Assembly: GCA_027485145.1 (NCBI GenBank)
Contig: JAIXRO010000027.1
Coordinates: forward strand, 19,743 to 83,742
Direction: 5' to 3'
DNA: 64,000 nt
DNA from: Hyphomonadaceae bacterium
GTDB taxonomy: Bacteria > Pseudomonadota > Alphaproteobacteria > Caulobacterales > Hyphomonadaceae
A program made the position numbers and the translations under genes. Every line of letters starts with the position of its first letter. Position 1 is the first letter of the stretch. Below, piece after piece: positions 1 through 64,000 of the stretch. The notes under the pieces were generated by a model. The model had not been told where the DNA came from. It ran no database searches and saw only the letters and a list, made by a program, of their open reading frames with translations.

Positions 1-39
1 GCCAACGGCATCCAGAATATCGCCGAAATTCCAGTCCAT
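1..39 (-). CDS. N-terminus of a CDS truncated by the window edge (MDWNFGDILDAVG...), possibly an acyl-CoA synthetase
   Basis: ATG on minus strand at 39 with SD-like GGAGGAAAC upstream; only 13 codons visible; product guess based on N-terminal similarity remembered from acyl-CoA synthetases. Confidence 0.4.
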   Translation of the reverse strand, partial: MDWNFGDILDAVG

Positions 40-105
40 CGTTTCCTCCGCCGGTTTGTTTTTCCCGATGCTACGGAGGTGGACCCGCTCCCGCAATGAT
101 GACCC

Positions 106-141
106 AAAGGAAACGGCCCCCCGGAGGTCTCCGGAGGGCCG
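106..141 (-). terminator. Rho-independent-like terminator downstream of groEL
   Basis: CGGCCC-cCCGGA...TCCGG-aGGGCCG hairpin followed on minus strand by TTTCCTTT. Confidence 0.6.
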
Positions 142-172
142 CAATTGTCGTCGGTAGGCGAGAGGGTTGGAC

Positions 173-1825
<1,653 letters not shown>

Positions 1826-1868
1826 TTACCTCTTTGATTGGTTGGGAAAAGGAAAGGGGGCGGAGAAC

Positions 1869-2159
1869 TTACTTCTCCAGGACGCCCATGATGTCGCTTT
1901 CCTTCATGATCAGCAGCTCTTCGCCGTCGATCGTGACTTCAGTGCCGGACCATTTGCCGAACAGCACGCGGTCTTTCGGTTTCACGTCCATCGGGACGAT
2001 TTCGTTATCGTCGCCGCGGGCGCCTTTGCCAACAGCCACCACGATGCCCTCCTGGGGCTTCTCTTTCGCAGTGTCGGGGATGATGATCCCGCCCTTGGAC
2101 TTTTCTTCTTCCTTGACGCGGCGCACGACAACGCGGTCATGCAGGGGACGAAGTTTCAT
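1869..2159 (-). CDS. groES: Co-chaperonin GroES
   Basis: [46 protein letters not shown]; true start is the internal Met at 2159 rather than the 2249 ORF start, which overlaps the CIRCE operator. Confidence 0.97.
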
Positions 2160-2238
2160 TCTGACTGCCTCTTCGATCATGATATAACCTCGGGTCATTG
2201 GGTTGATGTTGGTCGCAAGCAGGGGGGAGCGCCCACGT

Positions 2239-2265
2239 TTAGCACTCACCCGAGTAGACTGCTAA
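2239..2265 (-). promoter_or_regulatory. CIRCE operator (HrcA binding site)
   Basis: TTAGCACTC-N9-GACTGCTAA; consensus TTAGCACTC-N9-GAGTGCTAA with one mismatch; upstream of groES. Confidence 0.93.
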
Positions 2266-2275
2266 CGATGGCTGG

Positions 2276-2304
2276 CAGATAGTCAGTCTGCGGCTTCGCG
2301 TCAA
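2276..2304 (-). promoter_or_regulatory. Predicted sigma70-like promoter of groESL
   Basis: TTGACG-N17-TATCTG on minus strand immediately upstream of CIRCE. Confidence 0.6.
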
Positions 2305-2372
2305 CGGGGAAGTGGTGAGGATTGTGCGTTCAGGCAGTCTGGCAGCACTCAGACGGAAAACTGCTAACACAT

Positions 2373-2402
2373 TGAAATAATTGCATATTCATAATTGTTT
2401 CA
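2373..2402. repeat. AT-rich inverted repeat (TGAAATAATT-N10-AATTGTTTCA) upstream of usg
   Basis: 10-bp arms with one mismatch in a locally AT-rich intergenic region. Confidence 0.6.
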
Positions 2403-2455
2403 TCACCATGTCTCCAATCTCGGACCGGCCGGTTCGAGACTGAAAGGAGACCTGC

Positions 2456-2728
2456 ATGACTGTTGACCGCGATTTCGTGACCCGCCTCCAGGGCGGCGGC
2501 CTGATCACCACCGAGATTCTGTATTTCCTCCCGGATCACAAAACCCTGCTCCAGAGCTTCGTCTGGCAGACGATCGACACCGCACCAAAGTTTCCGCGCC
2601 TGCACGCCTTCCTCGATCACTGGCGCCAGGAGATCGAAGCGGTGATCCATTCGATCCGGGTGGCCCATTCCGACTGGATAGGCCCCGCCGAACTGCGCGC
2701 CATCGATGGCCGGTGGGTCCTGAACTGA
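2456..2728 (+). CDS. usg: Usg family protein (small conserved alphaproteobacterial protein)
   Basis: 90 aa with ...LITTEILYFLPDHKTLLQSFVWQTIDTAPKFPRLHAFLDHWRQEIEAVIHSIRVAHS. Confidence 0.85.
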   Translation: MTVDRDFVTRLQGGGLITTEILYFLPDHKTLLQSFVWQTIDTAPKFPRLHAFLDHWRQEIEAVIHSIRVAHSDWIGPAELRAIDGRWVLN

Positions 2729-2821
2729 CCCGGCTTGCCCCGTACGGTTAATGCCGTCTCACCGCGCGGCCGCCAAATCGGGGCCGCAAGTGAGCCTTGC
2801 AGCAAACTTCCTGAGCTAAAA

Positions 2822-3676
2822 ATGAGGCTCCAAAACAGGGGTCTCAGGATGAGCACCAGGATTCGCGACATGATGTCGTCCGCACGTTACTTCACGCTGG
2901 TCTGCGTTTCCGCGCTGGCGATTTCCTTCATCGTTTCGCTGATCGTGTTCCATCTCGGTCTTCCGATCCGGGTCGAGGACTATATCCGTCTGAACCTGTT
3001 CGTGACGGCCTGTATCACCATTCCGACCGCGATCATCGCCACGCTGCATGAATCCCGGACGCGCAATTACCAGCGCCGTCTCGAAGAACTTGCCTGGACC
3101 GACGAGCTGACCGGATTGCTGAACCGTCGGTTCTTCATCCGCGCCGCCGACGAGGAATCCGTCCGCATGCGCCGGACCCGCAAGACGGCCGCCGTCGCGA
3201 TCTTCGATCTCGACTTCTTCAAGCAGGTCAATGACCGGCACGGGCACGCCGCCGGCGACCGCGTGCTGAAGTCGATCGCCGAGATCGCCCATTCCGAACT
3301 GCGCGGCCCGTTCGACAAGCTCGGCCGCTGGGGCGGAGAGGAATTCGTCGTCCTGCTCAGCGACGTGACGCCCGACACCGCCCGCATCGTTTGCGACCGT
3401 CTGCGAAACCGAATCCGGTCCGCCGTCACCGAAGCGGGCGGGCGCCAGATCGGCGTCTCGGCAAGCTTCGGCTTTTGTCTTCTCGAGGCGGGCGCAAACG
3501 TGCACCTGGCGATCGAGGCGGCAGACCGCGCGCTGTACGAAGCCAAGCGTCTCGGCCGCAACCGGGTCGAGTCGGCGGAGTATCCCGGCGCACCCGTCCA
3601 GAACGTGTCCGAGTTTCCGAAACGGGCGTCTGAGCGCGAAGCGGCCGCCCCGGCCTCGGCGCGCGCCGCGAGTTGA
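2822..3676 (+). CDS. GGDEF-domain diguanylate cyclase, membrane-anchored
   Basis: Two hydrophobic segments then DELTGLLNRRFF...GRWGGEEFVVLLSD; start uncertain (2822 or 2849). Confidence 0.92.
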   Translation: MRLQNRGLRMSTRIRDMMSSARYFTLVCVSALAISFIVSLIVFHLGLPIRVEDYIRLNLFVTACITIPTAIIATLHESRTRNYQRRLEELAWTDELTGLLNRRFFIRAADEESVRMRRTRKTAAVAIFDLDFFKQVNDRHGHAAGDRVLKSIAEIAHSELRGPFDKLGRWGGEEFVVLLSDVTPDTARIVCDRLRNRIRSAVTEAGGRQIGVSASFGFCLLEAGANVHLAIEAADRALYEAKRLGRNRVESAEYPGAPVQNVSEFPKRASEREAAAPASARAAS

Positions 3677-3748
3677 GGCTGGCGCCCCGTCGCTTGCGAA
3701 CCGGTTGATTTCCTGATTGGACAGGACGCTGAACCGGGAGTTGCGTCC

Positions 3749-4948
3749 ATGTCCATTCCGCCGCGTTCCGGCCCCCTCACCGGTCTGCGCCTGATCGAAC
3801 TCGGTCAACTGATCGCCGGCCCGTTCTGCGGCCAGATCTTCGCCGACATGGGCGCCGACGTGATCAAGGTCGAGCCGCCGGGGCAGGGCGATCCCTTGCG
3901 CGAATGGGGCCGCGAAGGTTTTCCGCTCTGGTGGTCCGTCGTCGCCCGCGGCAAGCGCTGCATCACGGCGAACCTGCGCGAGGCAGAGGGACAGGATCTC
4001 GTCCGCCGGCTTGTCGCCGAAGCGGATTTCCTCGTCGAGAACTTCCGTCCCGGCACGCTCGAGAAATGGGGCCTCGGCTATGACGCGCTGAAAGCCGTCA
4101 ACCCGCGCCTGATCATGGTCCGGGTGTCCGGGTACGGACAAACCGGCCCCTATGCCAGCCGTGCCGGCTATGCGTCGGTTGGCGAAGCGATGGGCGGCAT
4201 GCGCTATGTGATGGGCGAGGCAGACCGCGTGCCCTCTCGCGCCGGCATCTCGCTCGGCGACAGTCTGGCCGGGATCCACGCCGCCCTCGGCGCGCTCGCC
4301 GCGCTGCACCACCGCGAGAAGACCGGCGAGGGCCAGGTGATCGATGCGACGATCTACGAATCCGTCCTTGCGGTCATGGAAGGGCTCGTCCCGGAATACC
4401 AGATCGAAGGCTACACCCGCGAGCGCACCGGATCGTTCCTGCCCGGCATCGCGCCATCGAACATCTATCCGGGGTCGGACGGTATGGTTGTCATCGCCGC
4501 CAACCAGGACACGGTCTTCGCCCGCCTCTGCGATGCGATGGGCCAGCCGGGTCTGAAACACCATCCGGACTACCGCACGCATACCCTCAGGGGCCAGAAT
4601 CAGGCCGCCCTCGACGCGCTCATCGGTGCATGGTCGCGGGCCCGGACGATCGACGAGATCGAACGTCTGATGATCGAGAACGGCGTCCCCGTCGGCAAGG
4701 TGTACCGCGCCGCCGACATGCTCACCGATCCGCACTTTGCCGCCCGCGACTCGATCATCGAAGTCCCGAGCGAGCGCTGGCCCGGCATCCGCCAGCAGAA
4801 CGTCTTTCCGAAATTCTCCGCCACACCGGGGCAAGTCCGCTGGGCCGGCCCGGACACGCTCGGATCGCACACGGAAGAAGTTCTGACCGAACTCCTGAAC
4901 TTGACCCCGGACCAGATCGCCAAGCTCCGCGCGAGCGGGATCGTCTGA
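3749..4948 (+). CDS. CaiB/BaiF family CoA transferase (class III)
   Basis: GLRLIELGQLIAGPFCGQIFADMGADVIKVEPPGQGDPLREWG. Confidence 0.96.
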   Translation: MSIPPRSGPLTGLRLIELGQLIAGPFCGQIFADMGADVIKVEPPGQGDPLREWGREGFPLWWSVVARGKRCITANLREAEGQDLVRRLVAEADFLVENFRPGTLEKWGLGYDALKAVNPRLIMVRVSGYGQTGPYASRAGYASVGEAMGGMRYVMGEADRVPSRAGISLGDSLAGIHAALGALAALHHREKTGEGQVIDATIYESVLAVMEGLVPEYQIEGYTRERTGSFLPGIAPSNIYPGSDGMVVIAANQDTVFARLCDAMGQPGLKHHPDYRTHTLRGQNQAALDALIGAWSRARTIDEIERLMIENGVPVGKVYRAADMLTDPHFAARDSIIEVPSERWPGIRQQNVFPKFSATPGQVRWAGPDTLGSHTEEVLTELLNLTPDQIAKLRASGIV

Positions 4949-5075
4949 GCAGCGCGCACTTATGCCTACGAAATCCGCGCCCCAAAAAACAAAATACCGC
5001 GCCAATTCAAGTGCTTGTAAAATTCTTCCCCAAAACTTGCGCAACACGTCCGCGGCCAGAGTTATACTCCTCCGC

Positions 5076-5468
5076 ATGCCGACGATGTCCGCCCTCCGCA
5101 GCAGCCCCCACTTCGCGCCCCTGTTCGCGCATGTGTTTGTGCTCTGCTGGCCAATTCTCGTCTGGCAGCTCAACCGCTTCTACAGCTGGACCATCCGCGA
5201 AGGCATCCATGATGCCCTTTACAGCGTCAATCGCTGGGGCTGGCTCACCGTCCACTATCTCGGCGACCGCGAAGACCCGGCCGCCTACAAGCCGCTCCCT
5301 CGCATCTTCCGTCCCCTGACGGATGCAAGTTATGCTAGCGACCTGCCCGCGAACCTTGCCACAAGCGAAAGCCTCAAGGCCGTCCTACCCCTCTCCCGCG
5401 CAGCGGGGGAGGTGGCCCCAAAGGGGCCGGAGGGGGCTCTGCCCTCACAACGCTTCAACACCAGCTAG
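5076..5468 (+). CDS. Small hypothetical protein with one predicted TM; 3' end read into repeat sequence
   Basis: MPTMSALRSSPHFAPLFAHVFVLCWPILVWQLNRFYSWTIREGIHDALYSVNRWGWLTVHYLGD; tail LSRAAGEVAPKGPEG is repeat-derived. Confidence 0.5.
   Translation: MPTMSALRSSPHFAPLFAHVFVLCWPILVWQLNRFYSWTIREGIHDALYSVNRWGWLTVHYLGDREDPAAYKPLPRIFRPLTDASYASDLPANLATSESLKAVLPLSRAAGEVAPKGPEGALPSQRFNTS
5376..5447. repeat. Dispersed GC-rich repeat (CCTCTCCCGCGCAGCGGGGGAGGTGGCCCCAAAGGGGCCGGAGGGGGCT type)
   Basis: Nested palindromes typical of dispersed alphaproteobacterial intergenic repeats. Confidence 0.65.
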
Positions 5469-5474
5469 TTTCCT

Positions 5475-5557
5475 GTCATCCCGGCGAAAGCCGGGACCCA
5501 GCGAGGCCGCCTTGCTGCGCGCTTCAAAGTCTGGGTCCCGGCTTTCGCCGGGATGAC
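5475..5557. repeat. Long inverted repeat: GTCATCCCGGCGAAAGCCGGGACCCAG ... CTGGGTCCCGGCTTTCGCCGGGATGAC
   Basis: 27-bp perfect arms (5475-5501 / 5531-5557), 29-bp loop; REP/MITE-like. Confidence 0.9.
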
Positions 5558-5621
5558 AAGAATTGGAACTCAGAGAACATAACCGGCCAGCCCCGCTGCG
5601 TCCGGCCAAAACTGCTGCGCG

Positions 5622-6440
5622 CTACCTGGCCGTCAGCCCGCCATCCACGACATGCTCCTGACCGGTCGAAAAGCTCGACGCATCCGACGCCAGAAACAAG
5701 ATCAGCTCCGCCACTTCCTCGGGCCGTCCCGCACGCCCCATCGGCGTGCCGCCCAACGCCACGATATTGGGATCGAGGGAGTTGCCGCCCGAGTGCGCCG
5801 TCAGAGCGCCGACCTGTTCGGCCGTCATCGTTTCGGTGACCCGCGTGATCTCTTTCTGCCAGATCGGCGTGTCGATGATGCCGGGGTGAACGGAGTTGAC
5901 CCGGATCTTGAGACCCAGCGCGGCGCACTCGACCGCCGCCGCCTTGGTGAACAGCCGCACCGCACCCTTGGAGGCGCAATAGGCCGCCACACCCGGCGAG
6001 CCCCGGAGCCCCGCCACAGACGACAGGTTGATGATCGACCCGCCGCCATCCTTCATCGCCCGCATCGCGGCCCGTGTGCCCAGGAAAACGCTGTCGGTGT
6101 TCACGGCCATCTGCCGCTGCCAGTCGGCCAGGCTGTAATCCATCAGTGCCCCGGCAATCGCGATGCCGGCATTGTTGACCAGCACATTGGGCGTCCCGAA
6201 CAGGCGGGTCGTCTCTGCAAACAGGGAGTCCCAGCGCGCCTCGTCGGTCACGTCCTGCTTGGCGATGGCGATGGTCCCGCCGGCCTTTGAAACGAGTGCC
6301 TGGGTCTCTTTCAGGCCCGCCTCATCGACATCCGTCGCCATCACCCGGGCGCCTTCCCGGGCGAGCGCCATGGCCGCAGATCGCCCGATTCCGCTCGCTG
6401 CGCCTGTCACAATGGCGATCTTGCCGCTGACTTGTCCCAT
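5622..6440 (-). CDS. SDR family NAD(P)-dependent oxidoreductase
   Basis: GKIAIVTGAASGIGRS...NNAG...YCASKGAV. Confidence 0.95.
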   Translation of the reverse strand: MGQVSGKIAIVTGAASGIGRSAAMALAREGARVMATDVDEAGLKETQALVSKAGGTIAIAKQDVTDEARWDSLFAETTRLFGTPNVLVNNAGIAIAGALMDYSLADWQRQMAVNTDSVFLGTRAAMRAMKDGGGSIINLSSVAGLRGSPGVAAYCASKGAVRLFTKAAAVECAALGLKIRVNSVHPGIIDTPIWQKEITRVTETMTAEQVGALTAHSGGNSLDPNIVALGGTPMGRAGRPEEVAELILFLASDASSFSTGQEHVVDGGLTAR

Positions 6441-6502
6441 GTTATCCTCCCGGTTAAGGCCGTTCCGGCCGTTTATGACCGGTATCCTAGCAGCCGCCGC
6501 GC

Positions 6503-6531
6503 TTGACGCGAGCAGGATATTGGTGTTTTAC
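6503..6531 (+). promoter_or_regulatory. Predicted sigma70-like promoter of rpsD
   Basis: TTGACG-N17-TTTTAC. Confidence 0.45.
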
Positions 6532-6628
6532 CCGCGCCTTCATGACGGGGTGGTGCGGTGCCGCCGTTGTAATCGTGGGCTCGAACGAGCTGAGCCCACC
6601 GGCCCGCGCTGAAAATTGAGGTACTACC

Positions 6629-7246
6629 ATGTCACGTCGCCATAGCGCGAAGTACAAGATCGACCGTCGGGTCGGCGAAAACATCTGGGGCCGCCCCAAA
6701 TCTCCCTTCAACAAGCGCGCCTACAAGCCTGGCCAGCACGGCCAGAACCGCCGCAACAAGGTCTCTGACTTTGGTATGCAGCTCATGGCGAAGCAGAAGC
6801 TGAAGGGCTATTACGGCGACATCACCGAGAAACAGTTCGCCAAGATCTACGAAGATGCGGCCCGCATGAAGGGCAACTCGGCCGAAAACCTGATCGGCAT
6901 CCTCGAGTCGCGTCTGGACACCATCGTTTACCGCGCCAAGTTCGTCCCGACGATCTTTGCCGCCCGCCAGTTCGTCAACCACGGCCACGTCACCGTGAAC
7001 GGCAAGCGCTGCAACATCGGCTCCGCCCGCCTCAAGGCCGGTGACGTCGTGCAGGTCCGCGAGAAGTCGCGCAACCTCGCCCTCGTCCTCGAAGCCCTCG
7101 GCAGCGGCGAGCGCGACATTCCGGACTATGTGGAAGTCGACCCGAAAGCGATGACCGCCGCGTTCAAGCGCATCCCGGTCCTCAGCGACGTGCCGTACCC
7201 GGTCAAGATGGAACCGGCTCAGGTGGTCGAGTTCTATTCCTCGTAA
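6629..7246 (+). CDS. rpsD: 30S ribosomal protein S4
   Basis: [44 protein letters not shown]... Confidence 0.99.
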
Positions 7247-7273
7247 ACGACCTGAATTCCTTGAAGTTTCCGG

Positions 7274-7302
7274 AAGGCCGCGCCAGACTGGTGCGGCCTT
7301 TT
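7274..7302 (+). terminator. Rho-independent terminator of rpsD
   Basis: AAGGCCGC...GCGGCCTTTT. Confidence 0.8.
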
Positions 7303-7321
7303 CAATTCAGGATCCTGCTTC

Positions 7322-8149
7322 ATGTCCATTCCCACGATCGCGGCGGTCCGCAAGTCTCTGGTGGCGCCACCCGGCAAGGCGTTTGACCTGTCGGCACGCG
7401 ACACCTCCGGCCGCGACGCCTTCCCGGACAAAGAGGCCGCCGAGACGAGCCTCAAGAAGGACGCCGCGGTCATCAACGAATTGAAGGACATGCTCTATGC
7501 CGAAGGGCAGCGCTCCCTGCTTGTCATCCTCCAGGGCATGGACACGTCCGGCAAGTCGGGCACCATCAAGGCGGTCTTCTCGGAAACGACGCCGCTCGGC
7601 ATGGAAGTCAAAGCCTTCAAGGCGCCGAGCACCGAGGAACTCGCCCGCGATTACCTCTGGCGCGTGCACAATTCGGTGCCCCGCCGCGGTAATGTCGGCA
7701 TCTTTGACCGGTCTCACTACGAAGACGTGCTGGTCGTCCGGGTGCGCGGCTTCGCGCCGCTGGAAGACATCGAGAAGCGCTACGAGCAGATCAATGCGTT
7801 CGAGAAACACCTCAGCGAGAACGGCACGACGATCCTGAAGCTCATGCTGAACGTCGGATACGAGGAGCAGGGTGTACGGCTGAAGGAGCGGCTGCAGGAG
7901 ACGCACAAGCTCTGGAAGTTCAATCCGGGCGATCTCGATGATCGCAGCAAGTGGACCGAGTTCATGCAGGCCTATGAACTTGCCATCAAGCGCTGCTCGA
8001 CCCGTCACGCCCCCTGGTACGTCGTGCCCGCCGACAGCCGCACCCGGCGCAATGCCCTGATCGCCCGCGTCGTGCGCGGCGCACTCGAAGGCATGGACCT
8101 GAAATGGAAGAACCCGGGCTATGAACCCGGGTCCTATGACATTTCGTAA
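7322..8149 (+). CDS. Polyphosphate kinase 2 family protein (PPK2)
   Basis: LLVILQGMDTSGKSGTIKAVF Walker A; GIFDRSHYEDVLVVRV; WKFNPGDLDDRSKWTEFMQAYE. Confidence 0.94.
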   Translation: MSIPTIAAVRKSLVAPPGKAFDLSARDTSGRDAFPDKEAAETSLKKDAAVINELKDMLYAEGQRSLLVILQGMDTSGKSGTIKAVFSETTPLGMEVKAFKAPSTEELARDYLWRVHNSVPRRGNVGIFDRSHYEDVLVVRVRGFAPLEDIEKRYEQINAFEKHLSENGTTILKLMLNVGYEEQGVRLKERLQETHKLWKFNPGDLDDRSKWTEFMQAYELAIKRCSTRHAPWYVVPADSRTRRNALIARVVRGALEGMDLKWKNPGYEPGSYDIS

Positions 8150-8160
8150 GGGGGCGCAGG

Positions 8161-9099
8161 TCAGCCGCCGAAGCTGACCGAACCGCCGCTGGATTCGGCA
8201 ATGTTCTGTTCGGCGGGCTTGCCCGCAAACGATACCGATCCGCCGCTCGACGCGTTGCCGGTTGCGCTGACGGTGGCATAAGCGTCCACGTCCGCGCCGC
8301 TCGAGACGCTGACGGTTGCGCGCTCGCAGCGCAGGCCTTCGCTCTCGACGCCCGCGCCGGAGGAGGCGGAGACGGTGAGTGCGCTGCAATTTCCCGATAG
8401 CCGAACCGACGCACCAGACGACGCATCGATACGAAAGCTGGCCGCAGCCGCGGACGTGAGATCGACATCGCCCGATGACGACGCATTGATCGCGACATCG
8501 CCGGTTCCGGCCGAGAAGACGTCCGCTTCACCGCTCGATGAGGCCGACACATCGAGATTGCCGGCCGCGAGTTCGGCGGCTTTCACTTCGCCCGAAGACG
8601 ATGCGGAGATGCGGGCGTCAGCGGCGCTGCCGCCGAGTGTGATGACGGAGCTGGACGAAGCGGCGGCACTGAACGTGTTCGCATTGAGCGTCTTTGCTTC
8701 GAACCGCGAAGACTGCGCAGCGGTCACGGCATCGATATCCGGGCCAGTGACGTAGACGGTATAGGCCGGCATTGTCTTGCCGTTGACCTTCACGACCTTG
8801 CCATCGTCCGACACGCTGACGGAGCGTCCGCCCCAGGACAGCCAGCTGCGTTTTGCCCGGAGACTCTCGCGCGAAACCACGAGCGTGTCGCCCCGGTTGG
8901 CGATGCGGGAATCCGAATAGTCACCATCGCTGGACACCACGCGCACGGTGGTCTCGGACGCGGGCTTGTAGATTACCTTCATCGCGCCATCGACTTCGAT
9001 GTTGGAGAAGGGCTTCAACTTGTAGGATTTGCCTTCGGCGAGCGCGGCGGGCGTGAGGGCGAAGGTGAGGGCCGCGATTGCGGTCAATGTCTTGTTCAT
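8161..9099 (-). CDS. GIN-domain (DUF2807) secreted protein with Ser/Gly-rich repeats
   Basis: Signal peptide; IEVDGAMKVIYKPASETTVRVVSSDG; repeated SASSSGxxD/VxxSSG. Confidence 0.85.
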   Translation of the reverse strand: MNKTLTAIAALTFALTPAALAEGKSYKLKPFSNIEVDGAMKVIYKPASETTVRVVSSDGDYSDSRIANRGDTLVVSRESLRAKRSWLSWGGRSVSVSDDGKVVKVNGKTMPAYTVYVTGPDIDAVTAAQSSRFEAKTLNANTFSAAASSSSVITLGGSAADARISASSSGEVKAAELAAGNLDVSASSSGEADVFSAGTGDVAINASSSGDVDLTSAAAASFRIDASSGASVRLSGNCSALTVSASSGAGVESEGLRCERATVSVSSGADVDAYATVSATGNASSGGSVSFAGKPAEQNIAESSGGSVSFGG

Positions 9100-9133
9100 G
9101 GCGGGCTCCTGAATTGGGTAAACCCTGTATGGA

Positions 9134-9150
9134 TTATCGAAATACGATAA
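9134..9150. promoter_or_regulatory. Operator-like perfect inverted repeat TTATCG-AAATA-CGATAA upstream of the GIN-domain gene
   Basis: Perfect 6-5-6 palindrome in the promoter region; similar motif at 13918-13934. Confidence 0.55.
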
Positions 9151-9188
9151 GTCAATCGTTGTTTTTCGATAATTTTCTATGTCCCTGT

Positions 9189-10166
9189 TCAGTCTCCGGA
9201 ATTTGGGCGGCTTTGACGGCGAAGCACCATCGGCGGCTGGCCATAGGCGCGCACGAAGGCGAGCCGCATCCGCTCGGCGTCCCCGAAGCCGGTTTCGATG
9301 GCGATTTGCTGCAGGGAAAGATGGCCGGATTCGACCGACTGGCGCGCCGATTCCAGGCGTAGCTTTTCAATGAAGCGCGCCGGGGTCGTGCCTGTCTCGC
9401 TGCGAAAGACGCGGGCAAAATTGCGGGGACTCATCGCGGCGCGTTCGGCCAGGGAGTCCACATCCAGCGGCGCGGCGAGATTGGTCCGTATCCAGCCGAT
9501 CAACTCATCGAACCGGCCAGACGCCAGCCGGACATCCTGCATCACGGAGAACTGCGATTGCCCGCCGGCGCGGCGCTGGTGCACCACGAGTTCCCGTGCG
9601 GCCCGGCGTGCGACGTCTTCGCCGAGGTCATCCTCGACCAGCGCAAGCGCAAGATCGATGCCTGCGGTGATGCCTGCGGACGTCCAGAACTTGCCGTCTC
9701 GCACATAGATGCGATCTGCGAGCAGTTTGGTGTCCGGGAAGGCGCGTTCAAACGTCGCCGAGCGGCGCCAGTGGGTGGTGGCCTGCCGGCCTTTCAGCAA
9801 ACCCGCAGCGGCAAGCAGGAACGCGCCGGAGCAGACCGAACAGGTGCGCCGTGTACGGACAGAGAGGTCACGGATCGCGCTCAGCAGCGCTTCGTCGGCG
9901 ACCGCTTCGCGGGTGCCCTCGCCGCCAGAGACGACGAGCGTATCGACCGTCAGATTGTCCGGCAGGCGTTCGGACACGAGCGAGACACCGCAGGAGGACT
10001 GAACGGCGCCGCCCTTCAGGGAGTAGAGGCTCTGCCGGTAGGGCGGAGGCGACATGCCGCGCATCGGCATTTCGAACACACCCATGGGTCCGGCAGCGTC
10101 AAGAAGCTGAAAGCCTTCGAAGATGAGCACGCCGATGTCGCGCGGACCATGTATGGCAGGTTTCAT
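9189..10166 (-). CDS. GlxA/FtrA-type transcriptional regulator (DJ-1/PfpI domain + AraC HTH)
   Basis: N-terminal DJ-1/PfpI (CSVCSGAFLLAAAGLLKGRQATTHW) plus C-terminal AraC HTH (LAERAAMSPRNFARVFRSETGTTPARFIEKLRLE). Confidence 0.95.
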   Translation of the reverse strand: MKPAIHGPRDIGVLIFEGFQLLDAAGPMGVFEMPMRGMSPPPYRQSLYSLKGGAVQSSCGVSLVSERLPDNLTVDTLVVSGGEGTREAVADEALLSAIRDLSVRTRRTCSVCSGAFLLAAAGLLKGRQATTHWRRSATFERAFPDTKLLADRIYVRDGKFWTSAGITAGIDLALALVEDDLGEDVARRAARELVVHQRRAGGQSQFSVMQDVRLASGRFDELIGWIRTNLAAPLDVDSLAERAAMSPRNFARVFRSETGTTPARFIEKLRLESARQSVESGHLSLQQIAIETGFGDAERMRLAFVRAYGQPPMVLRRQSRPNSGD

Positions 10167-10232
10167 GGGAACATTGTCCTTTCTGCCAGACGGCTTTTAG
10201 GCGAGAAAGTTCCGGCCAGCAAGGAGTCCACG

Positions 10233-10940
10233 ATGAGCACGCCGCCTTTTGTCACTGTCTTCGCCCTCTATCCCAACCTCACGCAGCTCGATTTCACCGG
10301 TCCGCATCAGGTGCTCAGCCGGATCCCGGGCGCGAAGACCATTGTCGCGAGCCGGATGGGCGGCGAGATCGAAGCCGAAGGCGGGCTCGTGATCGGCCGG
10401 ACAACGCCGCTCGCCGACATCGAGCGCTGCGACCTGATCTGCGTGCCCGGCGGTATGACCGCGACGGAGGCTGCGCTTGACGAAGAGTTCGTCGCGCACA
10501 TCCGGCGGCTGGCACTCGGCGCAAAGTATGTGACGTCCGTCTGCACCGGCTCGCTCATTCTGGGCGCTGCTGGCCTGTTGCAGGGCAAGCGCGCGGCATG
10601 CCACTGGGCATGGCGCAGCCTGCTCACCGAATTCGGCGCGATTCCGGACGAGGCGCGGGTCGTCCGTGACGGGAACATCTTTACGGGCGGCGGTGTGACG
10701 GCCGGGATCGACTTTGCCTTCACGATGCTGACGGAAATCTCCGGCGAGGCGTATGCGAAAGCCTTGACGCTGGGGCTCGAATACGCGCCGTCACCGCCCT
10801 ATGGCTGCGGCCGGCCGGAACTTGCCGATGATGCGACGCTACGGCTGGTGGCCGGCAACATGGACAAGGTGATGGCGCAACGGATGGCGGAGGCGCAGGA
10901 AGCCGGACGGCGGCTCAGCCGCTATGCGACATCGCCGTAG
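10233..10940 (+). CDS. DJ-1/PfpI family protein (isonitrile hydratase-like)
   Basis: [33 protein letters not shown]...[27 protein letters not shown]; true start within the 9558..10940 ORF. Confidence 0.9.
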
Positions 10941-12304
10941 AGGTCATAATCATCCGCGCCAGTGATCCGGGCGCGGACGATATCGCCGGATTTCAGGGCA
11001 GACTTGCTGGCGACGTAGACGACGGCGTCGACTTCCGGCGCATCCGCCTTGGATCGCCCGATCCAGCCGCCCGGTGTCTGGTCGTCGGCTTCGTCGATGA
11101 TCACGTCGAGGGTCTTTCCGACCTGGGCCGCGGCCCGCGCCGCCGAGACTTCGGCCTGTGCCTCCATGAACCGGTGCCAGCGCTCTTCCTTGAGTTCGGC
11201 CGGGACATGATTGTCGAGCTTGCCGCTTTCGGCATGCGCGACGTTCTCGTACTGGAAGCAGCCCGCGCGGTCGATTTTCGCTTCGCGGATGAAGTCGAGC
11301 AGGATGTCGAAATCCTGGTCTGTCTCGCCCGGGAAGCCGACGATGAAGGTGGAGCGGATAGCGAGGTCCGGGACATCGCGGCGCCAGTTGGCGATGCGGG
11401 CGAGGACCTTGTCCTGATTGCCCGGACGCTTCATGGCCTTGAGGACCGGGGCCGAGGCATGCTGGAACGGGATGTCCAGATACGGCGTGATGAGGCCTTC
11501 GGCCATCAGGGGGATGATGTTGTCCACGTGCGGGTAGGGATAAACGTAATGCATCCGGGTCCAGACGCCGAGGCTGCCCAGACCGCGCGCGAGATCAAGG
11601 AAGCGCGTCTCGTATTCGGCGCCGCGCCAGGTTTCCGGCTTGTAGCGGATATCCAGTCCGTAGGCGGACGTATCCTGACTGATGACGAGCAGTTCCATGA
11701 CGCCGGCCGCGACCAGCTTTTCGGCTTCGGTCAGCACATGGTGGATCGGGCGGGAGACCAGATCGCCGCGCAGTTTCGGGATGATGCAGAAGCTGCAGCG
11801 GTTGTTGCAGCCTTCGGAAATCTTGAGGTAGGCGTAGTGACGCGGCGTGAGGCGCAGGCCGCTCTCGGGCACAAGGTCGAGGTGCGGATTGTGCGGCGGG
11901 GTGAGGTGGGTGTGCACCGCGTCCATCACGGCTTCATACTGGTGCGGCCCGGTGACGGCGAGCACCTTCGGGTGCGCGCGCTGGATCACGTCCGGCTCGG
12001 CGCCGAGGCAGCCAGTGACGATGACCTTGCCATTGGCTTCGATGGCTTCGCCGATGGCAGCGAGGCTTTCATCGCGGGCGGAGTCCAGGAAGCCGCAGGT
12101 GTTGACGAGCACAAGGTCGGCGCCTGCATAGTCCGGCGCGATCTGATACCCCTCGGCGCGCAGGCGCGTGATGATCCGTTCGGAATCGACGAGCGCCTTC
12201 GGGCAGCCGAGCGAAACGATGCCGACTTTCGGCGTCTTGGCGGCCCGGATGGGCGCGGGGGCGAGCGGTGTGTCTGTCATCCGGCCCCTGCTAGCGCGAA
12301 ACAT
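10922..12304 (-). CDS. rimO: Ribosomal protein S12 methylthiotransferase RimO (radical SAM)
   Basis: [48 protein letters not shown]-like C-terminus. Confidence 0.97.
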
Positions 12305-12325
12305 GTGCGCGGGAAAGCAGCGCCT

Positions 12326-13450
12326 TCACTGCTGGCGGATCGGGAGCGGGCGAAGCGAGGGGCCATTGTCGCCGTCATAGGGCAGGGGTTGCCAGACATC
12401 ACTGACGGGCGCGGGCATATCTGTGGTCGCCTTGTAGAAGGCGTGGGGCGCGTCGCTGCTCGACTGGCGCGCGCTCTGCGCCAGCGGGCCGAGCTGGCGG
12501 AGCAGGTGCGGCGTGACCATGGTGAGCCGGAGCCGCGCTGCGCCGCCATGCCGGGCAAGGGCCAATCCAGCTCGCACCAGAGCCTGCAAAGCGGTGCCAT
12601 CTTCGGGATCGAGCGTCACGAGATCGATCACATCAAGGTAGGGCGGCTCGGCCTCGGAGGGCTTGTTGAACTGGAAGAGGGCAAGGCCCCGGATTGCACC
12701 CGATTGCGGATACGCGAGCAGTACGGGCGCCACCGCCTGTTCGGGATCGGCGAGTCGCCAGGCGAGGGCTTCGGGCGAGCGTTCGGTAAAGAGGCGTGGG
12801 CCGGCGCGCAGATGCGCATCAAACGCGGCGAGGCGCGCGTGCGATATGGGGGCGGCAATGCGCTCCACGTCGCCCGCGTGCCGGGCGAGGATGGCATCGG
12901 CATCCGGCGCGGGGCGCGGAATATCCGGGATCAAGCGCATGTGCTGCCCGCCGACGAGTTCGTGGGCGCGCCAACTGAGCGCGCCGAACGCAACGAGGGC
13001 CGGGTTGGCAATCCAGGACAGTTTCAGCGAACCGGTTTCGGGATAGACGGCAAGCTTCATCGCCATGTAAATCCGTGCACTGACGGGATTGGCGTTCATG
13101 CCGCTGAGCAGCACGGGCGTGTCCTGACGCAGGAAAGTGCGCAGCAGGCTGAGAGCGCGTCCGCCCTGATCGGCCGCCGCGATGAAACTATGGCCGGATG
13201 CAATGAGGTGGGGCGTACCCGCCCGCCAGGCCTTCTGGACCAGGTTACCTAGGAACGCCGAAACGTTGCCGGACCGGTCCTCGACCACCCATCCTGCAGG
13301 CAGGCCGGACTGGCCGGGGTTCTGCCGGATCAGCCAGTCGAAGCCAGCGGCGGTTTTCTGCGCGAACCAGACACGCTCCAGCAGCGCGTTGATCTGCGCG
13401 AGATCGCGCGGCTCAACGGGCCGGATCGTAGGGATGGCCGGATCCGGCAT
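12326..13450 (-). CDS. GNAT-like acyltransferase/hypothetical protein
   Basis: IRPVEPRDLAQINALLERVW...; family not certain. Confidence 0.6.
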   Translation of the reverse strand: MPDPAIPTIRPVEPRDLAQINALLERVWFAQKTAAGFDWLIRQNPGQSGLPAGWVVEDRSGNVSAFLGNLVQKAWRAGTPHLIASGHSFIAAADQGGRALSLLRTFLRQDTPVLLSGMNANPVSARIYMAMKLAVYPETGSLKLSWIANPALVAFGALSWRAHELVGGQHMRLIPDIPRPAPDADAILARHAGDVERIAAPISHARLAAFDAHLRAGPRLFTERSPEALAWRLADPEQAVAPVLLAYPQSGAIRGLALFQFNKPSEAEPPYLDVIDLVTLDPEDGTALQALVRAGLALARHGGAARLRLTMVTPHLLRQLGPLAQSARQSSSDAPHAFYKATTDMPAPVSDVWQPLPYDGDNGPSLRPLPIRQQ

Positions 13451-13471
13451 GCGTTCGCGATCCGAAACGGA

Positions 13472-13810
13472 TCAGCTGGCCGTCAGTTCGATGCCCTTTT
13501 CGGCGAGCAGTTGTTTCAGCTCTCCGGTCTCGAACATCTCTTTCAGGATATCGCAGCCGCCGATGAACTCGCCTTTCACATAGAGCTGCGGGATCGTCGG
13601 CCAGTTGGTGTACTGCTTGATGCCGTCCCGGACAGCGGCGCTCTCGAGGACGTTGGTCGAGACATATTCGACGCCGAGATAATCGAGGATCTGCACGACC
13701 GTGGACGAGAAGCCGCACTGCGGGAAAGTGGGCGTGCCCTTCATGAACAGGACGACGTCGTTCTGCTTTACCGCTTTGTCGATGGCGTCGAGGGTCGCTT
13801 GGTCTGTCAT
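13472..13810 (-). CDS. grxD: Grx4 family monothiol glutaredoxin
   Basis: [34 protein letters not shown] active site. Confidence 0.97.
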
Positions 13811-13917
13811 GAAAGTCGCTCCGCATATTCTTTTGATGTGGCGTTTCCGGGCGCAGGCGTCAAGCGAGGCGCGGGATGCCGAATGCGCTTGGCTTCGTCA
13901 TGGGGGGTGGCTTGCGG

Positions 13918-13934
13918 ATTATTGAATATCGATA
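13918..13934. promoter_or_regulatory. Operator-like inverted repeat TTATTG-AATAT-CGATAA
   Basis: Near-identical to the motif at 9134-9150 including flanks (GGATTAT[C/T]GAA...CGATAA...ATCG). Confidence 0.45.
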
Positions 13935-14012
13935 AAGAATCGCCAGTTGTCGCAAGTCGCTGATCGCGCAGCGGATGGAGCGCGAATAGCGCAGCCGGTC
14001 TCTCGCGAAACC

Positions 14013-14045
14013 AAAAAAGGGCGCTCCGTCTGGGGCGCCCTTTTC
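14013..14045 (-). terminator. Rho-independent terminator downstream of the M2 peptidase gene
   Basis: AAAAAAGGGCGC...GCGCCCTTTT. Confidence 0.8.
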
Positions 14046-14067
14046 AGTTCCGGTTGTAACCGCGGGC

Positions 14068-15900
14068 TTACCAGCCGCAGGTCTGACCTTCGTTTTCTGT
14101 CTTGAGGTAGACGATCAGCGGATCGAAATACTCGATGATCGCGCTGCCATCCATTTCGCGGGTGCCGGTGAACTTCTCCAGCGTATCGGGCCATGGCTGC
14201 GAGGCGCCGGCTTCGAGCATCGCGTTGAAGCGCTGGCCGACTTCCTTGTTGCCGTAGATCGAGCAGCGATGCAGCGGACCCTCCCAGCCGGCCTGTTCGC
14301 AAGCGGCCTTGTGGAACTGGAACTGCATGATGAAGCTGAGGAAGTAACGCAGGTACGGCGTGTTGCCCGGGATGTGATACTTCGCGCCCGGATCAAATGC
14401 GTCTGCCGGACGTGGGCCCGGAGGCACAACGCCCTGGTTCTTCAGGCGAAGGTCCCACCAGGCCTGATTGTAGTTTTCAGGCGTCGTCTCTCCCGACAGC
14501 ACGCCCCAGCGCCAGCCATCGACGGTGAGCGCGAAGGGAAGGAAGGCAATCTTGTCCAGCGCGGTCTGCATCAGCAGCGCCGTGTCGGCGTCCGGACCCG
14601 GCATTTCCTCGGCGGTGATCAGGCCGATCTGCTGGAAGTATTCCGGCGTGATCGAGAGCGAGATGAAGTCGCCGATGGCCTCGTGGAAGCCGTCATGCGC
14701 GCCGTTCTTGTAGAGGAAATCCTGATCCTTGTAGGCGCGCTGATAGTAGTTGTGACCAAGCTCGTGGTGGACGGTGTAGAAGTCCTCCGAGTTCACCTCG
14801 GTGCACATCTTGATACGGACATCTTCCTGATCGTCCAGATTCCAGGCCGAGGCATGGCATTGCACTTCGCGGCCTTCGGGGCGAACGATCATCGAGCGTT
14901 CCCAGAAGGTGTCGGGCAGGGGCGCGAGCCCCAGCGAGACGAAGAAGGCTTCGGCCGTCTCGACCATCTTGATCGGCGTGTAGCCCTGCTCGACGAGGCG
15001 GGTCGTCACGTCATACTTGAGCGGCGCTGTGGCCGGCTGGACGATGTCATAGATGGACGACCATTGCTGCGCCCACATGTTGCCGAGCAGGTCCGCCCGG
15101 ATCGGGCCGGTGGCGGGCTGGACCGCGTCGCCGTACTTCTGGTTCAGCTTCGTGCGGGTATAGCAGTGCAGCTCCTTGTAGAGCGGCTCGACCTGGCCCC
15201 ACAGGCGCTGGACTTCGGCTTCCATCTCTTCGGGCGGCATGTCGTAGCCCGACAGCCACATCTGATCGAGGCTGGGATAGCCGAGTTCGACGGCGCCTTC
15301 GTTCGCGAGGGTTACCATCTTGGCGTAGTTGTCTTTCATGGGCGGCGAGATCGAATGCCAGCCTTCCCAGACGGCCTTGGTGACGTTCGGATCACGTGAG
15401 GTTTCGATGATCGTGGAGGCGTCATCCACCGTCAGCATCTTGCCCTGATATTCGAACTTGCCGGTGCCGTAGGCGGCGTCGAGATCGGTCGTCAGCGTCG
15501 CGAGCTCTTCGGCGGCGCCGTCACGGGACGGGGCTGGAATCGTGATTCCGCCGCGCAGGATCTGGATCTTGCGGGCAAGGTCCGGCGGCAATTTCGAGAT
15601 GTCGAACTTCTTGGACTCGTTGGCGAGAGAGACGACGAGTTTCGTGCCCTTCGCGCCGGCTTCGGCGGCGGCGGCGTTTGTCTCCGGCGTGATGTTCGTC
15701 GCCTGGTTCCAGTAGGCCTGCGCGGCCTCCCGGTTCATCGCGGCGAGTTCGCTTTCCACCCGGCCGAGAAAAGTCCGCGCTTCGATCGCCATTTCTTCGG
15801 CGGCCACGGCGGCGGGATCGACCCGTTCCTGATACGGCGTGCAGGAGACCAGCACGAGGCCAAGCGCCGCGGCGCTGACCGATTTCATGAGTTTTGACAT
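14068..15900 (-). CDS. M2 family metallopeptidase (ACE-like peptidyl-dipeptidase), predicted lipoprotein
   Basis: HHELGHNYYQRAYKDQDFLYKNGAHDGFHEAIGDFISLS; lipobox LVLVSC. Confidence 0.95.
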   Translation of the reverse strand: MSKLMKSVSAAALGLVLVSCTPYQERVDPAAVAAEEMAIEARTFLGRVESELAAMNREAAQAYWNQATNITPETNAAAAEAGAKGTKLVVSLANESKKFDISKLPPDLARKIQILRGGITIPAPSRDGAAEELATLTTDLDAAYGTGKFEYQGKMLTVDDASTIIETSRDPNVTKAVWEGWHSISPPMKDNYAKMVTLANEGAVELGYPSLDQMWLSGYDMPPEEMEAEVQRLWGQVEPLYKELHCYTRTKLNQKYGDAVQPATGPIRADLLGNMWAQQWSSIYDIVQPATAPLKYDVTTRLVEQGYTPIKMVETAEAFFVSLGLAPLPDTFWERSMIVRPEGREVQCHASAWNLDDQEDVRIKMCTEVNSEDFYTVHHELGHNYYQRAYKDQDFLYKNGAHDGFHEAIGDFISLSITPEYFQQIGLITAEEMPGPDADTALLMQTALDKIAFLPFALTVDGWRWGVLSGETTPENYNQAWWDLRLKNQGVVPPGPRPADAFDPGAKYHIPGNTPYLRYFLSFIMQFQFHKAACEQAGWEGPLHRCSIYGNKEVGQRFNAMLEAGASQPWPDTLEKFTGTREMDGSAIIEYFDPLIVYLKTENEGQTCGW

Positions 15901-15970
15901 TTGGGGAGCCCTCCCTTGGAATTTGCCGCAACAGACAGCGAACTCGCCCCAACGTCAATGTGGCGACGCC

Positions 15971-16195
15971 TCAGGGCGCCCGTGTCTTGAGAGCGAGGGC
16001 ATGCAACACGCCGCCCATGTGCCCCTGCAAGGCGTCATAGACCATCTGGTGCTGGCGCACGCGCGGCACGCCGGCGAAGGCGGCGCTGACGATCTCGGCC
16101 TGCCAGTGATTGTTGTCGCCGGCCAGGTCCGTCAGCGTGATTTCGGCATCGGGAAAGCCTTCCCTGAGGAATTTCATCAGCGTGTCTTCGCTCAT
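15971..16195 (-). CDS. bolA: BolA family protein
   Basis: MSEDTLMKFLREGFPDAEITLTDLAGDNNHWQAEIVSAAFAGVPRVRQHQMVYDALQGHMGGVLHALALKT; start 16195 or 16201. Confidence 0.93.
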   Translation of the reverse strand: MSEDTLMKFLREGFPDAEITLTDLAGDNNHWQAEIVSAAFAGVPRVRQHQMVYDALQGHMGGVLHALALKTRAP

Positions 16196-16291
16196 GCCCA
16201 TGCGGCGTTTCCTTTCAAGGCTGAAGCTAGGCAGATGGCGCCCCGTGGGTCTAGGGTCAAGCATTACGAGTCGTGGCATCCGGAGATCCGA

Positions 16292-17326
16292 TTGACCTCA
16301 AAACGCGCCTTTGCCCTCGCCGCCATCATAGGTGTTGTTGCGGCGTTGCTCGGATGGTTCCTGCTGGGTCAGGGCCGCCGCAGCGACGAGATCCCGGGCG
16401 TGACCTACAAGGCGGAGTTCATCAATCCGGGTCCGATGCTGCACCTTGTGGACGTCCTGGCTTCCGACGCGCTTGAAGGGCGTGCGGCCGGCACAGCGGG
16501 CAACGAAGCGGCGCGCGCGTTCGTTCGCAAACGGTTCGAGGAGATCGGGCTGAAACCCTACCTGGCCAGCGGGTGGGAACAGCCGGTCACGATCCTGCCG
16601 CGCCCCGGTCTCGACGCGCCGGGCCCGGGCGCGAACCTGATCGGCTGGGTGCCGGGCGAGACGCCCGGTGAAGGGCCGATGATCGTTGTGACGGCTCATT
16701 ACGATCACCTGGGCGTGGTCGACGGGCAAATCTACAATGGCGCGGACGACAATGCGTCCGGCACCGGGGCCCTCGTGGCAGCGGCGGAGCATTTTGCCGG
16801 AAACCCGCCGAAGCATGACATCCTGTTCGTGGCTCTGGACGCCGAGGAAGTCGGCTTCCTGGGCGCGCGCGAGTTCATGCGCGACCCGGCGACGGATGTT
16901 TCGCGCGCGGCGCTGAACATCAACCTCGACATGGTGAGCCGGTCCGATGTGGGCGAACTCTATGCCGCGGGAACGTATCACACGCCGGCTTTGGCGGACC
17001 TGATCACCGGTGTGGCGAAGGATGCCCCCATCACGTTGCTCATGGGGCATGACCGGCCGGAAGAAGGCATCAACGACTGGACGCTGCAATCCGATCACGC
17101 CGTCTTTCATCAGGCGGGCATCCCGTTCCTTTATTTCGGCGTCGAAGACCATCCGGGCTATCACCAGCCCAGCGACGACTATGCCGCGATCACGCCTGAC
17201 TTCTACGTCCGCGCCGCCGATACGCTGGTGATGGCTATACGCGCCGCCGATGCGCAGTTGCCCGCGATTTTCGCCCTTCGGCGTGCGCCCGTTCCCCCCG
17301 CTCCAACAGAAGGACTGCCCGAATGA
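16292..17326 (+). CDS. M28 family zinc peptidase, N-terminal TM/signal
   Basis: IVVTAHYDHLGVVDGQIYNGADDNASGTGALVAAAEHF...LDAEEVGFLGAREF; TTG start inferred at 16292. Confidence 0.88.
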   Translation: MTSKRAFALAAIIGVVAALLGWFLLGQGRRSDEIPGVTYKAEFINPGPMLHLVDVLASDALEGRAAGTAGNEAARAFVRKRFEEIGLKPYLASGWEQPVTILPRPGLDAPGPGANLIGWVPGETPGEGPMIVVTAHYDHLGVVDGQIYNGADDNASGTGALVAAAEHFAGNPPKHDILFVALDAEEVGFLGAREFMRDPATDVSRAALNINLDMVSRSDVGELYAAGTYHTPALADLITGVAKDAPITLLMGHDRPEEGINDWTLQSDHAVFHQAGIPFLYFGVEDHPGYHQPSDDYAAITPDFYVRAADTLVMAIRAADAQLPAIFALRRAPVPPAPTEGLPE

Positions 17327-17829
17327 CCACTACGGTCTCCTACATGCTCAAGTCTTCAACGAACCAGACGCTGGGCGCCCTGAAGGGCATCCTCGCGAAA
17401 GGCGCGGCACATGCCGGGATGATCAAATGCGAGGAAGCAGCGATGCTCGCCCAGCGCCTTTACCCCGACATGTTCGCGACGCCCCGGCAGGTTCAGATAG
17501 CCTGCGATACCGCAGCCCGCGGCGCGGCGCGCCTCGCCGAGATCGACATGCCGAACTTTCCGGATACGGAGCAGACATTCGCCGAATTGATTGCCCGCTG
17601 CCAGAAGGCGATCGATTTCGTCAACTTCATTGATGATGCCAGTATCGATGCGACGGCGAGCAAGACGCTGGAAATCCCGATGGGGCAGATCACGATGCCG
17701 ATGACGGGGCAGGTGTACCTCTCAAGCTTCATCCTGCCGAACCTGCATTTCCATGCCTCGATGGCGTATGGCCTGCTGCGCATGCAGGGCGTGCCGGTGG
17801 GCAAGCGCGATTACCTGATGCCCGGCTGA
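17323..17829 (+). CDS. DUF1993 family protein
   Basis: 168 aa; overlaps the preceding stop by 4 nt (ATGA); [23 protein letters not shown]. Confidence 0.82.
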   Translation: MTTTVSYMLKSSTNQTLGALKGILAKGAAHAGMIKCEEAAMLAQRLYPDMFATPRQVQIACDTAARGAARLAEIDMPNFPDTEQTFAELIARCQKAIDFVNFIDDASIDATASKTLEIPMGQITMPMTGQVYLSSFILPNLHFHASMAYGLLRMQGVPVGKRDYLMPG

Positions 17830-18595
17830 GCGGGGCGGGCGACCAGAAGGCGAAGCGATCCCGGATAGGCTGGCTGCGAGCGCAGCTGGCCGAACCGCCG
17901 GTCCCAATCCCCGCTTTCGAGGGACGCCTTCAGTGCACGGACATACTCGGTCTCGGTTTCAGCCGGCACGAAGCTCCAGGCTGAGCAGGACAGGCGCGCG
18001 GCCTCATCCAGGAGCTTCTCCGGGCGGCCATAATAGGCTTCATTGAATCCGTCGCGGCAGTTGAGGGGGACAGGCACGGGGCGGACATCGGCTTGCCCGC
18101 CAAGCGCGGCGTTCAGGCGCGATATCGCCGGATAGCGCCGCGCTTCCGCAGCGAGCACCTCCGGTGCGTACTCATTCAGCCAGAATGCCTGAACCTCGTC
18201 CGGATCGCAGGTCAGGATCACCACCGGCCCGCGCGTGACCCGCCGCATCTCCGACAGGCCGGCTTCTAGATCGGGCCATTGATGCACGGTGAAGGTCGCC
18301 ATCGCCGCGTCGAATAATTGATCCGGGAACGGCAGATTCTCCGCTACCCCGTCGATGGCGACCGAGAGATCGGCAGGTCGCTGGGCGCGCATCGATGCGG
18401 ATGGCTCCAGGGCTGTCACGCGCCGTCCGCGCGGCTCATACGAACCCGCGCCGGCGCCGACATTCAGGATGGTGGATGCATCGGCGAGCGCGTCAAGGAT
18501 CAGCGCCTCGATCAGCGGTTCCGGCTGGCGGTATCGTGCATAATGCTGGCCGATTGCGCCGTAGTTGGCATCACCCGCGCTGCCGTCCGTTTGTC

Positions 18596-18599
<4 letters not shown>
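17811..18599 (-). CDS. Class I SAM-dependent methyltransferase
   Basis: [35 protein letters not shown]. Confidence 0.85.
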
Positions 18600-20857
<2,258 letters not shown>

Positions 20858-20895
20858 TCCGGGCGTTTAGCGGCAAAGCCTGCGAGTCGCCAGAC

Positions 20896-21900
20896 CTAGT
20901 TCGTCGCGGCGTCGATGGCGGCAAGATGGCTTTTTTTCGTGACGCCGGGCAGGAAACTCGCCTCGAAACTGTTGCGGGCCAGCTGGACGATCTGCGCATC
21001 GCTGAGGCCGAGCGCCTGCGACACCTGCTCATAGTTGCGACCGATATAGCCGCCGAAATAGGCCGGATCGTCCGAGTTCACCGTCACCATGAGGCCGGCT
21101 TCCAGCTGCGCCTTCACGGGGCTGTCTTTCAGGTCGTGGATCACGCAAAGCGACAGGTTCGACAACGGGCAATTCGTCAGCGGCGTCTGGGTATCCCGCA
21201 GGATCTCGATCAGGGCGGGGTCTTCCATCGAGCGGTTGCCGTGGTCGATCCGGTCCACGCCGATATCCAGCAGCGCCTCGCGCACATATTGCGGCGGGCC
21301 TTCTTCGCCGGCGTGCATGCACAGCTTGAAGCCCATCTCACCGCAACGCTTGTACAGCCGCTCGAACTTCAGCGGCGGATGGCCCATTTCGGAAGAGTCG
21401 AGCCCGACGCCGACGAACTTGTCATGCCACGGCTCGGACACCTTCAAGAGGTCAAAGCCCTCGTCTTCGGACAGGTGGCGAAGGAAGCTCATGATCAGGT
21501 AGCCGGATATCCCCAGCTCCTTTTCCCCGCGCGCGAGCGCTGCGAGGATGCCCTCCGTCACTGCGCCGAAGGGCACGCCGCGCGCGGTATGCGCCTGCGG
21601 GTCAAAGAACATCTCGACATGGCGCACATTGTCGGCCGCGGCGCGCTGCAGGTAGGCCCAGGTCAGGTCGTGGAAGTCTTCGTCGGTGCGCAGCACCTGC
21701 ATGCCCTCGTAATAGAGGTCGAGGAACTCCTGAAGGTTCGAGAAATTGTAGGCGGCCTTGGCCTCGTCCAGCGTCTTGAAGCGCAGGTCGATCTTGTTGC
21801 GCGCCGCGAGCTGCATCATCAGCTCCGGCTCGAAACTGCCTTCGATATGCAGGTGGAGTTCAGCCTTTGGGAGGCGCTGGATCAGGTCAGGTTGTGTCAT
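20896..21900 (-). CDS. add: Adenosine deaminase
   Basis: LPKAELHLHIEGSFEPELM...CMHAGEEGPPQYVREALLDIGVDRIDHG...VTVNSDDPAYFG. Confidence 0.96.
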   Translation of the reverse strand: MTQPDLIQRLPKAELHLHIEGSFEPELMMQLAARNKIDLRFKTLDEAKAAYNFSNLQEFLDLYYEGMQVLRTDEDFHDLTWAYLQRAAADNVRHVEMFFDPQAHTARGVPFGAVTEGILAALARGEKELGISGYLIMSFLRHLSEDEGFDLLKVSEPWHDKFVGVGLDSSEMGHPPLKFERLYKRCGEMGFKLCMHAGEEGPPQYVREALLDIGVDRIDHGNRSMEDPALIEILRDTQTPLTNCPLSNLSLCVIHDLKDSPVKAQLEAGLMVTVNSDDPAYFGGYIGRNYEQVSQALGLSDAQIVQLARNSFEASFLPGVTKKSHLAAIDAATN

Positions 21901-21944
21901 GCGTCAAGACGTAACCGAACGTCCCGAAGGCGTCCAGAACGCGC

Positions 21945-22343
21945 TCAGTCTGCGCTGCCCGACTGCACAGATTTCAGGTAGGCGATGAGGCCGGCGGCGT
22001 CGATTTGTTCAAATTGCCAGTCCGGCATGTCGGGATGATCGCTGACGGTGCTTTCGGCGAAACCCGCTTCGAGCGTGTCCAGATCAACCGTCTGGCTGAG
22101 GAGGCGCAAGGGCGGTGCGTCCGGATGCGGGCTTTCGTCTGCCGCGCCGACGGCATGGCAACCCGCGCAGGCGGCCTCGGCAATCGCTTCGCCGCGGCCC
22201 ACGAGTTCGTCTTGCGCCGGCTTGTCCGTTGTTTCCGAAACCGCCGGAGCCGGTTCAGGTGGCGTCTCAATCGAGGCTTTGGAGCAAGCTGAAAGAGACA
22301 GCGCGACGCAAGCGGCGATCAAGGCGAGCGCCCGTGTTATCAC
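21945..22343 (-). CDS. c-type cytochrome lipoprotein
   Basis: CAGCH heme motif; lipobox LSLSAC. Confidence 0.88.
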
Positions 22344-23008
22344 GCTGCTGCCATGAGGCTTTCGAACAGGCGTACGCCATCGGCGCCGCCTTCGTGGCCG
22401 CCGACGGCGCGTTCAGGGTGGGGCATCAGGCCGAGGACACGCCCGTTTTCCGACAGGACGCCGGCGATATCGCGGGCCGCGCCATTGGGGTTCTCGCCCG
22501 CTGCGTAGCGGAAGGCGACCCGGCCTTCGCCTTCGAGGCGGTCAAGCGTGGCAGTGTCGGCGTAATAGTTACCCTGGGCGTGCGCGATCGGGAGAATGAT
22601 CTCGCTGCCAGCCGCGTAAGCACTCGTGAAGGCGGTATTCGCGCTGTCCACTTTCAGCTTCTGAGGGCGGCAAACGAAGTGCAGCGAAGCATTCCGGATC
22701 AGCGCGCCCGGCAGAAGTCCCATCTCGGTCAGGATCTGGAAGCCGTTGCAGGCGCCCAGCACATAGCCGCCGCGGGCCGCATGGTCTCTGAGTTGAGAAA
22801 TGACCGGCGAGTTGGCCGCCATCGCGGCGCAGCGAAGGTAATCGCCATAGGTGAAGCCGCCGGGCACCATCACGAGGTCGGTGCCCTCCGGGATCACGCC
22901 GTCCTTGTGCCAGACCATGGCGGGGGGCTTGCCGGTCAGCTTTTTCAACGCGTCATGCGCATCGCGGTCGCAGTTCGAGCCCGGAAAGACAATTACAGCG
23001 GTTTTCAT
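22340..23008 (-). CDS. purQ: Phosphoribosylformylglycinamidine synthase subunit PurQ
   Basis: [21 protein letters not shown]...[19 protein letters not shown]...LMPHPERA; start 23008 inside the longer ORF. Confidence 0.97.
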
Positions 23009-23176
23009 GTTGCGCTCCTTAGCAGGGAGTCGCCTGCCTTGAAAACAGCCCGCATAGCCCCGGCAAGTACTGAGACTATTCCGCCACAGTTTCGGCCATT
23101 TCGGGCTTAGGATGGGTTGCTCTGCCGGACCGGGCAGGCCACCTTCCGACTCATCAACCAAGCAGGAGATTGATCC

Positions 23177-23329
23177 ATGAAAAAACTCGCAGCTGCCCTT
23201 TTCGTTGTCGCCCTCGTTCCGTCGCTCGCCGCCTGCAACACCGTCAAAGGCGTTGGCAAGGACGTGCAAGCTGGCGGCGAAGTCGTCGAAGAAGTGGCGA
23301 AAGAAGTCGAATCCGAAATCACCGAGTAA
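23177..23329 (+). CDS. Entericidin A/B family lipoprotein (50 aa; absent from ORF track)
   Basis: [50 protein letters not shown]; lipobox LAAC; SD-like AGGAG upstream. Confidence 0.9.
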
Positions 23330-23365
23330 TCAGACCGCGGCCGGCGGAGCAAATCGCTTCGCCGG

Positions 23366-23710
23366 TCACCCTTTTCCCTGGAAGATGAACCAGGCACCCA
23401 GCGCAATCAGGCCGAACCCTATGGCGTGGTTCCAGCCGAGCGGCTCCTTCAGAACCCAAACAGAAAATCCGGCAAACACGATCAGGGTGATCACTTCCTG
23501 GATCGTTTTCAGCTGTGCGGCCGAATAGACGCTGTGCCCCCAGCGGTTGGCGGGCACAGCGAAGCAATACTCGAGAAGCGCGATTCCCCAACTCGCCAGA
23601 ATGACCAGCACGAGCGGCGCTGCCTTGAATTTCAGGTGGCCATACCAGGCGAGCGTCATGAACAGGTTCGAAATCGAAAGCATCACGATCGGCAGGATAT
23701 GAGGCGGCAT
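23366..23710 (-). CDS. DMT family protein (DUF486)
   Basis: MLSISNLFMTLAWYGHLKF...EYCFAVPANRWGHSVYSAAQLKTIQEVITL. Confidence 0.93.
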   Translation of the reverse strand: MPPHILPIVMLSISNLFMTLAWYGHLKFKAAPLVLVILASWGIALLEYCFAVPANRWGHSVYSAAQLKTIQEVITLIVFAGFSVWVLKEPLGWNHAIGFGLIALGAWFIFQGKG

Positions 23711-23792
23711 GCGGGCGCTCCGGGCAGGTGACGCCTGAACCTATCCCGGGTCGCCGGCGGCACAAGTTCCGCTTTTCGCCTGGCGGCCCGCG

Positions 23793-24569
23793 TCAGTCGG
23801 CAAATGTGGCGATCACCGGCACATGGTCGGACGGCTTCTCGAGGGCCCGTGCCTTCCGGAAGATCTCGATGCCCTGCAGCCGGTCCGCCATGCGCGGGCA
23901 AGCCAACACATGGTCGATCCGGATGCCATGATCCTTCTGGAACGCGCCGGCCTGATAGTCCCAGAATGTGTACTGATGCGCCCGCCCGTCGCAGGCCTCG
24001 AAAGATTCGGTCAGGCCGAGGTACTTAAGCCGCCGGAACGCCGCGCGGGTGTCCGGCAGGCCGAGGGCGTCCGTGTTCCAGACGGTGTCGTCCCAGCAGT
24101 CTTCGGGTCCGGGGATGCAGTTATAATCGCCGCAGATCACGAAAGGCTGCTCCGCCTTCAGCATTTCGGCCGCCTGCCGTTCGAGGGCGTCAGACCATTC
24201 GAGCTTGTAGTCATACTTCTCGCCCGGCGCGGGATTGCCGTTGGGCACATAAATGCCCGCGACGCGAACCGGGCGAGGGGACAATACCGTCGCTTCGATG
24301 TAGCGCGCCTGCGCATCGACCAGCGTGGTCATCTCCTTCGAGACGTCTTCGAGCGGGAATTTCGAAAGAATCGCGACGCCGTTATAGGTTTTCTGGCCGT
24401 GAACGGCGCAGTTCCAGCCTTGCTCTTCCAGTTCCAGGTAAGGGAATGCGTCGTTCTCGCACTTCAGTTCCTGAAGGCAGACGACATCGGCAGAGATGGC
24501 GTCCAGCACCTCCAGAACGGTCGGCAGGCGAGCCTTGATCGAGTTTACATTCCAGGTGGCGATACGCAT
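23793..24569 (-). CDS. xth: Exodeoxyribonuclease III
   Basis: MRIATWNVNSIKARLPTVLEVL...CLQELKCEND...SDHVPVIATF. Confidence 0.96.
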   Translation of the reverse strand: MRIATWNVNSIKARLPTVLEVLDAISADVVCLQELKCENDAFPYLELEEQGWNCAVHGQKTYNGVAILSKFPLEDVSKEMTTLVDAQARYIEATVLSPRPVRVAGIYVPNGNPAPGEKYDYKLEWSDALERQAAEMLKAEQPFVICGDYNCIPGPEDCWDDTVWNTDALGLPDTRAAFRRLKYLGLTESFEACDGRAHQYTFWDYQAGAFQKDHGIRIDHVLACPRMADRLQGIEIFRKARALEKPSDHVPVIATFAD

Positions 24570-24650
24570 GAGCTGTCCATAACCAGCTTGGCCCCATTGT
24601 TCCAGCCGATACCGGCGCCTATACTAAGAGGCTGATCCCGGAGAATTGCC

Positions 24651-24866
24651 ATGCACGCTCCAAGCCTGTTCCAACTGCTGCTCATCCTGGGCGTCGCGCT
24701 GCTGTTGTTCGGTGGCCGCGGCCGCCTGTCCAACATCATGGGCGATGCTGCGAAGGGAATCACCGCCTTTCGCAAGGGACTGCAGGATGATGGCGCCGCG
24801 TCCGGCGAGAAAAAGGACGATCTGGTGAACATCACCCCCAAGAAGGACGACACGAAGACGTCGTGA
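24651..24866 (+). CDS. tatA: Sec-independent protein translocase subunit TatA/E
   Basis: LLLILGVALLLFGGRGRLSNIMGDAAKGITAFRKGL. Confidence 0.94.
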   Translation: MHAPSLFQLLLILGVALLLFGGRGRLSNIMGDAAKGITAFRKGLQDDGAASGEKKDDLVNITPKKDDTKTS

Positions 24867-24891
24867 CCGCTAGGACGGAGGGCGCATTGCC

Positions 24892-25254
24892 ATGCTGCCC
24901 GGTGTCGGGTTTTCCGAAATTCTCATCATTGGCCTCGCGGCGCTGATTTTTATCGGCCCGAAGGACCTGCCCATGCTGATGCGCCGGGTGGGCGAGTTCA
25001 TCGGCAAGGGCCGCCGGATGGCCCGGGAGTTCCAGTCCGCGTTCGAGGATATCGCGCGCCAGAGCGAGCTTGAAGAGCTGAAAAAGGAAATCCAGGCCCT
25101 CAAGCAATCCAATGTGCTTACCAAGGCGCAGGAAGACCTTGCGGCGGTCGAGGCCGACATCAATTCCGCCGTGATGCGGGCCTATCCAGCGGCGCCGGAC
25201 GCAGCCATCCCCGCACCGGCTGAACCGCCCCCGGCCGGGGAGAGCAAGGCGTGA
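24892..25254 (+). CDS. tatB: Sec-independent protein translocase subunit TatB
   Basis: MLPGVGFSEILIIGLAALIFIGPKDLPMLMRRVGEFIGKGRRMAREFQ. Confidence 0.95.
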   Translation: MLPGVGFSEILIIGLAALIFIGPKDLPMLMRRVGEFIGKGRRMAREFQSAFEDIARQSELEELKKEIQALKQSNVLTKAQEDLAAVEADINSAVMRAYPAAPDAAIPAPAEPPPAGESKA

Positions 25255-26078
25255 ATTACGTGCCGCCAAAGGACGAGCAGCCGGAAATCACCGACGACGT
25301 GGAATCGAGCCGCGCGCCGCTGCTCGAACACCTGAACGAATTGCGATCGCGGCTGATCAAGTGTCTGATCGCCCTGCTGGTGGCGACCTGCATCTGCTTC
25401 ACCTTTGCCCCGGACATCTACAACCTGCTGGTGACGCCGTTCGCGACGATGGCTGAGGAGCTGCGGGGCTCGAAGCTCGAGTTCATCTTCACGGCGCCGA
25501 TGGAGTTCTTCTTTGCGCAGCTGAAGCTTGCGCTGTTCGCCGGCGTGTTCCTGGCGTTTCCGTATCTCGCCTATCAGCTCTACGCGTTCGTGGCCCCGGG
25601 GCTCTACAAGTCCGAACGCGGCGCGTTCTGGCCCTATCTCGTGCTGTCGCCGGTCCTGTTCGCGCTTGGCGCCGCTCTGGTCTATTTCACCGTATTGCCC
25701 ATGCTCGCGCGCTTCACCGTGTCGATGGAGCAGGCAGAGGCGGCGGGCACGACGATCCAGCTTCTCCCCCGGGTCGGGGACTATCTGTCACTGGTCATGA
25801 CACTCATGATGGCGTTCGGCATCTCGTTCCAGCTGCCGCTCGTGCTGACCCTGCTTGGCCGTCTGGGTGTCGTCACCTCCAGCATGCTGGCGACGGGCCG
25901 GAAGTACGCGATTGTCGGTATCTTGACCTTTGCGGCGCTGTTCACGCCGCCGGACATCATGTCCCAAATTCTGCTCGCTGTGCCGGTTTACCTGCTCTAC
26001 GAGATCTCGATTATTTCGGTAAAACTCATCGAACGGCGGGCGGACAAGGCCGTTTCCGCTGCGGCAACAGGGAATTGA
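25251..26078 (+). CDS. tatC: Sec-independent protein translocase subunit TatC
   Basis: LLEHLNELRSRLIKCLIALLVA...EFFFAQLKLALFAGVFLAFP. Confidence 0.97.
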   Translation: MNYVPPKDEQPEITDDVESSRAPLLEHLNELRSRLIKCLIALLVATCICFTFAPDIYNLLVTPFATMAEELRGSKLEFIFTAPMEFFFAQLKLALFAGVFLAFPYLAYQLYAFVAPGLYKSERGAFWPYLVLSPVLFALGAALVYFTVLPMLARFTVSMEQAEAAGTTIQLLPRVGDYLSLVMTLMMAFGISFQLPLVLTLLGRLGVVTSSMLATGRKYAIVGILTFAALFTPPDIMSQILLAVPVYLLYEISIISVKLIERRADKAVSAAATGN

Positions 26079-26179
26079 GGGTTTTGTCCACCTGCTGACC
26101 CCAGTTGCATTTTTCTTGCAGGTCACGATGGTGGACGGCGGGCATTCAACCGTCTCCCGAGAAACGAGGAGCCTCCCGC

Positions 26180-27193
26180 GTGGCGCGCTTGAACAGCGTT
26201 TTGCTGGTCGATTTCGACAACCTCTACGGCGCGGCCGAAGAGGATGTCGTGAACAACCTGTCTAACTGGCTATTGTGGCTCGAAGACGGCGCGCTGTCTC
26301 CGAAAGGCAAGAAGCGCCGCTTCGTCCACAAGCGCGTCTACTGGAACCTGCAGTTCGACAAGTACCGGCCCGATTTTGAACGCGCAGGTTTCGAGGCGTT
26401 CAACTGCCGGGCGCTCGCCAAGCGCAAGATCAGCGCCGGCAAGAGCTCCGCCGACATTGTCATCACGATGGACGCGATCGAGCTGGCGATGAAGACGAAG
26501 AAGCTCGACGAGATGATCATCCTGACGACGGATTCGGACTTTGTGCCCGTGGTGAACCGCGTCCAGCACCCTGGCCTGCGCGTCGTCACCGGCGGCAAGG
26601 AGACGGACCCGACCTATGAGCTGTTCAGCCAGCATGCCGACGCGGTGATCCACATGGCGGCCTTCCGGTCGGCCTTCGAGTACCAGCGGGCTGAGCGCAA
26701 GTGGTATCAGTTCAATATTCCCGCACCGGTCGTGCCGGCGCCCTTGCTGCAGCGGGAGCGCCAGTCTCCGCTGCTTGGCCGGGTGCTTTCGGCGCTCGCC
26801 ACTGGCGAAACCGGCGACAGCAGCATTGCGCCGGAGCTGCACCGCGGCGCCAGCCTGATCAAGGCACTGGGCGAGCGGATGCCGGACCAGGTGTTGTCCA
26901 AAACCAAGATCGTGCGGGCGCTGACTGCCATTCCGGAATTCACGCCGGAATACTCCAACGGTGTGCGCCCCTGGCTTGGCCACAAGAATTTCGCGGCGAT
27001 GATGCGCCGCCTGTCGCAGATCCATCCGGAAATCCAGGTGAAGCCGCTGGGGCAGGGCCGCGTCGAGGTGATCTACCGTGAGCCGGGCACGGCGCCGCGC
27101 ACCGTCGCCGCCGAGCCTGAGGTGCGCCCGGCTCAGACGCCGATGGATGAGACCGAGGCCCCGCTGCCGGAAGGCCTGCATTCCCCGGCCTGA
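26180..27193 (+). CDS. NYN (PIN-like) domain protein with possible OST-HTH/LOTUS-like C-terminus
   Basis: GTG start; VARLNSVLLVDFDNLYGAA...SADIVITMDAIELAMK...ILTTDSDFVPVVNRV; C-terminal helical/HTH-like segment. Confidence 0.85.
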   Translation: MARLNSVLLVDFDNLYGAAEEDVVNNLSNWLLWLEDGALSPKGKKRRFVHKRVYWNLQFDKYRPDFERAGFEAFNCRALAKRKISAGKSSADIVITMDAIELAMKTKKLDEMIILTTDSDFVPVVNRVQHPGLRVVTGGKETDPTYELFSQHADAVIHMAAFRSAFEYQRAERKWYQFNIPAPVVPAPLLQRERQSPLLGRVLSALATGETGDSSIAPELHRGASLIKALGERMPDQVLSKTKIVRALTAIPEFTPEYSNGVRPWLGHKNFAAMMRRLSQIHPEIQVKPLGQGRVEVIYREPGTAPRTVAAEPEVRPAQTPMDETEAPLPEGLHSPA

Positions 27194-27281
27194 GTCGATT
27201 GGCCTGAGTGTGGACAGGAGGGGGCGGCGCGGATTAGAGCCTGTCGTCACAACCGACGTCCTTTCAAGGCCCTGACCTCCC

Positions 27282-28583
27282 ATGTTCGATATCCGCGCGA
27301 TCCGCGAGACCCCTGACGTTTTCATCCGTGCCTGGAACCGCCGGAAGGCCGGGCTGGGCGATGAGACCGTCTCGCGCATCCTGGAACTCGATACCGCCTG
27401 GCGCGCTGCCACGACCGCCAAGCAGGACGCCGAGAGCGCGCGCAATGCGAACTCGAAACTGATCGGGCAGGCGAAGGCGAAGAAGGACGAGGCGGAAGCC
27501 GCCCGCCTCATGGCGCTGGTGGCGGATGCCAAGACGGCCATCGAAGCGGCGGAGGCCGAGGAGAAGACCAAGCGCGCGGCGCTCGATGACCTGCTGATGG
27601 GCCTGCCGAACCTGCCGCTGGATGAAGTGCCGGAGGGCACGGACGAACATGGCAATGTGGAAAAGAGCCGTTGGGGCACGCCGAAGCTCATCAACAATCC
27701 GAAGGACCATGCCGACCTCGGCGAAGCGCTGAAAGTGCCGAGCGGGTTTTCCATGATGGACTTCGAAGCCGCCGCGAAGATGAGTGGCGCGCGGTTTGTG
27801 GCGCTGCGCGGGCAGCTGGCCCGGATGGAACGCGCGCTCGCAAACTTCATGCTGGATATTCAGACGACGGAGCATGGGTATCAGGAGACGAGCACTCCAA
27901 TTCTCGTCCGTGAACAGGCGCTTCTAGGAACTGGTCAACTTCCCAAGTTTGAAGAGGACATGTTCAAGACTACTTCCGGGCACTATTTGATATCGACCTC
28001 GGAGATCTCGCTAACAAATCTAGTACGCGAACAGGTGCTTGACGCAGAGCAGCTGCCGATCCGGATGACGGCGCATACGCCCTGCTTCCGCTCCGAAGCG
28101 GGCAGCGCCGGGCGCGATACGAAGGGCATGATCCGGCAGCACCAGTTCTACAAGGTCGAGCTCGTCTCCATCGTCGCGGGCGAGAAAGAGGGCCTCGAAG
28201 AACTCGACCGGATGACGAGTTGTGCCGAGGAAGTGCTGAAGCGGCTGGAGCTTCCGTTCCGCCGCATGCTGCTCTGCACCGGTGACATGGGGGCAGGCGC
28301 GCGCAAGACGTTTGATCTTGAAGTCTGGCTGCCCTCGCAGAACACCTACCGCGAGATCAGCTCCTGCTCCTATTGCGGCGACTTCCAGGCCCGCCGCATG
28401 GAGGCTCGCTACCGGGCGGACGCGAAGTCGAAACCGGAATATGTGCACACGCTGAACGGCTCTGGCCTCGCCGTCGGCCGCACGCTGGTGGCGGTGCTGG
28501 AGAATTATCAGAACGCGGATGGGTCTATCACGGTGCCGAAGGCGCTGGTGCCATATATGGGCGGGGTTGAGGTGATCCATTGA
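27282..28583 (+). CDS. serS: Serine--tRNA ligase
   Basis: [67 protein letters not shown]. Confidence 0.99.
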
Positions 28584-29341
28584 GAATCCTCCTCACCAAC
28601 GATGACGGTATCAATGCCCCCGGTTTGGCGGTCCTTGAGCATATCGCGCGGGAGCTGTCGGATGACATCTGGATCGCCGCGCCGGAGGAGGAGCAGTCCG
28701 GCAAGGGCCGCGCCATCTCGCTGACGCAGCCGGTGCGTGTACGGAAGGTCGGAGCGAAGGCCTGGGCGATTGCCGGCACGCCGTCGGACGCCGTGTTGCT
28801 CGCCTGCAAGGACCTGATGCCGGAGGCGCCGGAACTGGTGCTGTCGGGCGTCAACCGAGGCCAGAACATTGCCGAGGATACCAGCTTCTCGGGTACGGTG
28901 GCCGCCGCCATGTTCGGAATGCAGATGGGCGTGCCCTCAATTGCGCTCAGCCAGGCGCAGAACTTCCGCGACCGCGGCTCGTTGCCCTGGGAGACGGCGA
29001 AGGCCTGGGGCGCAAAGACACTGAAGCCGCTGCTGAAGATGGGCTGGCCGGCGGATGTGGTGATCAATGTCAACTTCCCGGATGTCGAGCCGGAGGACGT
29101 GCGCGGCATCCAGATGACGCGGCAGGGCTTCCGCGATGAGACGATCATCCATACCGACCGGCGCGAGGACCTGCGCGGCAACGAGTATTACTGGGTCGGC
29201 TACCGGGGCAAGCTCTCGCGCCCGAACGAGGGAACCGACCTGCGCGCGATCTATGAGGGCTATGTCTCGGTCTCGCCGCTACATGTGGACTTGACGCACG
29301 AAGCCTTCCTGCGGACGCTTCAGGCGTCATGGAAGGATTGA
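28580..29341 (+). CDS. surE: 5'/3'-nucleotidase SurE
   Basis: [48 protein letters not shown]. Confidence 0.98.
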
Positions 29342-29982
29342 GCCCAGATCCGTTACGCATCCGGCCGCTGATCGAGCGGATTGAACGGCTGGGTGTGACG
29401 GATGCGCGTGTGCTGGGTGCCATGACGCGCGTCAATCGCGGCGCATTCCTCGATGACCCGGTGCTGGCGCCACTGGCGATGGCCGATGCGGCTTTGCCGA
29501 TCCCGTGCGGTCAGGTGATGCTGCGCCCGGTGACGACAGGGCATCTCATGCAGGCGATGGCCCTGCCGGATGACGGGTCTGCGCGCGTGCTGCTGGTCGG
29601 CTTCGGATCGGGTTACATGACGGCGCTGCTTTGCGCCCTTTGCCGGCGCGTCCATGCCGTCGACCGCTTTGCCAGCCTCATCCGCTCGGGGGAGGGACGG
29701 CTGGCCCGGCACGGCATCGCGAACGCGGAGCTGCGCCATGGCGACGGCCTGACCGGCTGGCCCGAAGCGGCGCCGTTCGACCGGATCGTGCTCGCAGGCT
29801 CGGTGCTGCAGGTGCCGGATGGGCTGCTGGCGCAATTGGCGATTGGCGGGCGGCTCACAGCGCCGCTGATGAGCGGGGAGGGCGGCACCCTGGCGTCAAC
29901 GGGCGCAGACGGACGCATCACGACTTACCCGTATTTTCCGCCCATTCCCGGGCTGGTCAGCGGCACCGCGCAGGCGCTCTGA
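29329..29982 (+). CDS. pcm: Protein-L-isoaspartate O-methyltransferase family
   Basis: ALPIPCGQVMLRPVTTGHLMQAM...RVLLVGFGSGYMTALL; overlaps surE 3' end. Confidence 0.9.
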   Translation: MEGLSPDPLRIRPLIERIERLGVTDARVLGAMTRVNRGAFLDDPVLAPLAMADAALPIPCGQVMLRPVTTGHLMQAMALPDDGSARVLLVGFGSGYMTALLCALCRRVHAVDRFASLIRSGEGRLARHGIANAELRHGDGLTGWPEAAPFDRIVLAGSVLQVPDGLLAQLAIGGRLTAPLMSGEGGTLASTGADGRITTYPYFPPIPGLVSGTAQAL

Positions 29983-30070
29983 AGCCTGCAGGGGGTGTTT
30001 GCAAAGGCTCGCCCCCCCCGCTATACGGCAGGCTGCAAGAGAGATTTGGCGGGATTCGAGGAGACCGGGC

Positions 30071-30442
30071 ATGCGGGACAAGATGGTGATTTCGGGTGCA
30101 TTACTCACCCTGATGGCCGCGCCAGCCTTCGCGCAGGCTGCGGGAGCGCCTCCCGGGCCGAGCCTGATCATGCAGCTGGTGTTCTTCCTGCCGCTGATCC
30201 TGATCTTCTACTTCCTGCTGATCCGTCCGCAGCAACAGCGCGCCAAGAAGCACGCCGAAATGATTGCGGCGATCAAGCGCGGCGACACGGTGGTTACCTC
30301 GGGCGGCCTGATCGGCAAGGTCAACAAGGTCAATGACGGCGAAATCTCCGTTGATCTGGCGGACAATGTGCGCGTGCGGGTCGTCAAGTCGATGGTTCTC
30401 GAAGTGCGCAACAAGGCCGAGCCCGTTCCTGCGAACGACTGA
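30071..30442 (+). CDS. yajC: Preprotein translocase subunit YajC
   Basis: LPLILIFYFLLIRPQQQRAKKHAEMIAAIKRGDTVVTSGGLIGKV. Confidence 0.97.
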   Translation: MRDKMVISGALLTLMAAPAFAQAAGAPPGPSLIMQLVFFLPLILIFYFLLIRPQQQRAKKHAEMIAAIKRGDTVVTSGGLIGKVNKVNDGEISVDLADNVRVRVVKSMVLEVRNKAEPVPAND

Positions 30443-30497
30443 CGGCTCCGGCCGGACTTCTGGGCTCAATTCAGGCTGATTTCATTCAGGACGCGCC

Positions 30498-32105
30498 ATG
30501 CTTCAGTTTCCCGCCTGGAAAGTGTTTCTAGTCATGGCCGTGGCGATCTGGGGCACGCTGATCGCGCTCCCGAACGCCGTGAACATGAGCGGCGCGCCCA
30601 GCTGGGTGCCGCAGAAGCCGGTCAATCTGGGGCTCGACCTGCGCGGCGGCGTCTATCTCGAGATGGAAATCCGGCCGGAGGAAGTGATCGAAGGCCGGCT
30701 TGACGTGTTCGCCCGTGATGTGCGCGGCGCGCTCGCACGCACAGAGTCTGCGCCGCTGATCCCGCACACGATCGACATCACTGGCCGCGTTATGACGGTG
30801 ACGCTGAACCGCCCGGATGCCTCGGGAAATTTCCCGATCGAGGATGCGATCGCGCGGATCAACCGGGTGAACACCCCGCTTGAGGGCGGCATCGCCGGTG
30901 GCCGAACGTTTGAGGTCGCGCAGACCCGTGCCGACACCCTGACGATCACGGTGCCTCAGAACTCCGAGAGCCTGATGATGGCGGATGCGCTCGCCAAGAC
31001 GCGCACCATCGTCAGCCGCCGGATCGACCCCGATGGTGTGGCCGAAGTATCGATCACGCCCTCGGGTGCCAACCGGCTCATCCTCGAAGCGCCGGGCGAG
31101 CCCAATCCGCAGCGCCTGAAGGACCTGCTGAACCGCGACGGCCGGATGACGTTCAACATCGTCGATGACAGCCCCTCCGCGCTCGCCGCCGCCGAAGCCG
31201 GCGTCGTGAAGCCGGGCTATCACCTGTTGACCGGACCCGAGACCGGGCCGCTGCTGGTGCGCACGATCCCGGAGATCGTCGGCTCGGACATCGCGACCGC
31301 CAGCCAGGGCAATGACGAAGCCAACCGGCCGCAGATCAACTTCCGCCTCAACTCGAACGGCGCCCGGAAATTCTTCGAGACGACCAGCGCCAATACCAAC
31401 AAGCGCTTCGCCATCGTTCTCGACGACGTGATCATGTCGGCGCCGAACATCAACGAGCCGATTGCAGGCGGCAACGTGCGCATTACCGGTAGCTTCACGA
31501 TCGAGCAGGCGCAGGATCTCGCAGCCATCATTGCCGCCGGCGAAATGCCTGCGAAGGTTCAGTTCCTCGACCAGCGCTCCGTGTCGTCCACGTTGGGAGA
31601 GGATTCCATCGAAGCCGGTTTTCGTGCGGCGATCATCGGTCTGGTTCTGGTCGGCGGGTTGATGGTGCTGGCATACGGGATGATGGGCGTGTTCGCGGTA
31701 ATTTCGCTCGCCCTCAACATCGTGCTCGTCTTTACCACCCTGTCATTGCTGAACGCGACGCTGACCCTTCCCGGCATCGCCGGCATCGTGCTGACGATCG
31801 GCATGTCGGTCGATGGTAACGTTCTGGTATTCGAGCGCATACGCGAGGAACAGAAAGCCGGACGATCCGTCTGGACAGCCGTGCAAGCGGGCTACGAGCG
31901 TGCGCTGGTGACAATTCTCGATGCGAACATCACGGGTCTGTTCTCGGCCGCCGTGCTTTACGTCATGGGGTCCGGACCGGTCAAAGGGTTCGCCGTTACG
32001 CTGGCACTCGGCATCCTGACCTCGATGTTCACCTCGATGGTGTTCACGCGGATGCTGACCGTGTTCTGGATGAAACTGACCAAGCCGAAACGCTTCGCGA
32101 TCTAG
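30498..32105 (+). CDS. secD: Protein translocase subunit SecD
   Basis: LGLDLRGGVYLEMEIRPEE...VDGNVLVFERIREEQKAGRS. Confidence 0.98.
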   Translation: MLQFPAWKVFLVMAVAIWGTLIALPNAVNMSGAPSWVPQKPVNLGLDLRGGVYLEMEIRPEEVIEGRLDVFARDVRGALARTESAPLIPHTIDITGRVMTVTLNRPDASGNFPIEDAIARINRVNTPLEGGIAGGRTFEVAQTRADTLTITVPQNSESLMMADALAKTRTIVSRRIDPDGVAEVSITPSGANRLILEAPGEPNPQRLKDLLNRDGRMTFNIVDDSPSALAAAEAGVVKPGYHLLTGPETGPLLVRTIPEIVGSDIATASQGNDEANRPQINFRLNSNGARKFFETTSANTNKRFAIVLDDVIMSAPNINEPIAGGNVRITGSFTIEQAQDLAAIIAAGEMPAKVQFLDQRSVSSTLGEDSIEAGFRAAIIGLVLVGGLMVLAYGMMGVFAVISLALNIVLVFTTLSLLNATLTLPGIAGIVLTIGMSVDGNVLVFERIREEQKAGRSVWTAVQAGYERALVTILDANITGLFSAAVLYVMGSGPVKGFAVTLALGILTSMFTSMVFTRMLTVFWMKLTKPKRFAI

Positions 32106-32125
32106 CCGGCAAGGATACACGCATT

Positions 32126-33118
32126 ATGCTGATCAAATACTGGCCCGAAGAGACCAACATTCCCTTCATGAAGTATCGCTGGGTCGGCGTCGCCCTGTCG
32201 GTCATCATGATCGTTGGCTCGATCTTTCTGCTTGCGACGCGGGGACTGAATTTCGGCGTGGATTTTGCGGGCGGCTCAGTCGTCGAACTCGCGGAAACCG
32301 AGACCGTGACCGTGCCGGAAGTGCGAAGCAAGATTGCGGGCGGTCTGACGGTGAACTCGGCGACCGGCAGTGACAACCAGCGGCTCGTGGTCATCCGGTT
32401 CGGCGAGCTGGACGAATCCCTGCTCGGGCCGGAATTTGCAGCGTTGACGGACGAAGAGAAAGTCGAGCGTGCCTCCGGCGCCTCGAACACCTATGTCGTG
32501 AGCGAACTGAAACGCGCCTTCAATCTGGCGGACGAAGACATCCTGCGCAACGATTCCGTCGGGCCGAAAGTGTCCGGCGAGTTGTTCCTTGAGAGCATGA
32601 TCGCGCTCGGTGTCGCCTGCGTGTTCATGCTGCTCTACATCACGTTCCGCTACAGCTGGTCTTACGGCATCGGCGGCATCGCGGCGATCTTCCATGATGC
32701 CATCGTGACGATGGGCCTGTTCTCGCTTCTGCAGCTGGAATTCGACCTTACGACGATCGCCGCGCTTCTCACGATTATCGGCTACTCGATCAATGACAGC
32801 GTGGTCGTGTTCGACCGCGTGCGCGAAGTGCGCCGCAAGTACAAGCAGATGCCGGGCATCGATGTCATCGACTTGGCCACGAACCAGACGCTGTCACGCA
32901 CCGCGCTCACATCGGGAACCGTGCTTGTCGCTGTCCTTTCGATCCTGTTCTTCGGCGGTCCGGTTCTCTCCGGCATGGCCATCGCGATGGTCTGGGGCGT
33001 GCTGATCGGAACTTACTCGTCGATCTTCTTTGCCTCGGCCATCGTGTTGGCGCTTGGCACAGAGGTCAAGAAGCCGGGCGCGCCAGATGACGTGCCTGGC
33101 TTCCAGGGCGTTGCCTGA
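32126..33118 (+). CDS. secF: Protein translocase subunit SecF
   Basis: GLNFGVDFAGGSVVELAE...GYSINDSVVVFDRVREVRRKY. Confidence 0.98.
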   Translation: MLIKYWPEETNIPFMKYRWVGVALSVIMIVGSIFLLATRGLNFGVDFAGGSVVELAETETVTVPEVRSKIAGGLTVNSATGSDNQRLVVIRFGELDESLLGPEFAALTDEEKVERASGASNTYVVSELKRAFNLADEDILRNDSVGPKVSGELFLESMIALGVACVFMLLYITFRYSWSYGIGGIAAIFHDAIVTMGLFSLLQLEFDLTTIAALLTIIGYSINDSVVVFDRVREVRRKYKQMPGIDVIDLATNQTLSRTALTSGTVLVAVLSILFFGGPVLSGMAIAMVWGVLIGTYSSIFFASAIVLALGTEVKKPGAPDDVPGFQGVA

Positions 33119-33124
33119 CGCGGA

Positions 33125-34222
<1,098 letters not shown>

Positions 34223-34428
34223 GACGCCTTTGCCTCCAGATTAACCAAAGTATCGCGGCGACTGGCCCCGCCAGTCCGATACCGGTCTGTTTGTGTTTGC
34301 GGCGCGATTCCACCAACCTTCGGCCGGATTCCGGAATGCCGCTTCAGCCCGGCGGATTAGCCGCTTTCCTTAAGCAAAAACAGGCACAAAAATCGCTTCG
34401 CATCTTAAATGGCTGACTTGGCCAGACT

Positions 34429-34448
34429 GCCGGGCTATCTTGCCCGGC
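34429..34448 (+). repeat. Perfect hairpin GCCGGGC-TATCTT-GCCCGGC in the leader of the TIR gene
   Basis: 7-bp perfect arms, 6-nt loop. Confidence 0.6.
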
Positions 34449-34477
34449 TTAACCGTTTCAGAAGGGTACACGCACCC

Positions 34478-35416
34478 ATGAGTTATGACGTCTTCCTTGT
34501 GTCCGCGATCGAGGACCGGGACACCGCCAAACTGATTGCGCGGCGCCTTCGCTCGCTCAAATTCCGCGTCTGGCTGGACCAGAAGCAGGAAGATGAGACC
34601 TTCGATGCCAAGGATGCGCGTGACGCGACCGGATCTCCGTCCATGCTGGTGCTCTGGTCCGCCGCGGCTGTCGGAAGCGACTGGGTGCGTGCCGCTGCCT
34701 CGATTGGCCATTCCCGTCCCGGCACGCTGATCGAGGCGGCGCTCGACAAGACGGTGCCGTACGAGCCGTTCACCGCCCACAAGCGCTATGCGCTGGCCGG
34801 CATGACGTCCCGCAACACACCGCTGGCCTTCGTCGATCTCATCGAAGAACTCGCAGAGCGTCAGGGCCGCACCGGCCTGCGCGACTGGATCAGCTACGGC
34901 GCGCAGGACGAAGAACAGCGGATCGCGTGGCTTGCGGCACACCCGGCCGATCCTCTGGCGCTCGACGCCCAGAAGAAGCGTGAGAAGGAACTCGGCGTGA
35001 AGCCCGCCCCGGCCCGCGAAGCCATCGGCGCAGCGGCGCTTGCGGCGGCCGCGATGCGGACAAGCCCCCCGCCGCCACCTGCGATGGCGGGTCCGCCGCG
35101 TCCAGCCGCCACAAGTCCGCTCGCCTCCAACGGCGCGATTGCCTCGGCAACCCTGGCCGAGGAAGCGCGGGGGTTCAGCACGTTGATGGGGGTTGGCGTT
35201 GCCATCGGCGCGATGCTGTTCATGGCGTGGGTCTTCCGCTCACAGCCTGCGCCGCCCGCGATTCGCGGTCTTCCGGCAATCGCGAACGCACAGATGCCGG
35301 TAACCTGTCCGGCCGGCACCGTGCCGCGCTCCATGATCCGGGTGCTCGAACCGGGCGAGATCATTGACGATACCCAGCCCGTCATCGTGGACGACACCTC
35401 CGCCGATCCGGGCTGA
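34478..35416 (+). CDS. TIR-like domain protein with Pro-rich linker and a C-terminal TM segment
   Basis: MSYDVFLVSAIEDRDTAKLIARRLRSLKFRVWLDQ (TIR box1/2-like); TSPPPPPAMAGPP linker; TM LMGVGVAIGAMLFMAWVF. Confidence 0.8.
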   Translation: MSYDVFLVSAIEDRDTAKLIARRLRSLKFRVWLDQKQEDETFDAKDARDATGSPSMLVLWSAAAVGSDWVRAAASIGHSRPGTLIEAALDKTVPYEPFTAHKRYALAGMTSRNTPLAFVDLIEELAERQGRTGLRDWISYGAQDEEQRIAWLAAHPADPLALDAQKKREKELGVKPAPAREAIGAAALAAAAMRTSPPPPPAMAGPPRPAATSPLASNGAIASATLAEEARGFSTLMGVGVAIGAMLFMAWVFRSQPAPPAIRGLPAIANAQMPVTCPAGTVPRSMIRVLEPGEIIDDTQPVIVDDTSADPG

Positions 35417-35440
35417 TCTGTCTGACGTTGCCAAAAACAA

Positions 35441-35470
35441 AAAAAGCCGCCGGATATCCGGCGGCTTTTT
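35441..35470. terminator. Bidirectional Rho-independent terminator
   Basis: AAAAAGCCGCCGGATATCCGGCGGCTTTTT, perfect palindrome between convergent genes. Confidence 0.95.
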
Positions 35471-35488
35471 CTTGTTTGGGCCGGGAGC

Positions 35489-36064
35489 TTAGCTCAGAGC
35501 TTTTTCGATCTCGCGCGCCGCTGCCTCGAACTGATCGACGCCGGTTTGTTCCGCCATCACGCGGCGTGCCGCTTCGGTAGCGGCGTCAGCGGCCGCCCGG
35601 CGCACTTCGTTCGCGGCTTCGGCTTCGGCCCGGCCGATGCGGGCCTCGGCCTGGGCTTCGCGGCGCGTGATCTTGTCGGCAAGGTCTTGCTTCGCGGCTT
35701 CGAGGAAGGCGTGCGCATCGCGCTTGGCCTGATCGATGATTGCCTCAGCCTCACGGTCGGCTTCCTTTTGCCGGCGTTCCGCCTGGGCCAGCGCCTCGGC
35801 CGCCTGCGCGCGCAGGGCCGCCACTTCGTCCAGTTCCTTGCGGATCGTCTCTGCGCGGTTATCGAGCCCGCTGAGCACGGTCTTGAACACGCCGAGCCGC
35901 CACAGGATGGCGAAGAAGATCAGGATGCCGATCATCACGAGGTGCGTGACGGTATCGGTGAACGGCGTGAGCAGCGTGTCGTGCCCTTCGCCTTCGCCGG
36001 CCGCAAGCGCAGCAGGGCCAAATGTGGCGAGAGTGATCGAAGTCAGCAGCGTGCGCAGGTTCAT
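35489..36064 (-). CDS. atpF: F0F1 ATP synthase subunit B
   Basis: ILIFFAILWRLGVFKTVLSGLDNRAETIRKELDEVAALRAQAAEAL. Confidence 0.94.
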   Translation of the reverse strand: MNLRTLLTSITLATFGPAALAAGEGEGHDTLLTPFTDTVTHLVMIGILIFFAILWRLGVFKTVLSGLDNRAETIRKELDEVAALRAQAAEALAQAERRQKEADREAEAIIDQAKRDAHAFLEAAKQDLADKITRREAQAEARIGRAEAEAANEVRRAAADAATEAARRVMAEQTGVDQFEAAAREIEKALS

Positions 36065-36612
36065 CAGCGGGTCTCCAGCACAGAGCTGACAGCTTTCTTG
36101 ACGTCCGCCTTCGAGACCTTGACGCCCAGACGGGCGATCATGGCTTCGGCGGCATCCACCGAGATCTGCTCGACATTCTTCATCGCATCTTCCCGCAGCT
36201 TCGAAATGCGGGTTTCGGCGCGCTCAAGCTTCAGCGCCATCTCGGCGTCTACCCGGCCGGTCACTTGCGCCAGTTCGGTTTCGGCGGCCGCTTTCGCGGA
36301 GTCGGACGTTTCCCGGGCGCGTGCGCGCGCCTGCGCCAGCCGGATCTCCAGCGCCTTTTGCGCCTCGACCGACTGGTTGTTCAGGCGTGCGGCTTCATCG
36401 AGATCAGCCGCAATGCTGCTTGCCCGTTGCTTCAGCGTGCCTTCCAGCTTCGGCAGGATGGAGCGCGACAGCGCGAAGTACATCCCGACAAAGAAGATGG
36501 CCAGCCAGAACAGCTGCGAGGCAAACCAGGTCGGGTCAAACGCCGGGAAGGGCGCCGTCACGGCCTCGCCGCTGTGCGCGGCGGTCTCTGCGAGAAATGC
36601 CAGCAAGCTCAT
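36064..36612 (-). CDS. F0F1 ATP synthase subunit B'
   Basis: FDPTWFASQLFWLAIFFVGMYFALSRSILPKLEGTLKQRASSIAADLDEA. Confidence 0.94.
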   Translation of the reverse strand: MSLLAFLAETAAHSGEAVTAPFPAFDPTWFASQLFWLAIFFVGMYFALSRSILPKLEGTLKQRASSIAADLDEAARLNNQSVEAQKALEIRLAQARARARETSDSAKAAAETELAQVTGRVDAEMALKLERAETRISKLREDAMKNVEQISVDAAEAMIARLGVKVSKADVKKAVSSVLETR

Positions 36613-36640
36613 GGCGTGCCTTGCTCCTTACCTGCGCTGC

Positions 36641-36877
36641 TTACGCGGCGAACAGGATCAGCATCGAAATAACGAACGCGAAGAGGCCAAGGGCTTCTGC
36701 GAGCGCCATACCGAGAAAGAGGTTGCCCGATTGTTGCGGGGCAGCGGAGGGGTTGCGCATCGCGGCGTCGAGGAACGAGCCGAAGATGTTGCCCACGCCG
36801 ATCGCTGCGCCGATCATGCCGAGCGTGGCGAGGCCAGCGCCGACATACCGCAGACCTTCGGTGATATTGCCTTCCAT
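36641..36877 (-). CDS. atpE: F0F1 ATP synthase subunit C
   Basis: LRYVGAGLATLGMIGAAIGVGNIFGSFLDAAMRNPSA...LAEALGLFAFVISMLILF. Confidence 0.97.
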   Translation of the reverse strand: MEGNITEGLRYVGAGLATLGMIGAAIGVGNIFGSFLDAAMRNPSAAPQQSGNLFLGMALAEALGLFAFVISMLILFAA

Positions 36878-37001
36878 GGGAGTCTCCTATTGGGATCGAG
36901 GGGGATTCGGGTTGATATGGGGCCCGTGAAGCGTGTTCGGGTTGAAGCGTCAAGGGGCAGGACGAGGCGCGATTGGACGCACCGGCGGTGGGGCTCTCCG
37001 G

Positions 37002-37778
37002 TCAGTGGTGCGGGTGGATCGCGTCTTTGAGGTAAACGCAGGTCAGCAGGGCAAAAACATAGGCCTGCAGGAAGGCGACCAGGAATTCGAGCGCCGTGAT
37101 CGGGATCAGCAGCACGTAAGGCACCCAGGCGACTGCCGTCAGGCCAGCGCCTGCCAGCATCACCACGAAGATGGCCAGCAGTTTCAGCATGATGTGACCG
37201 GCCAGCATGTTGGCGAAGAGACGCATGCCGAGCGTGATCGGGCGCGCGAGGAACGAGATGATCTCGATCGGCACGAGGAAGAACATCACCGGCAGCGGAA
37301 CGCCATGCGGGGCGAAGAGGCCGAAGAAGCCGAGACCGTTCTTGTAGATGCCATAGCCCACCACGATCAGGATCACGACCACGGCCAGTGCGCCGGTGAC
37401 GGCGATATGGCTCGTTGTGGTGAAGGCATACGGGAACATGCCCACGATATTGGCGCCAAGGATGAAGAAGAAGAGCGTGAAGACAAACGGGAAGAATTTC
37501 AGGCCTTCTTCGCCAGCGGTCGAGCGGACCATGTCGGAAATGAAGGTGTAGGACATCTCACCTAGGGACTGGATCCGGTTCGGGATCAGGCTGCCGCGCG
37601 AAGCGGCCATGCCGAGGAAACCAAGGACCAGAACCGTCGACACCAGCATCCAGAAACTGGAGTTGGTAAAGGCCAGATTGTAGCCGCCGGCCGACCAGTC
37701 GATCAGCGGGAAGATCTTGAACTGGTGAATCGGATCGGTCGCGATCGACGGCAGGAAAACGGGGAGGGGCAAGTTCAT
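37002..37778 (-). CDS. atpB: F0F1 ATP synthase subunit A
   Basis: PIEIISFLARPITLGMRLFANMLAGHIMLKLL. Confidence 0.98.
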   Translation of the reverse strand: MNLPLPVFLPSIATDPIHQFKIFPLIDWSAGGYNLAFTNSSFWMLVSTVLVLGFLGMAASRGSLIPNRIQSLGEMSYTFISDMVRSTAGEEGLKFFPFVFTLFFFILGANIVGMFPYAFTTTSHIAVTGALAVVVILIVVGYGIYKNGLGFFGLFAPHGVPLPVMFFLVPIEIISFLARPITLGMRLFANMLAGHIMLKLLAIFVVMLAGAGLTAVAWVPYVLLIPITALEFLVAFLQAYVFALLTCVYLKDAIHPHH

Positions 37779-38134
37779 CAGCGCGTCTCGTCTTTGGTCT
37801 CTGGCGTTGAACTGGGCGTTTCCGCCGTCTTCGATGCGTCTTCGGACAGCTGTTTGGCCGCCCGCATGAGGTTACGGATGCCCGCCGCCATGCCGAACCC
37901 CATCATCACGAGCAGCCCCCAGGGCGAGGACTTCGCAAAATGATCGATCAGCAGGCCCAATCCGACGCCGACGACAACCGAGGCAACAAGTTCCGAGCTG
38001 TAGCGCAAAGCCATGCTCGCCGGCGTGTTGACACTGTTCTTTCGTTGGCGTTCGGCCCGGTCTGCCCGCTCCGTCTGCTTGGCTTTTGCCTTTGCGATCC
38101 GGTCGCCAAGATCCGAGGGATCAGGTCCGGACAT
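37778..38134 (-). CDS. atpI: AtpI family protein
   Basis: ALRYSSELVASVVVGVGLGLLIDHFAKSSPWGLLVMMGFGMAAGIRNLMR. Confidence 0.92.
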   Translation of the reverse strand: MSGPDPSDLGDRIAKAKAKQTERADRAERQRKNSVNTPASMALRYSSELVASVVVGVGLGLLIDHFAKSSPWGLLVMMGFGMAAGIRNLMRAAKQLSEDASKTAETPSSTPETKDETR

Positions 38135-38192
38135 CAGAAGGCTCCTGCCAACGACAGAGGGACAGCGTGCACCACCCCTTCAAATTTCGCGC

Positions 38193-38221
38193 AAACTATG
38201 AGGGGGGCTCTGGCAAGTCAA
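38193..38221 (-). promoter_or_regulatory. Predicted sigma70-like promoter of the F0 operon
   Basis: TTGACT-N17-TAGTTT on minus strand. Confidence 0.45.
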
Positions 38222-38280
38222 CGGGATAACGACGGATTAAACACCTTGTTTTTATTGAATTAACTTGCGCGCGGACTGCG

Positions 38281-41200
38281 CTACTCCGCCGCAACGAGCC
38301 GCTCGGCTGCAGCTAGGTCCACAGAAACCAGTTTCGACACGCCCTTTTCCCGCATCGTGACGCCGAAAAGCCGGTCCATTCGGCTCATCGTGACCGGATT
38401 ATGCGTGATCACGACGAATCGGGTGTCGGTTCTCTGGCGCATTTCGTTCAGCATGTTGCAGAACCGGTCGACGTTCGCGTCGTCCAGCGGCGCATCCACC
38501 TCGTCCAGCACGCAGATCGGCGCCGGGCGCGACAGGAACACGGCGAAGATCAGCGCAGAGGCCGTCAGGGCCTGTTCACCGCCAGACATCAGCGCCAGCG
38601 TTCCGAGCTTCTTGCCGGGGGGCTGGGCAAAGATTTCGAGGCCTGCATTGAGCGGATCCTCGGCGTCCACGAGGCGAAGCTCTGCCTTCCCGCCGCCGAA
38701 GAGGGCAATGAACAACGCCTTGAAATGCTCGTTGACCGCTTCGAAGGCTTCCACGAGACGCTGGCGCCCCTCCACATTCAGGGCCTCGACGCCTTCGCGC
38801 AGCTTCGCGATCGCCGCGATGAGATCATCGCGCTCGGCAATCTGGACGCCGAGTCGCGATTCGAGTTCTTCGGCTTCCTCTTCCGCGTTCATGTTGACGC
38901 CGCCAAGCTGGTCCCGCTCGCGGCGCAGACCGTCGAGACGCCCTTCGGCTTCGCGCGGCGTGAACGCGCCCAGCGTCTCCTCGTCGAGCCCGGCTTTGGC
39001 GATCGCCAGCAGACCTTCAGGCGTGCGCTGGAAGGCCGTGCGGGCGTGCTCGATGCTTTCGGCATGCTTGGCTTCGGCGTTTTCCAGTTTCACGGTCCAG
39101 GCCGCCAGTTGCGCGCGCGCGTCAGCGGCGGCCGTGGCGGCCTTGCGGGCAGCCGTGTCGGCTTCGCGGATCGCGGCTTCCTTGCGGGCGAGCGCGTCGG
39201 CAGCCGCCTGCCGTTCCGCCTCGAGCGCTTCGGTTTCCGCGGCAAGGCCGTCGATTTCGGCGCGCAGCGCTTCCGGCCGTTCGCGCGAGGTGTGCACGGT
39301 CGCAGCCACATCGGCCCGGCGTTCGGTCACCTGCGCGAGGCGTTGCTCCGCTGAGGCAAGCCGGGTCTGCCAGGCCTCGACGTCCCGGGTGAGCGCCGCG
39401 CGGCGGGCAGCCGCCTGCTCACGGCCGCGCAGCAAGTCCGCCAGTTGGCCGCGCGCCTCGGTTTCGGTGGCGCGCGCCGCAGCGAGGGCTTCGCGGGCAG
39501 ACGCGAGCGCCTGTTCCAGCGCCGTGTCTTCTTCGGCGCCCGCTCCGGGCGTGGCGAGCGTCAGCATTTCCTTGATGGCGATGAGGTCTGTTTCGGCCCG
39601 GGCAAGAGCTTCTGTGCCGGCCTCGCGCTTCATCTGCGTGCGCTCATTCGCCTGAGTTGCCTCGATGGCGGCCGCGCGGGCATCGGTCAGCGTGCGCTGG
39701 GCCGGAGCAATGAACTGGCGCAGATGGCGAAGGTTTTCTTCGGCTGCCAAGCGCGCCGCACGGACCGCTTCGAGGCGGGCCGCAAGTTCCGAGAGCTCGG
39801 TTTGCCGGGCGACGAGTTCAACCTGCGCCGCTTCGATCCGGGCCTTCTGTTCGAGACGCGCAGTCGCACTGATCGGCGCGTCGGGTGTTCGGATAAAGCC
39901 GTCCCAGCGCCACAGGTGACCTTCGAGGGAGACCAGTCGCTGGCCGGGCTTCAGGCCGGCAATCAGGCGCGCGCCGTCGGCCACTGACACGAGTCCACAT
40001 TGCGAAAGGCGGGCCGCCAACTCGCCGGGCGCGTCCACGCATGACGTCAGGGGCTCGACCCCTTCCGGCAAAGGTTGAGCCGAGGCCTGCGCCCCATTCC
40101 AGTAAAGGGCGGCGGTGCGATCCGTCGGCGCTTCGATATCGTCGCCCAGCGCGGCGGCAACCGCCTTCTCATAGCCGTCGCGGGTGCGCAGGCGTTCGAG
40201 CACGGGCGGCGCAGCCGATGGGCCCGATCGGCGCATCAGTCGCGTGAGGCCTGCAATTTCAGCTTCCAGTGACCGGACCGAATGATTGGCGGCGTCGAAC
40301 GGCGGCATCGCTTCGCCTTCGGCAACACGGGCCCGCGCCAGTTCGGCTTCGGCCAGTTCAACGGCGCGCTCGGCATCGCCCAGGGCAATCTCGGCCTCGG
40401 CTTCGGCATTCTTGGCCTGTCGCAGGCGCAGGAGATGGATGCCGGAGTCTTCCAGGCCCGTCATCTCGCCGCGCAGGCGCTCGATCTCGGCCGTCAGCAT
40501 GGTTTGCCGGCGCGCCTGGGCCGCTGCATTGTCTTCGGCGGCGCGGCGACGGGCGCGAACGTCGGACAAGCGTTGCTGGGCTTCATCTGCAGCGCGTTCA
40601 GCGCCGGTCAGCCGGACGCGCGCGATTTCGAGCGCGGCACGGGCCTCGTCTTCAAGGCGCGCGGTGAGGGCGGCGTCTTCCAGCGGAAGACCGGCGAGTT
40701 CATCGCAGGCTTGAGCCAAGGCTGCGGCGGCTTCCTCATGGGTCGTCGTCTCGCGGGCGAAGTCGAATCCCAGGCGCAGCGCTTCAGCTTCAAGGCGCGA
40801 ATGCGATTCGGCTGCGATCCGGCGTTCGGTTTCCAGCTTGGCCAGCGTGATGCGCGCCTGACCAAGACGTGCCGCAGCGTCCATTTCGGCTTCCCGAAGC
40901 GGCGCAAGCCCTTCGCCCGCTTCGATGCGTTCCTTCTCGCGAACCGCGTCCTCGCGCGACAGATCCTCGACCTGACGTTTCAGGGTGTCCAGCTGGATCC
41001 TGGCAGCGTCCATCGTCTGACGGGCTTCGACCCAGCGAAGATGCGCGACCAGCGCGTCCAGTGCCTGGATTTCGTCCGCCAGCTTGCGGTAGCGGCGCGC
41101 CTTGGCCGCTTGGCGCTTGAGGCTTGCAAGCTGGCGTTCGACTTCCGCGGAAACTTCAGACAACCGCTCGAGGTTTGCCGCGGCACCGTCCAGCTTCTGC

Positions 41201-41742
41201 TCGGCCTCATGCCGGCGGCTGTTGAGCCCCGCGATACCGGCAGCCTCTTCAAGGATGCGGCGGCGGTTCTGGGGCTTGGAGCCGATGAGTTCGGAAATCT
41301 GGCCCTGACGAACGAGCGCAGGGGAGTTTGCACCCGTCGAGGCATCCGCAAACAGCAGCTGGATATCCTTGCCGCGCACCGTGCGGCCATTGATCCGGTA
41401 ACTGGAGCCGGCGCCGCGCTTCAACTTGCGTTCGATCTCGAGCTGGTCGGCGCCGTTGAACTCGGGCGGCGCGGTTCGCCGGGAATTGTCGAGCACGAGG
41501 ATGACTTCGGCCGTCTCGCGGGCCGGGCGCCCGTCGGCTCCGTTGAAGATCAGGTCGTCCATCTCGCCGCCGCGCATGGCCTTGGCAGAGTTGGCGCCCA
41601 TCGCCCAGCGCAGCGCTTCGAGAAGGTTCGACTTGCCGCAGCCATTCGGCCCGACAATGCCGGTCAGTCCCGGTTCGATGGGAACGGTCTGCGGATCTAC
41701 AAACGACTTGAAGCCGGCAATGCGGAGCTCAGTGATCTGCAT
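38281..41742 (-). CDS. smc: Chromosome segregation protein SMC
   Basis: VGPNGCGKSNLLEALRWAMG; coiled coils; LMSGGEQALTASALIFAVF...CVLDEVDAPLDDAN. Confidence 0.98.
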   Translation of the reverse strand: MQITELRIAGFKSFVDPQTVPIEPGLTGIVGPNGCGKSNLLEALRWAMGANSAKAMRGGEMDDLIFNGADGRPARETAEVILVLDNSRRTAPPEFNGADQLEIERKLKRGAGSSYRINGRTVRGKDIQLLFADASTGANSPALVRQGQISELIGSKPQNRRRILEEAAGIAGLNSRRHEAEQKLDGAAANLERLSEVSAEVERQLASLKRQAAKARRYRKLADEIQALDALVAHLRWVEARQTMDAARIQLDTLKRQVEDLSREDAVREKERIEAGEGLAPLREAEMDAAARLGQARITLAKLETERRIAAESHSRLEAEALRLGFDFARETTTHEEAAAALAQACDELAGLPLEDAALTARLEDEARAALEIARVRLTGAERAADEAQQRLSDVRARRRAAEDNAAAQARRQTMLTAEIERLRGEMTGLEDSGIHLLRLRQAKNAEAEAEIALGDAERAVELAEAELARARVAEGEAMPPFDAANHSVRSLEAEIAGLTRLMRRSGPSAAPPVLERLRTRDGYEKAVAAALGDDIEAPTDRTAALYWNGAQASAQPLPEGVEPLTSCVDAPGELAARLSQCGLVSVADGARLIAGLKPGQRLVSLEGHLWRWDGFIRTPDAPISATARLEQKARIEAAQVELVARQTELSELAARLEAVRAARLAAEENLRHLRQFIAPAQRTLTDARAAAIEATQANERTQMKREAGTEALARAETDLIAIKEMLTLATPGAGAEEDTALEQALASAREALAAARATETEARGQLADLLRGREQAAARRAALTRDVEAWQTRLASAEQRLAQVTERRADVAATVHTSRERPEALRAEIDGLAAETEALEAERQAAADALARKEAAIREADTAARKAATAAADARAQLAAWTVKLENAEAKHAESIEHARTAFQRTPEGLLAIAKAGLDEETLGAFTPREAEGRLDGLRRERDQLGGVNMNAEEEAEELESRLGVQIAERDDLIAAIAKLREGVEALNVEGRQRLVEAFEAVNEHFKALFIALFGGGKAELRLVDAEDPLNAGLEIFAQPPGKKLGTLALMSGGEQALTASALIFAVFLSRPAPICVLDEVDAPLDDANVDRFCNMLNEMRQRTDTRFVVITHNPVTMSRMDRLFGVTMREKGVSKLVSVDLAAAERLVAAE

Positions 41743-41757
41743 GCCGGCACCTCATTG

Positions 41758-42447
41758 TTACTGCGCGCCCTTTTCGGCAAGCAGGGCGTCGATCTGCTTC
41801 GAGAAGCCTTCCGGCGTGCGATAGTCGCCTTCGAAGTTGCGCACTTTGCCGTCGAGCACGAAAGTCGGCGTGCCGGCGACCTGGAATTGTTCGGCAGACT
41901 GGTAAACGGCGGCCAGCTCGTCCCGGATCTCGGGGTTTTCCATGCAGGCGTCGAAGGCTTCGTCTGTCTCGATTCCGTGCCGTTTCGCGATCGTTTTCAG
42001 GGTGTTACCTAGCGCGCCGACCTGCGCGGCCTGAACGATCCCTTCCTGGTTCTCAAACAGGTCGTCGAGCACCGCGAAGAACTTGTCGTCACCAGCGCAG
42101 CGGGCGACCACGTAAGCGGCAACGTCCACGGTTCCGTGGATCGGGAATTCGCGGAATACGAACCGGACTTTGCCGGTCGACACGTACTTTTCCTCAATCG
42201 TAGGCAGGACGCTGTCATGGAAGTACTTGCACGCGGGGCAGGTTGGCGAGGCATATTCGATCAGCGTAATCGGCGCATCCGGATCACCTTTGACGTGGCC
42301 GAGCTCGCCCGCTTGCGTGGTCGCTGACGCACCTGCACTTGCGGCAGGTGCGTTGCTGCTGTCGCCCTTGGCCGCGCCGCAAGCAACGAGTGCCAGGGCG
42401 GAAACAGCCGCAAGGGCGAAACGCCGGGAAAGTGATGTCATGGTCAT
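41758..42447 (-). CDS. DsbA family thiol:disulfide oxidoreductase, predicted lipoprotein
   Basis: ITLIEYASPTCPACKYFHDSVLPTIEEKYV; CPAC active site; lipobox ALVAC. Confidence 0.94.
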   Translation of the reverse strand: MTMTSLSRRFALAAVSALALVACGAAKGDSSNAPAASAGASATTQAGELGHVKGDPDAPITLIEYASPTCPACKYFHDSVLPTIEEKYVSTGKVRFVFREFPIHGTVDVAAYVVARCAGDDKFFAVLDDLFENQEGIVQAAQVGALGNTLKTIAKRHGIETDEAFDACMENPEIRDELAAVYQSAEQFQVAGTPTFVLDGKVRNFEGDYRTPEGFSKQIDALLAEKGAQ

Positions 42448-42511
42448 GAGCCTCGCGTTAAGGAATGAGTCGCGCCGGTTGCCAAATCGTTAAGAAAAAC
42501 GCCGCGAGAGT

Positions 42512-43051
42512 TTACGGGTCTGCCGATAGCACAGCCTTGCCCAATGCAACAATTGCGGCACGCAGGCCGGCGTTTTCGATCCGCGCCGCGCCTGTTTCGA
42601 GGATCGCAGTCTCTTGCGGAGTAAGCGCGCGGGCCTTCCGGCGATAGACGACCGTCTCCGCGCCGCGCGAGATGGGGCCTTGCACGATGCGGATCGACGT
42701 TATGTCGCCGCCCGCGGCCACCGAGACCCGTTGGCGAATCGTCTCCGACTGGTGCTGAACCAGCGGCGCCGCCTGCGGGATCACGCGCAGCGTCAGGATG
42801 CGCCCGTCCTTCGAGGCGCTGATCTTTTCAGGATGCGAGAACCTGTACACCTGCTCGCCTGCAATCTCGCGCCAGCGCGCCTGCAGCAGCTTGAGGGGCG
42901 GCAGTTTGGCTGCGCCGGTCTTTCGGCTCACGCGGTCTGCCGATATCGCGATCGCCTTCATCGGCGGCTTGAGCGCTCGGGCCCTCGTGTAGCGCAGCTT
43001 GACCAGCGCGCGGGCTTCCTCAAGCGGATCGAGGGTTGATCTCTGGACCAT
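42512..43051 (-). CDS. DUF721 (DciA-like) domain protein
   Basis: LLQARWREIAGEQVYRFSHPEKISASKDGRILTLRVIPQAAPLVQHQSETIRQRV. Confidence 0.85.
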   Translation of the reverse strand: MVQRSTLDPLEEARALVKLRYTRARALKPPMKAIAISADRVSRKTGAAKLPPLKLLQARWREIAGEQVYRFSHPEKISASKDGRILTLRVIPQAAPLVQHQSETIRQRVSVAAGGDITSIRIVQGPISRGAETVVYRRKARALTPQETAILETGAARIENAGLRAAIVALGKAVLSADP

Positions 43052-43090
43052 GTTGGCAAATCTGCACGGCTTCTGCGGCGAGGAAAAGGC

Positions 43091-44137
43091 ATGCAGCCGA
43101 AAAGTGATCGTGACCTCGCCGGGATGGTGCCAGCCTTGCTCGGCTGGTTTGACCGCTCCGCCCGCACGCTGCCCTGGCGCAGTGCGCGCGGCGTTGCGCG
43201 CGATCCCTACCGCGTCTGGTTGTCGGAAATCATGCTGCAGCAGACGACCGTGCCGCATGCCGCGCCGTATTTCGAAGCCTTCACGCGCAGGTGGCCGACG
43301 GTCGAGGCGCTTGCAGCGGCAGCGGACGAAGAGGTCATGCAGGCCTGGGCCGGGCTCGGCTATTACGCCCGGGCCCGCAACCTTCTGAAGTGCGCGCGGG
43401 AAGTGTCTGCACGGGGCGGGTTTCCCGTTACCGAGAAGGAGCTGCTGACCTTGCCGGGGATCGGGCCCTATACGGCCGGGGCCATCGCGGCGCTGGCCTT
43501 CGGCGAACGCACGCCGGCCGTCGATGGCAATGCCGAGCGCGTTTTCTCACGTCTGCTGGCCACGCAGGAAGACTGGGCAGCGGCAAAGCGCCGGATCGGT
43601 CACATCGCGAGAGACCTTGTGCCAGCGAGTCGTCCCGGAGACTTCGCGGAGGCGCTGATGGACCTTGGCGCCGGCGTCTGTACGCCCAAGCAGCCGTCTT
43701 GCGGTCTCTGTCCGATCACGGAGTATTGCGCCGCCTATGCCGAAGGCCGGCCGGACCGCTATCCGATCAAGCCCGCCAAGACCGCGCGACCTGTCCGCTA
43801 CGGCGCTGCCTATGTTCTGCGCCGGAAGTCAGACGTCTGGCTCATTCGGCGTCCGCCCTCGGGCCTGCTCGGCGGCATGCTGGCCTTGCCGTCATCGGAA
43901 TGGGCCGAGACCCGCACCGCGTCTGATCCCCCTGTGGAGGCTGGATGGACAAGCGTTGGAGAGGTGCGCCACGTCTTTACCCATTTCGCGCTTCACCTCG
44001 ATGTCATGGTCGCCGAAGCAAGGCGCGAACAATTGCCGGAGGGCTATTGGGCGCCGGCGGAGGATCTTGCGGGATTGCCGACCGTGTTCGCCAAGGCTGC
44101 GTCGCTGGCTGGTCTCAACGCGAGGCAAAGACGTTGA
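43091..44137 (+). CDS. mutY: A/G-specific adenine glycosylase
   Basis: WLSEIMLQQTTVPHAAPYFEAFTRRWPTVEALAAA; CTPKQPSCGLCPITEYC Fe-S cluster; Nudix-like C-terminus. Confidence 0.97.
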   Translation: MQPKSDRDLAGMVPALLGWFDRSARTLPWRSARGVARDPYRVWLSEIMLQQTTVPHAAPYFEAFTRRWPTVEALAAAADEEVMQAWAGLGYYARARNLLKCAREVSARGGFPVTEKELLTLPGIGPYTAGAIAALAFGERTPAVDGNAERVFSRLLATQEDWAAAKRRIGHIARDLVPASRPGDFAEALMDLGAGVCTPKQPSCGLCPITEYCAAYAEGRPDRYPIKPAKTARPVRYGAAYVLRRKSDVWLIRRPPSGLLGGMLALPSSEWAETRTASDPPVEAGWTSVGEVRHVFTHFALHLDVMVAEARREQLPEGYWAPAEDLAGLPTVFAKAASLAGLNARQRR

Positions 44138-44753
44138 TTTGCACGAAGGCCGCCATGTTGATCGCGACACTCATCCAGAACAGCGTCCGGAAAGCTCTCT
44201 TCTGCGTTTTGTGACGGAAGACTTCCTGCCCGATGATGCCGCCGGGCCAACCACCAACGAGGCCGATCAACAGCAGGATGGTCTCGGAGACCCGCCATTG
44301 CTTCTGGTTCGCCGCGCGCTTGTCGAGCCCGTAACCCACAAAACACGCAACACTCGCCACCCCGTAGATAACCAGCCAGTTCGTCGACATCGGCTGCACG
44401 CTGGCAATGGCCGCGGCGATAAACAGGAAGGCCGGAATGACGAGAAATCTCGGACCGCGCTGGACGATCTGCGACCATAGGCTTGGGCCCGCCTTCGGCG
44501 GGAGGATGGCAACCGGAGCTTTCAGTGCCGAGACGTTTTTCGCTTTCGGTTTGCCATCCTTGCCATACTCAAGCGTGAACTCGTACGCATGGCCAATCTC
44601 GATGTGGCGGCCCTCCTTTGCGAATGCGCTCGCGTGCACGAAGACATCCGGTCCGCCGTCATCCGGCGCAAGAAAACCGAAGCCGCGCTCGTCGCTCCAG
44701 TTGATCAGGCGCCCTTGTGTGCGCGTCGGGAGCGGGGGCGACGTTTCGGTCAC
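44115..44753 (-). CDS. Cold-shock domain fused to DUF1294 membrane domain
   Basis: QGRLINWSDERGFGFLAPDDGGPDVFVHASAF; C-terminal KRAANQKQWRVSETILLLIGLVGGWPGGIIGQEVFRHKTQK. Confidence 0.92.
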   Translation of the reverse strand: MTETSPPLPTRTQGRLINWSDERGFGFLAPDDGGPDVFVHASAFAKEGRHIEIGHAYEFTLEYGKDGKPKAKNVSALKAPVAILPPKAGPSLWSQIVQRGPRFLVIPAFLFIAAAIASVQPMSTNWLVIYGVASVACFVGYGLDKRAANQKQWRVSETILLLIGLVGGWPGGIIGQEVFRHKTQKRAFRTLFWMSVAINMAAFVQINVFASR

Positions 44754-44754
44754 G

Positions 44755-45862
44755 TTACTTCACCTCATCCTTCGCAACCGAAGCGGCGAGTGAAGCCGAC
44801 AAGAAGCGGTCAATATCGCCGTCCAGAACACCGCCCGTGTCGGACGTCTCGACGTTGGTTCTCAGATCCTTGACCATCTGGTAGGGCTGCAAAACGTAGG
44901 ACCGGATCTGATGGCCAAAGCCGATGGCGCTCTTGTCCGCATACTGCGCATCTGCGACAGATTTTCGCTTCTGCAGCTCCAGCTCATACAGCTTGGAGCG
45001 CAGCATCTTCCAGGCTTCGTCCCGGTTCTGGTGCTGGGAGCGACCCATCTGGCATTGCACAACCGTGTTTGTCGGGATGTGGGTCAGGCGCACGGCTGAA
45101 TCGGTCCGGTTGATGTGCTGGCCGCCAGCGCCCGAGGCGCGGAAGGTATCAGTACGAACATCCGACGGATTGATCTCGATCTCGATCTTGTCATCGATGA
45201 CAGGAGTGACGCTGACGGACGAGAAAGATGTGTGGCGCCGCGCGGACGAATCATAAGGCGAAATCCGCACGAGGCGGTGCACGCCGGTCTCGGACTTCAG
45301 CCAGCCATAGGCATTCTCGCCCTTGATCTGGACCGTCGCCGACTTGATCCCGGCTTCTTCGCCCTCGCGCTCGTCAAGTTCCTCGACCGTGTAGCCATGC
45401 TTCTCGGCCCAGCGAACATACATCCGGCGCAGGATCGAGGCCCAGTCCTGACTCTCTGTTCCGCCTTCGCCGGCGTTGATCTGCACATAGCAGTCATTGC
45501 CATCCGCTTCGCCGGACAACAGCGCTGCCAGCTCGGCCTTCTGGGCCTTCTCGGCTGCGCGGGCGAGCGATGCCTGGATATCCGCCTGCATGGCAGCGTC
45601 GCCTTCGGAGAGTTCCAGCAGTTCCGGGGCGTCAGCGATATCTTTCTCGAGCGTCTGTACAAGCGCGATACCGTCCGCCAGTTTCTGCCGCTCGCGCATC
45701 AGCTTCTGAGCGTCCTGGGGGTCATTCCAGAAGTCCGGACGCTCCGAAAGCGCGGTCAGTTCGTCGAGACGCTTGGTGGCCGTATCCCAGTCAAAGACGC
45801 CTCCGTAGCAAGGCGGCGGACTGGCGGATCTGGTCGATCAGGGAACGGATTTCGGCGGACAT
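44755..45862 (-). CDS. prfB: Peptide chain release factor 2, expressed via +1 programmed frameshift (join 45862..45794 and 45792..44755)
   Basis: GGQ motif ([18 protein letters not shown]); frame-0 [23 protein letters not shown] then +1 frame [12 protein letters not shown]...; slippery CTT TGA C with GGAGG 3 nt upstream. Confidence 0.95.
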
Positions 45863-45971
45863 CTGGGCGCCTCCTTAAACACAACAGGCAACAATACGAT
45901 ACGGGCTATAACCCCGAGGTGGAATTCGGTCAAAGCGGCGTGTGCGCGCCTTGCAACTAAGGGTCGGTTAA

Positions 45972-48530
45972 TCAGAAGATGCCGTCGAGGTTCTCGTCCG
46001 ACGTCGCGCCGTCGCCGGGGCCTTCCGTCGATGTGCCGCTGGTGTTCAGCCCATCGCCGCAGGAGCCGGAGATCGAGAGACAATCTTCCTGTCCCACGAA
46101 CACGTTCATGCCAGGCTCTGTTCCCGGCCGGAATGCCTCGTCAATCACACCGGGGCCACCGCCAGGCGCAGGCGCGCCGGTGCGGGCATCGACCTTCACC
46201 AGGCGCACGCCGGGGGGAATACGGAACGGAGAGGCCGCGTGATCCTTGAGCGCCGTTTCCATGAACTCCGTGAAGATCGGCACAGCGACCGAGCCGCCGG
46301 CCTCGCCTTCGCCGAGCGAGCGGTTGTCATCGAAGCCGATGCGCACACCGACCACGAGATCCGGCGAGAAGCCGACAAAGATGGCGTCACGGTAGTCATC
46401 CGTCGTGCCGGTCTTGCCCGCGACGGGTTTGCCGATCCGCAGGGCCCGGCGACCGGTGCCGCGTTCAACGACACCTTCCATCATGTGTGTGATCTGGTAG
46501 GCCACGATCGGGTCGAGGACCTGCTCGCGATTGTCAGCCAGCACGGGCGGTTCTTCGCCGTTCCATTCATCGGCCCGGCACCCGTCGCATTTGCGCTGGT
46601 CGTTGCGGTAGAGAGTCCGGCCATAACGGTCCTGCACGCGGTCCAGCAGGGTCGGGGTGACCTTCTTGCCGCCGTTCACGAAGGCGGCATAGCCGCGCAC
46701 GAGGTTGATCAGCTGGGTGTCACCTGCGCCCAGAGACATCGCCGGATAGGCGGGCAGGTTTTCGTAAACGCCGACGCGCTCGGCAAGATCGGATACGGCT
46801 TCCATGCCGATTTCCTGGGCGATCCGTGCGGTGACCTGGTTCAGGGATTTCTCGAGCGCCACACGGAGCGTGACCATGCCGTAGGACTGGCCCGCCGTGT
46901 AGTTCTTCGGTGCCCAGTATTTCTTGGTCGAGACGTCATAGGACACAAACGGTGCGTCCAGCATCCGGGAGGAGGGGGTGTAGCCTTTCTCCATAGCGGC
47001 CGCATACACGAACGGCTTGAAGCTCGATCCCGGCTGGCGGGTCGCCTGTGTGACGCGGTTGAAGCTCGACTTGAAGAAGGAATAACCACCCTGCATGGCG
47101 AGCACGCGGCCCGTGTGCGGGTCGATCGCGATGAGGGCGCCGTCGACTTCCGGCACCTGCCGGAGCGTTGCATTGCCGACCGGCACCATCACGGGCGGCG
47201 CGATCTCTCCGGTTTCAGGGTCTGCCGGGGCCTCGGCGGCCTGTTCCTTGCGCTTGAATTCGGCGAGGATGACGTGGCCGACCTGCAGGCCCGCCTTGCC
47301 GCCATCCGGAACGAAGGTCTGCGCCCATTTGATCTCATCGGACGGCAACTTGATGGTTTTGCCGTCGGTCAGCAAAAGCTCGGCCGAACTTGCGCCAAGC
47401 TTGGTGACCAGCGCGGCTTCCCAGGTTCCGTTTCCGCCGGGCAGCTTGACCGCCTTCAGAGCTTCAGCCGCACCCTCGTCAACCGGCAGCGTAGTGAGCG
47501 GGCCGCGCCAGCCATGGCGGCGGTCATAAGCCACAAGCCCGTTCTGAAGCGCTGTCTGGGCCGCAATCTGCAGGCGCGTGTCGATCGTCGAACGAATGGA
47601 AAGACCGCCCTGTTCCAGCGTGTCTTCTCCATACCGTTTGATCAGGTCGTTGCGCAGTTCCTGCACAAAATACGTCGTGGCAATGAATTCCGGGCCACGC
47701 AGCCGGCGCGTCGTGGTCAGCGGCCGTTCGAGCGCCGCCTTCATTTCTTCGCGTGTGATGTAGCCATCCTCGCGCATGCGCTCGAGCACGTAGTTGCGGC
47801 GCGACAGCAGACGTTCCGGATTGGTGTAAGGGTTCACCTTGCCCGGGAACTTGGGCAGCGAGGCCAGCGTCGCCGCCTCCGCAAGGTCGAGTTCCGGCAG
47901 GGATTTGTTGAAATAGTTGAGCGCGGCTGAGGCCACACCGTAAGACTGCCCGCCGAGATAGATCTCGTTCAGGTAAAGCTCGAGGATCTCGCCTTTCGTG
48001 AACTCCTTCTCGATCCGCTGGGCAACAATCGCTTCCTTCGCCTTGCGCTCGATATTCTGGTCCTTGGTCAGCAGCATGTTCTTGGCGACCTGCTGGGTGA
48101 TCGTCGAGCCGCCCTGCATGCCGCCATCGCCGGTGATCTTGTTCTTGGCCGTGTTCACCGCGCCGCGGGTAATGCCCGCATAATCGAGGCCATCATGGGT
48201 GAAGAAGTTCTTGTCTTCGGCGGCCACGAACGCCTGCACCACATGTTCCGGAATGGATTCGTAGGGCACGAAAACCCGGTGCTGGTCGGCAAACTCGGCA
48301 ATCAGCGTGCCGTCGCCGGCATGGACGCGTGACGTGATCGGTGGCTCGTACTGTTTCAGCTTGTCGATCGAGGGTACATCCCGGCCGAGCGCCGCAAAGT
48401 AGATCCAGGCCCCGATCAAGACGATGACACCGATCACGAAGCCCGCCAGCAGAAGCCTGCGGCCCCATTTGATCGGGCCGGCATATTTCTCGAGCGTCAT
48501 GCGGAAAGTCGGGGGAGGAGCGTCAGTCAT
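45972..48530 (-). CDS. mrcA: Class A penicillin-binding protein (PBP1A family)
   Basis: AAEDKNFFTHDGLDYAGITRGAVNT...GGSTITQQVAKN...RQPGSSFKPFVYAAAME...GKTGTTDDYRDAIFVGFSPD. Confidence 0.97.
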   Translation of the reverse strand: MTDAPPPTFRMTLEKYAGPIKWGRRLLLAGFVIGVIVLIGAWIYFAALGRDVPSIDKLKQYEPPITSRVHAGDGTLIAEFADQHRVFVPYESIPEHVVQAFVAAEDKNFFTHDGLDYAGITRGAVNTAKNKITGDGGMQGGSTITQQVAKNMLLTKDQNIERKAKEAIVAQRIEKEFTKGEILELYLNEIYLGGQSYGVASAALNYFNKSLPELDLAEAATLASLPKFPGKVNPYTNPERLLSRRNYVLERMREDGYITREEMKAALERPLTTTRRLRGPEFIATTYFVQELRNDLIKRYGEDTLEQGGLSIRSTIDTRLQIAAQTALQNGLVAYDRRHGWRGPLTTLPVDEGAAEALKAVKLPGGNGTWEAALVTKLGASSAELLLTDGKTIKLPSDEIKWAQTFVPDGGKAGLQVGHVILAEFKRKEQAAEAPADPETGEIAPPVMVPVGNATLRQVPEVDGALIAIDPHTGRVLAMQGGYSFFKSSFNRVTQATRQPGSSFKPFVYAAAMEKGYTPSSRMLDAPFVSYDVSTKKYWAPKNYTAGQSYGMVTLRVALEKSLNQVTARIAQEIGMEAVSDLAERVGVYENLPAYPAMSLGAGDTQLINLVRGYAAFVNGGKKVTPTLLDRVQDRYGRTLYRNDQRKCDGCRADEWNGEEPPVLADNREQVLDPIVAYQITHMMEGVVERGTGRRALRIGKPVAGKTGTTDDYRDAIFVGFSPDLVVGVRIGFDDNRSLGEGEAGGSVAVPIFTEFMETALKDHAASPFRIPPGVRLVKVDARTGAPAPGGGPGVIDEAFRPGTEPGMNVFVGQEDCLSISGSCGDGLNTSGTSTEGPGDGATSDENLDGIF

Positions 48531-48659
48531 CAGCTAACCCTGTGCGGTGATTCGACCGTCTTAAGCCATGTTTGCCCGCAAAAACCGGGTATTGCGACGA
48601 CGTCGCATCTGTTTCCGGCGATACTATGGCGCGTCGCGGGATCACAACAGGGGGCGATG

Positions 48660-50552
48660 TCAGATGTCCTGACGTTCAACCTCAAGGTCTTCGAGGGAGA
48701 TGGCGGGCAACGGCCGCTTTTCAGGGCGCGGCAGGGCCAGGCCATCCCTGAGTTTGTCGGCGATCCGGTCCTTGTCGGCATTCGGCGGATAGTTTTCCAG
48801 CGCTGTCGTCCAGGCTTTCCGGGCCTCGTCCTTGCGGTCCTCATGCCAGTAGATATCGCCGAGATGTTCCTCGATTTCCCAATGGCTCTGGGGAAGGAGT
48901 TCGTCGCGCGCGCTTTCGATCAGCCCCTTGGCCCGCTCAAGGTCGCCGAGCTGGAACAGCGCCCAGCCGAACGAATCCGCAATATAGGGGTCCGATTCGG
49001 CGAGCAGCATCGCGCGGGCCAGCACCTTGTAACCTTCCTCATACTTGTCCGTCCGCGTGATGAGAAAATAGCCGAGGGAATTCAACGTGTAAGGATCATT
49101 CGGGCGGGCCAGCCTCTCGGACCGGAGAATGACCAGCGCTTCATTGATCTGGCCCGACCGGCCCAGCGCGTCGGCCAGCACCATCCGGCGATCATGGGTA
49201 TCGTCGATTCGCTGGGCATCCCGCGCATGAACGGCGGCTTGCGCGGCATCGCCGAAATGCAGGTAAACCGAGCTGGCGGCGCCATGCGCGGCCGCTTGTT
49301 CAGCCGGATTTTCAGCAAGGCTCATGAGCTCTGGCACCAGCGCGTAGGCCGCGTCCTTGTCGTTGAGCAACGCCCGCAATTGCAACGCGCCATAGATCGT
49401 CGAGAGCTTTTCCTTCTCGGTGCTGATCTTCAGCGCGGCGTCGATTGCCTTGCGGGCTCCGGCTTCATCGCCGTTCATCAGCAGAGCCTGAGCCGCCGAA
49501 ATCTCGAGAGACGGAGATGTCTTCGGCGCTGTCTGCGCCACATGCGCCGCGCCGGCATAGAGCGCCTCTTCGTACAGCGCGTCGATAATGCTGCTGCGGA
49601 CATTCTCGTTCTCGGGATCGATCAGCAGGATCGAAAGGTCGAACGCTGTTCGCTTGTCGTCAAAACCTTCGATCTCCCCGCCGATCATCACGGTCTGGAT
49701 GTAACGCTGCTGCTGCATCGCGTAGGAGACATCCGACAGGGCCGTCGCGAACCCGGACCGGATCGTCGGCGCCTCGTTGTCGAGGTTCTTGCCGGTTTCC
49801 AGACTGTCGATGGCGGCCGCATAGCTGGTCGCTTCTTCGGGCTGCGCGTCCGCGAGTTTCTGGTAGACCAGCTTCGATTCTTCGACGCGCCCCATGCGCT
49901 GCAGCAGCAGCGAGTGGCGCACGATCACCGTGCTGACATGCGCAAACACGATTCCCTGGGGATCAAACTCATGTTCCGGGGCCTGAATGTTTTCAGGTGT
50001 CAGCGCTTCATAAACGGCGAGGGCCTCATCGTTCCGGCCCGCCGCTTCCAGCATCGCCGCAAGCGAGAGGTCTGCGGTGATACCCGGCATGCCGCCGGCC
50101 ACTTCCCGGTGGCGGTTGATGGCCTCGTCCGTCTTGCCTTCAAGGGCCAGCAGCCAGGCGTCGAGCCAGAGATAGAAGCCCGGCTGCTCGAGGTCAGCCG
50201 ACTCGTCGCCGGTGAGGCCCAGATAGGCCCGCGCGCCTTTCATGTCGTCCGCCGCCGCGCGGTCGAGCGCCAGATAGGCATCGAGGAAACGGTCTTCGGC
50301 CCGTTCGGTTGCCGAGAGGTCTGCGATCAGTTTCAGGAAGCCGGCCGTATCCCCGGCTTTCAGCGCTTCAGACGGCAGCGCGTACTTCGCCCCGCGGACG
50401 GCAGTCGATCTGGCCTGTTTCGACAGTTTCGGCTGCGAGGTTTCCGCGGCGGCCTCGGTCAGTCTGGCCCATCCCGCGGGCAAACTCGTGCATCCCATGA
50501 GCGCAAGCAGGAACCCGGACGCGATCACGGAGTGTTTCAGAGACATCGACAC
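48660..50552 (-). CDS. Tetratricopeptide-repeat lipoprotein
   Basis: Lipobox LMGCTS; TPR-like repeats (RPNDPYTLNSLGYFLITRTDKYEEGYKVLARAMLLAESDPYIADSFGWALFQLGDLERA). Confidence 0.88.
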   Translation of the reverse strand: MSMSLKHSVIASGFLLALMGCTSLPAGWARLTEAAAETSQPKLSKQARSTAVRGAKYALPSEALKAGDTAGFLKLIADLSATERAEDRFLDAYLALDRAAADDMKGARAYLGLTGDESADLEQPGFYLWLDAWLLALEGKTDEAINRHREVAGGMPGITADLSLAAMLEAAGRNDEALAVYEALTPENIQAPEHEFDPQGIVFAHVSTVIVRHSLLLQRMGRVEESKLVYQKLADAQPEEATSYAAAIDSLETGKNLDNEAPTIRSGFATALSDVSYAMQQQRYIQTVMIGGEIEGFDDKRTAFDLSILLIDPENENVRSSIIDALYEEALYAGAAHVAQTAPKTSPSLEISAAQALLMNGDEAGARKAIDAALKISTEKEKLSTIYGALQLRALLNDKDAAYALVPELMSLAENPAEQAAAHGAASSVYLHFGDAAQAAVHARDAQRIDDTHDRRMVLADALGRSGQINEALVILRSERLARPNDPYTLNSLGYFLITRTDKYEEGYKVLARAMLLAESDPYIADSFGWALFQLGDLERAKGLIESARDELLPQSHWEIEEHLGDIYWHEDRKDEARKAWTTALENYPPNADKDRIADKLRDGLALPRPEKRPLPAISLEDLEVERQDI

Positions 50553-50655
50553 AAAGGCTCCAGACGGCTGTTACCCGAATGAAGCAGTCCCTTGCGTCAA
50601 GAGCAAGGCACCGGTGTGTGCATCACGCAGAGTTGGCTGCGAATGCCTGTCCGGA

Positions 50656-52335
50656 TTACATGTTCGGATAGGCCGGGCCGCCGCCGCCTTCGGGTACCGT
50701 CCAGTTGATGTTCTGGTTGGGGTCCTTGATGTCGCAGGTCTTGCAGTGGATGCAGTTTTGCGAGTTGATCTGGAACTTGAGATCCGCGCCGGAGCCCACC
50801 CATTCATAAACGCCGGCCGGGCAGTAGCGGGCCGAGGGGCCGGCATACACATCGTGCTCGGAGGATTTCTGCAGCGCGAGATTGGCCACCTTCAAATGGA
50901 TCGGCTGGTCTTCGCCGTGATAGGTGTTGGTGAACGACACGTTGGTCAGCTTGTCGAAGCTGATGACACCGTCCGGCTTCGGATAATCGATCGGCTTGAA
51001 ATACTTGGCGGGCTTGAGCGATTCCGCGTCGGTTTTCGTGTGATGCATCGTCGGCAGGAAGCCGAAGCCGACAAGTGAGCGCATCCACATGTCCGGCACG
51101 CCGATGGCGGCGCCGAGCAGGGTGCCGAATTTCGACATCAGCGGCTTCATGTTGCGCACCGGCGACAGGTCCTTCCAGACCCACGAGGCGCGCACGGCTT
51201 CCGGATAGGACTCAAGCACATCGCTCTGGCGGCCAGCGGACACGGCTTCGAAGGCAGCTTCGGCGGCCAGCATGCCCGTTTTCATGGCGTTATGCGTGCC
51301 CTTGATGCGCGGAAGGTTCACGAACCCGGCCGAGCAGCCGATCAGTGCGCCGCCCGGGAAGGACAGCTGCGGAATCGACTGGATGCCGCCCGAAGTGATC
51401 GCGCGCGCGCCATAGGCGACGCGCTTGCCGCCCTTCAGATAGCGGACAACGTCGGCATGGTGCTTGTAGCGCTGGAACTCGTGATAGGGCGACAGGTAGG
51501 GGTTCTTGTAGTTGAGGTGGACCACGTAGCCGACGGACACGAAGGCCTCACCATTGTCGCGGAAGTGATAAAGGAAACCGCCGCCATCACCGTTCTTGCC
51601 CATGACGGGCCAGCCGAACGTGTGCTGCACGAGGCCTTCCTCGAAGATCTCTTCCGGCACGGACCAGACTTCCTTCAGTCCAATGCCGTACTTCTGCGGA
51701 TCGCTGTCCCTGGTGAGGCCGAACTTTGCCATCAGTTCCTTGGTCAGCGAACCGCGTGCGCCTTCGGCGAACAGAACGTACTTGCCGAGAAGTTCCATGC
51801 CGGGCTGGTAGTCCGGACCGTGCTCGCCGTCCTTGTTGATGCCCATGACGCCGGCGACGATGCCTTTGACCGCGCCCGTCTCATCGTAAACGAGTTCCGA
51901 TGCGGCAAAGCCGGGGAACACTTCAACGCCAAGCTTCTCGGCCTCGGCACCGAGCCAGCGGCAGACATTCGCGAGGGAGCCGATGAAGCAGCCATGATTG
52001 CTCATCAGCGGCGGGAAGGGGGCCCAGCCGACTTCCGCCGAGCCATTCTCGCCCAGCAGCTTGTAGCTGTCGGTCTTCACTTCGGTGGTCAGCGGGCGGT
52101 CAGACCGCGTGCGCCAGTCCGGCAGCAGTTCGTCCAGCGCCTTGGGGTCCAGCACGAGGCCGGAAAGAATGTGCGCGCCGATCTCGCCGCCCTTCTCGAT
52201 GACGACGACCGACAGGTCCGTGCCTGCCTTGTTGGCCAGCTGCTTGAACCGGATGGCGGCCGAAAGGCCGGCCGGGCCTCCGCCGACGATCACCAGATCG
52301 AATTCCATCGACTCGCGTTCGGGGGCGTCGGCCAT
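50656..52335 (-). CDS. Electron transfer flavoprotein-ubiquinone oxidoreductase
   Basis: FDLVIVGGGPAGLSAAIRFKQLA; C-terminal CPAGVYEW...NCIHCKTCDIKDPNQNINW 4Fe-4S motif. Confidence 0.97.
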   Translation of the reverse strand: MADAPERESMEFDLVIVGGGPAGLSAAIRFKQLANKAGTDLSVVVIEKGGEIGAHILSGLVLDPKALDELLPDWRTRSDRPLTTEVKTDSYKLLGENGSAEVGWAPFPPLMSNHGCFIGSLANVCRWLGAEAEKLGVEVFPGFAASELVYDETGAVKGIVAGVMGINKDGEHGPDYQPGMELLGKYVLFAEGARGSLTKELMAKFGLTRDSDPQKYGIGLKEVWSVPEEIFEEGLVQHTFGWPVMGKNGDGGGFLYHFRDNGEAFVSVGYVVHLNYKNPYLSPYHEFQRYKHHADVVRYLKGGKRVAYGARAITSGGIQSIPQLSFPGGALIGCSAGFVNLPRIKGTHNAMKTGMLAAEAAFEAVSAGRQSDVLESYPEAVRASWVWKDLSPVRNMKPLMSKFGTLLGAAIGVPDMWMRSLVGFGFLPTMHHTKTDAESLKPAKYFKPIDYPKPDGVISFDKLTNVSFTNTYHGEDQPIHLKVANLALQKSSEHDVYAGPSARYCPAGVYEWVGSGADLKFQINSQNCIHCKTCDIKDPNQNINWTVPEGGGGPAYPNM

Positions 52336-52449
52336 AGGTCAGCTCCTTGTTTGCGCTATGCGCCTTATCTCTATCCGGATAAGCACTTACAACGTGTTTC
52401 CCGAAGGTCCAGCCCGTCCGCAATGCCAGCCCCTGCGTCAAGAGTGCCC

Positions 52450-53232
52450 ATGACTGCGCTCACCGAATGGTGGACGGACATGGGCGTGAGCGTCGATACG
52501 GCGCTGGTGGACGCGCTGCTCAAGGCTGCGCCCGAAGCCGAACTCGCCCAGCGGGCGATAGAGCCAAAGGGTAGTGTTGCTCCCAGCGCGCCGGCCCGCA
52601 AGGGCGCGCGCACAGAGTCTGACTGGGCGAACGAGGCGCGCGGGAAAGCCCGGGCAGCCCAGACCCTGGACGCCCTGGCTGAAGCGATCCGGGCCTTCGA
52701 GGGCAGCCCGCTCAAGGCCACCTGCGAACAGGCGGTCGTCTCTGACGGGATCGCGGGCGCGAGCCTCATGGTGATCGGGGAGGGCCCCGGCGCCGAGGAA
52801 GACCGGCGCGGACTTCCCTTCGTTGGCAAGGCGGGCCAGCTGCTGGACAAGATGCTCGCCGCCATCGGCCGCTCCCGCGCCGAGAATGCCTTCATCACCA
52901 ACGTCAACTACTGGCGTCCGCCCGGCAACCGGAACCCTGAGGCCGCCGAACTCGCCGTCTGCCGTCCTTTCGTGGACCGCATGATCGAACTCGCGGCGCC
53001 AAAACTGATCATCGCCGCTGGCGGCGTTCCCGCGGTGTCGCTGCTCGCCAGCAAGGACGGCATCATGAAGCTGCGCGGCAATGAATATGCCTACGCCACG
53101 CCGGACGGCTTCAAGGTCCCGGTCATTCCGATTCTCCACCCGGCCTACCTGCTGCGCCGTCCGCAGGACAAGAGCCGCGCCTGGCGCGACCTGATGCTGA
53201 TCGAGAAACGGCTTGCGGAGCTGGGCGGCTGA
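52450..53232 (+). CDS. Uracil-DNA glycosylase, family 4
   Basis: LMVIGEGPGAEEDRRGLPFVGKAGQLLDKML...NVNYWRPPGNRNP...ILHPAYLLRRP. Confidence 0.93.
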   Translation: MTALTEWWTDMGVSVDTALVDALLKAAPEAELAQRAIEPKGSVAPSAPARKGARTESDWANEARGKARAAQTLDALAEAIRAFEGSPLKATCEQAVVSDGIAGASLMVIGEGPGAEEDRRGLPFVGKAGQLLDKMLAAIGRSRAENAFITNVNYWRPPGNRNPEAAELAVCRPFVDRMIELAAPKLIIAAGGVPAVSLLASKDGIMKLRGNEYAYATPDGFKVPVIPILHPAYLLRRPQDKSRAWRDLMLIEKRLAELGG

Positions 53233-53916
53233 ATGCCCGCGCCCTTGTCCGTCATCATCCCGGCGCTGAATGCGGCTGCGGATCTGCCGCTTGCGCTCGA
53301 AAGCCTGCTGCCGGGTCTTGAAGCGGGATTGATCCGTGAAGTGATCGTCGCCGATGGCGGCTCGGCCGATGCGACACGCGCGATTGCCGGTTCGGCCGGC
53401 GCAACCGTTATCGACTCGGCCGCCGGGCGCGGAAAGCAGCTGCGCGCAGGCGCGGCCGCCGCTCGCGGCGAATGGTTCCTGTTCCTGCATGCCGACACGG
53501 CCCTCTCGCGCGACTGGCCGGAACGTGCCGCCGCGCACATGGGCACCCGGCCCGGTCTTGCCGCAGCCTTCAAGCTGAAGTTCCGTTCGGATGCTTCGCA
53601 AGCGCGGTGGCTGGAGGCGAGGGCCAATCGCCGCGCCCGGTGGCTCGGCTTGCCGTATGGCGATCAGGGATTGCTGATCTCGCGCGCGCTTTACGAAGAG
53701 ATTGGTGGATATGCCGACGTGCCGCTGATGGAAGACGTGATGATCTCGCGAACGCTCGGCAAACGCCGGCTGGTCATCCTGGACGCCGAAGCGCGAACGT
53801 CGGCGGCGAAGTATGAGCGCGATGGCTGGCGAAAGCGCGCCTGGTCCAACGCCTGGCTGCTGACACGGTTCCTGCTTGGCGCAACGCCCGAAGCGCTCGC
53901 GAAAGCCTATCGCTAG
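53233..53916 (+). CDS. TIGR04283-type family 2 glycosyltransferase
   Basis: LSVIIPALNAAADLPLALESLLPGLEAGLIREVIVADGGSADATRAIA...LFLHADT; LPYGDQGLLISRALYEEIGGYADVPLMEDV. Confidence 0.9.
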   Translation: MPAPLSVIIPALNAAADLPLALESLLPGLEAGLIREVIVADGGSADATRAIAGSAGATVIDSAAGRGKQLRAGAAAARGEWFLFLHADTALSRDWPERAAAHMGTRPGLAAAFKLKFRSDASQARWLEARANRRARWLGLPYGDQGLLISRALYEEIGGYADVPLMEDVMISRTLGKRRLVILDAEARTSAAKYERDGWRKRAWSNAWLLTRFLLGATPEALAKAYR

Positions 53917-54443
53917 TTCTTGCCCGCCCACCATGCGGGGTCAGCAAACTCGTCCGCATAGGTCTCTTTCAGGAATGCCCGGAACCCGGCGATGTCGGTG
54001 ACCGTGCAGGTTTTGGAATCCGCCCGCACGATTCCGGAACGGTGGCTGTCTTCGTCGCCCATGTCCGCGCAGTCCGGCATGGCAATCTCGAACCGCGGGG
54101 CACCGTCCACGCTCGCGCTGGTCGGGCGTGCGACGACGTAGATCCACCCTACTTCGTCCTCGTCCCGAAGTTCGGCCTCGCCGAGATAGACCGGCACGCC
54201 TCCGGCCTCTGTCAAAGGCTCGAACCGGACCCGGACTTCTTCCTGGTCGTCGTCTTCCAGCGTCAGCAGATAGCCATCGCCCGAAGGAATGCCGGTCCGG
54301 CAGGGCGGCTCATCCGGCGTGCAAAAGGCGACCGGCCCCTTCGCAAGCAGTGTGCCTGTCACGACACGCGGCGCTTCCGACATGAAGCAGGCCGAGAGCA
54401 GCGTGGTTGCCAGAAGCGGGATCACCAGAATGTGCGGCTTCAT
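53913..54443 (-). CDS. Hypothetical lipoprotein
   Basis: MKPHILVIPLLATTLLSACFMSE; convergent with the preceding gene (4-nt overlap). Confidence 0.75.
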   Translation of the reverse strand: MKPHILVIPLLATTLLSACFMSEAPRVVTGTLLAKGPVAFCTPDEPPCRTGIPSGDGYLLTLEDDDQEEVRVRFEPLTEAGGVPVYLGEAELRDEDEVGWIYVVARPTSASVDGAPRFEIAMPDCADMGDEDSHRSGIVRADSKTCTVTDIAGFRAFLKETYADEFADPAWWAGKN

Positions 54444-54522
54444 AACGGACTGATTTCCTTGCGTTTCCAGATTCTGCCGGTCAGGTTGGACCTCCTTTCC
54501 GGCGAATCCAAGGCTCTGACTG

Positions 54523-55125
54523 ATGCGTCCTGCGACATTGCTTGTCTTTGCCAAGCCGCCCCGGATCGGCCTGTCGAAGACGCGCCTGGCGGCTGGGCTC
54601 GGGAAGGCCGCCGCGCGCCGGATCGCGGCGTTCACGCTGGCCCGCACGCTCAGGGCCGCCCGGGCAAGTGGCTGCCGCGTGATCATCTATGTGGCGCCTG
54701 ACAGCGCCTTGCGCACGGGCCATGGCCGGCACTCGTTCACGGGATTTGACCTCAAGCCCCAAGGCCAAGGCGGCCTCACCGAACGTCTCGGGCGCGGCTT
54801 TCGCGAAGCGCCGCTCGGGCCGGTTTTCTTTATTGGCGCGGATGCACCCGACGTGACCGCGAGGCGCTTGCGGGATGCCGCCGCCCAGCTCCGGCGTTCA
54901 GATGCGGTATTCGGGCCGGCACGCGATGGCGGCTTCTGGCTGTTCGGGCTGCACAAGCGGCCGCGCACCGAGGCGCCGTTTCGAGGCGTTCGCTGGTCCG
55001 GTCCGCACGCGATGGAAGACGTGTGGAGCCGGCTGCCGCCGCACAGCCGCATTGGCCTGCTGGACCAGCTGATCGACATTGATGAGTCAGATGACTGGAC
55101 CGACTGGGTGCGCGCCCAAGGCTGA
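54523..55125 (+). CDS. TIGR04282-type glycosyltransferase (DUF2064)
   Basis: LLVFAKPPRIGLSKTRLAAGLGKAAARRIAAFTLARTL...FFIGADAPDVTARRLRDA. Confidence 0.88.
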   Translation: MRPATLLVFAKPPRIGLSKTRLAAGLGKAAARRIAAFTLARTLRAARASGCRVIIYVAPDSALRTGHGRHSFTGFDLKPQGQGGLTERLGRGFREAPLGPVFFIGADAPDVTARRLRDAAAQLRRSDAVFGPARDGGFWLFGLHKRPRTEAPFRGVRWSGPHAMEDVWSRLPPHSRIGLLDQLIDIDESDDWTDWVRAQG

Positions 55126-55190
55126 ATTCCCCAAAGAAACCCCTCACGAAGTTCTTGATTTGTTCTTTTTCCTGTGGCTTGTCTTGCCGC

Positions 55191-56324
55191 ATGAGAACCG
55201 AGCAGAAACTGAAGAAATCAGGCCGCGTCACGCTGATCGACACCGCCGCCGTCGCCGAGCGGTTCGAGCATCGCGGACGCGGCGCGGTCTCCAACCAGGC
55301 CGGGCGATACGAGAAGCAGACGCACAATCCGTTCGATGATGGCTGGAGCACGATCGAGGATGACGCGCTGCCACTGGAAACGGTGCTTCTCGACGATACC
55401 GCCAAGACAATCATCACCTTCAACAAGTCGCCCGACATCAGCTTTGACCGCACCGTCAATCCCTATCGCGGGTGTGAGCATGGCTGCATCTATTGCTTCG
55501 CCCGCCCCACACATGCCTGGGCGGGCCTGTCGGCGGGGCTGGATTTCGAGAGCCGGATTTTCCGGAAGGCAAATGCGCCGGACCTGCTGGTCCGGGAGCT
55601 GAACCGGCCGGCCTATGTCCCGCGTCCGATCGCCCTCGGCATGAACACAGACGCCTACCAGCCCGTGGAGCGCGAACAGAAACTGACGCGCCGCCTGCTC
55701 GAAATCCTGTCCGCCCACAACCATCCCGTCAGCCTGCTGACCAAATCGGCGCTGATCCAGCGCGATATCGATATACTCGCCCCGATGGCGCAGAAGGGCA
55801 TCGTGCGCGTCGGCATTTCCATCACGACGCTGGACCGTACGCTCGCCCGCAAGATGGAGCCGCGTGCGGCGACACCGGAGCGCCGGCTGGAAACGGTGCG
55901 CGCGCTGTCGGAGGCGGGCATCCCCGTGGCGGTTATGACGGCACCGATCATTCCGGGACTGAATGATCACGAGATCGAAGCCTTGCTTGCGGCGGCGTCA
56001 GCCTATGGCGCCTCGGGAGCGGGCTATGTCGGCCTGCGGCTGCCTTTCGAGATAAAGGACTTGTTTCACGAATGGCTCGTCCAGCATGTGCCGGACCGGG
56101 CCGCGCGGGTGATCAACCTCATCCGCGAGATGCGCGGCGGCAAGGATTACGATCCGCGCTGGTTCGAACGCGGCCGGGGCAGGGGCCCGATGGCGGACTT
56201 GATAAACCAGCGCTTTCACAAGGCAGCGGCGCGGGCCGGCCTGGACCGGAAACGGCCCGAACTGCGCACGGACCTGTTCCGGCCGCGCGAGACACCGGAC
56301 GGCCAGTTCCTGCTCGGCCTGTAG
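55191..56324 (+). CDS. PA0069/SplB-like radical SAM protein
   Basis: SFDRTVNPYRGCEHGCIYCFARPTHAW (CxxxCxxC). Confidence 0.92.
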   Translation: MRTEQKLKKSGRVTLIDTAAVAERFEHRGRGAVSNQAGRYEKQTHNPFDDGWSTIEDDALPLETVLLDDTAKTIITFNKSPDISFDRTVNPYRGCEHGCIYCFARPTHAWAGLSAGLDFESRIFRKANAPDLLVRELNRPAYVPRPIALGMNTDAYQPVEREQKLTRRLLEILSAHNHPVSLLTKSALIQRDIDILAPMAQKGIVRVGISITTLDRTLARKMEPRAATPERRLETVRALSEAGIPVAVMTAPIIPGLNDHEIEALLAAASAYGASGAGYVGLRLPFEIKDLFHEWLVQHVPDRAARVINLIREMRGGKDYDPRWFERGRGRGPMADLINQRFHKAAARAGLDRKRPELRTDLFRPRETPDGQFLLGL

Positions 56325-56374
56325 GCGTTCCAGCACGGCGCGCTGACCAGCAGTAACCTTTCGGTAGGCTTTTC

Positions 56375-56409
56375 TTAAACGCACAGTAACCGGCGCGACC
56401 CAGAGATTC
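56375..56409 (+). promoter_or_regulatory. ccrM upstream region: CtrA-like TTAA-N7-GTAA and one GANTC (GATTC)
   Basis: TTAAACGCACAGTAAC at 56375-56390 and GATTC at 56405-56409; ATG at 56440. Confidence 0.4.
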
Positions 56410-56421
56410 CGCAGCAAGTAG

Positions 56422-57522
<1,101 letters not shown>

Positions 57523-57525
57523 AGT

Positions 57526-58875
57526 TCAGCTATAGGCCGTCAGCACTTCATCAATGGCCTTTTCGAGGTCCTTGAGGGTGGCGACATGGCTCATCTGTGC
57601 ACAGAAGGGTTCATAGCGCGGGATCACACTGTCACCCGTGCCCCATAGGGCCCGTCCTTCGGGATTGAGCCAGATGATCCGCTTCGCGCGGCCAGCGAAA
57701 TCACGAAACAGGTCAAGGCGCGGGTCGCCATAGTTCGAACGGCCATCACCCATGATGATGATCGTTGTGCGCCGGTCGATCTTGTTTTCGTGCTCAAGCT
57801 TGAAATCCGAAAAGGCCTGCCCGTAACTCGTGGAGCCAAGGCCCACTTCGCGCAGGATCTTCTTGATCGCCGCATCGAACTCATGCGCCTCGAGGATATC
57901 ATCCACGCATTTCAGCCGGTAAGAAAAGGCGAAGGCCGAAAGGTCGGGGATCGCTTCCTTCATTGAAAACAGCAGCAGCAGCAGGAAGCGCACATAAGCG
58001 GCGACCGACCCCGACACATCGCAGATCACGATGATCTTGGGACGGTCCTTTTTCTTCTGGCGCCAGATAACATTGAAGGGAACGCCGTCCACGCCCGCAT
58101 TCGCCCGCATCGTGCGGCGAACATCGAGGAGGCCCCGCTGCGTGCGTTTGCGCCGCCGCGAGTGCTTCACGGCCAGGCGGCGCGCGATTTTCGTGACGAG
58201 CTGCTTCATCCGCGCCATGTCGCTGGCCTCGATGGCCGAGAGGCGCTTCGTCGCGGCGACGTCGTCGCGGAAGCGCTCGGTTTCGGCCGCGCCGAAAATC
58301 TCGAACGCCCGCTCTGCCCGGGCGCGCGCCGTCATCGTCAGTGTACGGCGCACATCGATCAGGCGCTGCGCTTCGGCGTCGGCGTCCGGCGTGCGGCCCT
58401 GGAGAGCTTCGAGAAGCCGGGCCTGCAAGGCCTCGCCTCCCATCGCCCTCACCATTGATTGCGCGAAATACGCCACTTGTGTCGAGAAGCGGATATCGTT
58501 GAGCCCGGCAGCTTCCGCGGCGCGTTCGACGGCAGACGCAAGCGCCTGCTCGTTGCCGGGCGCGGTGAGCGCGGACAGCCGCTCGGCTGCGTCCTGCGGC
58601 GCTTCGGACCCGGCATTGTCTTCGGCATCTTCGCTCGCGGTCTGCGATGGCGCGCCGGCCGGCGCAGCCGAGAAGTAGAGATCAAACAGCCGGTCGTGGA
58701 TCGACTTTTCCGCCTCGGACTTCGCCAGAACGCAGGCGAGTGAATCCTTCATCAGCAGCCGGTCGTCATACCCGATCATGGCCACCGTCCGGGCCGCGTC
58801 CAGCGCCTCACCGGTCGAGACCCGCACTTCGGCAGATCTCAGCGCCCGGATGAAATTGGAAATCTGCTTTTCCAT
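57526..58875 (-). CDS. VWA domain (CoxE-like) protein
   Basis: MEKQISNFIRALRSAEVRVSTGEALDAARTV; KIIVICDVSGSVAAYVRFLLLLLFSM (MIDAS). Confidence 0.93.
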   Translation of the reverse strand: MEKQISNFIRALRSAEVRVSTGEALDAARTVAMIGYDDRLLMKDSLACVLAKSEAEKSIHDRLFDLYFSAAPAGAPSQTASEDAEDNAGSEAPQDAAERLSALTAPGNEQALASAVERAAEAAGLNDIRFSTQVAYFAQSMVRAMGGEALQARLLEALQGRTPDADAEAQRLIDVRRTLTMTARARAERAFEIFGAAETERFRDDVAATKRLSAIEASDMARMKQLVTKIARRLAVKHSRRRKRTQRGLLDVRRTMRANAGVDGVPFNVIWRQKKKDRPKIIVICDVSGSVAAYVRFLLLLLFSMKEAIPDLSAFAFSYRLKCVDDILEAHEFDAAIKKILREVGLGSTSYGQAFSDFKLEHENKIDRRTTIIIMGDGRSNYGDPRLDLFRDFAGRAKRIIWLNPEGRALWGTGDSVIPRYEPFCAQMSHVATLKDLEKAIDEVLTAYS

Positions 58876-58891
58876 GGCCGGGCGGGCGCCC

Positions 58892-59884
58892 TCATTCCAT
58901 GTCCGGATAACCGGAGGCGAGACGTCCGCGCGCGTCCGGCCCGGTCGCGTCGCGCACCATCTTCGGAATCGCCGGAGAGACCGCCGCGATATCGCTCTCA
59001 TGCTTGAGCAGCACATTCAGCGTATCGCGCACGAAAGCCTCATCCAGCGTGTTGGCGTGCAACAGCAACAGCGTCCGTGCCCAGTCCACGGTTTCCGCGA
59101 TGGAGGGCCGCTTCTTGATGTCGGTCTCGCGAACGGATTGCACGAAGCGCACGAGCTGGTTGAGCAGCGTCGCCGATATCCCGTCCACGCGGGCCCGCAC
59201 GATCCGTTGTTCGCGCTCGTGATCGGGAAAGCCGATGTGCAAGTGAAGGCACCGCCGCTTCAGGGCGTCGCCCAGCTCGCGGACGTTGTTTGATGTCAGG
59301 ATCACCAGTGGCGGCACGTTGGCCTTGATCGTGCCGATCTCCGGCACCGTCACCTGATAGTCGGACAATACTTCCAGCAGGAATGCCTCGAAGGCCTCAT
59401 CCGACTTGTCGATTTCGTCGATCAGCAGCACCGAGCCACGCGCTTGTTGCATCGCGTGGAGCAGGGGGCGCGCTTCGAGGAACTGCGGCGAGAAGAAGAG
59501 GTCCTCGAAGCCGGAGAGCTTGGCGAGCGAATCCTTCAGCGTCTCGGCCCCGCCGAGCAGCTCGTTGAGCTTCTCCTTCAGGATCTGCGTGTAGAGCAGC
59601 TGCTTGCCATACTTCCACTCGTACAGCGCCTTGCCCTCATCGAGGCCTTCGTAACACTGAAGGCGGATCAGGGGCAGGTTGAGCCACTTGGACAGCGAGG
59701 CGGCAAGGTCCGTCTTGCCGACGCCGGCCGGGCCTTCGATCAGGATCGGCTTGCGCAGGCCGTGGGCGAGGAAAACCGCCGTGGAAATCTGCGGGATTGA
59801 AATATAGCCGACCGTGTCCAGCCCTGCGGTGATTGCCTCGATCGAGGTCATCGGCTCGTAGCCGGTTTTCGTGACTTTTCCCAT
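58892..59884 (-). CDS. MoxR family AAA+ ATPase
   Basis: LIEGPAGVGKTDLAASLSKWL; SVLLIDEIDKSDEAFEAFLLEVLSDYQVTVPEIG. Confidence 0.95.
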   Translation of the reverse strand: MGKVTKTGYEPMTSIEAITAGLDTVGYISIPQISTAVFLAHGLRKPILIEGPAGVGKTDLAASLSKWLNLPLIRLQCYEGLDEGKALYEWKYGKQLLYTQILKEKLNELLGGAETLKDSLAKLSGFEDLFFSPQFLEARPLLHAMQQARGSVLLIDEIDKSDEAFEAFLLEVLSDYQVTVPEIGTIKANVPPLVILTSNNVRELGDALKRRCLHLHIGFPDHEREQRIVRARVDGISATLLNQLVRFVQSVRETDIKKRPSIAETVDWARTLLLLHANTLDEAFVRDTLNVLLKHESDIAAVSPAIPKMVRDATGPDARGRLASGYPDME

Positions 59885-59961
59885 GGACCAAGGCGTAGGG
59901 CGCGCCCGGCTGAGAGGCAAGGCGTGACGCGGGGAAAGGGCGGGGCTAGGAGGGCAGCGCC

Positions 59962-62130
59962 ATGCCCATCGCCCGGATTCTTTTCACGATGCCGCTGCCG
60001 GAGCCGTTCGATTATACGGTGCCCGAAGGCATGGACCTGGTGCCGGGCGCCTATGTCGCTGCGCCGGTGGGGCCTTATGACCGGCTGGGCATGGTGGTTG
60101 ACGTTCTGCCCGACCAGCCAGGCTCGAACCGCAAACTGAAGGCCGTCACGTCGGTCTACGATGTGCCTCCGATGTCCGCGCCGATGCGCGAATTCCTCAA
60201 CTGGACGACGCGCTATACGGTCAGCCATCCGGGCACGATCCTGTCGATGGCACTGCGGGCGCGGGACGCGTTGCTGCCGTCGCCGGTGGAACTGCGATAT
60301 CGGCTCGCCGGGCCGCCCGAGGGCCGCATCACCGAAGCGCGCGCCCGCGTATTGGAGCAGGCAGCCGTGCTCGGGCCCGTCTCTGCCAGCGAACTCGCCG
60401 CCGCCGCGGGGTCATCGTCGAGCGTGGTGAAAGGCCTCGTGGCGATGGGGGCGCTCGAGGAAATCGAGGAAGCAACCGATCCTCCATTCCCGCCGCCGGA
60501 TCCAGACCGTCCGGGCGCTGTGCTGACGCCGGAACAGGCCTCCGCCGCAGAGGAATTGCGCGAAGGGCTGCTCAAGGGCGGCTACGCGGCCTACCTGCTC
60601 GACGGGGTGACCGGCTCCGGCAAGACGGAAGTCTATTTCGAGGCGATCGCCGATGTGCTGCGCGCCGATCCCGAGGCGCAGATCCTCGTCCTGTTGCCTG
60701 AAATTGCCCTGACCCAGGCGATTCTTGCCCGGTTCGAGGCGCGCTTCGGCGCAGCACCGGCGCCGTGGCATTCCGGGCTGAACCCGAAGGAGCGCCGGCG
60801 CACGATGCGCGAAGTGCTGCACGGCCGGGCGCGGATCGTCATCGGCGCGCGGTCGGCGCTGTTCCTGCCGTTCCGGAAACTGAAACTCATCATCGTCGAT
60901 GAGGAACATGACGGCAGCTACAAGCAGGAAGACGGCGTGACCTATCACGCCCGCGACCTCGCGGTGATGCGGGCGAAGCTGGAGGACGGCGCGGTCATCC
61001 TCGCTTCGGCCACACCGGCACTCGAGACGGTCGTGAATGCCGAAGCCGGGCGCTACATCCGCCTCCGGCTTGCCGCGCGGCCGGGCACGGCCCGGCTGCC
61101 CGAGATCGAGCTGATCGACCTGAAACGCGCGCCCCCCGAAAAGGGCAAATGGCTCTCGCCGCGGCTGGCGCTGGCACTCGGAGAGACGCTGGCCGCAGGT
61201 GAGCAATCCCTCCTGTTCCTGAACCGGCGAGGCTACGCGCCGCTGGTCATCTGCAAGGCCTGCGGGGAGAAACTGAAGTCGCCGGGCACCGAAAGCTGGC
61301 TGACCGAGCACCGATACTCCGGACGCCTTGTTTGCCATCTCACCGGCTATTCGATCGCCAAACCGGCCGTCTGTCCGCATTGCGGCGCTGCCGATTCGCT
61401 GATGGGCGTCGGACCGGGTGTCGAGCGCATCGCCGAAGAGGTGCGCACGCTGCTGCCGAATGCCCGGATCGAGATATTCTCGTCCGACACCGCCCAGAGC
61501 GGTGAAGCGACGCGCGGCCTGATCGAGCGCATGGCGGCCAGCGAGATCGACGTGATGATCGGCACGCAGATCGTGGCCAAGGGACATAACTTTCCGAATC
61601 TGACCCTTGTGGGCGTCGTGGACGCCGATAGCGGCCTGAAAGGCGGCGACCTGCGCGCCGGGGAGCGGACCTACCAGCTGCTGAGCCAGGTGGCCGGCCG
61701 CGCAGGCAGGGCGGAGCGGCCGGGCAAGGCCTACGTTCAGACCTATACGCCCGACAATCCGGCCATGCAGGCGCTCGCTGCCAATGACCGGGACGGGTAT
61801 CTCTCGATCGAGCGCGAGGTGCGCAACGAGCTTGGCCTGCCGCCGTTTGGCCGTCTCGCGGCGCTCATTCTGTCGGCGCCGTCCGCTGACCTCGTCGACC
61901 GCGCCGCGCTGGAGTTGTCGGCTCAGGCGCCGAATTCGGAGGGAATCGAACTCTATGGCCCCGCGCCAGCGCCGATAACCGTGCTTCGCGGCCGTCACCG
62001 GAGGCGATTCCTTGTGAAGAGCCTGCGAACGGTCGATCTTTCAGCCTACATGGCGGCCTGGACCGCCCGCTACAAACTACCCGCCCAGGTGCGGCTGTCT
62101 GTGGATATCGACCCGTATTCATTCCTGTAA
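59962..62130 (+). CDS. priA: Primosomal protein N' (replication restart helicase PriA)
   Basis: LLDGVTGSGKTEVYFEAIADVL; VDEEHDGSYKQEDGVTYHARDLAVMRA; GTQIVAKGHNFPNLTLVGVVDADSGL. Confidence 0.98.
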   Translation: MPIARILFTMPLPEPFDYTVPEGMDLVPGAYVAAPVGPYDRLGMVVDVLPDQPGSNRKLKAVTSVYDVPPMSAPMREFLNWTTRYTVSHPGTILSMALRARDALLPSPVELRYRLAGPPEGRITEARARVLEQAAVLGPVSASELAAAAGSSSSVVKGLVAMGALEEIEEATDPPFPPPDPDRPGAVLTPEQASAAEELREGLLKGGYAAYLLDGVTGSGKTEVYFEAIADVLRADPEAQILVLLPEIALTQAILARFEARFGAAPAPWHSGLNPKERRRTMREVLHGRARIVIGARSALFLPFRKLKLIIVDEEHDGSYKQEDGVTYHARDLAVMRAKLEDGAVILASATPALETVVNAEAGRYIRLRLAARPGTARLPEIELIDLKRAPPEKGKWLSPRLALALGETLAAGEQSLLFLNRRGYAPLVICKACGEKLKSPGTESWLTEHRYSGRLVCHLTGYSIAKPAVCPHCGAADSLMGVGPGVERIAEEVRTLLPNARIEIFSSDTAQSGEATRGLIERMAASEIDVMIGTQIVAKGHNFPNLTLVGVVDADSGLKGGDLRAGERTYQLLSQVAGRAGRAERPGKAYVQTYTPDNPAMQALAANDRDGYLSIEREVRNELGLPPFGRLAALILSAPSADLVDRAALELSAQAPNSEGIELYGPAPAPITVLRGRHRRRFLVKSLRTVDLSAYMAAWTARYKLPAQVRLSVDIDPYSFL

Positions 62131-62262
62131 TTGCTGGAGTTTTCGGGCCTGCCGATCTCTCAGCCATTTCGCCGCAGTGTCTGGCAGGGCCCCCATGTTG
62201 TCAGCGCAGTTTTCTGGTGTTAAGCGCCGCACAGTTGAGCAGGCGCGCCCCGGTGGTGGCGG

Positions 62263-62303
62263 CCTTCAACCGACATTTCCGGGGCATTTCCGCCCTTCAA
62301 CCG
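62263..62303. repeat. Short A-B-B-A direct repeats (CCTTCAACCG ... CATTTCCG CATTTCCG ... CCTTCAACCG) upstream of atpH
   Basis: Read directly at 62263-62272, 62274-62281, 62285-62292, 62294-62303. Confidence 0.6.
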
Positions 62304-62318
62304 TGACGGATATCGACT

Positions 62319-62879
62319 TTGCCGGCATCGAGCGTGACGCAGACGAGTGAAGCAGCGCAGCGCTATGCACGCGCGCTGTTCGAACTGGCGCAGGAAAAAG
62401 GTGCGCTTGCGGCTGTTTACAAGGATTTCAAGGCTTTCACCGAAAGCGTGAAAACCTCGAAAGACCTGACCAAACTGCTCGATTCGCCCGCCTTCAGCCG
62501 CGAAACCAAAGTCGGCGCGCTGGCAGCGCTGGCCAAGAAGGCCGGCTATTCGCCGATCTTCAGCAAGTTCGTCGGCGTGATGGCTACCAATGGCCGCTCC
62601 AAGGATATCCTCGGCGCCGAAGCCGCTTTTGACCAGCTTTACGCCAAGCAGCGCGGCGTCAAACGCGCCGTTGTGCGCACCGCCCGGCCGATGAGCGCAG
62701 CTGAGCGCACCCGCATCGAGGCCATGCTGGCAAAGATCGCCGGCGGCGAGATTGAACTTTCCAGCGAGGTTGAACCCTCGCTGATCGGCGGCATCCAGCT
62801 GCGTATCGGTTCCACCCTCGTGGACGCCAGCGTTGCCGCCAAACTCGATAAAATGAACACCGCCATGAAGGGAGCATGA
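62319..62879 (+). CDS. atpH: F0F1 ATP synthase subunit delta
   Basis: [29 protein letters not shown]...[34 protein letters not shown]; start TTG 62319 or GTG 62334. Confidence 0.96.
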
Positions 62880-62887
62880 GAAGCTCG

Positions 62888-64000
<1,113 letters not shown>

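Follow-up and report, generated by a model that had tools for sequence, protein, structure and literature searches.

A membrane-anchored TIR protein lacking the catalytic glutamate, encoded head-to-head with ychF in Hyphomonas and related genera

What is a lone TIR gene doing among the housekeeping genes of a Hyphomonadaceae bacterium? Bacterial TIR domains discussed in the literature cited below are mostly NADases or makers of NAD signals in phage defence. The window analysed here, a stretch of 64,000 nucleotides from contig JAIXRO010000027.1 (assembly GCA_027485145.1), carries a TIR gene among neighbors identified by NCBIfam as yajC, secD, secF, ychF, ATP synthase B, B' and A, and smc. An earlier note, made from the sequence alone, had described this housekeeping context, and the NCBIfam assignments bear it out. 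The literature library searched contains no paper on a Hyphomonas TIR, and an NCBIfam search of the complete protein returned no family.

The gene product is anchored in the membrane and bears a TIR domain of the immune type; the features of the gene are collected in Table 1. ORF calls reproduce the reading frame, coordinates and strand first given for it. The frame stays open further 5', to an ATG at 34409; this start was rejected, as the in-frame upstream codons are unconserved among orthologues and the Met at 34478 is conserved. The sequence AGAAGG lies immediately 5' of the selected start. In the AlphaFold model of the whole protein, confidence is high for residues 1-170 and for the transmembrane (TM) helix, and the linker and tail are disordered. 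Helices are predicted in the extension at residues 134-139, 145-154 and 159-172 of a model built for the TIR part only. The Ala/Pro-rich linker varies in length among orthologues. A single hydrophobic helix follows, in agreement with the one TM helix of the earlier note; its best 19-mer has a mean KD of 2.36 across orthologues, and Arg254 at its end is near-invariant. The tail beyond it, put at about 70 residues originally, is shorter, at about 57.

Table 1. Features of the TIR gene and its flanks, with positions counted from the first nucleotide of the window.
Feature	Position	Strand	Basis or remark
ychF, head-to-head neighbor	33125..34222	-	NCBIfam TIGR00092, 496.7 bits
Intergenic region, 255 bp, between divergent ychF and TIR genes	34223..34477	.	
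TIR-TM gene, 312 aa	34478..35416	+	ORF; start from orthologue alignment
TIR domain, residues 1-130	34478..34867	+	Pfam TIR_2 residues 5-90; AlphaFold; Foldseek TIR matches
SDWVRAAA motif, residues 67-74; W69, A73 = W+4	34676..34699	+	Orthologue/TIR alignment
Helical extension, residues 131-175, GRxxLxxW...W..AHPxDPLA	34868..35002	+	R131, W151, D158, P159 conserved
Ala/Pro-rich linker, residues 176-231	35003..35170	+	pLDDT <50 over 194-226
Single transmembrane helix, about residues 232-254	35171..35242	+	Hydrophobicity, AlphaFold and orthologue alignment
C-terminal tail, residues 256-312, CPxGxVPxxL...GPIIDDT motif, invariant Cys277	35243..35413	+	Orthologue alignment
Bidirectional intrinsic-terminator-like hairpin	35439..35472	.	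Common to TIR gene and convergent ATP synthase operon

The N-terminal region had been read as a TIR fold by eye, and both profile and structure searches agree. Pfam model TIR_2 matches with E=4.4e-7 (30.9 bits against a curated cutoff of 28), and the same profile finds 48 of 49 orthologues at E<=0.01. By sequence alone the protein is too distant from TIRs of known structure: against PDB sequences, neither phmmer with this one protein as query nor a profile search rose above chance-level matches (AbTir, E 0.22), and a fold search was therefore needed. The TIR-only AlphaFold model, in whose building distant TIRs were included, has a pLDDT of 93.3 and a pTM of 0.88; pLDDT over the TIR domain is 84-97 per block. 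The predicted fold is flavodoxin-like, and in Foldseek against PDB the best 50 matches to this model consist entirely of TIR proteins and complexes that contain them (TMt <=0.80), SARM1, MyD88, MAL, SPARTA and AbTir among them. Foldseek against viral structures gave distant TIR and unrelated matches only. By profile and predicted fold alike, the domain is a member of the TIR superfamily.

The residue that defines NADase TIRs, the catalytic Glu four positions after a Trp (W+4), is missing. Relative to the NADases SARM1, AbTir and TIR-STING, the protein keeps the fold and the Trp, but the Glu is absent in all orthologues. Ala73 stands at exactly the Glu position, since Glu-bearing relatives from the same order read, for example, SDWVRAEA. 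The Ala at W+4 that had been pointed out in this one protein thus extends to a family: residue 73 is acidic in none of 69 orthologues spanning six genera (Ala in 48, Ile in 10, Met in 8, Leu in 3). The comparison set consists of 22 other TIRs of the order, the query-locus copy (L061) and the protein of genome G209 having been left out, and W+4 is acidic in every one of them, Glu in 21 and Asp in one. With non-acidic residues in 69/69 on one side and Glu or Asp in 22/22 on the other, the difference is beyond chance. Loss of the catalytic Glu is a family trait.

Other pocket positions are altered with it. In box 1, for which the global TIR consensus is YDVFISY (PMC7075850), Ser8 (22/22 other TIRs) is replaced by Val or Ala in the orthologues, and Tyr9 (21/22) by Ser, Thr, Ala or Asn. 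In the BB loop, Leu37 becomes mostly Gln or Arg and Gly39 mostly Asp or His. Absence of the Glu is not proof of inactivity, because its frequency among TIRs does not strictly track activity (PMC7075850) and because an E-to-A mutant of TirC recovered its activity in the presence of a crowding agent (PMC13142454). Two acids are specific to the family, D46 immediately following the BB loop and E96 in the loop past beta-D, each position being acidic in 0/22 other TIRs; either might substitute for the lost Glu. Bacterial TIR-STING completes its active site with an Asp that the DD loop of the adjacent protomer supplies (PMC9402430).

The Glu-bearing TIR_2 proteins of the order, such as a TIR-TM-OmpA-Sel1 protein, share with this family the TIR domain followed by the GRxxL...W...DPLA extension, in which R131, W151, D158 and P159 are kept on both sides, and some have a TM helix. 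They differ in keeping Glu or Asp at W+4, the box-1 Ser-Tyr pair and, mostly, the BB-loop Gly. The remaining parts of these proteins are unlike.

A full-length orthologue occurs in 42 of 42 Hyphomonas genomes. The gene also turns up in additional genera of Hyphomonadaceae and, in a single case (G209), in a different family belonging to the same order; among 385 genomes sampled from the class, none beyond that order has it at E<=1e-15. Searches of phage, plasmid and viral-contig collections gave no match to the gene. The orthologues form one clade (support 97/89). Several relatives and sister lineages lack the gene, and mapping its presence on the ychF tree requires about 9 changes, at least 7 of them forced, a patchiness that may reflect repeated loss or transfer to the same site. 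For 14 close pairs, dN/dS, taken as the quotient of the two means, rises from about 0.04 in the TIR domain through 0.05 (helical part) and 0.07 (linker) to 0.13 for the TM helix plus tail. The gene is under strong purifying selection and, because the ratio is low in every region, is functional. The absences from sister lineages and the vanished catalytic residue would fit a TIR gene in decay, en route to loss and without current function, but a gene intact in all 42 Hyphomonas genomes, with such ratios and with an invariant tail motif and Cys, makes this highly improbable.

The genomic surroundings of the gene are constant on one side only. The gene ychF is adjacent and divergent in 69/69 orthologues and also in G209; it adjoins the TIR gene in 0/19 loci of other TIRs from the order. 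The downstream neighbor is atpF in part of Hyphomonas, a different gene in the remaining Hyphomonas, and pth-rplY in other genera, and the genes beyond ychF differ as well. The earlier note's placement of the gene between ychF and the F0 ATP synthase operon therefore describes the window correctly, while across the genus only its ychF half is constant. The TIR gene and ychF together make up a conserved divergent pair, to which the F0 operon is incidental. Nor does the gene have a terminator of its own, as had been proposed, since the terminator-like hairpin downstream is bidirectional and can serve the convergent ATP synthase operon too. Relatives without the TIR gene show an empty site with rplY-pth-ychF uninterrupted, the pth-ychF gap being 2-144 bp in most, from which it follows that the TIR gene sits in the pth-ychF junction, in the opposite direction. 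In a single genus, TIR-less members (L135-L137 and L140, g3 genomes) have ychF without its pth neighbor and with unrelated genes upstream, which indicates an independent rearrangement of the ychF region in that genus.

So constant a partner raises the question of whether the protein is a membrane-tied regulator of YchF, binding or localizing this redox-linked ATPase and so connecting envelope redox state to control of translation and stress. Persistence of the head-to-head arrangement while the outer neighbors change, extending to the divergent G209 protein, speaks for it, as do the description of YchF in NCBIfam as redox-regulated and the single invariant Cys of the tail. The E. coli YchF is an interaction partner of thioredoxin A, forms a crosslink with KatG and influences how well cells resist oxidative stress (PMC8138138). 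The adjacency may, however, simply go back to a single insertion between pth and ychF in an ancestor, passed on vertically, and YchF is universal while the TIR protein is not. The ychF/pth divergence ratio carries no sign of co-evolution with TIR presence (0.39 without the TIR gene, 0.46 with it; p=0.07). A conserved intergenic block, GAAAAACAGGC...TCGCC, was considered as a joint regulator of the TIR gene and ychF and rejected; a similar block precedes ychF in a TIR-less relative (L130), and for that reason the block is probably the ychF promoter. On balance we consider a dedicated YchF regulator unlikely.

The homolog in G209 (L109:1517-3142, 542 aa), from another family of the order, is sister to all orthologues (support 100/99). 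It shares with them a Glu-less TIR domain, a linker, a TM helix and the head-to-head arrangement with ychF, and differs in carrying two PG_binding_1 domains where they have the short Cys tail. Contamination was rejected as its origin, as its ychF branches outside Hyphomonadaceae, albeit on a long, poorly placed branch. Judging from this one genome, the pairing of TIR gene and ychF may be old, and transfer is also compatible. The PG_binding_1 tail suggests that an envelope-facing tail is either ancestral or interchangeable.

By analogy with that protein, in which PG_binding_1 domains follow the TM helix, an N-in/C-out topology with a periplasmic tail is likely. The charges that flank the helix argue the other way: averaged over orthologues they are acidic on the N side, and Arg lies on the C side, the opposite of what the positive-inside rule predicts for N-in/C-out. 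The tail itself carries a CPxG motif that does not vary among orthologues, and it closes with a GPIIDDT-like sequence. Exactly one Cys occurs in 40 of 49 orthologues, and C277 or its equivalent is invariant. A Pfam search of the tail gave no convincing family, and a second tail copy, sought in 61 genomes, was not found; the idea of a mobile or shared domain was dropped, the tail having been found in orthologues only. A lone conserved Cys outside the membrane would most simply be explained as a site of inter-chain disulfide formation or of modification. About 6 kb from the gene, the window encodes a DsbA-like thiol oxidoreductase (41758-42447, minus strand), with an SPTCPACK motif seen by eye; it is possibly relevant to the tail cysteine, and probably a coincidence.

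Could the protein nevertheless serve in phage defence, as a sensor or decoy TIR or as an NADase with a relocated acid, working by itself or together with a partner encoded elsewhere? The fold is common to SPARTA and other TIR effectors, D46 and E96 offer candidate acids, and outside the genus the gene is patchy, with empty sites. Against this stand a genus-core gene kept always at one locus under strong purifying selection, and several pocket positions lost together. A PADLOC search of the protein gave no convincing match (best E 0.0033, 14.9 bits, 35 residues), the phage, plasmid and viral-contig collections gave none, and no defence genes adjoin. The adjacent genes are all housekeeping, with no ThsA, CD-NTase or short pAgo beside the TIR gene, which upholds the earlier observation that there is no Thoeris- or CBASS-type partner. 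We judge a defence role quite improbable.

The reading that we favor, as reasonably probable, is that of a membrane-tethered, resident TIR scaffold or sensor without NADase activity, rather than an abortive-infection effector, because the gene is genus-core, is under purifying selection, is not seen on mobile elements and has several altered pocket positions. A scaffold or sensor role had been suggested in the earlier note; the same four lines of evidence make it the best, if still tentative, reading. The TIR domain and helical extension would derive from the common TIR modules of the order, with the NADase site lost. The disordered Pro/Ala linker would join this part to the one TM helix and the short, probably periplasmic tail. 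Through its invariant Cys, the tail could dimerize by a putative disulfide, or be modified in the periplasm, and the TIR domains so clustered might then bind a cytoplasmic client. YchF as that client, or as a regulated partner, is speculative. The most specific version, a genus-core, membrane-spanning, non-enzymatic TIR receptor whose periplasmic Cys tail senses envelope redox and whose TIR domain has the ribosome-associated ATPase YchF under its direct control, would put a TIR to use in resident stress signaling in place of NAD-based immunity; it strikes us as rather doubtful.

Such a scaffold would have parallels in animals. Endosomal TLRs, TIRAP and MyD88 share the TIR fold, and the catalytic Glu is rare in them (<10%) according to a TIR survey (PMC7075850). 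TLRs are also single-span membrane proteins, but with the domain order reversed, ectodomain first, and these animal scaffold TIRs have no kinship to the present family past the TIR fold. If the scaffold or sensor reading is right, a bacterial TIR has been domesticated for a non-immune, probably non-enzymatic job beside a universal translation and stress gene. The family would then offer a defined system for bacterial scaffold TIRs, with a single gene in an aquatic genus, relatives with empty sites and Glu-bearing natural controls. It is also a possible lead on the regulation of YchF, and interest would be greater if YchF proves to be the client.

Other TIR architectures occur alongside this one. 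An 801-aa protein (L119:4284-6686, genome G047) combines a Glu-bearing TIR domain with an OmpA-type domain and Sel1 repeats, a probable cell-wall-binding part. The genome of the window itself encodes two more. One (L060, G000:C132:11710-11961) joins, in one 464-aa frame, a TIR-like domain having Asp rather than Glu at W+4 to a putative ParA-type P-loop ATPase recognized from sequence. The other (L058, G000:C120:2460-2810), on the contig of the window and outside the window, is 391 aa long and reads as a Glu-bearing TIR domain at the C terminus, preceded by TM segments and, at the N terminus, by a TIR-like region that is degenerate.
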